Assembly (NCBI GenBank): GCA_947382625.1
Contig: CANDAG010000028.1
Location: 1 to 47,775 of the forward strand
Direction of reading: 5' to 3'
DNA length: 47,775 nt
DNA from: an uncultured Lachnospiraceae bacterium
GTDB taxonomy: Bacteria; Bacillota; Clostridia; Lachnospirales; Lachnospiraceae
Below, piece by piece: positions 1 to 47,775 of this stretch; within the stretch, counting starts at the first letter, position 1; every line of letters begins with the position of its first letter. Below the pieces are notes generated by a model. The model saw only the letters and a list, made by a program, of their open reading frames with translations. It searched no databases and was not told the DNA's origin. Made by a program: the position numbers and the translations under genes.

Positions 1-690
1 AGGTCTCCGTACTAGTCTCCGTAGAGGTCTCCGTGCTGGTCTCTGTAGAAGTTTCCGTACTGGTCTCTGTGGAAGTCTCCGTGCTGGTTTCTGTGGAAGT
101 TTCCGTACTGGTCTCCGTGCTGGTCTCTGTGGAGGTCTCTGTACTGGTTTCTGTAGAAGTTTCTGTACTGGTCTCTGTACTTAACTCTGTAGAAGTTTCC
201 GTGCTGGTTTCTGTAGAAGTCTCCGTACTGGTTTCTGTAGAGGTCTCCGTACTGGTCTCTGTGGAGGTCTCCGTGCTAGTCTCTGTAGAGGTCTCTGTAC
301 TGGTCTCTGTGGAGGTCTCCGTGCTAGTCTCTGTAGAGGTCTCCGTACTGGTTTCTGTACTGGTCTCCGTGCTAGTCTCTGTACTTAACTCTGTAGAAGT
401 CTCCGTGCTGGTTTCTGTGGAGGTCTCCGTACTAGTCTCTGTAGAGGTCTCTGTACTGGTCTCTGTGGAGGTCTCCGTGCTAGTCTCTGTAGAGGTCTCC
501 GTACTGGTTTCTGTACTGGTCTCCGTGCTAGTCTCTGTACTTAACTCTGTAGAAGTCTCCGTGCTGGTTTCTGTGGAGGTCTCCGTACTAGTCTCTGTAG
601 AGGTCTCTGTACTGGTCTCTGTAGAGGTCTCCGTACTGGTTTCTGTACTGGTCTCCGTGGAGGTCTCTGTACTGGTTTCTGTACTCGACT
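1..690 (-). repeat. 12-bp tandem repeat array coding for TETS, with nested higher-order duplications
   Basis: About 57 in-frame copies of a 12-bp unit (ACG/ACA GAG ACC TCT type) fill this stretch. A marker variant (TTAACT on the plus strand) sits at 181, 385 and 541, spaced 204 and 156 bases apart, which are multiples of 12. The 156-base block at 385-540 is nearly repeated from 541 onward with an internal 24-base loss. All changes keep the reading frame. This pattern fits slipped-strand or recombinational length variation. Confidence 0.9.
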
Positions 691-1840
691 CACCGGATGA
701 CTCCGTACTACTCAACATGCTTGACGCCGTACTCTGATCTTTTATTTGATCTGCAATTGCTTGATTATCATTAATTACTTTGGTGAAAGCCTCCATTTTA
801 CGGTCTGTATACCACTTATTCAGCTCACCTTTACCAATACCAGCCGCCCATTCAAAGAAACCACCTTTGTGCAACTCATCTGCCTGCTGCATTGCCTCCA
901 TAAGGTATGATATGGTATCAGGATCCCCAGGATTTTTCCCTGCTGCAAGACATTTTTTTTCATATTCCTGATTAATTAAGCTTTCATATTCCGCAGTTAC
1001 TCTATCTGCTTCATCCTTTAACAGCCAATTAGTCACACTACTAGCCGTACTCTCAGGCTTCTCCAACAACGTATCCGTCCCAAACAAATCAAAGAAATTC
1101 AAAAGTCCATTTTCCGACATCAAATGAATTTCGCTTTCCGTTGCCAGAACACTTTCACTCTCTGACGCGCTAATGCTCTCGCTGGTTGCCAGGCTCTCGG
1201 AAGTTTCAGCATTCTCACTGTCTGCAGCACTTTCTGAATCTTCTGCTTTTTCACTGCTCACAGCACCGCTTTCGCTTGCAACCGCATCACTTTCACCATC
1301 GGGTGCACTGCTCTCACTGCTTGCCGCGCTGTTATCATCTGTAGAGCCTTCTTCTTTATCCGTAGGTTCTTTGTTCTCTGCCCCATCTTCTTTGTCAGAT
1401 TCCTTATCCTCAGTCTCCTCCTCACCAGGTTCTTTATCTGTTGAGTTATCGCCGTCAGCCGGCTCCTTGTTTTCCGCGTCCTCCCCATCGTCGGGATCCG
1501 GATTCTCTGTCGTATCGTCATCAGCAGGTTCTTCGTCATCTATATCATCTTCAACAGATTCTTTATTCTCTGTCTCATTATCATTAGCAACGCCCTTATC
1601 CTCTGTATCGCCTTCGTTGACAGAATCATTGTTTTCTCCGTCATTTCCATCATCCAGCACATCGTTCTCAACAGGAACCTCTTCCGTGAGTTCTACCACA
1701 GTCTCCTCTTCTGAGCCCTGCTTTACCTCGTCAAGTTCCTCTGCATACACAACATCACAGTCCTGCATCACACTTGCACCACTGAGAGCAACGCCTGTAG
1801 CGACAATGGTCTTCATGACCTTTCCCTTTTTCTTGCGCAT
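1..1840 (-). CDS. Secreted acidic surface protein with long TETS repeat tail (C-terminus beyond window)
   Basis: The frame is open from an ATG at 1840 to the window edge (613 codons, 3' partial). A GGAGG ribosome binding site lies 6 bases upstream. Residues 1-35 form a signal peptide (basic MRKKKGK start, short hydrophobic core, VYAEE cleavage region). Residues about 36-235 are highly acidic and rich in D, E, N, S and T. A compact domain follows at about 240-370, containing TASSVTNWLLKDEADRV, WAAGIGKGELNKWY and a Trp-rich helical pattern; I do not recognise it. From about residue 385 to the edge the chain is almost pure Thr-Glu-Thr-Ser with occasional TELS units. This is the architecture of a cell-surface protein held out on a stalk. 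A sorting signal would be expected further left but cannot be seen. The plus-strand VEVSVLVS reading is a shadow of this frame. Confidence 0.8.
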   Translation of the reverse strand, partial: MRKKKGKVMKTIVATGVALSGASVMQDCDVVYAEELDEVKQGSEEETVVELTEEVPVENDVLDDGNDGENNDSVNEGDTEDKGVANDNETENKESVEDDIDDEEPADDDTTENPDPDDGEDAENKEPADGDNSTDKEPGEEETEDKESDKEDGAENKEPTDKEEGSTDDNSAASSESSAPDGESDAVASESGAVSSEKAEDSESAADSENAETSESLATSESISASESESVLATESEIHLMSENGLLNFFDLFGTDTLLEKPESTASSVTNWLLKDEADRVTAEYESLINQEYEKKCLAAGKNPGDPDTISYLMEAMQQADELHKGGFFEWAAGIGKGELNKWYTDRKMEAFTKVINDNQAIADQIKDQSTASSMLSSTESSGESSTETSTETSTETSTETSTETSTETSTETSTETSTETSTETSTETSTELSTETSTETSTETSTETSTETSTETSTETSTETSTETSTETSTETSTETSTELSTETSTETSTETSTETSTETSTETSTETSTETSTETSTETSTETSTETSTETSTETSTETSTETSTELSTETSTETSTETSTETSTETSTETSTETSTETSTETSTETSTETSTETSTETSTETSTET

Positions 1841-1949
1841 GACTTTCCTCCTTTTTTCTGTCACTGCATAACACTTGTCTGAAACTTTTCCTTATATTTT
1901 AAATGAAGCAATCTTAAAAAAAGGATTACACTTTTCTCCATTCTTAAAT

Positions 1950-1963
1950 TTTTCTAAATTTTT
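1950..1963 (-). promoter_or_regulatory. AT-rich motif copy upstream of the surface gene
   Basis: The 14-mer AAAAATTTAGAAAA (minus strand) occurs here, 110 bases before the surface-protein start, and again at 3248-3261, 107 bases before the SARP start. It overlaps the SARP stop codon. A shared regulatory role is inferred only; the sequence is AT-rich and chance is possible. Confidence 0.3.
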
Positions 1964-3141
1964 GACGAAATTGTATGATAACTGATATGTATCCCCTGCT
2001 CTCCCGCTCTTTTTCGAAAGCAGGTATCTACTCTCTCTACAAGCGCTGCACAATCCTTTTCCTGAATCCCTGACAAAATAATCAGATATTGACTTCGATT
2101 ATAACGGGTAAAGATATCCTCCCGACGCAGCATTTCCTGTAATGCACTCTCCAGCTGTTTTGCAATCGGCCCCAACCGTTTTCGGTCCATAAAAATCTTC
2201 TCATCCGCATCCATAATCGTGCAGAGCATGAGACAGCCTGAACGCCCGGTTCTCTCACTTCCTCGCTCCATAATGTGATAGCTGTCTACAAAACTGGGAT
2301 AAGAGCAAAAGTAAGCCCCTTTCTTCATTTCTTCTCTCAGTTCTCCCCGTATTCGCTCCACATCCTCAGTTCTCTTTTGAATCGCACTGTTCATCTGATG
2401 CAGACATTCCTGTATTCTTTCCGGAGGCTGCATATCCATCTCATCAAGATACATAGCCGTTACCTGCTGATAAAGATCCAAAGCCTCCAGATTACGTCCT
2501 CTGGCAATCAACGCTTCCAATTGCCAGGTCTGCCATTCGTCAAAAGGATATAAGTATGCCGCTTTACCGCACCGCTGCTGGATTTCCTCAAAGTTTCCTT
2601 CTCCCTTCAAAATGTTGCAGAGCTCCTCCAAGCAATTAAAATATTGATATTGGTAATGAGCACCTGTCTTCTCCACCCATTCTTCTCCTTCCAGCTCCGG
2701 CAAAAAATGTCCCTGATAAATATCACAACATTTCCTCAATAATTCTAATCTTTCCTCATCCTGGGCATAGCTGAGTTCGGCATTACATTGCCCGAAGGTA
2801 AGGGCATCTATTTCTATTGGAAATGGCGCTGCAAAGCGGTACAACTCATCATTTACTATAATATAATTTCCCTCCGGCAAACCGCTTTGTGCCAAAAGCT
2901 TTCGAAGCCGATATACGGCAACTCCCAAATTATTGACAGTATCAATATCCGCATCTGTTCCAAATAAGTCCCGTAGCAACTTATATCGCAAAATACCTTC
3001 TGCTCCGGCATGAAGAAGGATCATCAAAAGACGCAGTGGTTTTGTTGTCATTTTAGAACCTATTTGTAGCTCTTTTCCTTCATATATCATTTCCAATCTG
3101 CCAAGCATACGTATCTGAAGCCCTCTTCTTTTTTCTTTCAT
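1954..3141 (-). CDS. SARP/AfsR-like transcriptional regulator with BTAD domain
   Basis: A 395-residue protein. The N-terminus (IRMLGRLEMIYEGKEL, then KPLRLLMILL and a VYRLRKLL helix) matches an OmpR-like winged helix of the SARP type. Residues about 120-270 form the tetratricopeptide-like bacterial transcriptional activator domain (YQGHFLPELEGEEWVE, then ALIARGRNLEALDLYQQ). The C-terminal 110 residues resemble a degenerate GGDEF-like fold without a GGDEF signature. I chose ATG 3141, with AAAGG upstream; a GTG at 3267 would add a hydrophobic, cysteine-rich leader and is unlikely. It lies just upstream of the TETS surface protein on the same strand and divergent from an ECF sigma gene, so it may control that surface gene. 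The target is inferred. Confidence 0.75.
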   Translation of the reverse strand: MKEKRRGLQIRMLGRLEMIYEGKELQIGSKMTTKPLRLLMILLHAGAEGILRYKLLRDLFGTDADIDTVNNLGVAVYRLRKLLAQSGLPEGNYIIVNDELYRFAAPFPIEIDALTFGQCNAELSYAQDEERLELLRKCCDIYQGHFLPELEGEEWVEKTGAHYQYQYFNCLEELCNILKGEGNFEEIQQRCGKAAYLYPFDEWQTWQLEALIARGRNLEALDLYQQVTAMYLDEMDMQPPERIQECLHQMNSAIQKRTEDVERIRGELREEMKKGAYFCSYPSFVDSYHIMERGSERTGRSGCLMLCTIMDADEKIFMDRKRLGPIAKQLESALQEMLRREDIFTRYNRSQYLIILSGIQEKDCAALVERVDTCFRKRAGEQGIHISYHTISSKI

Positions 3142-3397
3142 CTGACATTTTACCTTTTTTCTACAAGTACAAATATATATACAAAAGAACGCGTTACATA
3201 TTAAAAGAGCATTTAAGAAATTAAAAAGGGTCAGTTTAGAGGAATTATTTTCTAAATTTTTAGTCACGCTCAGACAACTATGCTATAATAAGGAAACCAT
3301 CTATCAGACAATTTTCTGATTCCTCTGGTTTTCTCCAGAGATTTCTTATTGTAGAAATTGTGTTTTTGATGGGGATTGACGAGAAGGACAAATTCAC

Positions 3398-3994
3398 ATG
3401 GCAGCTTTAGATTATGATGATATTACCAGACTTGTGATCAGTGCGCAGAATGGGGATAACAACGCATTTGCCAAATTATATACCGCAACCTGCCAAAAGC
3501 AATATCTTTTTTCCTGCCGGTATCTGCAGGATGAACATATGGCACAGGACGCCTTGCAGGAAACCTATATCCATGCACTGAAAAATCTTCCTGCTTTAAA
3601 AAATCCAGCTCTTTTTATTGCATGGCTAAATCAGATCAACTTTCGTATCTGCTACAATATGCATAAGAAGCAGCAGCGTATTAATAAGGAAATCACAGAC
3701 TATTCTGCCACTGCAAACGAAATAAGCGGTAATAATGATCCTCACTTTTTGCATGCTCAAAGTCCTGAAGATATTCTGATCCGTATTGATTCCGCAAAGT
3801 ATATTATGAGTCAGATCCTGCAGCTTCCATATACTGAAGCCCAAGCAATCATTCTCAAATATTACCGGAATATGAAATACCAGGAAATAGCGGAGTATAT
3901 GAATATCAGTCTGAGTTCTGTTAAACGTTATCTGCGTAATGGCCGAAACCGTCTGTCCGCAATATTTCAATCGCAGGAAGATCAGATTGTATGA
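3398..3994 (+). CDS. ECF-type RNA polymerase sigma-70 factor
   Basis: A 198-residue protein. Region 2 is visible at about 12-85 (AFAKLYTATCQKQYLFSCRY, QDALQETYIHALKNL), and region 4 at about 135-190 (LPYTEAQAIILKYYRNMKYQEIAEYM followed by the helix SLSSVKRYLRNGRNRL). There is no region 1 or 3, which is the ECF layout. AGAAGGA about 10 bases before ATG 3398 sets the start. It is transcribed away from the SARP regulator across a 256-base divergent gap. No intact anti-sigma factor follows: the next start overlaps the stop (ATGA) but soon runs into a hairpin. It probably directs transcription of envelope or surface genes; the regulon is not visible. Confidence 0.88.
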   Translation: MAALDYDDITRLVISAQNGDNNAFAKLYTATCQKQYLFSCRYLQDEHMAQDALQETYIHALKNLPALKNPALFIAWLNQINFRICYNMHKKQQRINKEITDYSATANEISGNNDPHFLHAQSPEDILIRIDSAKYIMSQILQLPYTEAQAIILKYYRNMKYQEIAEYMNISLSSVKRYLRNGRNRLSAIFQSQEDQIV

Positions 3995-4146
3995 ATGATA
4001 TTATTCAGAAATATATATTAACAAAGGCGTGCCCCTCCCCAGGTTTCACGCCTTTCTCCACTATCTTTATCACTTCTGCTCCGCCAAATAGATTCTGTAA
4101 ATCTCCTCCACCTCATAGCTTCCCGCCTGCCTCTGCGCCGCTATGA
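3991..4146 (+). pseudogene. 51-codon stub overlapping the sigma stop (possible lost anti-sigma gene)
   Basis: An ATG at 3991 overlaps the sigma-factor TGA in an ATGA arrangement typical of coupled genes. The reading starts MNDIIQKYILTKAC, then becomes proline/serine-rich as it passes through the hairpin at 4023-4055 and into the antisense of the nuclease remnant, ending at 4146. A plausible reading is the first dozen codons of a translationally coupled partner (often an anti-sigma factor) whose remainder was deleted. It may also be chance. Confidence 0.3.
4023..4055 (+). terminator. Hairpin after the sigma-factor gene
   Basis: A perfect 9-bp stem (AAAGGCGTG / CACGCCTTT) with a 15-base C-rich loop, 29 bases after the sigma stop. 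The T tract after the stem is weak, so termination is likely but not certain. Confidence 0.5.
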
Positions 4147-4393
4147 TCTTCGCAATATCAGCCAACTCCTCTTCCAGTTCCTCCGCGATCACTTCCAATG
4201 ATTTTTCCTTCTGCAGTTTCTTACATACAACTTTTATCAGATGCTTCTGGTTTTTGGCTCTCTCCTCAGCGATTCCCTCCTCAATTCCCTCCAGTTTCAT
4301 GTCCACAAACGCTTTACACATATCATATTCGTCTTCTTCGTAATTCATAACTTTATATTCCTCCTTATTGAATTGCCGTATTTTATTCCGCAT
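4070..4393 (-). pseudogene. C-terminal remnant of an Rpn-type recombination-promoting nuclease/transposase
   Basis: The 107-codon frame carries the usual tail of the family: YEEDEYDMCKAFVDMKLEG, a charged helix rich in EEGIAEERAK, and a short end. Just upstream in the same frame, beyond a stop, the sequence still reads FFLSGIPY, but the catalytic PD-(D/E)XK half is absent. The family is normally about 280-330 residues, so roughly two thirds is missing. I read it as a decayed copy. A short expressed protein cannot be excluded, but no good ribosome binding site precedes the first ATG. Confidence 0.5.
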
Positions 4394-4687
4394 ATAAGGG
4401 ATTCCTGAAAGAAAAAATGATAAGTCACAGATGTGATATCAGAATAAACAGATTCCCAGATATGGCTGAAGTGATGATAGCATAGTGTTACCTATTTTAC
4501 CAGTCATTTCCAAATCTTTTATTAAAAAGCAAATAAAAATTTAAGGAATATTTACCAAAAATCAAACAACGGATGCCAGGCTTCGCCAGACATCCTTATG
4601 CTAATAATATTTTACGCGGGTCACTACTTTCCCGAAGCAGTCCTCCCCGCGCAAAACAAAATTTTCCTTCAAATTTAATATTTCACA
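4394..4687. other. Gene-free 294-base stretch with hairpins
   Basis: No credible gene. It holds an imperfect hairpin at 4571-4596 (GGATG / CATCC arms) and a GC-rich structure at 4615-4654 (outer arms CGCGGG / CCCCGCG with a nested stem), just downstream of the cysteine hydrolase. The latter may serve as its transcription end, although a T tract is missing. The AT-rich part at 4480-4560 shows nothing else. Confidence 0.5.
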
Positions 4688-5227
4688 TCATCCCACTTCC
4701 ACCTGACACATCCTCATGGTGAGAAGCGCCGCCTCATGGCTTTCCGGCGTAACTCCCGCTGCGCAGGAGGCGTCTACCCTGATCACGGCTTCCGGCATTT
4801 TGGCCTTAAGCAGGAGGGCGTTGGACACCACGCAGATATCCGTGCAGAGCCCTACCAGCTCTATGTCAAGGTCTTCCGGCCTGCCGGCCGCCAATTCTGA
4901 AAGCTTCTGTGCCAGAACCTCGGAGCCAAAGGTAGGTTTATCAATGATTTCCGCACCGGCAGATGCCAGAGCCCCGGCAATCTCCGGACGGATCTCCCAG
5001 CCTTCGGTTCCCTTAATACAATGGGGCACCGGCAGGTGCTTTCCCTCTGAGGTCTCCATATAATTCTCCCCATGGGTATCTCTGGTGGCGAACACCAGAC
5101 TGCCATCCTGTCTGTAGCTTTCGATCTTCCTCACCACATTTTCCACGATGGCCTGAGCCTCCTTCGTACCCAAAGCGCCATCGATAAAATCGTTCTGCAT
5201 ATCTACCACTACCAAAATCTTCTGCAT
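4688..5227 (-). CDS. Cysteine hydrolase of the isochorismatase/nicotinamidase family
   Basis: A 179-residue cytoplasmic protein. The triad is visible: Asp9 in VVVDMQNDF, Lys97 in IIDKPTFGSE and Cys132 in GLCTDICVVSN. D50, H52 and H69 are placed like the metal ligands of nicotinamidases, so deamidation of nicotinamide or a related amide is the favoured activity. The exact substrate is not shown. Start 5227 has GGAGAG upstream; an upstream in-frame codon at 5248 lacks one. It follows the ABC exporter by 51 bases on the same strand and may be the last gene of that operon. Confidence 0.85.
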   Translation of the reverse strand: MQKILVVVDMQNDFIDGALGTKEAQAIVENVVRKIESYRQDGSLVFATRDTHGENYMETSEGKHLPVPHCIKGTEGWEIRPEIAGALASAGAEIIDKPTFGSEVLAQKLSELAAGRPEDLDIELVGLCTDICVVSNALLLKAKMPEAVIRVDASCAAGVTPESHEAALLTMRMCQVEVG

Positions 5228-5278
5228 AAGCCTCTCCTTTTCCAACAATAAACGTTAGCCAAGATACCTCAGCCAGCC

Positions 5279-7342
5279 TTAATCCAGCTCGCTGAGTCCT
5301 GTATACAATTCGTAGTACCGTCCCTTTTGTGCTAACAGATCGTCATGGTCACCACGCTCGATGATCTCTCCGTTTTCAAGAACCATAATGGCGTTGGCAT
5401 TGCGCACAGTGGAAAGCCTGTGGGCGATCACCAGTGTGGTCCTCTCCGCCATCAGGCGATCCATTCCCTTCTCAATATGCTTTTCTGTCCTGGTATCCAC
5501 GGAGCTGGTAGCTTCGTCCAGGATCAGGATAGGCGCCTTGGAGATCGCTGCCCTTGCAATATTGATCAGCTGCCTCTGGCCCTGGCTTAGGTTGGCGCCA
5601 TCTCCCTCTAACATGGTGTCATAGCCATGCTCTAAGTGAATGATAAAGGAATGTGCGCTCGCGGTCCTTGCTGCCTGCTCCACTTCCTCATCTGTAGCGT
5701 CCAGCCTGCCGTAGCGGATGTTTTCCCGCACAGTTCCCGTAAACAGATGGGTATCCTGCAGCACCATGGAAATATTTCTCCGCAGGGAATCCCTCTCCAG
5801 CTCTGTAACGGGAATACCGTCTATGGTAATTTGCCCCCCGTCAATATCATAAAACCGGTTGATCAGGTTAGTGATGGTGGTCTTGCCTGCCCCGGTGGAG
5901 CCCACAAAGGCGATCTTCTGTCCCGGCTTTGCATAAAGAGAAATGTGCTTCAGGATGGTTTTGTCCGGATTGTAGCCGAAGGTTACATCCGTAAGGGTCA
6001 CGGCACCCTTTACTTCCTTATAATAATACGCATCGTCCTCTTTGACAACATCTGTCAGGAATCCCTCTGATCCGGTAATGGCATTTTCCCTGGGGATCCG
6101 GTAAAAGCTCTTCTCCCCCTTACCGTCAGACAAGGGAGCCGCGCTGTCTGTATCTGCATTTCCGATCTGGCTTTCTCCTACAATCGCAATGGCATAAGAA
6201 GGATCCTCCTTCTCCGGTGCCTCGTCCATAACGGAAAATACGCGCTCCGCACCGGCCAAAGCAGAAAAGATAGTATTTACCTGCATAGCCACCTCATTGA
6301 TAGGCCTGGAAAACTGTCTGGAATAGTTGACAAAGACCGTCAATCCGCCGATGTCAAAGCCCCTGAGTACACAGAGAATACCGCCGATACAGGCTGTCAG
6401 GGAATAGCTGACCTGACTTAAATTTCCCATGACAGGACCCATGATCCCGCCAAAGAACTGGGCTTTGATCTGTTTGCCCCGCAGATCCTGATTCAGATAT
6501 TCAAACTCCTCACGGGACTCCTCCTCATGGTTAAATACCTTGACCACCTTCTGCCCTGTCACAGTCTCCTCAATATAACCGTTGATGGTACCGATGGCCG
6601 CCTGCTGTGCCCGATAGTACTTTCGGCTTCTGCCTCCCACGATCTGCACCGCCTTCAGCATCACCGGAACCATGGCTACGGTGATCAGAGTCAGCCACAC
6701 ATTGGTGTAGATCATCAGCGCAAAGGTTCCCACAATATTGATGGTACCGGAGATCAGCTGCACTACCGTATTGTTCAGCATTTCACCTACCGCATCCACA
6801 TCGTTGGTAAAGCGGCTCATCACATCTCCATGATTGTTTGTATCATAATAACGCACCGGAAGCTTCTGCATTTTGCCGAACAAGTCATTCCTGAGCTGAC
6901 AGATGGCGTTCTGGGATACTCCGATCATGATCCTCTGCTGGAGATACTGAGCCGCTACTCCTATCAGATAAATGACTGCCATGGTCAAAATCCCTTTTAA
7001 CAGAGTAGAAGTACCGCCCTCCGGGGATGTCAGACCGTTGATGATGGGCCGCAGCATATAAGAGCCCGCCAGATTGGCCACCGTACCGCCGATCACACAC
7101 AAAAACACGATAAACAGCTTCAGCTTTTCATGAGAAATATAGGCAAAGAGCCGTCCCATGGTCTTCTTTACATTTTTGGGCTTTTTTACCGGCATGCCGC
7201 CTCTGCCCCCCGGCCCTCTTCCCGGACCGCCGGGCCTGGGGCCTTTGGGCGCTCCCTGTCCGGGAGCTGTCATTTTATCTTCAGAGGTATTTAATTTACT
7301 CTCATATTTTTTTTGTAAATATTCCAGTTTTTCCTGTTTCAT
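5279..7342 (-). CDS. ABC exporter half-transporter, catalytic subunit of a heterodimer
   Basis: A 687-residue type IV exporter. After a Gly/Pro/Arg-rich cytoplasmic head (residues about 25-55) comes a six-helix membrane domain (about 65-370) and an ATPase domain: Walker A GSTGAGKTT near 481, signature LSQGQRQ, Walker B ILILDEATSSVD with a normal catalytic Glu, and the H-loop IAHRLS. The connection between the two domains is unusually long: about 70 extra residues with DTDSAAPLSDGKGEKS. It starts within the stop of the partner gene (TAATG). It should pair with that 577-residue protein to export drugs, lipids or peptides. Confidence 0.9.
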   Translation of the reverse strand: MKQEKLEYLQKKYESKLNTSEDKMTAPGQGAPKGPRPGGPGRGPGGRGGMPVKKPKNVKKTMGRLFAYISHEKLKLFIVFLCVIGGTVANLAGSYMLRPIINGLTSPEGGTSTLLKGILTMAVIYLIGVAAQYLQQRIMIGVSQNAICQLRNDLFGKMQKLPVRYYDTNNHGDVMSRFTNDVDAVGEMLNNTVVQLISGTINIVGTFALMIYTNVWLTLITVAMVPVMLKAVQIVGGRSRKYYRAQQAAIGTINGYIEETVTGQKVVKVFNHEEESREEFEYLNQDLRGKQIKAQFFGGIMGPVMGNLSQVSYSLTACIGGILCVLRGFDIGGLTVFVNYSRQFSRPINEVAMQVNTIFSALAGAERVFSVMDEAPEKEDPSYAIAIVGESQIGNADTDSAAPLSDGKGEKSFYRIPRENAITGSEGFLTDVVKEDDAYYYKEVKGAVTLTDVTFGYNPDKTILKHISLYAKPGQKIAFVGSTGAGKTTITNLINRFYDIDGGQITIDGIPVTELERDSLRRNISMVLQDTHLFTGTVRENIRYGRLDATDEEVEQAARTASAHSFIIHLEHGYDTMLEGDGANLSQGQRQLINIARAAISKAPILILDEATSSVDTRTEKHIEKGMDRLMAERTTLVIAHRLSTVRNANAIMVLENGEIIERGDHDDLLAQKGRYYELYTGLSELD

Positions 7343-9075
7343 TATGCGCTCACCTCCCGTTCCATCTGGGAATAATAGATTTCCTGATAAGCCTCACAGT
7401 CCTTAAGAAGCTGCGTGTGGCTGCCCAGTCCTACGATCTTTCCTTCATCCAAAACCAGGATCTGGTCGGCATCCACCACAGAAGAAATCCTCTGGGCGAT
7501 GATCACCTTGGTGGCATCCTTAAGAGTGGTGCCAAAGCTCTCCCGGATCCTTGCCTCTGTGGCCGTATCCACGGCGCTGGTGGAATCATCCAGGATCAGT
7601 ATTTTAGGCTTTTTGAGAAGAGCCCTTGCAATACAAAGACGCTGCTTCTGACCGCCGGACACGTTCACGCCGCCCTGTCCGAGCTCCGTTAAGTACCCTT
7701 CTGTAAAGGAGCTTACAAAAGGATCCGCCTGGGCTGCCCTGGAGGCTTCAAAAATCTCCTCCTGGGAGGCCTCGGAATCTCCCCACATTAAATTTTCCAT
7801 GATCGTGCCGGAAAAGAGTACATTTTTCTGCAGCACCATTCCCACGCCGTCCCGCAGATTTTTCAGGGAATAATCCTTTACATTCACGCCATCCACCAGA
7901 ATCTCTCCCTGATCCACATCATAAAGCCTCGGTATCATCTGCACCAGAGTCGTCTTGCCGCTGCCGGTGGAACCGATGATCCCCAGAACCTGGCCGCTCT
8001 GTACTTTGAAGCTGATATGGGAGAGCACTGCTTCTTTATTTTCTTTGTAATAACGGAAGGTCACATCCTTAAATTCCACGCTGCCGCTGTTTACCTTCTT
8101 TTCAGGCAGAGCGCATCCCTCATCCGTAAGGCTCACCTCGGTATCCAGCACCTCGGTGATACGGCGCAGAGAGGCGAGGGCTCTTGAGCTTTGCAGAAGA
8201 ACCATGGCAAGCATCATAAGAGACATCAGGATCTGTACAATATAAGAGGTAAAAGCGGTCAGATCCCCCACCGGCATGTTACCGGCCAGAATCTGCTTTC
8301 CACCGAACCACACGATCCCCAGGGTGGTGATGTTCATCATCAGCATCATGATCGGCATGTTCAGGATAACCACCTTAAAAGCATCCAGACTGGACTTTTT
8401 CAATTCCCCGTTTGCCTCTGCGAAGCGTTCCTCCTCATAGCTTCCCCTGACAAAGGATTTGATCACACGTACATTGGTGAGCATTTCCTGTACGGTAGAG
8501 TTTAAGGCGTCCAGCTTTTTCTGCATGATCTCGAATCTGGGAAAGGCGGTTCTGATCACCAGGGCGATCAGCGTAACCAAAATCGGGATCACCACCAGCA
8601 CTACAATGGAAAGCTGGGCGTTCATCACCAGCGCCATGATCAGCGCCCCGATCAGCATTCCCGGCGCCCGGAGCATCATACGTAGCGCCATATTGATCAG
8701 ATTCTGCACCTGTGTGATATCGTTGGTCAGACGGGTTACCAGAGACCCGGTACTAAACTGATCCAGATTGGCAAAGGAAAACTGCTGTACCTTATCAAAC
8801 ACATCGCTTCTTAAATCCGCGGCAAAGCTGATAGATGCCTTGGCCCCGAAATAAGCGCCGCCAATACCGCCCGCCATCATCAAAAGTGCTGTGATGATCA
8901 TAGTGATCCCCATACCGACAATGTAGGGCACATTATGCTCTGCCGCTCCCACATTAATGATATTTGCCATAAATTTGGGGAGCGCAACCTCCCCGATAAC
9001 CTCTACGATCATCATGATAGGACCTAAGATGAACGCAGGTAAATACGGTTTTACATACTTCCAGTATCTTTTCAT
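7342..9075 (-). CDS. ABC exporter half-transporter, degenerate-site subunit of a heterodimer
   Basis: A 577-residue membrane-ATPase fusion with six predicted helices in the first 310 residues. Walker A is GSTGSGKTT near 368 and the signature is VSGGQKQR. In Walker B (ILILDDSTSAVD) the catalytic Glu is replaced by Asp, as in the non-hydrolysing site of heterodimeric exporters. Together with the LSQGQ signature of its partner this marks an asymmetric heterodimer. It lies 18 bases after a MarR regulator and overlaps the next gene by one base, so the three form one operon, presumably de-repressed by an exported compound. Confidence 0.9.
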   Translation of the reverse strand: MKRYWKYVKPYLPAFILGPIMMIVEVIGEVALPKFMANIINVGAAEHNVPYIVGMGITMIITALLMMAGGIGGAYFGAKASISFAADLRSDVFDKVQQFSFANLDQFSTGSLVTRLTNDITQVQNLINMALRMMLRAPGMLIGALIMALVMNAQLSIVVLVVIPILVTLIALVIRTAFPRFEIMQKKLDALNSTVQEMLTNVRVIKSFVRGSYEEERFAEANGELKKSSLDAFKVVILNMPIMMLMMNITTLGIVWFGGKQILAGNMPVGDLTAFTSYIVQILMSLMMLAMVLLQSSRALASLRRITEVLDTEVSLTDEGCALPEKKVNSGSVEFKDVTFRYYKENKEAVLSHISFKVQSGQVLGIIGSTGSGKTTLVQMIPRLYDVDQGEILVDGVNVKDYSLKNLRDGVGMVLQKNVLFSGTIMENLMWGDSEASQEEIFEASRAAQADPFVSSFTEGYLTELGQGGVNVSGGQKQRLCIARALLKKPKILILDDSTSAVDTATEARIRESFGTTLKDATKVIIAQRISSVVDADQILVLDEGKIVGLGSHTQLLKDCEAYQEIYYSQMEREVSA

Positions 9076-9093
9076 AATACGCTCCTTCTTCTT

Positions 9094-9543
9094 TTATTTG
9101 GATAAGCTGCGGTAATAGCTTTCTCCATTTTCGATCATCCTTTTCAGGAAGCTCTTTAGCTGCTCCAGCTCTTCCTCAGAAAAGCCGTCTAAGATGGCCC
9201 CCTCTATCTCCTGAAAACAGATAATACTTTCATTGATGGCCTCCCGCCCCTTCTCGGTCACTACCACCTCGTTCACACGGTTATCCTGGACCTGGCACTG
9301 CCTACTGATATAACCGCCCTTCTCCAGCTTCTTCAGGGTAACCGCCACGGCGGAAGGAGAAATTTCCATCTTCTCTGCAATCGCTGTCTGGGAGGAATCA
9401 GGATGCCTGCCCAGTATCATCAGAAGCCTGTGCTGGCTCCTGTACAATCCGGTGCCCTCCACCTTCCTGCCGATCACCCGCTTTAAGCTCTGATCCGTAC
9501 AGCGAAAAAGATTGATAATCTGATGGTGTAAATCGCTTTGCAT
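9094..9543 (-). CDS. MarR-family transcriptional regulator of the ABC exporter operon
   Basis: A 149-residue winged-helix protein. The recognition region reads PDSSQTAIAEKMEISPSAVAVTLKKLEKGGYISR, followed by the wing DNRVNEVVVTEKG and C-terminal dimerisation helices. ATG 9543 is preceded by GAAGGAG at the right spacing, better than the upstream codon at 9558. As first gene of the exporter operon it is very likely an autorepressor acting at the paired palindromes at 9569-9611. Confidence 0.9.
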   Translation of the reverse strand: MQSDLHHQIINLFRCTDQSLKRVIGRKVEGTGLYRSQHRLLMILGRHPDSSQTAIAEKMEISPSAVAVTLKKLEKGGYISRQCQVQDNRVNEVVVTEKGREAINESIICFQEIEGAILDGFSEEELEQLKSFLKRMIENGESYYRSLSK

Positions 9544-9568
9544 TGTCTTCTCCTTCAAAAATCAAATA

Positions 9569-9611
9569 GTTAATGATTAAATAATTGATGGTTAACTAGT
9601 TAATGATTAAC
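9569..9611. promoter_or_regulatory. Paired MarR operator
   Basis: GTTAATGATTAAC, a perfect palindrome about a central G, lies at 9599-9611. A second copy, differing only in its last base, lies at 9569-9581, exactly 30 bases away (about three helical turns). A further half-site (GGTTAAC) sits between them. The array is 26-68 bases upstream of the marR start, a position able to block its promoter. Confidence 0.7.
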
Positions 9612-9663
9612 ATTATAAGAGGATTGGGAGGAATTGTCAATAGAAAGATTTTTTCGAGCTCTT

Positions 9664-10425
9664 TTATACGATCAGTCGTGTGATCAGATAGAGTACCAGA
9701 AGATGCAAGGGATAAAAAAGATAAAATATATACTTCAGCCTGAGGCCGCGCTTCCCGTTATAAAGGGCGATAAAAATAAAGGACAGAGGCGCTGTCACTT
9801 CCCAGAGGAAAGCAACGATACCCGCAATGATCTGTTCCCGCCTGTTTTTGCGGAACAGGTAAAGAAGGGCTATGGCTATAATACCGTGGGCACCGTAATC
9901 ACAATAGATCCTTTCAGACAAAAACGCTGCCGCAAGAAAAACAATGCCGGATCCCGCCCATCTTAAGGCCGGAGAATCGCTTCTCTCTTCCAGCGCCCGA
10001 AACGCCCACATCATTAAAAAGCCCAGAAGAAGGGTAAAAAATACATTCTGGTAATGGGTATAGACTACGCGTCCATTAAATGCCAGGTCAAAGGGAATCT
10101 CGGAGATCAGTGCAAAGAGAAATAAACGGACCGCATACCGTACGCGGCTGTGAGTCCGTTCAAATCCCTCCACCAGAAGAAAGCAATAGATGGGAAAAGC
10201 CAGTCTTCCCAGGAGCCTTCGCATGATCTGATAAAAAATATAAAGCCAGCCGGCAGGACCTTCTTCAAGGACCAGTGCCGCATATTCCATGGAAAAATTG
10301 AAATTATAAACCCCATGCTCCAGCATCAGATAAGGGAAGATCACTGCCGCCGTATGGTCTATGAGCATGGAAAACAGAGCTATGAGTTTTAAGGTGCTGC
10401 CGCTTACTTTGGAATATTTTTGCAT
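9664..10425 (-). CDS. TraX-family integral membrane protein
   Basis: A 253-residue polytopic protein with about eight hydrophobic segments. Family marks are LIALFSMLIDHTAAVIFPY at the N-terminus, RLAFPIYCFLLVEGFERT, and LISEIPFDLAF, typical of TraX proteins, which are related to membrane acyltransferases. The name comes from F-pilin acetylation, but chromosomal copies in Firmicutes stand alone and their substrate is unknown. GGAAGG precedes ATG 10425 and a near-consensus promoter lies at 10466-10494. No conjugation genes are nearby. Confidence 0.8.
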   Translation of the reverse strand: MQKYSKVSGSTLKLIALFSMLIDHTAAVIFPYLMLEHGVYNFNFSMEYAALVLEEGPAGWLYIFYQIMRRLLGRLAFPIYCFLLVEGFERTHSRVRYAVRLFLFALISEIPFDLAFNGRVVYTHYQNVFFTLLLGFLMMWAFRALEERSDSPALRWAGSGIVFLAAAFLSERIYCDYGAHGIIAIALLYLFRKNRREQIIAGIVAFLWEVTAPLSFIFIALYNGKRGLRLKYIFYLFYPLHLLVLYLITRLIV

Positions 10426-10465
10426 GTGGGATTTCCTTCCTGACCTGTTTTCTTAGTGTAAACAT

Positions 10466-10494
10466 ATGATATACCCGGTTCCCGGCAGTGTCAA
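10466..10494 (-). promoter_or_regulatory. Promoter of the traX-like gene
   Basis: On the minus strand TTGACA and TATCAT are separated by 17 bases, with the -10 box about 40 bases before the ATG. The spacer contains the GC-rich direct repeat CCGGGAACCGGG. Confidence 0.65.
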
Positions 10495-10655
10495 TGATAC
10501 TCTGTTCCCGGTTATCCGGCGGCACCGGCAGATGCATCTAACTTCTCCATATAACTGGCATGGTCAAAAAGTTCTGATTTGGCACTTTTTACAATACCAC
10601 TTTTGCATATAATTATAAAAGAATCAAATGATATTGCTCAAGAAGGAGAACCATT

Positions 10656-11282
10656 ATGAAAAATCAACTTGCACAGAAAGTAGCTATGACCGGCCTGATG
10701 GCCGCCTTATCCTATGTGGTCTTTACCTTTTTGCAGATAAAGATACCCCTCCCCGGCGGGGACGCCACCTCCATTCACCTTGGCAACGCCGTCTGCGTAT
10801 TGGGTGCTCTTTTGCTTGGCGGTTTCTGGGGCGGTCTGGGCGGAGCCATCGGCATGACCATCGGCGATCTGCTGGATCCCGTTTATGTGGTCTATGCGCC
10901 CAAGACCTTCCTGCTTAAGCTCTGCATCGGCCTCATCACCGGACTCACCGCACATAAGATCGGCAGGATTACACTGGAAAAAGACCACAAAAAGGTAGTA
11001 CTGACTGCCACGCTCGCCGCTATAGGAGGCCTTTTGTTCAATGTGATCTTTGACCCCCTTGTAGGATATTTTTACAAGCTGGCGATCCTCGGCAAGCCTG
11101 CCGCCGAGCTGACTCTTGCATGGAATGTGGCTTCCACCTCCATCAACGCCGTCACCTCCACCATCGTTTCCGTGGCCGTATACATGGCTCTGCGCCCCGG
11201 TCTTAGGAAGGCAGGGTTGTTTCTGACCTTCGGGAAAGAAGGGGAGGCTCATGAGAAAGGTCCGGTCAGGGCAAAGATATAA
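10656..11282 (+). CDS. ECF transporter S component (vitamin-binding membrane subunit)
   Basis: A 208-residue protein with five or six hydrophobic helices. The first helix MAALSYVVFTFLQIKIP and the stretch SIHLGNAVCVLGALLLGG followed by GAIGMTIGDLLDP are typical of S components of energy-coupling-factor importers. These bind a vitamin or cofactor and use a shared EcfAAT module, here not encoded nearby. The ligand cannot be told from sequence, and I find no recognisable riboswitch in its 230-base leader. AAGGAGAA precedes ATG 10656, and an extended -10 (TGCATATAAT) lies at 10604-10613. The last 25 residues are a charged cytoplasmic tail. Confidence 0.8.
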   Translation: MKNQLAQKVAMTGLMAALSYVVFTFLQIKIPLPGGDATSIHLGNAVCVLGALLLGGFWGGLGGAIGMTIGDLLDPVYVVYAPKTFLLKLCIGLITGLTAHKIGRITLEKDHKKVVLTATLAAIGGLLFNVIFDPLVGYFYKLAILGKPAAELTLAWNVASTSINAVTSTIVSVAVYMALRPGLRKAGLFLTFGKEGEAHEKGPVRAKI

Positions 11283-11288
11283 GATCCA

Positions 11289-11522
11289 TCATACCAACGC
11301 TCCCATCAAAGCGCCCGTCAGCTTAAAGCATCCGATCCCTAAAGGGATCAATATCAGTGTGCAGCAAAACGCCACTCCAAGTGCTGCACACAGGATGCAC
11401 GCGGGAACCAGAAAAAGCAGCTTGCACGTCAGCTTCAATACTCCGCCTGTAACCTTAAGGCACAGTCCCAGTATGCCAAATACGATCATAAATACAAAGA
11501 TCAGTAAGAATAAAGTGATCAT
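11289..11522 (-). CDS. Small hydrophobic membrane protein, end of the PadR/DUF1700/DUF4097 operon
   Basis: A 77-residue protein that is nearly all membrane: MITLFLLIFVFMIVFGILGL at the start, a short KLTCKLLFL turn, then a second and third hydrophobic stretch. Cysteines occur in each segment. AGGAGG sits six bases before the ATG, so translation is credible. It follows the DUF4097 gene by 60 bases on the same strand and converges with the S-component gene after only 6 bases. No family recognised; a helper of the envelope module is the simplest guess. Confidence 0.65.
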   Translation of the reverse strand: MITLFLLIFVFMIVFGILGLCLKVTGGVLKLTCKLLFLVPACILCAALGVAFCCTLILIPLGIGCFKLTGALMGALV

Positions 11523-11582
11523 CCAAAACCTCCTGTTTAAAATTCATCTTCATAGATCTGTTGTTTCAGTTTCTGCAAATCT

Positions 11583-12581
11583 TCATTCCTCAAAATGAAC
11601 CGAAATATTTCCCATATTGCAGTTGAGCTCAAAGGTTCCGGCCGCTCCATTATTGATATACTTTTCCGCCGCAAAGGCCGCAGTCTCAAAGCTGTCCATC
11701 TCAATGTTTCCGCCGCTGCACTCAATCTCATAGTTAAAATCGCTTTCCCTACCTTTCAAAAGAAACTCCATGCTTCCCATATTGCATTCCGCTTCCAGCT
11801 CCTTTGAGATAATTCCCTGATAACTGCAGGTTCCCAGTCCCACTGAAAGATCCGCCTCCAGTGAAGTCATATCCTCCGCATGGAACTCTCCGGCACCGAT
11901 TTCCACAGACAGCTCCCCGGCCTCTGACCGGTACATGCTCACACCGCCTGCTCCCACAGAAGCCTCCAGCTCTCTGGCTTCTATATCATATAATTCCATG
12001 ACTCCTGCGCCTACCTCAACCTCCACTTCATCAAACCGCATCCCCATGGGAACCTTTAAGGTAATATTATTATTATCAAAATTGCTTCCCAGTGTATGGA
12101 TTCCTTTAAATCCCTCCACATACAGAGTTTCCTTCTCTACATAATAGTCACAGCCACCTTCTCCCTGGATGTACAGGTCAATAGTCTCTCCCTCGCCCGC
12201 CGTCTTTTCGCTGACAGTGAAGGTTCCGGCTCCCAGCATGAGATGCAGGCTTCTCACTTTTCCTGTATCGATATGTCCTTCCCCTGCATTCCGCCCCGGA
12301 TCCTCTCCGTTAATACGCAGCTTTTCGGAGGCGCCCCCTTCTCCGGTCAGGCGGATCTCCCCGTTCTCTGAAACGGCAAGGGACAGATCCTCATCCATGT
12401 GTCCTGCCAGGCGGAGCAGTTTATTAGTCAGTCTCCCCACCTTTCCTCCCAGTACCTGCTCTTCCTTTGCGTAAATGATGGCACTCCGGCCTCCGCCTAT
12501 GGCGCCGATCAGACAGAATAAACATCCCAATACTGCCAAAACTCCTGCTGTTATCAGACTTATTTTTGCAAATTTTTTCAT
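11583..12581 (-). CDS. DUF4097-family membrane-anchored beta-repeat protein
   Basis: A 332-residue protein. One N-terminal membrane segment (about 7-30, LITAGVLAVLGCLFCLIGAI) is followed by an outside part made of repeated short beta strands with the family's rhythm: VEVGAGVMELYDIEARELEASVGAGG, then VEIGAGEFHAEDMTS and NCNMGNISV. Such right-handed beta-helix-like DUF4097 proteins accompany PadR and DUF1700 proteins in Firmicutes and are linked to envelope stress; the biochemical role is unknown. Its ATG overlaps the DUF1700 stop (ATGA, 12578-12581), and AAAGGAG lies upstream, so the two are translationally coupled. Confidence 0.85.
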   Translation of the reverse strand: MKKFAKISLITAGVLAVLGCLFCLIGAIGGGRSAIIYAKEEQVLGGKVGRLTNKLLRLAGHMDEDLSLAVSENGEIRLTGEGGASEKLRINGEDPGRNAGEGHIDTGKVRSLHLMLGAGTFTVSEKTAGEGETIDLYIQGEGGCDYYVEKETLYVEGFKGIHTLGSNFDNNNITLKVPMGMRFDEVEVEVGAGVMELYDIEARELEASVGAGGVSMYRSEAGELSVEIGAGEFHAEDMTSLEADLSVGLGTCSYQGIISKELEAECNMGSMEFLLKGRESDFNYEIECSGGNIEMDSFETAAFAAEKYINNGAAGTFELNCNMGNISVHFEE

Positions 12582-13465
12582 GCTGCCACTCCTTTCACTC
12601 TGTCAACGATCCAATGGTATACATAAGCTATGCCTTTGCACAACGCAGGAATTCCTTTTCCCACCAGAAAAACAGTGACGAGGAGAAACAGGATTCCCAG
12701 AGCCCCGCAGATACAACCGCCCCCCAAAAGTCCGACTCCGGTCAGGGGATGGGCAAGCATACAGCCAAAACCTGCAATGACCAACGCCGCAGCTACTACA
12801 AACAGGAGCAATGTTGCAACGCCAAGGCCAAGAATAATACCCAGCATAGCGCATAGTGCCCCAAACAATGTCCCGGCCAGGGAAACCACCACCGAAAGGA
12901 TCACCGGTGAAGCAATGATACAACCAATGACGATCAAAACAATGGCCCATACAGGCAGCTCCTTTTTCTGATCTGCCGACTGACCTGCAGGCTGTCCCGA
13001 AACGTGCCCTGCATACTGTCCTGCGCTCTGTTCTGCAGACTGCCCCGCATACTGTCCTGTGGACTGCCCCGCGGCCTGTTCTGCAGACTTCTCTGCAAAT
13101 TGTCCGGAATACCGACCGGCATTTCCACTTGCGGATCGCTCTGTAAATTGCCGGGAAGAATCCTCAGCTGCAGAACCGGAATCTGCCGGATCTGTCTTCT
13201 TAATGATCTCATTTTCCAGAGAGGAGGCTCTGTTTAAAAAGCCGTTTTCCGTGAATTCCCCCTGGCTGCCGCCATCCTCAAGCCCCTCTCTTACGATCTC
13301 GGCCACCTGCTCCGGAGATCCTAAGGCCCTGATCACCTCCTGCTCATTTTCCCTGCCGGCGTCGTTAAAATAGTCATTATAATATTGAAGGGCTTCCTCC
13401 CGCTCGTTCGGCGAAATGTCCGAGAGCAATTCCTCCAATTGCCTCATAAATTCCCATCTACTCAT
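12578..13465 (-). CDS. DUF1700/HAAS-domain membrane protein with Gln/Ala/Gly/Ser repeat linker
   Basis: A 295-residue protein. Residues 1-65 are the HAAS-type helical domain (FMRQLEELLSDISPNEREEALQYYNDYF, then ALGSPEQVAEIV). Residues about 100-165 form a low-complexity linker of units such as SAEQSAGQYAG and GQSTGQYAG. Residues about 170-275 are strongly hydrophobic, with four membrane helices. In this family the HAAS domain is thought to interact with a PadR regulator, linking the membrane to transcription. It overlaps the padR gene by 8 bases and DUF4097 by 4. The linker is longer and more repetitive than usual. Confidence 0.85.
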   Translation of the reverse strand: MSRWEFMRQLEELLSDISPNEREEALQYYNDYFNDAGRENEQEVIRALGSPEQVAEIVREGLEDGGSQGEFTENGFLNRASSLENEIIKKTDPADSGSAAEDSSRQFTERSASGNAGRYSGQFAEKSAEQAAGQSTGQYAGQSAEQSAGQYAGHVSGQPAGQSADQKKELPVWAIVLIVIGCIIASPVILSVVVSLAGTLFGALCAMLGIILGLGVATLLLFVVAAALVIAGFGCMLAHPLTGVGLLGGGCICGALGILFLLVTVFLVGKGIPALCKGIAYVYHWIVDRVKGVAA

Positions 13466-13784
13466 CCCTTATTCCTCCCTCAAAGATCGAATTAATTTTT
13501 GCAGAATATTTTATCCACTCGCTTCTATACAGATTAAGCTGCAGCCGTCCCTTTTCGGTTGCCTTATAGTATCTCCTGTTCCTGCCTGCGCACTCCTTGT
13601 CATAGACCTCAAGGCACTCATCCTTCTGCAGCCTTCGAAGCACCGGATACAAGGTAGATTCCGAAAGCGCAATGACCTGACGGACATCCTGGGTGATCTT
13701 GTAGCCATAAGCTCCCTCAGGTTCTCTGGAGACCACTGCCAGCACGATGGCGTCCAAAAGCGCCGCCCCTGTGTTAAAAACCAT
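13458..13784 (-). CDS. PadR-family transcriptional regulator
   Basis: A 108-residue winged-helix protein: GAALLDAIVLAVVSREPEGAYGYKITQDV, then the recognition helix LSESTLYPVLRRLQKDECLEVY and the wing NRRYYKATEKGR. This is the short, two-domain PadR type. GGAGG lies upstream of ATG 13784. It heads the operon with DUF1700, DUF4097 and a small membrane protein, and should repress it through the large inverted repeat at 13812-13873. Confidence 0.9.
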   Translation of the reverse strand: MVFNTGAALLDAIVLAVVSREPEGAYGYKITQDVRQVIALSESTLYPVLRRLQKDECLEVYDKECAGRNRRYYKATEKGRLQLNLYRSEWIKYSAKINSIFEGGIRDE

Positions 13785-13811
13785 ACCGCCCCTCCTTCTT
13801 TTAAGGTTTCT

Positions 13812-13873
13812 ATAATATTATATGCCGTATAGTATTATTTCTGATACACATACTATACGGCATATAATATTAT
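13812..13873. promoter_or_regulatory. PadR operator: perfect 23-bp inverted repeat
   Basis: Arms at 13812-13834 and 13851-13873 are exact reverse complements, separated by 16 bases. Each arm contains ATATGCCGTATAG and a TATAAT-like hexamer. The left arm lies 28 bases upstream of padR. The centre-to-centre distance fits two bound dimers. It may also hold the operon promoter. Confidence 0.75.
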
Positions 13874-13967
13874 CTTGTCAATATGCTTAACTATTAATTT
13901 TTATTAAAATATAAATTACTCATTTCTTTTCACAGATAGGGCAGGAAATCTGCCCGAACCTTTGCCG

Positions 13968-15308
13968 TTACTCCACCAGCTTCGCATTCGGATAGATCCG
14001 CTCCATCCTTTCGTTATCAAAATGCTCATCCAGAAAGCTTTCTATCCCTGCCATATTTTCTGCAAAAGCCCCCTTCTCCACACCTCTTTGCCTCTCTTCA
14101 TACCGTGCCAGCGCCAGGCCGGAAAGGATACAGTTGCCTATCATAAAAACTACCATAGCATTACAGAGTATCTTCCCTGCTCTCACAGAAAGGCGCTCGA
14201 TCCAGCCGGACAAAAAAGGATATAAAAGCTTCATCCATACCACTGCCGCAATTCCCCAGAAAAAACAATAGAGCAGATTGATCCTTCCGCCAAGGTTAAA
14301 ACGGAATTCACTGTAGTCCCAAAAAACGGTGCCGAAAACAAGCTCCGTAAATACGCTGCATATGTATTCATAGGCGCCTCCTAAAAGGGTTCCCGCCACA
14401 AAGAGATAAGAATCGCTCTTATTCCTGTCACGATACAAGACCGCCGTAAGGAGTGCGCAGCCTAATCCCCAGACAATACTGAAAGGACCATAAACCACGC
14501 TGCTCCGACTCATCAGTCGTCCTGTCGTCACCAGACAAAAGATCGTCTCTGTCACATCTCCCAGAAAAGCCCCCAGGAAAAAGAGACTGATCAGCTTATA
14601 TGCGCTACAGCCTTCGGCAAAAACCTCTGCAGATGCTTTCGCAGTTTCCGCTTTCTGGGCTTTCAGCTCTCCCATATCCAGAGCAGGAAAGGCTTTTTCC
14701 ATACGCCTGGTGATCCTTCTGGTAATGGCATTCTCCAGAAGCCGGGACAGCTTCGCCATTTCCTCCAGACTTTTGAAGGCTCTGCCCAGGCTCTTCTGCA
14801 TTCCAAGGATCGTCAAAGCGGTTCCCAGTCCATCTATGACCAGACAAATAGAAAGCGCCCAGAGCAGGACTGCTCCTATGGCTCCCGGAATCAGAGCGAC
14901 CAAAGACGCAACAAAAGGATTGACCAAATAAGTCAGAAGCACTGCAAATACTCCCCAGATAACAGAGTATCTCAGACAGATAAATCCCTCAAAATTAAAA
15001 CGGATGTTGGAATAGTCCCACCATTTCCGATGGAATGCCTTTTCAAGCAGTGCCCCTGTGACAAACTCGATAAAGGAAGCCAGGATCATCCCGCCCAAAA
15101 ACAGGAAAAAGAGATTTCCCTTCAGCTCCGGAAGAAATATGGTAAACGCCACTGCTCCGGTTCCATATATGGGGCAAAGAGGGCTGCTCACCACGCCCCG
15201 GTTGACAAACTTCTTCCTGTAAAAAGCGGCCAGACACACCTCTCCGCACCAGCCAAGGAAGGAATAGATGAAAAAGAACCAGCTAATCTCATAAAATGAA
15301 AATACCAT
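13968..15308 (-). CDS. Tandem-duplicated CmpB-like (PF06541) membrane protein
   Basis: A 446-residue protein in which the family domain occurs twice. Copy one (about 1-180) has FFFIYSFLGWCGEV, NRGVVSSPLCPIYGTGAVA and WWDYSNIRFNFEGFICL; copy two (about 245-395) has LFFLGAFLGDVTE, SRSSVVYGPFSIVWGLG and FWDYSEFRFNLGGRINL. A charged helical linker joins them. Proteins of this family are labelled putative ABC permeases, but none of the usual ATPase partners is here and the function is unknown. ATG 15308 is preceded by AGAGGAG at 10 bases; a GTG at 15317 is too close to that site. The start codon lies inside one arm of a 13-bp inverted repeat. Confidence 0.75.
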   Translation of the reverse strand: MVFSFYEISWFFFIYSFLGWCGEVCLAAFYRKKFVNRGVVSSPLCPIYGTGAVAFTIFLPELKGNLFFLFLGGMILASFIEFVTGALLEKAFHRKWWDYSNIRFNFEGFICLRYSVIWGVFAVLLTYLVNPFVASLVALIPGAIGAVLLWALSICLVIDGLGTALTILGMQKSLGRAFKSLEEMAKLSRLLENAITRRITRRMEKAFPALDMGELKAQKAETAKASAEVFAEGCSAYKLISLFFLGAFLGDVTETIFCLVTTGRLMSRSSVVYGPFSIVWGLGCALLTAVLYRDRNKSDSYLFVAGTLLGGAYEYICSVFTELVFGTVFWDYSEFRFNLGGRINLLYCFFWGIAAVVWMKLLYPFLSGWIERLSVRAGKILCNAMVVFMIGNCILSGLALARYEERQRGVEKGAFAENMAGIESFLDEHFDNERMERIYPNAKLVE

Positions 15309-15366
15309 GACAGTCACACTCCTCTTTGGGAATCAGAAATTCCTTTTAATATCACTGTCATGGTAT
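15302..15366 (-). promoter_or_regulatory. Leader inverted repeat covering the CmpB-like start codon, with mini-ORF
   Basis: ATACCATGACAGT at 15302-15314 and its exact reverse complement at 15354-15366 can pair in the mRNA around a 39-base loop. The downstream arm contains the start codon and the loop carries the AGAGGAG site. The upstream arm contains an ATG opening a 15-codon frame (MTVILKGISDSQRGV) that ends 8 bases before the gene. This looks like translational control; no effector is known. Confidence 0.5.
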
Positions 15367-15454
15367 CACATATTCAGAATTTGTCATAGGGTTGTAAAAC
15401 TTAAGATATTCTAAAGTATAACTATAGCTCTAAACCTTCACCTGCCGCTTTCTG

Positions 15455-15940
15455 TCACATCCTCCTCCGATAATAGGAGCATGCCACCAGATAGGAAAAA
15501 ATGAAAACATACAGCATAAAGATCAGCGCCCTGATCAGCACTGGCTCATAAATCCCTCCGATCAATGCCCCCGCACTTCCCACAAGCAACAGTACCTTCA
15601 GGGCTGCCTGGCCTGCTTTGTTTCCGATCAGCTCCAGCCTTTCATCTGAATTTTCCAGCCGGCTCTGTTTGAGCTTTTCTTCATCCTTAAGCAGGATTAT
15701 ATTCCGTACAAAAAGCACAGCCATCCCCAGCACAATACCTGTGCCAACCCCGCAGTACACTCCGAGTATATATTCCGGAAGCTTCATGGCACCGCTCTGA
15801 CCAGCAGCCAGGGCAGACACCGCGATCAAAATGCCTGCCGCCGCAATAAACAGGTACCACAAATTTCTTTTCTTCAGTTCCTTTCTGTATTCCTCATTAT
15901 TTGCTGCCGTTGTGGCACAAAAAAGTCCTCTGAACTTCAT
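15455..15940 (-). CDS. Small membrane protein coupled to an XRE regulator
   Basis: A 161-residue protein with four hydrophobic segments (about 27-47, 55-80, 112-132, 135-155) and a charged cytoplasmic loop (LKDEEKLKQSRLENSDERLE). The ERLE-containing loop and the layout resemble the DUF2178-like proteins often found just after small XRE regulators in Firmicutes. The role is unknown. Its ATG overlaps the regulator's stop by four bases (15937-15940), so the two are translationally coupled. Confidence 0.7.
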   Translation of the reverse strand: MKFRGLFCATTAANNEEYRKELKKRNLWYLFIAAAGILIAVSALAAGQSGAMKLPEYILGVYCGVGTGIVLGMAVLFVRNIILLKDEEKLKQSRLENSDERLELIGNKAGQAALKVLLLVGSAGALIGGIYEPVLIRALIFMLYVFIFSYLVACSYYRRRM

Positions 15941-16146
15941 AGGTTCTCCTCCTCCTTATCAAAGATAAACATTTCCTCAATGGTCACCTGAAAAAATTGG
16001 GCTATCTTGTGAGCCAGAACCAGTGACGCCTTGTATTTCCCGCTTTCCAGGGATATGATCGTCTGTCTGGTCACATTGACTGCATCAGCCAATTCTTCCT
16101 GCGTGATCTTTCTCTCCTTCCTGTATTGTGCAATCTTGGTCTGCAT
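15937..16146 (-). CDS. Small XRE-family helix-turn-helix regulator
   Basis: A 69-residue protein that is essentially one HTH_3 domain: IAQYRKERKITQEELADAVNVTRQTIISLESGKYKASLVLAHKIAQFF, then an acidic tail. ATG 16146 is preceded by GAAGGGAG; the longer in-frame start at 16179 lacks a site and would lie in the operator region. It is the usual companion of a small membrane protein. Direct repeats over its promoter suggest self-regulation. Confidence 0.88.
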   Translation of the reverse strand: MQTKIAQYRKERKITQEELADAVNVTRQTIISLESGKYKASLVLAHKIAQFFQVTIEEMFIFDKEEENL

Positions 16147-16179
16147 GATCGCTCCCTTCTTTTTGTGTACACAATTCAT

Positions 16180-16230
16180 GTATAGCTTGCTTTACAATTT
16201 TAGTATAGTTTGCTTTACACAATTTGTCAA
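16180..16230 (-). promoter_or_regulatory. XRE operon promoter overlapped by 17-bp direct repeats
   Basis: On the minus strand TTGACA (16225-16230) and TATACT (16202-16207) are 17 bases apart, a near-perfect promoter. The 17-mer TGTAAAGCAAACTATAC at 16203-16219 covers the spacer and -10, and a copy with one change lies at 16180-16196, offset 23 bases. A 12-bp palindrome TTGTGTACACAA is at 16163-16174. A repressor bound here would block transcription. Confidence 0.75.
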
Positions 16231-16335
16231 GTACACTTTACAATATTTTAATCGAGCAGGGAAGGTTACTTCCCCTGCTCGCCGCGCGAGCCGCACGCCG
16301 CATCAGCGGCATATTACATCTGTGCGGGTCTGCAC

Positions 16336-16371
16336 ATCAAACGCTGCCACGCTTCGCGAGTCGCTTATTGA
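16336..16371 (-). repeat. Inverted single copy of the 37-bp repeat, downstream of the amylase
   Basis: The reverse complement matches the units at 17833-17906 apart from one missing base and a few changes near TAAGC: the shared core is CTCGCGAAGCGTGGCAGCG followed by TTTGAT. It lies just after the amylase terminator. Confidence 0.75.
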
Positions 16372-16419
16372 TAAAAAACAGGCACCGGCCCTGTATAACC
16401 TATGCGCAGAGCCGGTGCC
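16372..16419 (-). terminator. Rho-independent terminator of the amylase gene
   Basis: Minus-strand stem GGCACCGGC / GCCGGTGCC (16411-16419 with 16381-16389), a 21-base loop, then TGTTTTTT. It begins about 60 bases after the amylase stop. Confidence 0.85.
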
Positions 16420-16479
16420 AATGTACCATTTTCATATTTGATGCTTATCTGTAACTGTTCAGTACCTTCACAGTTACAC

Positions 16480-17790
16480 CTATCTTTCCATCTTCCAGAA
16501 AAACGCACTGTAAGGGGGAAGCTCACTTCCGCCGCCAAAGTCATGGGTCTGACCGGAGATCAGATCCACCGCCAATCCGCAGCCCGCATCAAAGTGAGCT
16601 GTATAGGCTTCACCGTCCGCATTAATTGCTACCATGACCCTCTCGTCCTCCGTCTTTCTCTCAAAAATGCATTGCTTGTTGGTAAGGACTACGGACCGGA
16701 AGGCTCCATAATTCAGCGCTTTGGATTCTCTCTTTGCAGCCGCTAATCTGCTGATCCACTCCGAAAGCTCATTAAACTCCGGTTCGGGAAAGCTGACACG
16801 CAGTGCAGGGTCTCCTTCTCTCTTTTCTCCCTTCGCTCCCCACTCGCTTCCATAATATACACAGGGGATCCCGGGCATACCAAAGCAGAGCGCATAAATC
16901 AGGGGCAGATGTCTTTCATTGCTCAATATACTTGCTACTCTTGTGACATCATGATTGTCCACAAAGGAGAGCATATGTTTTCCCTTATAAAGAGTCCAGT
17001 TTTCCGGACCAAACTGACGCATGAGGGAATGAACGATCTCAAACATGTTCATGCTGTTAAAGCTGGAAAAAAGTCCCTTATAGCACTCATAATTCGTAGC
17101 GGAATGAAGCATGCTGTCGTTGACCAGGCGATTGTAATCCCCATGGAGCATTTCGCCCAGCAGATAAAACTCCGGCTTCAGGCCTTCTGTAAAGCTCCGC
17201 AGCCGTCTCACAAAATTCTCATCCAGACAGTAGGCCACATCCAGGCGCAGGCCGTCAATGTCAAATTCATCCACCCAGTACTTCACTGCATCCAGCAGAT
17301 GCTCCACGACCTCCCCGTTTTGCAGGTTCAGCTTCACCAGATCGTAGTTTCCTTCCCAGCCTTCATACCAAAGGCCGTCATTATAGTTGGAATTTCCTCC
17401 CAGATTGATGTGGAACCAGTTAAGATAGGGAGATCTTTCTCTGTTCTGCAGTACATCCTGGAACTGATAAAAGCCTCGTCCTACATGATTGAACACGCCG
17501 TCTAACACAACACGGATCCCGTTTGCGTGAAGCTTATCCACCACTTCCTTAAAATCCTCATTGGTACCCAGCCGGGTATCGATCTTCTTATAGTCTCTTG
17601 TATTATACCCATGGGTATCAGACTCAAACACGGGAGAAAAATAGACCGCATTCACATTCAGCTTCTTCATGTGAGGGATCCATTCCTCCACCTTCCGGAT
17701 CCTGCTTACCGGCACCCCGTCATTTTCAAAAGGCGCCCCGCAAAATCCCAGGGGATAAATCTGATAAAAAACACTTTCGTATGCCCACAT
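16480..17790 (-). CDS. Intracellular GH13 alpha-amylase-family glycosidase
   Basis: A 436-residue (beta/alpha)8 enzyme without signal peptide, so it acts on imported maltodextrins. The four GH13 regions are present: I DGVFNH (D97, H102); II GLRLDVA (nucleophile D184, R182); III LLGEM (acid/base E213); IV FVDNHD (D281). A short beta domain closes the chain (GGGSELPPYSAFFWKMER). The N-terminal carbohydrate-binding domain of neopullulanases is missing, leaving a compact maltodextrin glucosidase or cyclomaltodextrinase-like enzyme. AGAGG precedes the ATG. It is transcribed alone, with its own promoter and terminator, and its leader contains the 37-bp tandem repeat. Confidence 0.9.
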   Translation of the reverse strand: MWAYESVFYQIYPLGFCGAPFENDGVPVSRIRKVEEWIPHMKKLNVNAVYFSPVFESDTHGYNTRDYKKIDTRLGTNEDFKEVVDKLHANGIRVVLDGVFNHVGRGFYQFQDVLQNRERSPYLNWFHINLGGNSNYNDGLWYEGWEGNYDLVKLNLQNGEVVEHLLDAVKYWVDEFDIDGLRLDVAYCLDENFVRRLRSFTEGLKPEFYLLGEMLHGDYNRLVNDSMLHSATNYECYKGLFSSFNSMNMFEIVHSLMRQFGPENWTLYKGKHMLSFVDNHDVTRVASILSNERHLPLIYALCFGMPGIPCVYYGSEWGAKGEKREGDPALRVSFPEPEFNELSEWISRLAAAKRESKALNYGAFRSVVLTNKQCIFERKTEDERVMVAINADGEAYTAHFDAGCGLAVDLISGQTHDFGGGSELPPYSAFFWKMER

Positions 17791-17832
17791 ATTCTGTTCC
17801 TCTTTTCTGTCATGGCATTTTACCTTTTTAAA

Positions 17833-17906
17833 TCAATAAGCCGGCTCGCGAAGCGTGCTGGCGTTTGATTCAATAAGCTGTCTCGCGAAGCGTGGCAGCG
17901 TTTGAT
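17833..17906 (+). repeat. Two head-to-tail 37-bp repeat units in the amylase leader
   Basis: Units 17833-17869 and 17870-17906 are directly adjacent and share TCAATAAGC, CTCGCGAAGCG and GCGTTTGAT with about five differences. A third copy in opposite orientation lies at 16336-16371, so copies bracket the amylase gene. They lie between the predicted promoter and the gene, so they would be in the mRNA leader. Confidence 0.8.
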
Positions 17907-17923
17907 GGTCAGCCGACTCCTTT

Positions 17924-17952
17924 ATTTTAACACATTCAGACATTTCTGTATA
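17924..17952 (-). promoter_or_regulatory. Predicted promoter of the amylase gene
   Basis: Minus strand: TATACA and TAAAAT with 17-base spacing, about 135 bases before the start codon. It places the repeat units in the 5' leader. Moderately good match only. Confidence 0.45.
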
Positions 17953-18302
17953 GAATACCCAAAAATAACTTTGGTCAATTTTAAATTTCTCCCATTGACT
18001 AAACCAGTATTTTTTCATATTTGAATTTTGGGGCTTGCAAATTTTAACTCAAAATCATACACGCAAAAATTGAAGAAAAACGGAGAAATCCCCAATTTCC
18101 ACAAAGTTATCCACAATGACACTTGTGTCATAATAAATGTTTTTGTGCCAAACACGACGTCATTTTTTCTGAAATCCTTCATTTTCTGACAATTTCCACC
18201 GTTTTCGCCCATTTTTCCGCCAAAATCAGACCTAAATGAAAGCTCAGCCTCCACCTTACATTTCCACAGTGAAAAAGGGCTGCAAAAAGTTATCCACAAC
18301 CC

Positions 18303-20654
18303 TCACAGCCACTCGTCCCAGAAACGCTCTATCCTCTTCCCGATCTGCTTCAGTGTTACTCTTTGGTGCTCCAACCACTCCCTGGGAAACATTCTCAGAT
18401 AAGGGGCCGTGCAGAACCTGTCATCTAAGAGTACTACGATCCCTACATCCTCCACTGTCCGGATCACTCTTCCCGCCGCCTGGAGTACCTTGTTCATCCC
18501 CGGATACCTGTAGGCAAAGTCAAAGCCGTTATCTCCCCTGCTCTCAAAATAGTCCTTCAGTATCTCCCGTTCATTACATACCATAGGAAGTCCCGTACCT
18601 ACAATGATGGCTCCGATCAGCCTGTCCCTTTTCAGATCAATCCCCTCGCCAAAAATCCCTCCAAGCACGCAAAAGCCCAGCAATGTCTTACCCTTTCCCT
18701 CCGAAAATCGTGCCAGAAAGGCCTCCCGGCTCTCCTCATCCATGGCCTCCTCCTGAAACACGTATTCCTCCCGGGAATCGTCCAGATAACTTTCCTCATA
18801 GGCCTGACAGACCTCCTGCATAAAGGCATGGGAGGGGAAGAATATCATATAATTCCCCTCTCTCTCCGAGGTGATCCTATGGATATAGGCTGCAATATTA
18901 AGATATTCCTCCTGAGAACGCCTGGTATATCTGCTGGTCACGTCCTCTGCAATAAACAGTCCCTGCCTGCGGGGATCGAACACTGAATGGGCATACACCT
19001 CATAATCTCCCTCATCGGCCCCTAACAGCCTCTTATAATACCGGATCGGCAAAAGAGTGGCCGAAAAAAGTATGGTGCTCCTTCCCCTGGCCATACATTC
19101 CCGAAGATTTTTGGAGGGATCCACGCAAAGCAGCTTTATGAAAAAGCTTCCGTCCGGATCAAGCTGGTCGTAGATCACATATGCGCCGTCCAACCTGTCA
19201 AAAATCTGCAGGAAATGGGAAACCTCAAAATAGAATTCCAAAAGCTCCTTTTTCACCGGGCTGTCCTCGTGATCCTCCAGATACTTATCCACCGCCCGGG
19301 AAAGCCGAAGCAAAGTTTCCACAAAAGACTCCGTATCCTCCCGGTCAAGATAACTGTATTCACTCTCACACTCCCGCTTCAGCTCCAGGAGCTCTCTGTT
19401 GCTCTGTTCCAGATGATAGCTGACCCCGCCGTCATACTCCTCCATTACCTTTTTCATGGTGACAAAATCCTCTTTCCGGAGAACTGCGCTGTACATTTCC
19501 CGCCCTCTGTCCACCAGATTATGAGCCTCGTCTATCAGAAAAATATACTCTTCCTTAGCACCCTCCGAAAAAAAGCGCTTCAAATACACATGGGGATCGA
19601 AGAGATAATTGTAGTCACCGATCACCACATCCGCAAAAAGGCTCACATCCAGTGCCAGTTCAAAGGGACACACCCGATGAGCCATGGCGCAATCCTCAAT
19701 GGACTCTCTGGTAAAATTGTCCAGGTTGGTCAACAGCTCGTAGATTGCATCGTTTACACGGTCAAAATGCCCTTTGGCATAAGGGCAGAAGTCAGGATTA
19801 CACTCGGTTTCCCCCATAAAACAGATTTTGTCCTTGGCAGTCAATGTGATAGACTTACACCTGAGTCCCTTCTCCCGCATCAGATCAAGGGTATCCTCCG
19901 CCACTGTCCTTGTGATGGTTTTGGCAGTCAGATAAAAGATCCGGTGCCCCAGCCCCTCTCCCATAGCCTTAATGGCAGGAAACAGAGTGGGAATGGTCTT
20001 CCCCACACCGGTAGGAGCCTCCACAAACAGTTTTCTTCTGTGGTAGATCGTCTGATAGACATAGGACGCCAGCTCCTTTTGTCCCTTTCGGTAGGGAAAC
20101 GGAAAGAGAAGCTCCTTGATGGAGGCTGTCCGCTGCTTCTCCCACGCAAACCGGAAATCCGCCCACTTCCGATACTGGGCGATCACATCCTCAAACCATT
20201 CTGTCAGCTCCTCCATGGTATATTCAAAGTGAAAGTAACGGACCTCCTCCGTATCCATATTGCAGTAGGTCAGTCTTACCCTCACAGCCTCCAGATGCTG
20301 CTGACTCCCGTAAATATAAGCATAGCACCGGGCCTGCGCCAGATGCACCAAAACCGGCCCCTTCATCTTCCCGATATCCCGATAGGTCCCTTTGATCTCA
20401 TCAATGGTCACCATCGGAGTACTGAAGATCCCGTCTGCCCTGCCTTCAATACAGATATCATAATCCGGCGTCTCATGAAGATACCGCAACGAAACCTCCG
20501 CACGGTAATCTCCGCCCATACCCCGTTGGAGCATGCGATGGATCCGCCCGCCCTCCTGCATGGCCGTTTCACTGAAGGTCACTCTTCGATTGTCTATATT
20601 TCCGGAGCGCAGTATAAACTCTACCAGCTTCCTGACCGATATCCGTATCTCCAT
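18303..20654 (-). CDS. Nuclease-helicase fusion: PD-(D/E)XK domain plus DinG/XPD-like helicase
   Basis: A 783-residue protein. Residues about 65-110 carry a PD-(D/E)XK nuclease core: D74 in EGRADGIF, E86 and K88 in TIDEIKGT, and Q107 in HLAQARCYAY. The helicase begins near 180: Walker A APTGVGKT (K219), DEAH box at 375-378, and late motifs GIFGEGIDL and LQAAGRVIRT. Cysteines 278, 285, 290, 322 and 329 sit where XPD/DinG enzymes bind a 4Fe-4S cluster. It should unwind 5'-to-3' from single strands and possibly cut. The gene ends just beside the DnaA-box region and has its own promoter upstream. Confidence 0.88.
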   Translation of the reverse strand: MEIRISVRKLVEFILRSGNIDNRRVTFSETAMQEGGRIHRMLQRGMGGDYRAEVSLRYLHETPDYDICIEGRADGIFSTPMVTIDEIKGTYRDIGKMKGPVLVHLAQARCYAYIYGSQQHLEAVRVRLTYCNMDTEEVRYFHFEYTMEELTEWFEDVIAQYRKWADFRFAWEKQRTASIKELLFPFPYRKGQKELASYVYQTIYHRRKLFVEAPTGVGKTIPTLFPAIKAMGEGLGHRIFYLTAKTITRTVAEDTLDLMREKGLRCKSITLTAKDKICFMGETECNPDFCPYAKGHFDRVNDAIYELLTNLDNFTRESIEDCAMAHRVCPFELALDVSLFADVVIGDYNYLFDPHVYLKRFFSEGAKEEYIFLIDEAHNLVDRGREMYSAVLRKEDFVTMKKVMEEYDGGVSYHLEQSNRELLELKRECESEYSYLDREDTESFVETLLRLSRAVDKYLEDHEDSPVKKELLEFYFEVSHFLQIFDRLDGAYVIYDQLDPDGSFFIKLLCVDPSKNLRECMARGRSTILFSATLLPIRYYKRLLGADEGDYEVYAHSVFDPRRQGLFIAEDVTSRYTRRSQEEYLNIAAYIHRITSEREGNYMIFFPSHAFMQEVCQAYEESYLDDSREEYVFQEEAMDEESREAFLARFSEGKGKTLLGFCVLGGIFGEGIDLKRDRLIGAIIVGTGLPMVCNEREILKDYFESRGDNGFDFAYRYPGMNKVLQAAGRVIRTVEDVGIVVLLDDRFCTAPYLRMFPREWLEHQRVTLKQIGKRIERFWDEWL

Positions 20655-20679
20655 CTTACTACCTCTTTAGATATAAAGT

Positions 20680-20725
20680 CAAAAAAACTCCCTGTAAAGA
20701 TAGTACGCTATCCTTAACAGGGAGT
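20680..20725 (-). terminator. Terminator of the HPr-like gene
   Basis: Minus strand stem ACTCCCTGT / ACAGGGAGT (20717-20725 with 20687-20695) followed by seven T residues, 56 bases after the HPr-like stop. The loop holds a second pairing (GGATAGC / GTACTATC region). Confidence 0.85.
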
Positions 20726-20728
20726 CAA
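20700..20728 (-). promoter_or_regulatory. Helicase promoter embedded in the terminator
   Basis: TTGACT (20723-20728) and TACTAT (20700-20705) on the minus strand are 17 bases apart. The -35 overlaps the first terminator arm and the -10 lies in the loop, about 46 bases before the helicase ATG. Confidence 0.55.
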
Positions 20729-20780
20729 ATTATTCTTATCATTCAAAAGCGCCTGCGCCTAAGAGGGCATTAGCCGGGCT

Positions 20781-21008
20781 TTAGCTGGCCTTTGCCAGAC
20801 GGTTGATCATCTTCTCAAATTCCGGATCATAGCCATTATAAGACACTGTCAAAATTCGGTTCAGATCAAGTCCTAACACTCCAACAATTGACTTGGCGTC
20901 CACTGTGAATCTGTTATAAAATACATCCACATCAAAATCACATCTGGAGGCTGCCGTCACGAAATCCTTCACTTCTTCTAGTTTTAATCTGATTTGCCGC
21001 TGTTTCAT
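20781..21008 (-). CDS. HPr-like protein lacking the active-site histidine
   Basis: A 75-residue protein with the HPr fold: FVTAASRCDFDVDVFYNRFTVDAKSIVGVLGLDL and a closing helix FEKMINRLAKA. The Ser equivalent to Ser46 is kept (S40, in KSIVGVLGL), but the GIHARP loop with His15 is absent: the region reads EEVKDFV. It therefore cannot carry phosphate in the sugar phosphotransferase system but could be a regulatory Ser-phosphorylated form, as Crh is in Bacillus. AAAGG precedes the ATG. It has its own promoter with a LacI/CcpA-type palindrome and a strong terminator, and is monocistronic. Confidence 0.8.
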   Translation of the reverse strand: MKQRQIRLKLEEVKDFVTAASRCDFDVDVFYNRFTVDAKSIVGVLGLDLNRILTVSYNGYDPEFEKMINRLAKAS

Positions 21009-21040
21009 AATAATCGCCTTTCATTTTCCTGGAAACAGGA

Positions 21041-21056
21041 TAGAAAACGTTTTCTA
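21041..21056. promoter_or_regulatory. cre-like operator palindrome before the HPr-like gene
   Basis: TAGAAAACGTTTTCTA is a perfect 16-base palindrome with the central CG of LacI/CcpA-family operators. It begins about 12 bases past the -10 box, where binding would block transcription. A weaker relative, GGAAATCGTTTTCG, is at 21148-21161. Both differ from the cre consensus mainly at the outer positions. Confidence 0.6.
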
Positions 21057-21068
21057 GTGTCTATAAAA

Positions 21069-21097
21069 AGAGTACCACCAGCTTTCTTTCCTGTAAA
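21069..21097 (-). promoter_or_regulatory. Promoter of the HPr-like gene
   Basis: Minus strand TTTACA (21092-21097), 17-base spacer, TACTCT (21069-21074), about 60 bases before the start codon. Confidence 0.5.
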
Positions 21098-21177
21098 GTT
21101 CTTTTTCAAGTACAATATGCATGGCGCAAAAGCCCTATTTCCCTGATGGAAATCGTTTTCGTCGTTATGCACTACAT

Positions 21178-21363
21178 TTAGCGCCTATCGCTGTGCATAT
21201 ATCCTATGGTTTTTGTTATATCTGAAATTATTCCCCGGATACAGGAACAATATACCTTGATTTCTTCTAAATTTCCGTCACTTTGCAATGTTTCATCCTT
21301 TTGCTTCATGAATATAGATAAGCGTTCAGCCTCCGGCATCACTGCCACTGTCACAGACTTCAC
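21178..21363 (-). CDS. Hypothetical small protein coupled to the TIGR03915 gene
   Basis: A 61-codon frame starting at a GTG that overlaps the upstream stop (GTGA), with GGGAAA before it. The product (MKSVTVAVMPEAERLSIFMK... ending GYMHSDRR) has charged helices, two close cysteines (YCSC) and no recognised domain. Position and overlap favour a real short gene at the end of the repair operon; the weak ribosome binding site and lack of homology known to me argue against. An extra role in repair is only a guess. Confidence 0.35.
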   Translation of the reverse strand: MKSVTVAVMPEAERLSIFMKQKDETLQSDGNLEEIKVYCSCIRGIISDITKTIGYMHSDRR

Positions 21364-22217
21364 TTTCCCTGAAATTCTGTCATATACTTACGGTATCTTA
21401 GAGGAAGCATATTTCTCTGTAGCTGATCATTCCTGCGCTCCTTTATTGCTATGGTATGAAAAAAGTGAGTAAACAGTTCGCTGTATTTTTTTTCTTCCTG
21501 AGAAAAGTTGAACCTGTCATCTGTGAGACTATCGCCTGTAGCATTATCGCCTGTAAGGCCATTATTCCATGACTCCTGTCCGCCGCTTACCAGATACCAT
21601 TCCCCTCCGGCAGGATGAAGGGCGTAGATTTCCCGCAGAGTATCATGGATAACAAAATTTTCAAGGGGAAGCCTGTCTGCAAAGTGAGGCACGATAAAGG
21701 TGATCACATTGTTCTTAGGCCCTATAGGCGCGTAGAGGATCCCGTTCTCCAGCTCCCGAAACCGCAGAAACTCCACATGGTAATGCGCCTCGTTTGCTGT
21801 AAACCTTGCCAGCTCAAACACCCGGTGTACAAAGGGATTTTTGAGATTTCCCATAACTTGCCCCCTGGCCGGTGCAAAGACTGTATGCAAGCCGCATCCT
21901 CTGCTGCTTTGCATAGAAAGACCAGCCACCACCGTTTTGTAGACTGCTTCGGCCTTATCGGCCTCCGGTGAAGCCAGTGCCCGGCAGATTGACATGTAGG
22001 CTTCTGTTCCAAGCTTCCTGCCTATGGTCCTTGCCACCTTCACCGCCTTAGTCTCATCCGGCCTGCATTCCTCATAGACTGCAAAAAGACGATAGTTTTC
22101 TTCCTCTCCCACACATAAATGCACTTGCTCATGGGGCTTCTTTTTCAGATAGGCATCATAAATCCCTGTAAATATGCCCTCCAAAGAATCCTCGCAGATC
22201 AGATAATATTCTTCCAT
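21360..22217 (-). CDS. TIGR03915-family putative DNA repair protein
   Basis: A 285-residue protein starting MEEYYLICEDSLEGIFTGIYDAY, the N-terminal signature of the family, with DUF4130-type features later (NPFVHRVFELARFTANEAHYHVEFLRFREL, VPHFADRLPLENFVIHDTLRE). It always accompanies the radical SAM repair protein encoded just upstream (41 bases). The pair is thought to act on damaged or modified DNA bases, perhaps as a cofactor or glycosylase-like partner, but no reaction is established. An inserted stretch near residue 225 (NNGLTGDNATGDSLTDDR) is low complexity and looks species-specific. Confidence 0.85.
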   Translation of the reverse strand: MEEYYLICEDSLEGIFTGIYDAYLKKKPHEQVHLCVGEEENYRLFAVYEECRPDETKAVKVARTIGRKLGTEAYMSICRALASPEADKAEAVYKTVVAGLSMQSSRGCGLHTVFAPARGQVMGNLKNPFVHRVFELARFTANEAHYHVEFLRFRELENGILYAPIGPKNNVITFIVPHFADRLPLENFVIHDTLREIYALHPAGGEWYLVSGGQESWNNGLTGDNATGDSLTDDRFNFSQEEKKYSELFTHFFHTIAIKERRNDQLQRNMLPLRYRKYMTEFQGK

Positions 22218-22258
22218 TTTCCCTCCGCATATTTTTACAGCAGCTTCCCGCTATCCTC

Positions 22259-23734
22259 TCAACTGCTTATTGCCTGCTTCCACAAAAACTCCTGATCATC
22301 GTCAAAAAGAGAAAGCTGACGGTAAGTCATACCGTCCCTGTCAAAGGGAAGCCGCTCCTTCTCCCCGATCAGATTCCGGGTAATATAGTCCTCCTCCACC
22401 TTGGTGGGATACATCATCTTCCCATTGCAGGTGATAAAATACAGTGCACGCTTTAAGGTGACGCCAATCTTCTTCAAATCCTCAAAATTCAGATTTCCGC
22501 TCCGTCTCGCCCTTATGATCCTCTGGGCGCTTTTTACGCCAATCCCGGGAACTCTGAGGATTGTCCGATAGTCCGCCCGGTTGATCTCCACAGGAAACTG
22601 TTCCAAATGCCTTAGCGCCCAGTCTGCCTTGGGATCCAAAAGTACATTGAAATTAGGCTTTGCCTCACTCAAAAGCTCCCCCGCCTCAAAGCCGTAAAAC
22701 CTGAGCAGCCAGTCCGCCTGATAGAGCCTGTGCTCCCGGAGCAGGGGCGGTCCTCCCGGAAGAGCAGGCAGGTCTTTATCCTCATTGACACTGACAAAGG
22801 CGGAATAATACACCCTTTTCAGTTCAAATTTCTGATAAAGGCTTTCCGCTACCATCATAATCTGGTAGTCACTCTCCGGCGTAGCGCCTATGATCATCTG
22901 GGTGGACTGCCCTGCCGGTACAAAGGAAGGTGCATGCCGGTAAACCGCGATCTCATTCTTATTCTGGGTAATCCCCTGCTGGATCTGCCGCATGGGCGCG
23001 AGGATATTTTTACGGTGCTTGTTGGGCGCAAGGGTTTTCAGTCCTTCCGCAGTGGGAAGCTCCAGATTAACGCTCATCCTGTCCGCCAAAAGACCCAGCC
23101 GCCGCACCAGCTCCGGATCAGCTCCCGGAATAGCCTTTACGTGGATGTATCCCTGAAAGCGATAAACCGTCCGCAGCTTATATACCGCTTCATAGATCAG
23201 CTCCATGGTATCGCTGGGACTGCCGAGGATCCCTGAGCTCAAAAACAATCCTTCAATATAATTCCGCCGATAAAACTGAATGGTAAGCTCACAGATCTCA
23301 TCCGGCGTAAAGGACGCCCTTGGCACATCATTGGATCTGCGGTTAATACAGTATTTGCAGTCAAAAATGCACTCGTTGGTGAAAAGTATTTTGAGAAGGG
23401 ATATACATCTTCCGTCTGCGCTGAAGCTGTGACAGATCCCCGCCTTCGAGGTATTGCCGATGCCGGTTCCGTCCCCCTTACGCTCCACTCCGCTGGAGGA
23501 ACAGGAAACATCATACTTGGCGGCGTCTGAAAGGATTTCCAGCTTCCGCATCAGAGGCATGGGATCCTTATGGGAAGCTATCCCGCCGCCTGGGGCAGTG
23601 CCATTCTGCAAGATCGTATTCCTATATGAAATTATATTGTCCTGCGAGACTGCACTTTCCTGCGCAACATTGCTTCGGACCCTTCTACTGCTTTCTGATA
23701 CTGTCAGCTCCGTTCTCCCAAAATCAGCCGCCAT
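22259..23734 (-). CDS. Putative DNA modification/repair radical SAM protein
   Basis: A 491-residue enzyme. The CX3CX2C cluster motif is at C122, C126 and C129 (ECIFDCKYCINRR), inside a radical SAM barrel related to spore photoproduct lyase. A helix-hairpin-helix DNA-binding segment follows near 390-420 (ILRVPGIGVKSAQRIIRARR). The C-terminus contains QLSLF (473-477), a canonical sliding-clamp binding peptide. Start 23734 has GGAGG upstream and lies inside the end of rarA (11-base overlap). The first 60 residues before the conserved core are low complexity. It should repair or edit DNA in partnership with the TIGR03915 protein. Confidence 0.88.
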   Translation of the reverse strand: MAADFGRTELTVSESSRRVRSNVAQESAVSQDNIISYRNTILQNGTAPGGGIASHKDPMPLMRKLEILSDAAKYDVSCSSSGVERKGDGTGIGNTSKAGICHSFSADGRCISLLKILFTNECIFDCKYCINRRSNDVPRASFTPDEICELTIQFYRRNYIEGLFLSSGILGSPSDTMELIYEAVYKLRTVYRFQGYIHVKAIPGADPELVRRLGLLADRMSVNLELPTAEGLKTLAPNKHRKNILAPMRQIQQGITQNKNEIAVYRHAPSFVPAGQSTQMIIGATPESDYQIMMVAESLYQKFELKRVYYSAFVSVNEDKDLPALPGGPPLLREHRLYQADWLLRFYGFEAGELLSEAKPNFNVLLDPKADWALRHLEQFPVEINRADYRTILRVPGIGVKSAQRIIRARRSGNLNFEDLKKIGVTLKRALYFITCNGKMMYPTKVEEDYITRNLIGEKERLPFDRDGMTYRQLSLFDDDQEFLWKQAISS

Positions 23735-25169
23735 CGCCTTCCTCCCCGTAAGTACCATCGCTCAAATAAGAATTATCGCCTGGTTGAAAGCTATCATCCG
23801 GACAAGAACCGTCATCCAGACGAGAACCACCATTCGAAAGCTCCTCCCGCAGAGCCTTCTTGAATGCCTTCACCTGCCTGAGCTTCTCAGCCACACTTGC
23901 CTCTGCGCCCTGATTCCCGGGGACATAGTACTCCCGTCCTTTAAGCGCCTGTGGCAGGCATTCCATCTCCGTCAGCTTTTCTTCCCTGTCATGGGCATAC
24001 TGATAGCCTTCTCCGTAGTGCAGCTCCTGCATCAGAGAAGTCACTCCGTTTCTGATCTGAAGCGGTACCGGTTCGGTCAACATCCTCGCCGCATCCTGCT
24101 TTGCTGTTTCATAGCCCACATAAAGGGCATTGGACTTGGGCGCCATGGAAAGGTAAACCACCGCATGTGTCAGATTCACATTGCACTCCGGCATCCCGTT
24201 AAAATGGCAGGCCTGATAGGCGGCCACTGCCACCGAAAGCGCTCCGGAATCCGCAATCCCCACATCCTCACTGGCAAACCGTACCAGACGCCTGGCAACA
24301 TAAAGAGGATCCTCCCCGGCCTCCAGCATCCTGGCCAGCCAGTAAACAGCGGCATCCGGATCGCTGTTTCTCATGGACTTGTGCAACGCCGATATCAGGT
24401 TATAGTGCTCCTCACCGTTTCTGTCATAGAGAAGCATCTTCTTACCGGTACATTGCTCAAGCACTTCCTCTCCCACTGTAACCGAGCCGTCCGTCTCGAT
24501 CCGCCCGTTCAGTACCGCCATATCCAGAGTGTTGAGCGCCATCCTGGCATCCCCGTTTGCAAAAACTGCAATGGCGTTTAAAAGTCTTTCGTCTATATGG
24601 ATCACCTGACTGCCAAGCCCCCGCCGGTCTGTAAGAGCGTTGTGCAGAAGCCTTCGCATATCCTCAGGCGTCAGAGCCTTAAGCACAAAAACCTTGCATC
24701 TGGAAAGCAGCGCAGAATTGATCTCGAAAGAGGGATTCTCCGTAGTGGCTCCGATAAGGATGATACTTCCCTTCTCCACATAGGGAAGAAAGGCGTCCTG
24801 CTGAGCTTTATTGAAGCGGTGGATCTCGTCCACAAACACAATGGTCCTTTGTCCCATCAATCTACTGTCCTCCGCTTGCTTCATGACCTCCCTGATTTCT
24901 TTGATCCCACTGGTCACTGCACTGAAATCTATAAATGACGCCCGTGTCATATGTGCAATGATCCGTGCCAGCGTGGTTTTCCCCACTCCCGGCGGCCCCC
25001 AGAAGATCATGGAACTGATCATATCCTTCTCAAGAATCTGCCGGAGCACCTTGCCTTTCCCCACCAGATGTTCTTGACCAATATAGTCATCAAGTGTCTG
25101 CGGCCTTAGCCTGCTGGCAAGAGGCGCGCTCATATTAACTTCCGCAGAAAACAGTGACAGCTGTTCCAT
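23724..25169 (-). CDS. rarA: RarA/MgsA replication-associated AAA+ ATPase
   Basis: A 481-residue clamp-loader-like ATPase acting at stalled forks. PLASRLRPQTLDDYIGQEHLVG opens the conserved part; Walker A is WGPPGVGKTT (K64), Walker B VFVDEIHRF (D114, E115), then sensor 1 GATTENPSFEIN and the C-terminal tetramerisation part (LARMLEAGEDPLYVARRLVRFASEDVG). QLSLF at residues 3-7 is a sliding-clamp binding motif. I chose ATG 25169; the longer in-frame start lies upstream of the promoter. The last 35 residues (GSRLDDGSCPDDSFQPGD...) are an odd Asp/Gly/Ser tail. First gene of the repair operon, under a LexA-type box. Confidence 0.92.
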   Translation of the reverse strand: MEQLSLFSAEVNMSAPLASRLRPQTLDDYIGQEHLVGKGKVLRQILEKDMISSMIFWGPPGVGKTTLARIIAHMTRASFIDFSAVTSGIKEIREVMKQAEDSRLMGQRTIVFVDEIHRFNKAQQDAFLPYVEKGSIILIGATTENPSFEINSALLSRCKVFVLKALTPEDMRRLLHNALTDRRGLGSQVIHIDERLLNAIAVFANGDARMALNTLDMAVLNGRIETDGSVTVGEEVLEQCTGKKMLLYDRNGEEHYNLISALHKSMRNSDPDAAVYWLARMLEAGEDPLYVARRLVRFASEDVGIADSGALSVAVAAYQACHFNGMPECNVNLTHAVVYLSMAPKSNALYVGYETAKQDAARMLTEPVPLQIRNGVTSLMQELHYGEGYQYAHDREEKLTEMECLPQALKGREYYVPGNQGAEASVAEKLRQVKAFKKALREELSNGGSRLDDGSCPDDSFQPGDNSYLSDGTYGEEGDGG

Positions 25170-25207
25170 CGTTGCTATTGTGCTCCTTTCAAAATATGGA
25201 TGTATCT

Positions 25208-25221
25208 TGAACGTATGTTTG
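25208..25221. promoter_or_regulatory. LexA/DinR (SOS) box at the rarA transcription start
   Basis: TGAACGTATGTTTG matches the inner 12 positions of the Gram-positive SOS consensus CGAACRNRYGTTYC. It sits 7 bases beyond the -10 box, on the expected transcription start. A weaker copy, AGAACATTTGTTTG, is at 25267-25280, just upstream of the -35. Confidence 0.65.
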
Positions 25222-25227
25222 GGTTTT

Positions 25228-25256
25228 ATCATAGCACATTTGAGATCATATGACAA
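25228..25256 (-). promoter_or_regulatory. Promoter of the rarA repair operon
   Basis: Minus strand TTGTCA (25251-25256), 17-base spacer, TATGAT (25228-25233). It predicts a leader of about 50 bases before ATG 25169. Confidence 0.75.
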
Positions 25257-25341
25257 TCCCTTTGAAAGAACATTTGTTTGCATCGGTGATGCAGTCATTC
25301 TGATTCACAATGGATACGGGACAGCTTCGCTGAGATTTTCC

Positions 25342-25370
25342 TTGAAGATAATAAAGAAAGGCTTTATTAT
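25342..25370 (+). promoter_or_regulatory. Promoter of the 235-residue membrane protein gene
   Basis: TTGAAG, 17 bases, TATTAT (continuing AAT), about 90 bases before ATG 25460. Confidence 0.5.
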
Positions 25371-25459
25371 AATGAAGGAACAGCGAGTCCATTTCCCCTG
25401 GCCAGGTATTTTCAATGCATGCGCCAGGGAGATGGCCAAAAACTTAAGGAGGCGGGAAA

Positions 25460-26167
25460 ATGGAAGAACGAGTAAAAGCATGGCTTGAGCAGGAGCTTGG
25501 CGAATATTCAAAGGCCATGAAAGAATTTAATCGGAAACTCACAAGAATGATGTACCTGGCAATGGCCGGCAGTGTGGTGGGCCTCACGGCTCTGGGCTTC
25601 TATGTGGGGGGCGACGCCGCAACGGTTTTTACCCTGCACTTCCCCATAGGCTGCGGAATCGCTCTGATTATCTGGCTCTGTTTTTACATCCAGGTGAAAG
25701 TGACATCCGGCAAAAAGGTGCGGGCTGCTTATGAAAAAGCAATCGGCCAGGCGTTTCATTCCCAGGAGGATGAAAATATTTTCATCCATCAGATGGAAAA
25801 TCACGACTATGGGACGGTCAATTTTATGAATACCGTGGTCGACAAGTATCCCTGCCGTTTTCTTGCAGGGCCTGATTATCTGATGTATTTCAGGGATCTG
25901 AACTGCTTTTTTATCCGGACGGCAGACATCAAATCCACTTATGCCCAGGAAGAAAAGACCAGACTGCGTTACCATATGGGCGATTACCATATTATGCAGA
26001 ATGTGGCCATGGGAATTTCTCTCATGATCGATTATAAGGAAGACTCTGTCTCTGCAAAGGAGCGAAACAGCGACAAAATCTATCTTGAAAACGGCAGGCA
26101 GCTCACACAGGTGCTTGACCTGATCAGAAAACATTGTCCTGTCAGCAGTGAGTTTATGGCGCAGTAA
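25460..26167 (+). CDS. Hypothetical membrane protein with cytoplasmic PH-like region
   Basis: A 235-residue protein with an excellent AAGGAGG site. A basic/acidic helical head (1-30) precedes two membrane helices (about 32-50 and 58-78), then a soluble part of about 155 residues with regularly spaced strands (YPCRFLAGPDYLMYFRDLNCFFIRTADIKS). The soluble part may fold like a bacterial PH domain, but I recognise no family. It is alone, bounded by its own promoter and a bidirectional terminator. Confidence 0.7.
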   Translation: MEERVKAWLEQELGEYSKAMKEFNRKLTRMMYLAMAGSVVGLTALGFYVGGDAATVFTLHFPIGCGIALIIWLCFYIQVKVTSGKKVRAAYEKAIGQAFHSQEDENIFIHQMENHDYGTVNFMNTVVDKYPCRFLAGPDYLMYFRDLNCFFIRTADIKSTYAQEEKTRLRYHMGDYHIMQNVAMGISLMIDYKEDSVSAKERNSDKIYLENGRQLTQVLDLIRKHCPVSSEFMAQ

Positions 26168-26260
26168 GCGATACCATGATGAACTCCTTCTATGCGGAAA
26201 AGAATTATGACGTAGATTGGAGCGGAGCGAAATAAAAAGAAGGGCTGTCGCACAAAAAAT

Positions 26261-26292
26261 TCTCCGGTCAAAGTGTAAACTTTTTCCGGAGA
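26261..26292. terminator. Bidirectional terminator between convergent genes
   Basis: TCTCCGG and CCGGAGA arms with an inner AAAGT / ACTTT pairing, flanked by an A-run on the left and a T-rich stretch on the right. It serves the 25460 gene and the AIM24 gene. Confidence 0.75.
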
Positions 26293-26310
26293 TTTCTTGT
26301 CACAGGCTTT

Positions 26311-26988
26311 CTATTTACTGGAAGGCACAAAGGGAATGATCCTCTTGGCCAGCTCCGCAACGCTCATGGTCTGGAGCCATACCTTTCCCGGCCCTGTCAG
26401 AGTTGAAAGGAAAAGTCCTTCACCTCCGAACAAAACATTGGCAAAGCCCTTGACCATCTCAGAGGAATAGGTTACTCCTGCCTCAAAGAAAGCAATGTTT
26501 CCTGTATCTACTTTTATCTTTTCTCCGGGAGCTAATTCCTTTTCTACAATAGTTCCGTCAAGCTCCAAAAAAGCAAGCCCCTGTCCTGTATATCTCTGCA
26601 GCACAAAGCCCTCTCCGCCGAAAAAGCCGGATTTCACTCCCGTCACATAAGCGCTCAGAGTCACATTGGGCGTCGCACACAGGAAAGAATTCTTCTGTGC
26701 TATGTACTCCTTGCCCGGCCCGATCTCCAACACCTTGATCTCTCCCGGAAAGCTGGAAGCAAGAGTGATTTCCGAATCCGGTCTCTGAGCTGTATAGGTC
26801 GCCATGAAAAGACTCTCCCCGGAAAACATTCTGCCAATCCCCTTCATAAGACCGCCCTTCATGTTGGTCTCCATGGAAAATCCGTCTGACATCCAGGTCA
26901 TACCGCCTGACTGGGTGTAAATGCTCTCTCCCGGTTCCATTGTGATGGTCAGCGCCGGCATGGGCGCTCCTGCAATTTTGTAATGCAT
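26311..26988 (-). CDS. AIM24/TIGR00266-family protein
   Basis: A 225-residue all-beta cytoplasmic protein. Recognisable parts are MEPGESIYTQSGGMTWMSDG, the LATYTA-like repeat FMATYTAQRPDSEITLASSFPGEI, and FGGEGFVLQRYTGQGLAFLELDG. The fold is a pseudo-symmetric beta prism; function in bacteria is not settled. AGGAGAG lies upstream of ATG 26988, and a TTGACA promoter lies at 27028-27056. It is monocistronic and divergent from the acyltransferase. Confidence 0.88.
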   Translation of the reverse strand: MHYKIAGAPMPALTITMEPGESIYTQSGGMTWMSDGFSMETNMKGGLMKGIGRMFSGESLFMATYTAQRPDSEITLASSFPGEIKVLEIGPGKEYIAQKNSFLCATPNVTLSAYVTGVKSGFFGGEGFVLQRYTGQGLAFLELDGTIVEKELAPGEKIKVDTGNIAFFEAGVTYSSEMVKGFANVLFGGEGLFLSTLTGPGKVWLQTMSVAELAKRIIPFVPSSK

Positions 26989-27027
26989 ATGCTCACTCTC
27001 CTGTCTGTATATACTTTTTACTCTCTT

Positions 27028-27056
27028 ATTGTGTGTTTTTGACGGAAAAATGTCAA
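27028..27056 (-). promoter_or_regulatory. Promoter of the AIM24 gene
   Basis: Minus strand TTGACA (27051-27056), 17-base spacer, CACAAT (27028-27033). Confidence 0.55.
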
Positions 27057-27069
27057 GAAGAATGTCATC

Positions 27070-27098
27070 TTGAAACCATCCCTTATTTGTGGTATATT
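27070..27098 (+). promoter_or_regulatory. Promoter of the acyltransferase gene
   Basis: TTGAAA (27070-27075), 17-base spacer, TATATT (27093-27098). The TTG of the -35 is also the first possible start codon of the frame, which rules that start out. Confidence 0.7.
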
Positions 27099-27109
27099 TT
27101 TTTGTAGAA

Positions 27110-27135
27110 AAGAGTTGACCCGGCGGTCAACTCTT
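27110..27135 (+). promoter_or_regulatory. Perfect 11-bp inverted repeat in the acyltransferase leader
   Basis: AAGAGTTGACC, CGGC loop, GGTCAACTCTT. It begins about 5 bases past the predicted transcription start. TTGACC-N4-GGTCAA resembles operators of TetR-type dimers; it could also act as an RNA hairpin. No T tract follows, so it is not a simple terminator. Confidence 0.7.
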
Positions 27136-27171
27136 GCAATTTCCTATAAGTTAAAAAGCGAGGGCGCTGCT

Positions 27172-27882
27172 GTGTTAAGATTTTGTTTTGTTATTTTAAT
27201 TTCTCTTCCCTTTGTGATATTTTATCTGGGCAAGGCTACTTATATTGAAAAGCATGAAGAACGTTATACGGAAGATGACCGATATGCGGTAGCTCAGCGC
27301 GCTGTTTCTATTTTGCAGCGTAACGGCCGGATACATACGGAGGTCTACGGAACCGAAAATCTCCCTCAGGAGGGCGGCTACGTAATGTACTCCAACCATC
27401 AGGGAAAATACGATGCCCTCGGTATTATCTCCGGCCACTCCAAGCCCTGCACGGTACTGATCGATGACAAACGTTCCCATCAGCTGATCACCACTCAGTT
27501 TATTTCTCTGCTCAGGGGAAGCCGGCTGGACAAGACCGATATGAAGCAGCAGCTGAAGACGATTCTGAATATTGTTGATGAAGTGAAGTCCGGAAGGAAA
27601 TATATTGTTTTTCCGGAAGGCGGCTATTATCATAACAGAAATAAAGTCCATGATTTCCTTCCCGGCGCTTTCAAGTGTTCCATCAAATCCCGGACTCCCA
27701 TTGTCCCTGTTGCGCTCATCGACTCCTACAAGCCCTTTGAGCTCAACTCCCTGAAGGCAGTCAGGACACAGGTACATTTTCTGCCGCCAATCCCCTATGA
27801 GGATTATAAAGAAATGAACTCAAAAGAGATTGCTGAAAAGACCAGAGAGCAGATCATTACAAAGATCAGGGAAGTATGCTGA
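27172..27882 (+). CDS. PlsC-family 1-acylglycerol-3-phosphate acyltransferase
   Basis: A 236-residue membrane-associated enzyme. The GTG at 27172 is the best start: upstream starts lie in the promoter or hairpin. A single membrane helix (about 2-20, CFVILISLPFVIFYLGKA) precedes the catalytic motif SNHQGKYD (H76, D81 in the HX4D spacing) and the substrate motif VFPEGGYYHN near 147. It should transfer an acyl chain to lysophosphatidic acid or a related acceptor in phospholipid synthesis. It stands alone and converges with the ThrE-like pair. Confidence 0.85.
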   Translation: MLRFCFVILISLPFVIFYLGKATYIEKHEERYTEDDRYAVAQRAVSILQRNGRIHTEVYGTENLPQEGGYVMYSNHQGKYDALGIISGHSKPCTVLIDDKRSHQLITTQFISLLRGSRLDKTDMKQQLKTILNIVDEVKSGRKYIVFPEGGYYHNRNKVHDFLPGAFKCSIKSRTPIVPVALIDSYKPFELNSLKAVRTQVHFLPPIPYEDYKEMNSKEIAEKTREQIITKIREVC

Positions 27883-27892
27883 ATACAGCACT

Positions 27893-28333
27893 TTACCTGT
27901 GCCTTTGTCTTCTCATCTTAAAAAACTTCTCCGGCACCTCAAAGACCAGCACGATTCCAAGCACAATGGCAAAGGCGGCTTTGACCGCCGCAAAGCCATT
28001 GTCGGCGGCTTCTGCCGGACGATCCGTCACAAGATAGTATGCCGTCCAGTAAATCCCCGTTCCCGGCACCAGCGGAAAAATCCCTGCGGTCAAAAACACG
28101 GTTGCCGGACACCTCTCCCAGACCGCAAGAAACCGTGACAGCAACACCACAAGAAACGTTGCAAAAAATGTTGCTTCTGTTGCCGTACAGGAGGTATATG
28201 ATGCCAGCACGGAATAGAGCCACCAGCCTGCCCCTCCCACAAGGCCGCAATACACATAATATTGCCGCGGCACGCCATAAAGAACCGAGAAGGCTACTGT
28301 TCCAAAAACTGCAGCGATGACCTGACCGATCAT
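27893..28333 (-). CDS. ThrE-type exporter, small membrane subunit (DUF3815-like)
   Basis: A 146-residue protein with four or five helices: MIGQVIAAVFGTVAFSVLYG, YVYCGLVGGAGWWLY, then VFLTAGIFPLVPGTGIYWTAYYLV, the signature shared with the large subunit. In Firmicutes the threonine/serine exporter ThrE is split into two genes, and this is the shorter half. ATG 28333 overlaps the large-subunit stop (ATGA); the longer in-frame start lacks support. The substrate is not proven by sequence. Confidence 0.85.
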   Translation of the reverse strand: MIGQVIAAVFGTVAFSVLYGVPRQYYVYCGLVGGAGWWLYSVLASYTSCTATEATFFATFLVVLLSRFLAVWERCPATVFLTAGIFPLVPGTGIYWTAYYLVTDRPAEAADNGFAAVKAAFAIVLGIVLVFEVPEKFFKMRRQRHR

Positions 28334-29127
28334 AACAAAATCCCCCCAAAAACCCGGTGATAAATAATAAACATCACACCTACTCCAATTGCTATGCACA
28401 GAAACACCAGAATCGCATCCAAAAGCCGCACCGCCCCGGAAATATAATCCCCGTCTGCAATATCACGTATCCCATTGGTAAAGGCAACTCCGGGCACCAG
28501 CGGAATGATCGATCCGATGACCATATGACTGAGATTTTCTCCCAGTCCTATCTGATTGCTGACTATACAGGTCAATGTAACCAGCATGCCTCCGCAAATA
28601 TTTTTGGTGATCTTGGATATATGGGATGTCCTGATCAGCAACAGGAAAACATATAACAGCATGCCGGCAACAAAGGCCACTGCGCTGTCTCGCAGACTTC
28701 CGCCAAAAAGATAACAAAAGCAGGCACTGCCTACCCCTGATGCGAGAATCTGTATAGGAAAGGTTTTTCCCGGCATTTGCCGTATCTGCTCCAGCTTTTC
28801 TTTTGCCTGCTCTATGCTGCAGCGTCCCTCTGCCACTTCCCTGGAGAGCTGATTAACGGCTATTACCTTATCCAGCTGCGCTCCCTTTACAGGGATATGC
28901 TGAACCTTTGCGTACTGTCCTCCCGAACTGTTATCGCCCTGGCTGCCCGTTATAAAAATGCCGTTGCTCAGCACAAAAAAATTCTCAGATTCCACTCCGA
29001 AATGCCTGCATATCCGTTCCATGGTCTCTTCCACCCTGGAGATCTCCGCACCATTTTCCAACAGAATATGCCCGGCAGCCATGGCAACCTCCAGAACCTC
29101 GTGGTCATCTTTCTTTTGATCCTGCAT
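28330..29127 (-). CDS. ThrE-type threonine/serine exporter, large subunit
   Basis: A 265-residue protein. The N-terminal 115 residues are the soluble ThrE domain (EVAMAAGHILLENGAEISRVEETMERIC and FFVLSNGIFIT), followed by five membrane helices with GSIIPLVPGVAFTNGIRDIADGDYISG. It exports threonine, serine or a similar small metabolite with its small partner. ATG 29127 lies one base after the yaaA stop, with AGGGA inside that gene, so it is coupled. The 55 extra residues of the longer frame are the antisense-like end of yaaA and are rejected. Confidence 0.88.
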   Translation of the reverse strand: MQDQKKDDHEVLEVAMAAGHILLENGAEISRVEETMERICRHFGVESENFFVLSNGIFITGSQGDNSSGGQYAKVQHIPVKGAQLDKVIAVNQLSREVAEGRCSIEQAKEKLEQIRQMPGKTFPIQILASGVGSACFCYLFGGSLRDSAVAFVAGMLLYVFLLLIRTSHISKITKNICGGMLVTLTCIVSNQIGLGENLSHMVIGSIIPLVPGVAFTNGIRDIADGDYISGAVRLLDAILVFLCIAIGVGVMFIIYHRVFGGILL

Positions 29128-29128
29128 A

Positions 29129-29884
29129 TTACGCGTCCCTTGTTTCCCTCTTAATAAAAACAAAATTTCTCTCATCCGACCTGTCTTCATCAAAACCATA
29201 GCCGGGCACATCAAGGCTCTTAAGCTCCTTTGGCTGCTGCACATGGTTTTCCGCCATAAGCCTGACCATCTGTCCTCTGGCCATTTTGGCATACACGCCC
29301 TTCTGTACCACTTTTCCTTTTTCTATTTCCCCGAATACACAGGTGATCAACCGGTCAGATGGCCTCAGGCAGGCTTCAATGCACCGGGAATATTCCTTCG
29401 ATGCAAGGTTGATGATGATCCCGCTGCCATCCGAAACCTCATCATAAAGCTTCCGATCCCAAAACTCATAAAGATTTTTCCCCTCTATGGATGCCTTTGC
29501 CTGCATTTCCAACCGGTAGGGAGTCACGCCATCCATGGGCCTGAGCACCCCATAAAAGCCGGACAGGATCCGCAAATGCTCCTGTACATAAGAAAAGGCA
29601 CCATCCTCAAAAACATTAGGCGCCATATACTGATAGGCGATCCCGTCATAGGAAAGGATCGCCGGTGTCAGCCTCTTTTGCAGATCCATATTTTGTAGCC
29701 GTTCTATGTTTTGCTGCGCAATCTTGTCATTACACTTCCAGAGTGCCTTCAATTCTTCATAGGAAAGCGCGCGGAGCCAGTCCCTGAGCTGCTCTGCTTC
29801 CTTCAAAAATACCGGGAGTCCGTCTGCCGGAAGCGTATCGTCATCCATCCTCATCTTTTTGGCAGGAGAAAGGATGATCCTCAT
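29129..29884 (-). CDS. yaaA: YaaA-family peroxide stress protein
   Basis: A 251-residue protein beginning MRIILSPAKKM, the family signature, with LSGFYGVLRPMDGVTPYRLEM, FWDRKLYDEV and INLASKEYSR in the middle, and the RGQMVRLMAENHVQQPKEL end. In E. coli YaaA lowers free intracellular iron under peroxide stress. Its ATG overlaps the peroxidase stop (29881-29884), placing it in a peroxide-defence unit with the thiol peroxidase. Confidence 0.92.
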   Translation of the reverse strand: MRIILSPAKKMRMDDDTLPADGLPVFLKEAEQLRDWLRALSYEELKALWKCNDKIAQQNIERLQNMDLQKRLTPAILSYDGIAYQYMAPNVFEDGAFSYVQEHLRILSGFYGVLRPMDGVTPYRLEMQAKASIEGKNLYEFWDRKLYDEVSDGSGIIINLASKEYSRCIEACLRPSDRLITCVFGEIEKGKVVQKGVYAKMARGQMVRLMAENHVQQPKELKSLDVPGYGFDEDRSDERNFVFIKRETRDA

Positions 29885-30336
29885 GAAAGCTCCTCCAGCA
29901 TCTCCCGGGGGTTATCCGCCGTTTTGACCTTATCAAGAGCTTTGATGATGCTTCCCTCTTCATCGATCAGATAGGTGGTCCGCACCACTCCCATGGACAC
30001 CTTGCCGTAATTTTTCTTTTCTTTCCAGACATCATAAGCCTTGATCGCCGTCAATTCCGTATCCGAAAGAAGGGTAAAGGGCAGACCGTATTTCTCCTCA
30101 AACTTCTTGTGGGAGGCCACGGAATCCTTGCTGATACCGATCACAACGGCTCCCTTTTCCTGAAACTGGGGATACAGCTCCCCGAAACCACAGGCCTGCT
30201 TTGTACACCCCGGCGTGTTATCCTTCGGGTAAAAATAAAGGATCACCTTCTGCCCTTTGTAATCCGACAGAGAATGGAGCTCTCCGTTTTGATCCGCCAG
30301 TGTAAAATCCGGCGCTTTCGTTCCTGTCTGTAGCAT
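29881..30336 (-). CDS. bcp: Thioredoxin-dependent thiol peroxidase (BCP-type peroxiredoxin)
   Basis: A 151-residue cytoplasmic enzyme that reduces hydroperoxides at the expense of thioredoxin. The peroxidatic Cys44 and resolving Cys49 are in DNTPGCTKQACGF, the alpha-type BCP spacing. KAPDFTLADQNG and YFYPKDNTPG are family marks. ATG 30336 has GGAGAG upstream; the codon at 30351 does not. First gene of bcp-yaaA-thrE-thrE, all overlapping or one base apart. It follows the AAA/nuclease gene by only 26 bases, so its promoter is not obvious. Confidence 0.93.
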   Translation of the reverse strand: MLQTGTKAPDFTLADQNGELHSLSDYKGQKVILYFYPKDNTPGCTKQACGFGELYPQFQEKGAVVIGISKDSVASHKKFEEKYGLPFTLLSDTELTAIKAYDVWKEKKNYGKVSMGVVRTTYLIDEEGSIIKALDKVKTADNPREMLEELS

Positions 30337-30362
30337 GTTATCTCTCCTCAAATAATAGATTT

Positions 30363-31943
30363 TTATTTTGCGGCAATCAGAGTTTCTATCACACAGCTGT
30401 GAGGCTTATCTTTGCTTTCCTTGTCATAGCTTATCCCTACCAGCAGTATTTCGCCTGTATAACCTTCCAGCGCTTTCGTATATTGCCTGTCTTTGATCTG
30501 CTCTATGGCCGCTTTTGCCGTCTTATCGTACTTCAATTCCACCACAAGCGCCGGCTTTGTAACAGACGGCAAGGGCAAAAAGACAATATCCGCAAAGCCC
30601 CGTCCGGTGGGCAGTTCTCTGATCAGCCTGTATTCTTTCCTTGCACTGTAATAGGCCAGCCCGATCGCGCAGGCAAGGGAGTTTTCGTCGTTGTAGGCCA
30701 GAATGGATGCTGCCTCCATATGAGCCTGGTCAAGCCCCTCGGCTACCCTTTGCGCATTGCCCGAGAGCGTATCTTCAAGAAGCCTCTCCGATGCTCTCAG
30801 CACCTTCATAATCTCCGGCCAGCCTCCCACGCTCATGGCGTTCTCAAATTCGCCCATAATCTCTTTATTGGGGATGAACGCTTCCTCTGCCTCGGAATCA
30901 TACCCCAGATAGCCTAAGTGGATCAGAAGCGTAAGCACGTCATCCTTGGTTTTAAAATTGCGCATATCGTTCTGGAAGCTGCGGGTATTGACTTTGATGC
31001 GATTTCCACCGAGCAAATGCACGATGTCTGAGCGCAGTCCGTCAAAGTCCATATCCATATAAATCTTCAACGCCTCATAGGTCTCCGTAGAAGTCCAATA
31101 GCTGGAAAACTTATGACGATGCATGGCCTCCACCACAGATCTGGGATTATAAATATGTCTGGTTTTTGTCAGCTCATACCCGTCATACCAGCTCTGTGCT
31201 TTGGCAAAATCCATTTCAAAGCTCACGCACAGCTCTTTTACCTCTTCTTCCGTAAACCCTGTATATTCTTCCATAATGCTCTGATCTGTCATGGAATATT
31301 CTGTAAACATATTTAAGGCAGAATGCAACCCGTACTTTTTGACAGGCAAAATCCCCGTCATATACGCAAGAGCGACATAATCCTGATCCTTCAGAAGATT
31401 CCGGAGGAAATCCAGATACTGCTTCTGGAGAGCCTCTGATTCCTGCCTTTCCCGCATGATGCAATCCCATTCATCCACCAGAAAGACAAACTGTCTCTCT
31501 GTTTCCACATAGATTTTCCGCAATGCAGCGGCAAGCCCTGTCTTGCGCCCCTTCAGAATTTCTCCATATTCCTTTGCAAGCTCCTCCAACACCTCCTGCT
31601 CCAGATACTCTGTCACCTTTCCCGCAGCAGCTTCGATCAGAAACTGTTGCATATTCAAATAAATAACATCATATTGATTCAGATGCTCCCGAAAGCTTTC
31701 TGCCCTTTCTGCCTGCAATCCTTCAAACAGTTCCGCGGAATCACAGCCACGGCTGTAATAGGCCGCAAGCATTTTGAGCGCCATGGACTTGCCGAACCGT
31801 CTCGGTCTGCTGACACATGCAAATTTATCCTTCGTCCCAATCAGTTCATTTATACATGCGATCAATCCCGTCTTATCCACATATATCTTAGAACGGATTG
31901 ATTCCTGAAAACCTTTATTCCCCGGATTTAAATAAAACCCCAT
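30363..31943 (-). CDS. AAA-ATPase with C-terminal PD-(D/E)XK nuclease-like domain (DUF1703 type)
   Basis: A 526-residue protein of a family that occurs in many copies in gut Clostridia and Bacteroides. The N-terminal AAA-like domain has IYVDKTGLI, the P-loop SRPRRFGKS (46-53) and the Walker B VDEWDCI near 156. The C-terminal domain near 450-475 has GRGFADIVFLP and VVELKYDKT, the D...E-x-K nuclease core. GAGGG precedes ATG 31943. The biological role is unknown; a mobile-element or defence role is inferred. A C-terminal remnant of a relative is at 38612-38920. Confidence 0.85.
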   Translation of the reverse strand: MGFYLNPGNKGFQESIRSKIYVDKTGLIACINELIGTKDKFACVSRPRRFGKSMALKMLAAYYSRGCDSAELFEGLQAERAESFREHLNQYDVIYLNMQQFLIEAAAGKVTEYLEQEVLEELAKEYGEILKGRKTGLAAALRKIYVETERQFVFLVDEWDCIMRERQESEALQKQYLDFLRNLLKDQDYVALAYMTGILPVKKYGLHSALNMFTEYSMTDQSIMEEYTGFTEEEVKELCVSFEMDFAKAQSWYDGYELTKTRHIYNPRSVVEAMHRHKFSSYWTSTETYEALKIYMDMDFDGLRSDIVHLLGGNRIKVNTRSFQNDMRNFKTKDDVLTLLIHLGYLGYDSEAEEAFIPNKEIMGEFENAMSVGGWPEIMKVLRASERLLEDTLSGNAQRVAEGLDQAHMEAASILAYNDENSLACAIGLAYYSARKEYRLIRELPTGRGFADIVFLPLPSVTKPALVVELKYDKTAKAAIEQIKDRQYTKALEGYTGEILLVGISYDKESKDKPHSCVIETLIAAK

Positions 31944-31970
31944 AGACCGCCCTCTATCACTTTCTCAAAC

Positions 31971-32834
31971 TCAGATCTCAATCAATTCGTATTCTCTTTC
32001 GCCGCAGCCAAGCTCTGCTGCCGCCTCGATGGTATGCACGCCATTGCGGGATTCGATCCTCTCAATGAGATGATCTCTGCCCGGGTCATCGGATTTGTAC
32101 ACCAGATCAAGGCAGGCCTGATCGATAGCCACCGGATCTAAAGACGCCAGAATGCCGATATCGCCCATACAAGGATCCTCTGCCACCGAACAGCAGTCAC
32201 AGTCAACAGACATATTCTTCATCACATTAATATATACCACATTTCCTTTGAAATAATCGATCACGGAAGAGGCTGCGTCCGCCATGGCCTCCAAAAACGA
32301 ATCGTGGTCTGATGACCAGAAGTCCTCCAGAACTCCTACGCCATGAATATATTTCTTGCCCATTGCGGAAGCCACTCCTATGGACAGCTGCTTCAGCGCC
32401 CCGCCGTATCCGCCCATGGGATGCCCCTTAAAATGGGAAAGAACCAACATGGAATCATAATTTACAATATCCTTCCCCACAAAATTCTTCTTGATCTTCT
32501 TTCCTTCCGGGATCGGCAGCTCCAGATCAGGCCCCTCCCCGTCTAACAGGGCAACAGGAAAGCACTGGCTCCAACCATGCTTTTTGAGTGTTTCCAGATG
32601 CTTCTCGGTGGTATCCCTGCTTCCTTCATAAGCGGTATTACACTCCACCACGGTTCCTCCCACATGCTCTACGATGGGCTTCCAGAATTCAGGCCTTAAG
32701 AAATTCTGGTTTCCTTCCTCCCCGGAATGCACCTTGATCGCTACTCTTCCCTCCAGATTTTTGCCTGCAAGGCGGTACAGCTCTGTCACCTTTTCCGGTG
32801 TGATTTCTTTTGAAAAAAATACCTTTGCTGCCAT
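31971..32834 (-). CDS. DUF362-domain protein
   Basis: A 287-residue protein. RVAIKVHSGEEGNQNFLRPEF, VECNTAYEGSRD and LSHFKGHPMGGYGGALKQLSIG are typical of DUF362. Cysteines (DCDCCSVAEDPC) lie in the last third, but there is no ferredoxin CX2CX2CX3C motif of the usual DUF362 fusions, so iron-sulfur binding is uncertain. Function unknown. AAAGGAG precedes the ATG and a TATAAT promoter is at 32887-32915. Confidence 0.85.
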   Translation of the reverse strand: MAAKVFFSKEITPEKVTELYRLAGKNLEGRVAIKVHSGEEGNQNFLRPEFWKPIVEHVGGTVVECNTAYEGSRDTTEKHLETLKKHGWSQCFPVALLDGEGPDLELPIPEGKKIKKNFVGKDIVNYDSMLVLSHFKGHPMGGYGGALKQLSIGVASAMGKKYIHGVGVLEDFWSSDHDSFLEAMADAASSVIDYFKGNVVYINVMKNMSVDCDCCSVAEDPCMGDIGILASLDPVAIDQACLDLVYKSDDPGRDHLIERIESRNGVHTIEAAAELGCGEREYELIEI

Positions 32835-32886
32835 ATCGCTCTCCTTTCAAATATGATTTTGGGGTTTCTGTCTTCTTATTATCTCA

Positions 32887-32915
32887 ATTATAGTTTACAA
32901 ATATCAAAAATACAA
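32887..32915 (-). promoter_or_regulatory. Promoter of the DUF362 gene
   Basis: Minus strand TTGTAT (32910-32915), 17-base spacer, TATAAT (32887-32892), just after the giant adhesin stop. Confidence 0.7.
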
Positions 32916-32922
32916 CAGCAGC

Positions 32923-35900
32923 CTACTCCTGGCCGGACTCTTTTGCGGAATCCTTTTTCTTACGGAATTTGAAATAGTAAAGGAATCCCAGGCCTGCCAG
33001 AGCCCCGGCTCCTAATAACAGCCATAAGCCCGGGCGGCTTTCATCTCCGGTCCTTGGATTTTTGGTATCCAGGCCGCCTTCTGTCCCTGCCTCCCCGGTC
33101 AAAGGGCTCACAGGCGGATTCGAAGGCTTTACAGTTGAGGCAGTCTTTTTCCGGGAATTTCCCGGGGAATTCCCCATGGGATCCTCTGATGAGGAATCCT
33201 CTTCCTCCCCGCCTTCCTCCCTGTCCTTATCCTCGTCGGTGGGCGGCTTTTCGGTATCCGTTCTGTTCTGATCCGTAACTACCACGATATTCAACAGGCT
33301 GAACAGGTTGGTCAGGTCCGTTTCTCCCAGATCGTCCTTGTTGACATCCACATTCGTCCCCTCGTACTGGCCGCCTGTAAGCGCCGCATAGTTCTGCTGT
33401 ACCCGTGCGCGGATAAAATCCGTGTCTGTGACAAAGAATGGCTTCTTCGTCTTACCTCCGTCCTCATCATGAAGTCCGTAATCTACCTGGGCGTTTTTGC
33501 CGAAGTGAAGGTTCATGCTGCGGACCGTATCCGTCCCCTCTTCCTTCACATCCTGCCAGCCGGTCAGGGAAAAGGTGCCGCTGGGCTGGGTCTGCATAAA
33601 GGCCGTGATATCCTGCAGGGTAACATCCACATCACTGTCCATGGCATACTGACGCATGGCCTGGGTCAGCCGTCCCACTCCGGCCATAACGCTGACTCCG
33701 TCATCTGCAGTGCCTGCATCCGCATAAATGGAGTAAGTGCCCACGATCACAGGGATCACCGTATTGTTCAGAGCGTATCCCTCGGGTGCCTTCGTCTCCT
33801 TCAGATAATATTCTGTGTTGGAGCTGTTGGCCCATATCATCTGCGCCTGTCCCTCACTGTTATTTCCGCCGGGTGAAAAGATCAGCATCCCCTCTGCATC
33901 TGTGACTCCTGAGGCCACCATTGCCGTACAGGCCGCATCGCTGAACAGACCGAACTCTGTCCCCTGCAGGGGCTTTCCCTCCTGATCCACCTTCATTACC
34001 CAAAGCTCCCTCTGCTCATTGGGGATATAGATCAGGGAACGGAAGTCACGGTTAAACTGGCTTACACTCAGCATCTGAAAACCACCCTGAAGAGCGCTGC
34101 GGGCTTCCTCTGCAGTATGGGTGCTGAGATAATTCCGCAAAGAGGCATAGCGTTCCTTTGCCGTGCCGCCGCCGATCCCCATATTCCTCAGGGCCTGTGC
34201 GGAAATGATCCCGTACACCATGTGCATATCACTGTCCTTATCATTATTGAGCTCATAACGGCTTGCCAGCCCCGGCAGGTCATTGAGCATACCGTACAGC
34301 CGTCTGTTCCCACTGTCCCAGTCCAGATGCCACTCGGCAGTGTTTTCTGCCCCGGCCTGGTGGAGCGCTGCCAGCAACACGGCACGCCGCCAGGCATCCT
34401 CACTGTTTCCTTCCACCGGTACAGAATAAAAGCCGCTCAGGTTACTGCCGTAGAGAGCCAGCCAGCTCTGGTCAGACTGCTTTTTCAGACAGGGCACTGC
34501 CACCGCCAGACCGTTTTCCTGATCATTGGGGTCAACATCCCCTCCGGTAGGCTTAAATACACCGTCATTATCAAGCTGTCCATAGCTCAGCTTTCCACCG
34601 CTTGTAACATTGGACATGGAGCATGCGTAGGCTCCCGTAGTCCAGCGGTTGGCCACTGAAAGCATGGAGGTAGTCGTATCATAATGGAGAACAATATCAA
34701 TGGGCTGGGCCCGATAACCGCTCCGGGTAGCCGTCTCCTTTAAAACATAGTACTGATCTCCCCGGTCAGCGAAATTAAAATAGCTTCCATCCGGCGTCAA
34801 AAATACCGCAGATCCGCTTTCATCTGTCCGAAGGTTGACCAGGCTCTTGCTGTAATCCGGCCTCACATAAAATGTTTTGCCCCGCTCCCCATCATCGGTA
34901 TAAAGACAACGGATGCTTCCCCCGCCGCTGTCCTCTGTCCTCTCAGCCGGGTAAAGCTCAAACTCCACATCCGGAAGGGCCTGTCCCTTTTGATCCACCT
35001 TCACGATCCGCTGATAAAGAAGCGGCTGAAGGTTGAACCGCAAAGCGATACTGGAATCGTAATTTCCCCGCTCCAGGTAGAACATTTTCAATGTGTGGGA
35101 GGTGTTGCTGGCGAAGGTGTTGCCTGTCCAGGAGGTAGTGTCTTCTTTTCCAGCGTCCTCGTAGAGCTCCCAGAGCGTGGTATGGGTGTACATCCGATCG
35201 GGATTCGTTGGATCTTTCGGAATTCCCTTACTGTCAAAAGCACGGCCGATATAGACATCGCCGCTATGGAAATCAATGGTGCCGTAAAGCTCACTGTGGA
35301 TGCCGCCGATATCCAACACCAGCACATCGTCAATAAATACCCAGACATCATCGTCTCCCGAAAATTCAAAGGTCATAGGCTTTTTTTCACCGGAACCGTT
35401 ATTGATCTGTCCATTGGCAGGTTGCCGGAATTCTACATCCACCGTCATGCCCAGGTGGTGATTCATGGCGTTGCGGGCACAGTACACACTGCTGCCCAAC
35501 CCGCCGTTACTATTTAAAAGGTTGAATACCTCATAGCCTTTGTTAAAAGGGAAAAAGTTGCCTACACTCTGGGCTGCATCGGTCCGAATCGTGGCCGGTG
35601 CATCGTAAAGGATAAAATGGTTACCGCCCTCCTGACTGAACTCTGCAAAGTTCTCCCTCATGTTATAGTAATAGTAGCCCTCCTCGTCCAGCTGGAACAA
35701 TCCCTTAACGTCTGTATAAGAGGTTTTATATTCGGTGCCACCTGTTGGATCGAAAAGGTATTGCAGGGATTCTTTCTTTCCTGCCCCAATGCCACCCCAG
35801 ATACCAATCAGAGTCTCGCTTAGGTTTTGGATGTTGTCAGAGTCATAATCAATACTGCCTTTACAATCACCAGTAAGTTTATAGTCCTTGATATAAGTAT

Positions 35901-38502
35901 AATCCTGTGAAGGATCTTCCTTCAGAATTTTTCTCGCCATATCCAGATTAAGCTCCGGATAACCGCTTTCGGGCAGGACATTTTTGACGATCCCTTCCAT
36001 TCCGGCATAATTTTTTCCATACCGGCAGTTTTCTCCCGCTCCCTTATTCCAGAGACCGGCATGGATCATTCCATCCCCAAAAAGCAAAAGATGGTTCTGA
36101 TTTATCCCCAGATTCCAGTCATCCACTGTTGAATATCCTGTGTCCGTAGTACTGAGCGCTCCTTCGCCACCTTCTTCATGCTTATGGTTATCGCTCTTAT
36201 CAAGAATATCTCCCTTGGTATCTGCTGAGGGATTCTGCGTCTTCGTCCAATAGTCAAACAGATTGACCGTAACATTTCCCGGGTCAGCGGCGGGAACCGT
36301 ATGATTTTCCAGATTTAGGTTGTTCAGCTTTACCTTCAAGCTGAGGATGGATGGATTATTCTTGGTGTCCTTATTTTCATCAGATGGATTGCCGGAAGCA
36401 TCCCTGTAATCCTCCTGTTTATTGGAGTTTACATAGATGTGATAAGTAAAAACTTCCTTTTTCACTTCCGGGATCTCTGCATAAAGAGTAAATTCCATTC
36501 CATCAGTAAAGTCGGCAGGGAAAGCATCGTCTTTCCATTGAATGCCGACATGTCCCCACTTATATCCTTCCCCCTGAAATTGTACTTTATCTTTTCCACC
36601 CTCACTAAATGCAAACTTATCCTCACTTTGGTTTTCATCAAAAGTAAAACCAACTATCGAGAATACGTTATCCGGATCACTTGCACTAACCCATCCTCTG
36701 ATTTCCATCGGCAAAACCGTATCTTTCAACCAGTGGATGATTTCTCCCCTGCTCCTGCTTTCCATATTTGCCAAAGCGGCAGCTATAGTGGCATCCTCCG
36801 GCAGCTTGGTTTCATCCCTGTCAATAAAGCTCCATTGGTTAAGGTATTTCTCCTTATGATTGTTTTCCTTTAAGGTGACTTTGAGGGCTAGGATGTGAGG
36901 GTTATTCTTGGTGTCCTTATTTTCATCAGATGGATTGCCTGCTGCATCTTTATAGTCCTTTGGGTCATTGGAGTTTACATACATATTATATGTATCACTA
37001 CCCTCTATAACAGTAGGGATTTCTGCATAAAGAGTGAATTCCATTCCATCCTTAAATACCTTCGGGAAATCCTCTTCCCTCCACTGGATACCAATCAAGC
37101 CCCATATTGGATCTTTTACCGATGGATTTTTTGGCCCATCCACTGAAGTTTCGAATTTAGCACCATCTTGGTTTACATTAGTGTTAAACCCAACTTTATT
37201 AAACACTCCATTGGGATCGGATTGTGAAGCCCATCCTCTGATCTGTTCTGGCAGGACAGTATCCTCCAACCATCTGATAATTTCAGACGTACTTTTGCTC
37301 TCCAGCCCCGTGACTGTTGCTGTTATTTCATTTTTTTCCATCTTGGTATTGCTCTTACGGTCAATAAAACTCCACTGATTAAGGAATTTCTTCTTATCCT
37401 CATACACCTCTCCTCCCCCAAGCGCCACCAGCACCTGCAACGCAGGGGCGTCCTCTGTCAGGACATACTCGCCGCTTAAGGAGGCGTTCAATGTATATTG
37501 TCCCTCAAATGCGCTTTCCGGGAATTCGTCAAGCTCCCAGATCAGCTCCACCTCTCCGGTACCTGCTGCCGTCTCGGCCAAGATCGCGGCAGGAAGCAGC
37601 TTTGTCAGGGCTTCCTTTGTGAGAGGGTTGTCCTCGTCTGTACCGGGTACCCCCAGCCCCCAAAGCTCTGTCTCTTCGTTCCAGACCAACAATTCTTCCT
37701 CATCCACCCACTCCCAGTCCGTAACGCAAAACTCACATACATAGCTGCAGGTATTATTTTCCTCTTCCCCCACGTAACCACAGGTATCATCATGCTCATG
37801 GGTACAGGGCGCACCCTCCTCCGGCTCTGTATAGCCACAGGTATCGTCATGCTCGTGGGTACAGGATGTACCTTCCGCAGGCTCCGTATAACCGCAGTCA
37901 TCATCGTGCTCATGGGTACAGGGTGTACCCTCCTCAGGCTCTGTATAGCCGCAGGTATCGTCATGCTCATGGGTGCAGGGAGAGCCTTCCTCTGCCGGAG
38001 TATATGCACAGCCGGACTGATGGACAATATTTCCCTCATCATCGGTCTCATCGCAATCCATATCGCAGGGAATCTCATCTACGGCCTCCTGATAGCCGCA
38101 GCTTCCGTCATGCGTATGAGCACAATCCGTACCGTCTACGGATTCTGTGTAGCCACAGGTATCATCATGCTCATGCGCACAACCGCCGCCTTCCTCAGGC
38201 TCTGTATATCCACAGGTATCGTCATGCTCATGGGTACAGCTGCCGCCCTCCCCAGGCTCTATGTAACCACAGATATCGTCATGCTGGTGTGTACAGCCGC
38301 CGTCCTCCGGAGACACATATCCGCATTCCTCTGTGTGTTCCGGATGATGGATACACAGCTTCTCATCAGAACGCTCCGCTGCATTGGCAAAAATCCCATC
38401 AAAGGACGGGATCAGAAGTGCAATGGTCAGCGCCCATGCCAGAAATTTTGGACGCCAACCTTTTTCCGGGAATTTCAGTAAATACCCTTTCTCCATTTTC
38501 AT
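32923..38502 (-). CDS. Giant sortase-anchored adhesin with Cys/His repeat head, fibro-slime and SpaA-like domains
   Basis: An 1859-residue surface protein. ATG 38502 has AGGAGG 9 bases upstream; the longer frame would read through a neighbouring remnant. Residues 1-42: signal peptide (LAWALTIALLIPSF...ANAAE). About 50-260: repeats of the type CTHEHDDTCGYTEPEEG. About 370-545 and 550-725: two tandem repeats opening FLNQWSFIDR. About 1015-1150: fibro-slime-like domain (FSGDDDVWVFIDDVLVLDIG). About 1160-1275 and 1498-1590: SpaA/CnaB-like domains, the second with a classic E-box YYLKETKAPEGY that supports isopeptide bonds. C-terminus: acidic linker, NPRTG sorting motif near 1816, hydrophobic helix and RKKK tail. 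No sortase gene is in the window. Confidence 0.92.
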   Translation of the reverse strand: MKMEKGYLLKFPEKGWRPKFLAWALTIALLIPSFDGIFANAAERSDEKLCIHHPEHTEECGYVSPEDGGCTHQHDDICGYIEPGEGGSCTHEHDDTCGYTEPEEGGGCAHEHDDTCGYTESVDGTDCAHTHDGSCGYQEAVDEIPCDMDCDETDDEGNIVHQSGCAYTPAEEGSPCTHEHDDTCGYTEPEEGTPCTHEHDDDCGYTEPAEGTSCTHEHDDTCGYTEPEEGAPCTHEHDDTCGYVGEEENNTCSYVCEFCVTDWEWVDEEELLVWNEETELWGLGVPGTDEDNPLTKEALTKLLPAAILAETAAGTGEVELIWELDEFPESAFEGQYTLNASLSGEYVLTEDAPALQVLVALGGGEVYEDKKKFLNQWSFIDRKSNTKMEKNEITATVTGLESKSTSEIIRWLEDTVLPEQIRGWASQSDPNGVFNKVGFNTNVNQDGAKFETSVDGPKNPSVKDPIWGLIGIQWREEDFPKVFKDGMEFTLYAEIPTVIEGSDTYNMYVNSNDPKDYKDAAGNPSDENKDTKNNPHILALKVTLKENNHKEKYLNQWSFIDRDETKLPEDATIAAALANMESRSRGEIIHWLKDTVLPMEIRGWVSASDPDNVFSIVGFTFDENQSEDKFAFSEGGKDKVQFQGEGYKWGHVGIQWKDDAFPADFTDGMEFTLYAEIPEVKKEVFTYHIYVNSNKQEDYRDASGNPSDENKDTKNNPSILSLKVKLNNLNLENHTVPAADPGNVTVNLFDYWTKTQNPSADTKGDILDKSDNHKHEEGGEGALSTTDTGYSTVDDWNLGINQNHLLLFGDGMIHAGLWNKGAGENCRYGKNYAGMEGIVKNVLPESGYPELNLDMARKILKEDPSQDYTYIKDYKLTGDCKGSIDYDSDNIQNLSETLIGIWGGIGAGKKESLQYLFDPTGGTEYKTSYTDVKGLFQLDEEGYYYYNMRENFAEFSQEGGNHFILYDAPATIRTDAAQSVGNFFPFNKGYEVFNLLNSNGGLGSSVYCARNAMNHHLGMTVDVEFRQPANGQINNGSGEKKPMTFEFSGDDDVWVFIDDVLVLDIGGIHSELYGTIDFHSGDVYIGRAFDSKGIPKDPTNPDRMYTHTTLWELYEDAGKEDTTSWTGNTFASNTSHTLKMFYLERGNYDSSIALRFNLQPLLYQRIVKVDQKGQALPDVEFELYPAERTEDSGGGSIRCLYTDDGERGKTFYVRPDYSKSLVNLRTDESGSAVFLTPDGSYFNFADRGDQYYVLKETATRSGYRAQPIDIVLHYDTTTSMLSVANRWTTGAYACSMSNVTSGGKLSYGQLDNDGVFKPTGGDVDPNDQENGLAVAVPCLKKQSDQSWLALYGSNLSGFYSVPVEGNSEDAWRRAVLLAALHQAGAENTAEWHLDWDSGNRRLYGMLNDLPGLASRYELNNDKDSDMHMVYGIISAQALRNMGIGGGTAKERYASLRNYLSTHTAEEARSALQGGFQMLSVSQFNRDFRSLIYIPNEQRELWVMKVDQEGKPLQGTEFGLFSDAACTAMVASGVTDAEGMLIFSPGGNNSEGQAQMIWANSSNTEYYLKETKAPEGYALNNTVIPVIVGTYSIYADAGTADDGVSVMAGVGRLTQAMRQYAMDSDVDVTLQDITAFMQTQPSGTFSLTGWQDVKEEGTDTVRSMNLHFGKNAQVDYGLHDEDGGKTKKPFFVTDTDFIRARVQQNYAALTGGQYEGTNVDVNKDDLGETDLTNLFSLLNIVVVTDQNRTDTEKPPTDEDKDREEGGEEEDSSSEDPMGNSPGNSRKKTASTVKPSNPPVSPLTGEAGTEGGLDTKNPRTGDESRPGLWLLLGAGALAGLGFLYYFKFRKKKDSAKESGQE
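37740..38340 (-). repeat. 57-bp tandem repeats coding for a 19-residue Cys/His unit
   Basis: About nine units with C-to-C spacing of 19 residues, consensus C-T-H-E-H-D-D-T-C-G-Y followed by TEPEEG. One unit is replaced by a 30-residue variant (CDMDCDETDDEGNIVHQSGC). The array ends with CSYVCEFC. The first unit is divergent (CIHHPEHTEECGY). Confidence 0.9.
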
Positions 38503-38611
38503 TGTCAATGACCTCCTGAATGTAAGATTTTCTCCTGTAAGCTTATAAATGTCTGAATCTTCTCGTAATGCTTCCACGCAGCCAGGCTTTAATCTTCCGT
38601 CTGCTTTCCTA

Positions 38612-38920
38612 TCAGGACTCTTTTTCGCAAAAGGCAAATCCATACTTTCGTATCCTGCCTGTGGGGATTCCTTTCGCGGCAAGTGCTGCCTCATACTTCC
38701 GCTCCCTGATTTGCAGGAGCGCCCTCTTAACAGTATCTTCTAATTCCTTTTCATCTGCGCTCTGAATCTTAAATTCAATGATGATGCTGTCATCCTCCAT
38801 AACGCCTTTTGCATTTCTTGCCTCCAACATCTCCCTGTTCCCACCATTCTTTGATGAACCGGGTTTTATCGATATAAAAATATGCGCCCCTTCGTATGGT
38901 TTCAAAATCCTGACATCCAA
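38612..38920 (-). pseudogene. C-terminal remnant of an AAA/PD-(D/E)XK (DUF1703) protein
   Basis: From about codon 27 the frame reads REMLEARNAKG, DSIIIEFKIQ and LEDTVKRALLQIRERKYEAA, then KGIPTGRIRKYGFAF: the end of the nuclease domain including the E-x-K pair and the closing strand. The ATPase and most of the nuclease are missing, and the first 25 codons have no homology I can see. It is wedged between the HipA-like gene (3-base gap) and the giant adhesin, marking an old rearrangement or insertion junction. Confidence 0.65.
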
Positions 38921-38923
38921 TAC

Positions 38924-40144
38924 TTATTGTTCTGGGCATATATGATTTCCTCCCTTGCCTCTTCCCGAAACAGATATCTTGATCTTATTCAGATCCTCTC
39001 CAAGCTGAAATCGTCTGAACAGATCTATTTTTCGCTCGTAGGCTTCCCCGATCAGTGCGATCCTGCTCTCATCCATCTTAGAGTCCAGCGCATATAATCC
39101 CTCAATATATGACCTGGCCGGAAGCTTTGTTATATCAAGACAGCTCCGGTCACTTACCAGCCTGAGCATTTTCAGTTCATCGCCTGCAAAGCTCTCTGTT
39201 TTGATGCTGAGCAAGTCTCTGTCACTCACAGGAACACTGTCCTGGACAAACAGGCATTTACCGCTGTCATAAACAGGCGCCGGGCCAATAAACTGCAGGC
39301 TTTCGGTATCTCTTAATATTCCCACATTTTCCAAATGCCTGTCCCTTCCTGAAAGAACAAAATCAGACAGGATCACATAGTCCATAAAATGCCTGAGCAT
39401 CTCTGTATCCATTCCATGCTTTCCGCAAATATTGATAAAGTGCTCGAAGGTGGAAATATCATTGGGCTTTTTTTCGGATATAACAACGTCATACGCCGGA
39501 ATCAGCTCCTTTTCCTGTGACGTAAACAGCTTTGAATAACAGCCGTAATCATATTCCCGTCCGTTGATCCTGATAAGCCTGTATTCTGTATATGCCTCAA
39601 AGCCCTGAAGCTCATGCAGCTTAGAGGCAATCACTTCGTTTATGCTTTCTGAGGAATACCGATCACGATTTCCTTTGATCATCCCTCTTTCCCCGTCCAG
39701 TATGATCCAGCTTTTTTCAAGACTGCCCTGCAGGGAACCATTAGGAGTATAGTGGGGTATTTTGTCCTTTTCTTCCGCTTCTCCCGTACCTATCAACAAA
39801 TCGCCATGAAATTCATTGTCGAACAGATTAACATCCTTCCATGTAAGGCCGGAATCCAGCGGAGCGATCCAATAGCAATCTGTCAGCGACAACCCCAAAT
39901 TGCGCAAAAGATAATCCTCGGATCCTAGAAGCCCCTTCTTTTCGAGCATATCTTTTATATGCCCCTGACTGACAGGCACAGATCGCCTTTTCCACCACCT
40001 TCTCAGCCAATTATGATCATTTGCATCATGCAGCGGGGCTATCTCCGGATGAACCATATCCTGATAAAATTTATATACGCTCCCATCCTCAAGAAAATCT
40101 GCAAGCGTTACAATTTCATCCTTTCTTTTTAACGTATAAAGCAT
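38924..40144 (-). CDS. HipA-like kinase-fold protein
   Basis: A 406-residue protein. The C-terminal half carries HipA-type kinase signs: FVLSGRDRHLENVGIL near 262-277 (catalytic loop pattern with D and N) and APVYDSGKCLF (metal-binding DSG). A P-loop-like stretch may be ILDGERGMIKGNRDRYSSE. The N-terminal half is not the HipA N1 domain and has no recognised family. ATG 40144 has GGAGG upstream and lies inside the end of the small upstream gene (29-base overlap), so the two are coupled. Phosphorylation of a cellular target as toxin or regulator is inferred. Confidence 0.7.
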   Translation of the reverse strand: MLYTLKRKDEIVTLADFLEDGSVYKFYQDMVHPEIAPLHDANDHNWLRRWWKRRSVPVSQGHIKDMLEKKGLLGSEDYLLRNLGLSLTDCYWIAPLDSGLTWKDVNLFDNEFHGDLLIGTGEAEEKDKIPHYTPNGSLQGSLEKSWIILDGERGMIKGNRDRYSSESINEVIASKLHELQGFEAYTEYRLIRINGREYDYGCYSKLFTSQEKELIPAYDVVISEKKPNDISTFEHFINICGKHGMDTEMLRHFMDYVILSDFVLSGRDRHLENVGILRDTESLQFIGPAPVYDSGKCLFVQDSVPVSDRDLLSIKTESFAGDELKMLRLVSDRSCLDITKLPARSYIEGLYALDSKMDESRIALIGEAYERKIDLFRRFQLGEDLNKIKISVSGRGKGGNHICPEQ

Positions 40145-40361
40145 ATGCTTCCTCCATCTCAAGATCCACCAGACGTTTCTCCAGCTCCCACAGTGCAATG
40201 CTTTCTATAAACAATGCCGCTTCCTTCCCTGTAGGACATAACTCATAGTCATATTTTTGTCTGTTGTACTCAAAACACAGATAAAATTTCTGATCTCTCT
40301 TATGGACGCATCCCTCTATATTATACCGCTCTGACCAGACAACAACATGATCCATCTCCAT
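40116..40361 (-). CDS. Small partner protein of the HipA-like kinase
   Basis: An 81-residue protein (start MEMDHVVVWSERYNIEG) with beta-strand-rich first half (KFYLCFEYNRQKYDYEL) and a helical end (AALFIESIALWELEKRLVDLEMEE). It lacks a helix-turn-helix, so it is not a HipB antitoxin. GGGAG precedes ATG 40361, just inside the predicted transcript; ATG 40355 is an alternative. Being first in a two-gene overlapping unit suggests an antitoxin, substrate or adaptor for the kinase. No family recognised. Confidence 0.65.
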   Translation of the reverse strand: MEMDHVVVWSERYNIEGCVHKRDQKFYLCFEYNRQKYDYELCPTGKEAALFIESIALWELEKRLVDLEMEEAYALYVKKKG

Positions 40362-40378
40362 CCACACTCCCACACCCT

Positions 40379-40408
40379 ATTATACTGTTACACCAGTCCA
40401 TCATGCAA
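40379..40408 (-). promoter_or_regulatory. Promoter of the small protein/HipA-like operon
   Basis: Minus strand TTGCAT (40403-40408), 18-base spacer, TATAAT (40379-40384). It leaves a leader of only about 10-15 bases. Confidence 0.55.
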
Positions 40409-40464
40409 GAAGTATACTGTACAAAAAAATCAAAAATACAGTTCTGGGTGCCTACTTTTTTACA

Positions 40465-40500
40465 TTAATAAAACCCTGCGGACAATAACTGCCGCAGGGT
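40465..40500 (-). terminator. Terminator of the purine permease gene
   Basis: Minus strand ACCCTGCGG / CCGCAGGGT stem (40492-40500 with 40473-40481) followed by TTTTATT, about 50 bases after the permease stop. Confidence 0.8.
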
Positions 40501-40548
40501 CTGTTGCTGACATAAGAATGTATCACAAAGCATGACATCCGTTGTCTT

Positions 40549-41907
40549 TTACAGGAAAATATATTTGCAAACAAACAGCAACGCCAAAATATACATAAGA
40601 GGCGTGATCTTCTTTGCCTTGCCGCATACCAGATTGATCACCACATAAGCGATGATACCCACTGCCATACCTTCAGAAATACTGTACATCAGCGGCATGG
40701 TGAGCAGGCAAAGATAAGCCGGGATTGCCTCTGAGAGATCATCGAAATCGATCTGGGCTACCGCTGTGATCATCAGGAATCCTACAAATACAAGGGCCGG
40801 AGCCGTTGCAAAGCTGGGGATCGCTGTAAAGATTGGTGCCAGGAAAATAGAGAGCAGGAACAAAAATCCTGTCACTACCGCTGTAAGTCCGGTCCTTCCG
40901 CCTTCTGCCACACCTGAGGAGCTTTCTACGAAAGTGGTGGTAGTAGACGTACCAAGTACTGCCCCTGCACTGGTTGCAACAGCATCTGCCAAAAGAGCCT
41001 GTTTGATGCGGGGAAGCCTGCCATCCTTATCCAGCATCTTGGCCTTGTCGGCACATCCGATCAGGGTTCCAAGGGTATCAAAAATATCTACAAACAAAAA
41101 TGCAAAGATAATTACCAGGAAATCAACGATCTTGATTGCACCGAAATCAGCCTTGAAGCACTGGCCAAAGGTAAGGCCGATAGAGGTAATGCTGAAACTG
41201 CTGAAGGAAGGGATCAGAGAATAATATCCGGCTTCCGGCGTCACTGTGTACAAACCGGTGAGCTGGCAGATCACACCAAGGATCCATGTGGCGAAGATAC
41301 CGATCAGAATAGAGCCCTTGATGCCTTTAATATAAAGAATGGCGATCAGGAAGATACCGATCACTGCAAGCAACGCACTGATGCCTGCCGTATGGAAATC
41401 TGTTCTGAAATTAATGACCGTCACCAGGGTAGAATCAGAATTCACTACGATCCCTGCGTTCTGAAAACCGATAAATGCAATGAACAAACCGATTCCCACG
41501 GAAACACCTTTTTTCAGCTGAAGAGGAATGGCATTGAAGATTGCTTCCCGCACGTTCGTCACAGACAGTACAATAAAGATCAGTCCTTCCACAAACACTG
41601 CCAGCAGCGCGATCTGCCAGGAATATCCCATGGAACCGCATACCGTATAGGCAAAATATGCATTCAGACCAAGTCCTGGTGCAAGCGCGAAGGGATAGTT
41701 GGCAAGAAGCGCCATTGCCATGGTACCGATAAAGGCGGCCAGAGCTGTTGCCATCAGAATGGCGTTGCTGTCCATGCCGGAGGCTGACAGGATCGACGGG
41801 TTGACTGCCAGAATATAGGCCATGGTCATAAATGTTGTGACACCGACAACTACTTCTGTCTTGACGTTGGTGTTGTTTTCTTTGAGTTTAAACCACTTTT
41901 CTAACAT
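40549..41907 (-). CDS. NCS2-family purine permease (AzgA/PbuG type)
   Basis: A 452-residue protein with about 12-14 helices. Signatures are EVVVGVTTFMTMAYILAVNPSIL, FALAPGLGLNAYFAYTV, and DIFDTLGTLIGCADKAKM, those of hypoxanthine/guanine/adenine transporters rather than uracil or xanthine ones. It imports a purine base by proton symport. GGAGAAAGTG precedes ATG 41907. I looked for a purine riboswitch in the 230-base leader and found none; only a CGGAAACG / CGTTTCCG hairpin is visible at 41937-41965. Confidence 0.92.
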   Translation of the reverse strand: MLEKWFKLKENNTNVKTEVVVGVTTFMTMAYILAVNPSILSASGMDSNAILMATALAAFIGTMAMALLANYPFALAPGLGLNAYFAYTVCGSMGYSWQIALLAVFVEGLIFIVLSVTNVREAIFNAIPLQLKKGVSVGIGLFIAFIGFQNAGIVVNSDSTLVTVINFRTDFHTAGISALLAVIGIFLIAILYIKGIKGSILIGIFATWILGVICQLTGLYTVTPEAGYYSLIPSFSSFSITSIGLTFGQCFKADFGAIKIVDFLVIIFAFLFVDIFDTLGTLIGCADKAKMLDKDGRLPRIKQALLADAVATSAGAVLGTSTTTTFVESSSGVAEGGRTGLTAVVTGFLFLLSIFLAPIFTAIPSFATAPALVFVGFLMITAVAQIDFDDLSEAIPAYLCLLTMPLMYSISEGMAVGIIAYVVINLVCGKAKKITPLMYILALLFVCKYIFL

Positions 41908-41992
41908 CACTTTCTCCTTTTCTCATAAGAGGTGGCTTCGGAAACGTCTTTTTATCTGCGTTTCCGCTTATAAATTTAAGTATCTATGCTCT

Positions 41993-42021
41993 ATCTTATC
42001 GTGCATTCTGCCAGAAAGCAA
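41993..42021 (-). promoter_or_regulatory. Promoter of the purine permease gene
   Basis: Minus strand TTGCTT (42016-42021), 17-base spacer, TAAGAT (41993-41998). The leader of about 80 bases contains the 41937-41965 hairpin. Confidence 0.5.
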
Positions 42022-42085
42022 GAAGGAATCTCTTCTTTATCAGATAAAAATGTGATAAAATCCATCTTAATGGATAAATCAATGA

Positions 42086-42114
42086 ATGACTGACGAAATC
42101 ATACCATCTATAAT
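42086..42114 (+). promoter_or_regulatory. Promoter of the hydroxyacid dehydrogenase gene
   Basis: ATGACT, 17 bases, TATAAT (42109-42114), about 25 bases before the ATG. Confidence 0.5.
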
Positions 42115-42138
42115 TGAGCGAAAGCAAGGGAGATCCCA

Positions 42139-43083
42139 ATGGAACAGAAAAAAATACTAGCCGTAATCCCCATGACGCAAATACAGCGTGACAGACTGGA
42201 ACAGATCTTACCAAATGCAGTATTCATCTATACAACTGTCTCAAACGTAACCAGGGAACAGGTACAACAGGCCGAAATCATCCTTGGCAATGTACCGGCG
42301 GACATGATACAGGCATCCCCGAATCTTGCCTGGCTCCATTTAAATTCAGCAGGATATGACCCTTATGCGAAAGAAGGCGTCCTTGGATCACATACTATCC
42401 TGACCAACAGCACCGGTGCCTACGGTAAGGCAGTGTCGGAGCATATGTTCGCCATGCTTCTGGCTTTTCAGAAGAAACTACATTTATATAGGGATGATCA
42501 AAGAAAACGCCTCTGGGGTGATGAAGGAGATGTAAGTTCCATCACAGACACTACCGTCCTCATCCTCGGCGCAGGAAATATCGGAAACCACTTTGCTGAA
42601 CTGGCACATGCCCTTGGTGCCTGCGTGATCGGCGTAAAAAGAACGCCCGGAGAATGCCCCTCCTACATGGATGAGCTTCATACGATGGATAAATTCCGAG
42701 AACTGCTTCCCAAAGCTGACGCGGTGGTCTCTTTTCTTCCGAGCACCGATGAAACAAGAGGTCTCTTCAATCAAGAGCTGTTTCATCTTATGAAAGCAGG
42801 AAGCTTTTTCTTAAACGGAGGCAGGGGTGATCTGGTATGCACGGAGGATCTGTGTGATGCTCTGGAATCCGGCCGTCTGGCAGGCGCGGCCCTGGATGTG
42901 ACCGATCCGGAACCGCTGCCTGAGAATCACAGACTGTGGGAAATGCCCAATGCATTTATCACACCCCATGTGTCGGGCGGCTATCATCTTCCGGAAACCC
43001 TGCGCAATGTGGTAGAAATCTGTCTGGAGAATGTGCGGCGGTATGCGGATGGGGATGAGCTGCGGAATGTGGTGAGGCACTGA
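42139..43083 (+). CDS. D-2-hydroxyacid dehydrogenase
   Basis: A 314-residue NAD(P)-dependent oxidoreductase that interconverts 2-oxoacids and D-2-hydroxyacids. The nucleotide-binding motif is LGAGNIG near 147. Catalytic residues are recognisable as R in NGGRGDLV, E in DVTDPEPLPE and H in ITPHVSGG. The N-terminal lid domain ends with ILTNSTGAYGKAVSEHMFAMLL. AAGGGAG precedes the ATG. Substrate not determined. Alone on its strand, divergent from the purine permease. Confidence 0.9.
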   Translation: MEQKKILAVIPMTQIQRDRLEQILPNAVFIYTTVSNVTREQVQQAEIILGNVPADMIQASPNLAWLHLNSAGYDPYAKEGVLGSHTILTNSTGAYGKAVSEHMFAMLLAFQKKLHLYRDDQRKRLWGDEGDVSSITDTTVLILGAGNIGNHFAELAHALGACVIGVKRTPGECPSYMDELHTMDKFRELLPKADAVVSFLPSTDETRGLFNQELFHLMKAGSFFLNGGRGDLVCTEDLCDALESGRLAGAALDVTDPEPLPENHRLWEMPNAFITPHVSGGYHLPETLRNVVEICLENVRRYADGDELRNVVRH

Positions 43084-43151
43084 GCAATAGCGCAAATTCA
43101 GTCAGTCTCACAGTGCTTGTTGTAAGCCACTTTATAGAAATCAAGACGTAT

Positions 43152-43250
43152 TAATCTTGTTTTTGTGCAGATAATATCATATAATAATCTTGTATATGTG
43201 CAAAACCAGAAATTTAATAATCTTGTTTTAGTGGAGAATCTGCGATGAAA
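43152..43250 (+). repeat. Three 33-bp iterons upstream of the DUF4143 ATPase
   Basis: The 18-base core TAATCTTGTTTTTGTGCA or a close variant begins at 43152, 43185 and 43218, an exact 33-base period. The third unit runs over the ribosome binding site (GTGGAG) and the start codon at 43245. Spacers are AT-rich and not conserved. The identical spacing puts all cores on one face of the helix. Confidence 0.85.
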
Positions 43251-44597
43251 CGAAAAATATATGACAGACTCGTCGAATGGAAGCAGACCTCACATAGCAG
43301 TGCTGCATTATTGATCGATGGTGCAAGACGTGTGGGCAAAAGCTATATTGCTGAAAAATTTGCAAAAGAAAACTATGAAACCTACATCCTGATCGATTTT
43401 AACCGTGTCGGAAAGGAAGTTACAGACCTCTTTGAAAATTACCTTGATGATCTGGACACCTTGTTTCTATATCTTTCTGCCTACTATAACAAAAGACTCA
43501 TCAAGGGGAACTCTCTGATCATCTTTGACGAGGTACAGCTTTTTCCCCGTGCAAGAGCAGCAATTAAATATCTTGTGGCAGACGGCAGATACGATTACAT
43601 CGAAACCGGCTCCCTGATGTCAATCAGAAAAAATGTGAAGGATATCATGATTCCTTCCGAGGAACGGCATATCTATATGTATCCCATGGATTTTGAAGAA
43701 TTTCTTTGGGCTCTGGGAAACGAAACCCTGCTTCCTGTCATACAAAACTGCTTCCTCCAAAAAAAGCCCATGGGGCAGGCTCTGCACCGAAAGGCTATGG
43801 ACTATTTCCGCCAATACATGATCGTAGGCGGAATGCCGCAGGCCGTCAGCTTATATGCCCGGACAAAGGACTTTGAAGCTGTAGACAGAGTAAAGCGGGA
43901 TATTCTGACGCTTTACAGGCAGGATATCATGAAGCACGCAGAGGGTAATGAACTCGAAATAGAAGCTATTTTTGATGAAATCCCCGCCCAGCTTTCCAGG
44001 CATGAGAAAAAATTTAAGATCAGTGCTATCAAAAAGGGCGCCCGCGCCAGAGATTATAAACAGCCATTTTATTGGCTTGCAGACGCAATGGTCATAAATC
44101 CATGCTACAATTCAACCGAACCTAATATCGGTCTGAAGCTGAATATGGAACGGACATCCCTCAAGTGCTATATGGCGGACACCGGTCTGTTGATCAGTCA
44201 TTCATTTGATGAAAACGGCATTGTCTCGGAAGAAATCTACAAAAAGCTCCTTTTTGACAAGCTTTCTGTAAACAGCGGCATGCTCATGGAAAACATTGTG
44301 GCGCAAATGCTTGTCTCTGCAGGTCATAAGCTCTATTTCTTCTCCAGAGCATCCCGTGAAAACGCTGAAGACCGGATGGAAATAGACTTTCTTGTTGCAA
44401 AGAGCAAGGTGACAAGCAAGCACAACATTTCACCCATTGAAGTCAAATCAGGTGAACGCTATACCTTATCCTCCATCAACAAATTCCGCCGGAAATATGC
44501 GGAACAGACTGCAACCGCCTATGTCCTGCACACTAAGGATCTGAAGGTGGAGGACGGGATTGTGTATTTGCCGTTGTATATGACTATGTTTCTGTAA
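43245..44597 (+). CDS. AAA-type ATPase with DUF4143 (AAA_14) domain
   Basis: A 450-residue protein. Walker A GARRVGKS (K32) follows the family's LLIDGARRVGKSYIAEKFA; Walker B LIIFDEVQLFPRA is near 90-102; the ETGSLMSI sensor near 126 and the MYPMDFEEFLWAL segment are typical. The C-terminal DUF4143 part carries a PD-(D/E)XK-like core: EIDFLVAKS and PIEVKSGERY. Such ATPases are abundant in anaerobes, and their biological role is unclear. GGAG nine bases before ATG 43245 lies inside the third iteron, which suggests self-control. Codon use is more AT-rich than in its neighbours. Confidence 0.88.
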   Translation: MKRKIYDRLVEWKQTSHSSAALLIDGARRVGKSYIAEKFAKENYETYILIDFNRVGKEVTDLFENYLDDLDTLFLYLSAYYNKRLIKGNSLIIFDEVQLFPRARAAIKYLVADGRYDYIETGSLMSIRKNVKDIMIPSEERHIYMYPMDFEEFLWALGNETLLPVIQNCFLQKKPMGQALHRKAMDYFRQYMIVGGMPQAVSLYARTKDFEAVDRVKRDILTLYRQDIMKHAEGNELEIEAIFDEIPAQLSRHEKKFKISAIKKGARARDYKQPFYWLADAMVINPCYNSTEPNIGLKLNMERTSLKCYMADTGLLISHSFDENGIVSEEIYKKLLFDKLSVNSGMLMENIVAQMLVSAGHKLYFFSRASRENAEDRMEIDFLVAKSKVTSKHNISPIEVKSGERYTLSSINKFRRKYAEQTATAYVLHTKDLKVEDGIVYLPLYMTMFL

Positions 44598-44605
44598 GTG
44601 TATCC

Positions 44606-46855
44606 TCAATCAACACAACGCCTGAAAAGCGCCCACGTACTCAAAAAATAGCACACCAGCAAAAGCAACAGGATACCTGCCGTAGTCCCCATACTGAGCA
44701 ACAGGGAGCCTGGCCCGATATATGCCGAAATTTCTGCTGATATGGTCTGAACAAAATAGGCAATGACCACTGCAGCAACTGCCACTGCCACTATAACAGG
44801 AAGTCCGAACCAGACGCTCAGCTGCTTCAATACCAGCTTGTCAATACGCTGTTCTTCCACGCCAAGCTTTCTAAGCACCGAAAAGCGGTACTTATACTTT
44901 CCTGCATCCAAAAGCTGCTGCAAAGAAAGCACTGTAAGGCAAATGACCATCAGCACAACAGCGCCATAAAGCATGGAGGCCTGCAGGACAAAATTTCCGG
45001 CCCTGGAGCTGTTGATCTGCAGGGTACGCAGACGGATCCCATAGGAAACGCCGGTATCTGTCTGCTCCGGGTATTTTTCTTCAAAGATTTTTTCCAGTCC
45101 CCGGGCATCCTCATAGGATACAGTCTCTGCTGTTTTGATATACCGGTTGCTCATAACCGGGAGCAGGCTTTCACAAACGCTGTCCGGGAACACATAGAGA
45201 ACGTCCGTATAAGAATTGTAAAGGGTTTCTCCCATTGCTTCCTCATAACAGGGCCGACCCGAAAGCTTCAATTCTCCTGCATCTGTCATCACGCTGGGAT
45301 GGGCACTGATAAATTCCTCCCTGTCCTCCCTGGCGGCGATCACCTTCCATTGGGTTGTAAACTCATTTTCCGCCAAAGAAACAGGGGCATACCCCAGCAT
45401 TTCCCGAATTTGGTTGTAATCGCTCAGGGAGATTGCCACTACAGGAAAATCATATTTCATACGGTTATGAAAATCGGATCTGGCCGGCAGATAAAGATAG
45501 CACGTACAATCATAAGCGGTTATCAGGCCATGTTCCCTGAGGAACTCTGTGACATTTCCGTAATCATCACGAGGAAGGTCTTTTTCTTCCTCTACATTAT
45601 TGTACCGCGAATAAATCTGAACATCATACATAGAACGTATCTCCAGATAACCGGATGCCCAGCCTGTCAAAATCGGGGCGGCGATAAACATAAAGACCGA
45701 AAGCACCAAGGTGATGCTGACCAACGTCATGGTCTTGCTGGTGGTATTCAGTCTGGAAATGATCTGCCCGAAAAAGAAGAGATTTTCGTTTTTGTAGCGG
45801 TGCTTTGGCGATCTTTCCTTCCACGCCGCAAGCAGACTGCCCGCCAAATAGATCAGGGCGCAGATAAAGAAAAGAAGATCCACCAGAATAAACACTAAAT
45901 ATTGGTTGAAAATACCCCCATGCAGGGACAGATAATATCTTCTTGTAAGCACCGGCACGGCTGACGCGCCAAAAGCATTCAGAACGGAGCATAGCAGCAA
46001 TCCTGTGAGCAGTGTGTAGAAACTGCCCTCTTTTTCTGAACATAAGGGTCTTTTACGAGGCAGGACGCCCTTTGTTCGGATCAGCCACACTCCTGACCAG
46101 AATAGAGTTCCGGCAGGAAGAAGGATATTTCCCCAGAACATGAGCCGGACAGGCAATGCGAAACGGCTGTCATAATAAAACCGGATCAATTGGATCCCGA
46201 CGACGCACATCCCTGCTGCGAAAAGCATAAACACAATCACCACAATAAAGATCCAACGACTTTTTTTGAGTGCAATGTCGTTTTCCCGTTCGGCGTTAAG
46301 CATATCGATCACCTTTGTTTTTCGGATCGTGCGGGTATTTAACATTCCTACCATAAGAAAGCTCACGGTGAAAAAGCAGAGAGTCCATAATACCGTATCC
46401 GGAAATAACGTCCACGACAATGCATAAGCTTTTCCGTAAGAGGTGAGCAGAAGCGCCGTAATAAACTGGGAACAGAGCACCCCCAAAAGGATTCCGATCC
46501 CTATGGAAAGCATCCCCATAATAAGAGTTTCTGCAAAAAAAATCCTTCCGATGGTTTTCTGCTCCATTCCCATCAAAGCCTGAACGGCAAATTCCTTTTG
46601 TCTGCACCGGAGCATGTAGTGATTGACGAAGTGTATCAAAAACAGCAAAAGTAGCGTGATGCTGCAGATTGCCGCCTTCATACCGTCGCTTAACATTGTA
46701 ACATCATACTCCGTTCCGATATCCGGCTGATAATATCTGCTGGATATGGATAAAAAGGAATAAAACAGGGTAACGCAGATAGTTAAGGTTACAATATAGA
46801 TCAGATAGTCTTTCACAGACCGTTTTGCATTCCGAAAAACAAGCTTAGCATACAT
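44606..46855 (-). CDS. BceB-type ABC transporter permease (FtsX-like)
   Basis: A 749-residue permease. The N-terminus MYAKLVFRNAKRSVKDYLIYIVTLTICVTLFYSF and the second FtsX-like block (FVLQASMLYGAVVLMVICLTVLSLQQ) frame about ten helices. A large external domain of about 200 residues lies at about 415-630, the place where BceB proteins sense antimicrobial peptides such as bacitracin. It pairs with the ATPase upstream (11-base overlap). A two-component system usually sits nearby and would lie beyond the right edge. It converges with the DUF4143 gene after 8 bases. Confidence 0.88.
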   Translation of the reverse strand: MYAKLVFRNAKRSVKDYLIYIVTLTICVTLFYSFLSISSRYYQPDIGTEYDVTMLSDGMKAAICSITLLLLFLIHFVNHYMLRCRQKEFAVQALMGMEQKTIGRIFFAETLIMGMLSIGIGILLGVLCSQFITALLLTSYGKAYALSWTLFPDTVLWTLCFFTVSFLMVGMLNTRTIRKTKVIDMLNAERENDIALKKSRWIFIVVIVFMLFAAGMCVVGIQLIRFYYDSRFALPVRLMFWGNILLPAGTLFWSGVWLIRTKGVLPRKRPLCSEKEGSFYTLLTGLLLCSVLNAFGASAVPVLTRRYYLSLHGGIFNQYLVFILVDLLFFICALIYLAGSLLAAWKERSPKHRYKNENLFFFGQIISRLNTTSKTMTLVSITLVLSVFMFIAAPILTGWASGYLEIRSMYDVQIYSRYNNVEEEKDLPRDDYGNVTEFLREHGLITAYDCTCYLYLPARSDFHNRMKYDFPVVAISLSDYNQIREMLGYAPVSLAENEFTTQWKVIAAREDREEFISAHPSVMTDAGELKLSGRPCYEEAMGETLYNSYTDVLYVFPDSVCESLLPVMSNRYIKTAETVSYEDARGLEKIFEEKYPEQTDTGVSYGIRLRTLQINSSRAGNFVLQASMLYGAVVLMVICLTVLSLQQLLDAGKYKYRFSVLRKLGVEEQRIDKLVLKQLSVWFGLPVIVAVAVAAVVIAYFVQTISAEISAYIGPGSLLLSMGTTAGILLLLLVCYFLSTWALFRRCVD

Positions 46856-47612
46856 GGCTCTGCCCTCCCCCGATCATGGTAAGGACGTTCAGGATTTTAT
46901 GAAAAAAGGCGCTTCTGCTGTCATTTCCCTTATATAGCTCCGTCAAAATCCTTCCGTCCTGTAAAAAGAGGATACGGTTTGCATAGCTTGCAGTAAAGGC
47001 GTCATGTGTGACCATAAGGATCGTTGTCCCAAGCTGCTCATTGATGCTCTGAATGGTGGCCAGAAGCATCTGGGAGGAATGGCTGTCCAGCGCGCCGGTG
47101 GGCTCGTCCGCCAGCAAAAGCTTCGGGTCATTGACGATCGCCCTTGCACAGGCACAGCGCTGTTTTTGCCCGCCGGATACCTGATAGGGATACTTTCCCA
47201 GAATATCGCTGATATTCAGCTTCCGGGCAATCTCCAGGATCCGCGGCTCCACATCGGCAGCAGGTGTTTGATTGACGGCCAGAGCCAGTGCGATATTCTC
47301 CGAAATTGTCAATGTATCCAGCAGATTAAAATCCTGAAATACGAAGCCTAAGTTTTCCCTGCGGAACCGGGCAATGGCTTTCGGCCTGATCTCCGTAAGG
47401 TCTTCTCCCTCCAGATAGATATGTCCCGCGCTTACCGTATCGATGGTGGAAATACAGTTGAGCAGCGTTGTTTTTCCGGAGCCGGAAGCCCCCATGATTC
47501 CCAGAAATTCCCCTGCTTCCACCGAAAAGCTGATATCCTGAATGGCCTTTGTGATATTCCCCTCATTGCCATAGTATTTCCGGATATGCTCCAGCTTCAA
47601 AATAGTATCCAT
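46845..47612 (-). CDS. BceA-type ABC transporter ATP-binding protein
   Basis: A 255-residue ATPase of the MacB/LolD type: Walker A GASGSGKTT (41-49), Q-loop FVFQDFNLLDTLT, signature VSGGQKQRCACARA, Walker B LLLADEPTGALD and H-loop VTHDAFTASYA. Its last residues overlap the permease start, which marks one operon. Together they remove or sense cell-wall-active peptides. GGAAGGGGG precedes ATG 47612. Confidence 0.92.
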   Translation of the reverse strand: MDTILKLEHIRKYYGNEGNITKAIQDISFSVEAGEFLGIMGASGSGKTTLLNCISTIDTVSAGHIYLEGEDLTEIRPKAIARFRRENLGFVFQDFNLLDTLTISENIALALAVNQTPAADVEPRILEIARKLNISDILGKYPYQVSGGQKQRCACARAIVNDPKLLLADEPTGALDSHSSQMLLATIQSINEQLGTTILMVTHDAFTASYANRILFLQDGRILTELYKGNDSRSAFFHKILNVLTMIGGGQSHVC

Positions 47613-47684
47613 AGATCATACCCCCTTCCATACCTTTATTGTAACCGGCAGGCGGCTTTTTTTGTATCAGGTTTTCTTACGAAG

Positions 47685-47704
47685 TTCTTACATAAATGTA
47701 AGAA
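47685..47704. promoter_or_regulatory. Inverted repeat upstream of bceAB
   Basis: TTCTTACAT-AA-ATGTAAGAA is a perfect 9-bp inverted repeat 73-92 bases before the bceA start. A half-site (TTCTTACGA) lies at 47674-47682. The position suits a response-regulator site. The regulator itself is not in the window. Confidence 0.55.
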
Positions 47705-47775
47705 GGTTACTATTCACAGCCAATGTCAGTTAGTTAAGCTTATAGTATCAAACTCCTGAATAAGGTATAACTTAA

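Follow-up and report, generated by a model that had tools for sequence, protein, structure and literature searches.

This locus raises the question of what kind of surface protein is encoded by a gene that is cut off by the end of its contig within a repeat array, and whether this protein stands alone or belongs to a dedicated export system. The window, that is, the whole stretch of 47,775 nucleotides that was analysed, is the entire contig C28 of a genome that lies in 113 contigs and is 88% complete. A frame at positions 2-1840 of its minus strand begins with an ATG at 1840 and, after 613 codons, reaches the contig end still open. We are highly confident that these are the first 613 codons of an accessory Sec (aSec) serine-rich repeat (SRR) adhesin from a congener of Parablautia intestinalis.

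Layout of the truncated, probable adhesin gene

The anatomy of the adhesin, as read from its sequence, is secure, and its features are listed here together with the gene directly upstream:

1..1840, minus strand: 5' portion of the SRR adhesin gene, encoding 613 residues, truncated by the contig end and most likely resuming at the start of contig C4 (L013:2-793, plus strand)
1733..1840, minus strand: short SRR signal peptide of a type common to related complete SRR proteins (profile E = 1.2e-14)
1331..1705, minus strand: acidic region with a net charge of -49 over residues 46-170
1127..1330, minus strand: Ser-rich stretch at the place of SRR1, residues 171-238, with 32% Ser and 19% Ala
689..1126, minus strand: head in the binding-region position, residues 239-384 including the linker to the array; single-sequence prediction gives helices only
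1..688, minus strand: TETS/TELS array in the SRR2 position, from residue 385 on, 56 whole units within the window, with higher-order periods of 24 bp and 156 bp
1954..3267, minus strand: BTAD-type regulator gene directly upstream of the adhesin; 10 other aSec loci have a relative of it ahead of their SRR gene

The domain order is thus acidic region, SRR1, head and SRR2, and the plan of SRR1, binding region and long SRR2 is present in the window protein. The original prediction of a stalk carrying a head was correct, with signal peptide, acidic region, head and repeat array all found in frame; it had named a stop or frameshift just left of the window as evidence against itself, and none was found at the contig end. 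At E ≤ 0.1 the window protein matched no NCBIfam model, not even that for the aSec adhesin N-terminus.

The array consists of 53 TETS and 3 TELS units of 12 bp each. When examined for alternating-serine repeats, it was found to have Ser or Thr at three of the four TETS positions, with an overall composition of 47% Thr and 26% Ser. The repeats had been described as perfect at 12 bp, which holds for the nearly constant peptide but not for the DNA, where the codons vary and 18 different 12-mers occur among the 56 units. A proposed 156-base layer is real: at a lag of 13 units (156 bp) 37% of the units are identical, against at most 29% in 1000 unit shuffles (best of lags 1-39), and the array contains one exact 191-nt run at lag 156, an exact 156-bp duplication. 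The 24-base layer is also present: from one unit to the next the serine codon switches between AGY and TCY, on C4 at 14 of 14 steps and in the window at 46 of 55, while the peptide stays TETS; because of this alternation, the deeper repeat unit is 24 bp. With one genome per species, the exact internal duplication hints that stalk length may change fast between strains. Elsewhere in the window, positions 32923-38694 hold a frame of 1923 residues with a SpaA domain and 57-bp tandem repeats.

The head, roughly 130 residues long, had been described as matching nothing known, and sequence, family and fold searches all ended without a credible relative. A PDB sequence search returned two matches only (E = 0.27 and 1), and neither Pfam nor PHROGs gave a match up to E = 10. 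Relatives of the head were not detected by a pattern scan of genome contigs with the whole N-terminal part as query, nor in 59 other genomes searched; among 391 other genomes no convincing relative was found, one match (E = 0.0088) falling in a frame interrupted by two stops. The aSec loci searched, complete SRR proteins included and loci repeating the window omitted, held none at E below 6. Two AlphaFold models were made from single-sequence input, which often yields poor models, and both contained helices only; the trimmed model had a mean pLDDT of 74.6 and consisted of three long helices and a short one. Foldseek searches of the PDB with both models gave nothing at E ≤ 0.001, and the top match of the better model was RomX (E = 1.2). 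The head is described as a predicted helical, orphan domain in the binding-region position.

Signal peptide, regulator and accessory Sec locus

A signal profile was built from 19 complete SRR genes adjoining SecY2 in other genomes. The window protein matched it at E = 1.2e-14, while the runner-up among 1112 frames (the window and five fetched stretches) had E = 1.4. In the whole genome the window site was the only strong match (E = 9.4e-14), and one partial match (E = 0.0046) lay on contig C34; the 467-residue product of this candidate lacks Ser-rich repeats, and it was rejected as an SRR gene. Each of the 21 complete SRR proteins matches the profile with self left out at E ≤ 2.7e-10. The window signal extends over ~36 residues from the ATG used. 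KxYKxGKxW is the motif of the extended signal peptide of classical SRRPs, and it is absent from the window protein and from all 21 complete relatives. Residues 46-170 contain 16% Ala+Ser+Thr, compared with 30-50% in an AST stretch.

Across the whole genome, the repeat matches strongly at two places, the left end of C28 and that of C4; the search gave 10 matches in all, the remainder being the same places in other frames and a weak match on C6 (E = 0.028). The last 55 nt of the window coding strand are identical to C4 positions 2-56, and the preceding base differs, as expected where an assembler breaks off within a repeat. On C4 the adhesin frame runs for 263 codons to its stop (L013:2-793, plus strand), and ~40 bases further SecY2 begins, followed by Asp1, Asp2, Asp3, SecA2, GtfA, GtfB and a second GtfB. 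Asp1, Asp2, Asp3, SecA2, GtfA and both GtfB each score above an NCBIfam cut-off, while SecY2 stays under both of its cut-offs, scoring 237 bits where the closer of the two SecY2 models requires 249.6. Adjacency to secY2, asp1-3, secA2 and gtf was thus found for the C4 half, and the window half is tied to these genes by the inferred join.

The two GtfB paralogues stand in tandem (L013:9451-12252). A second aSec locus of the same genome, on C27 (L018, G000:C27:1-20000), showed one such frame only; its Asp1 is above cut-off, and its other genes were assigned by order and likeness. It carries its own SRR adhesin end with SESLST repeats and a WWSWLPVIGA tail, and the N-terminal half of that adhesin was not found in this incomplete genome.

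In 10 of the loci examined, some of them near copies of each other, a relative of the BTAD-type regulator lies ahead of the SRR gene; these are the loci of nine of the 21 complete SRR genes plus L094. The BTAD match ends less than 0.7 kb from the SRR frame in eight of these loci and almost 3 kb away in L047 and L094. No such relative was found in front of the SRR gene of P. intestinalis (L116) or of 12 of the 21 complete SRR genes. A gene for a sigma-70 family (ECF-like) factor (window 3398-3994) is divergent from the regulator and adhesin, and could possibly be linked to their expression.

Because the repeat sites, the shared 55-nt word, the signal profile and the BTAD relatives agree, the joining of the C28 and C4 adhesin halves across the contig gap appears well supported. 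The gene had been read as that of a stalk protein, which was right as to stalk and head and missed the aSec system to which it most likely belongs. A mucin-like stalk secreted on its own through the housekeeping Sec pathway, with the C4 locus serving another adhesin, would agree with a gene truncated at the contig end and with a short signal lacking KxYKxGKxW, but the C4 frame directly before SecY2 opens with the same TETS array, and the signal type is the one carried by the 21 complete SRR proteins adjoining SecY2 (leave-one-out values above), which makes such a stalk very unlikely. The assignment of the window protein to an aSec SRR system is well supported.

Distribution of the loci and C-terminal tails

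Asp1 was found in two of 37 genomes of the genus, twice in that of the window (C4 and C27) and once in P. intestinalis D8-82. A pattern scan of genome contigs, with an alignment of these three Asp1 sequences as query and hence informative on their own group only, found 93 relatives among 165 stretches, of which 80 were kept. Going by their labels, they belong largely to Lachnospiraceae and genera within it; two are labelled Oscillibacter, and some are given just as Clostridia or bacterium. Together with C4 and C27 these make 82 aSec loci, and an SRR gene directly upstream of SecY2 was accepted in 57; two had no SecY2 match, seven had no neighbouring frame passing the filter, and 16, whose neighbour is not a Ser-rich surface protein, were dropped by hand, some of the loci outside the 57 being cut by contig ends. 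Six Pseudobutyrivibrio-type members contain only 16-20% Ser+Thr. The aSec export and glycosylation locus and its substrate are thereby placed in dozens of genomes, mostly labelled as Lachnospiraceae, yet Asp1 is above cut-off in only 13 of 397 genomes of the family, those of the window and P. intestinalis included.

A search for a sorting signal beyond the contig edge had been suggested. On C4, where it was looked for, the adhesin ends in WWWWIPIVGAGIAGERIGEYRRKKK plus a charged end, which is not an LPXTG motif, and none of the LPXTG-anchor models matched this tail, apart from LPXTG_double, which aligned by its first half only, at 21 bits where the cut-off is 48. Among the 57 SRR tails, sorted by text patterns of our own, 18 were WWxW[IL]P (both tails of this genome included), 10 were another WWW type, 17 had another hydrophobic end, eight were LPXTG-like (L104 was reassigned there by hand for its VPKTG) and four had no clear membrane segment, L050 and L053 being counted there while marginally below the hydrophobicity threshold. 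Tail type tracks a quick Asp1 tree, with 13 changes where shuffling gave 32 on average, a clustering that common descent alone would produce. In this tree C4 falls outside the main WWxWIP clade and is nearest by path to a WWW-type row, on a long branch of unsure placement.

Fifteen WWxWIP tails share nine invariant columns, and the C4 tail is a diverged member. In 18 genomes searched, the WWxWIP tail profile found one SRR tail in each of 16 Trp-tail genomes, and in the window's genome those of C27 and C4, the latter at E = 3.2e-7 while not being part of the profile; the P. intestinalis genome gave no match. The tail looks dedicated to SRR proteins, because the profile matched elsewhere in these 18 genomes just twice and weakly (E = 0.017 and 0.04).

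These results bear on whether the protein is a decayed adhesin, a pseudo-SRRP set free after the loss of its LPXTG anchor. The half match to LPXTG_double below its cut-off fits such a loss, as do the two sortase genes of the window's genome, where sortase is present and the adhesin LPXTG motif absent, and LPXTG-less forms are termed pseudo-SRRPs in the available part of a review (PMC6973325). However, neither piece of the frame is interrupted, LPXTG-like ends make up a minority of the set (8/57), and the Trp-rich tail keeps its nine invariant columns over 15 proteins, though the C4 tail has diverged, so that decay is improbable. Relatives of the P. intestinalis sortase were found near one of eight LPXTG-like SRR loci (P. 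intestinalis itself) and one of 14 loci of the class with other hydrophobic ends, and near none of 16 WWxWIP and seven WWW loci with enough flank.

An exosortase K gene (XrtK; 106 bits against a cut-off of 55) lies on C4 ~13 kb past Asp1 (L013:16379-17293). It adjoins a gene for a protein like the marine sortase target family (below cut-off), both at L013:16379-19412, a few kb beyond the aSec genes. It is hardly credible that this enzyme cleaves the Trp-rich tail as a sorting signal. The presence of XrtK on C4 and its somewhat higher frequency with WWxWIP tails (5/17 genomes against 5/32 others, in a survey that left out L050, L053, L104, L107 and L108) speak for it; against it, XrtK was not seen in 12 of the 17 WWxWIP-tail genomes, which are incomplete so that absence is not firm, two of the five positive tails come as pairs of near copies, and two LPXTG-type genomes have XrtK. 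As the tail enzyme, exosortase K was accordingly judged an unlikely candidate.

Architecture, signal type, neighbouring machinery and tail type of the aSec SRR adhesin can be read directly from the DNA, and suggest how it could work. GtfA and GtfB would add sugars onto the Ser/Thr array inside the cell, and SecA2/SecY2 with Asp1-3 would export the glycoprotein. The array could form a stiff stalk that holds the head outward, the head may bind a host or bacterial surface, and the C-terminus would be retained in the membrane by its Trp-rich hydrophobic segment and basic tail, not by sortase.

We tentatively propose, at somewhat less than even chances, that the SRR adhesins of Lachnospiraceae form a class of their own among aSec substrates, with a short signal that they share and lineage-matched, dedicated C-terminal elements (e.g. 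WWSWIPVIGAxASAVxGYRRN) that replace sortase anchoring and are maybe read by the aSec machinery or another partner for membrane retention; to this the window adhesin would add an orphan helical binding head. These Lachnospiraceae substrates have a different signal and are mostly without LPXTG. If the Trp-rich tail does anchor, it can be used to probe how a glycoprotein leaving SecY2 stays at the surface without sortase, and the small orphan head lends itself to binding assays.

Comparison with known SRR systems

Among the matches listed in our literature searches there was no paper on Lachnospiraceae SRR adhesins, and none is described in the available parts of PMC7676259, PMC12001732, PMC7446861, PMC3297441, PMC12355684 and PMC9210967. 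Accessory Sec proteins are named among the genes unique to Pseudobutyrivibrio in the accessible text of PMC6912079. The review cited above covers, in its available part, SRR adhesins of Lactobacillales and staphylococci, and lists commensal SRRPs from Lactobacillales (PMC6973325). There, the classical plan is given as signal, AST, SRR1, BR, SRR2 and LPXTG, with an extended signal of about 90 residues and an AST of 30-50% Ala/Ser/Thr (PMC6973325).

The window adhesin resembles the aSec SRR glycoproteins (GspB, Hsa, Fap1, PsrP, Srr-1 and SRRP53608) in a gene that adjoins secY2/asp/secA2/gtf and in the order SRR1, binding region and long SRR2; in the same part of the review, an acidic binding region is described as common (PMC6973325). 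It differs in its short clade-specific signal without KxYKxGKxW, the acidic region in the place of the AST, a Thr-rich TETS array, a head for which no relatives were found, and the lack of LPXTG. Judged on these features, it looks like an unusual form of aSec SRR adhesin that lacks three classical ones, the long signal, the AST stretch and LPXTG.

SssP1 of Streptococcus suis is likewise an aSec-linked SRR adhesin without LPXTG, but it has Ig-like binding domains and extra C-terminal domains, and a Trp-rich tail is not mentioned in the available text (PMC6973325). The helical subdomain of Fap1 (2KUB) is similar as a helical part in a binding region, according to the same text (PMC6973325), whereas it was absent among the best 50 Foldseek hits of either head model and gave no PDB sequence match. 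The SRR protein of P. intestinalis D8-82 (G028; L116:16303-17823 and L019:1-939, paired by inference) differs in its SASAS-type repeat, another head and an LPKTG anchor above the curated cut-off; it comes from the same genus, has a related signal and an aSec locus, and its gene is also truncated by contig ends within the repeat.
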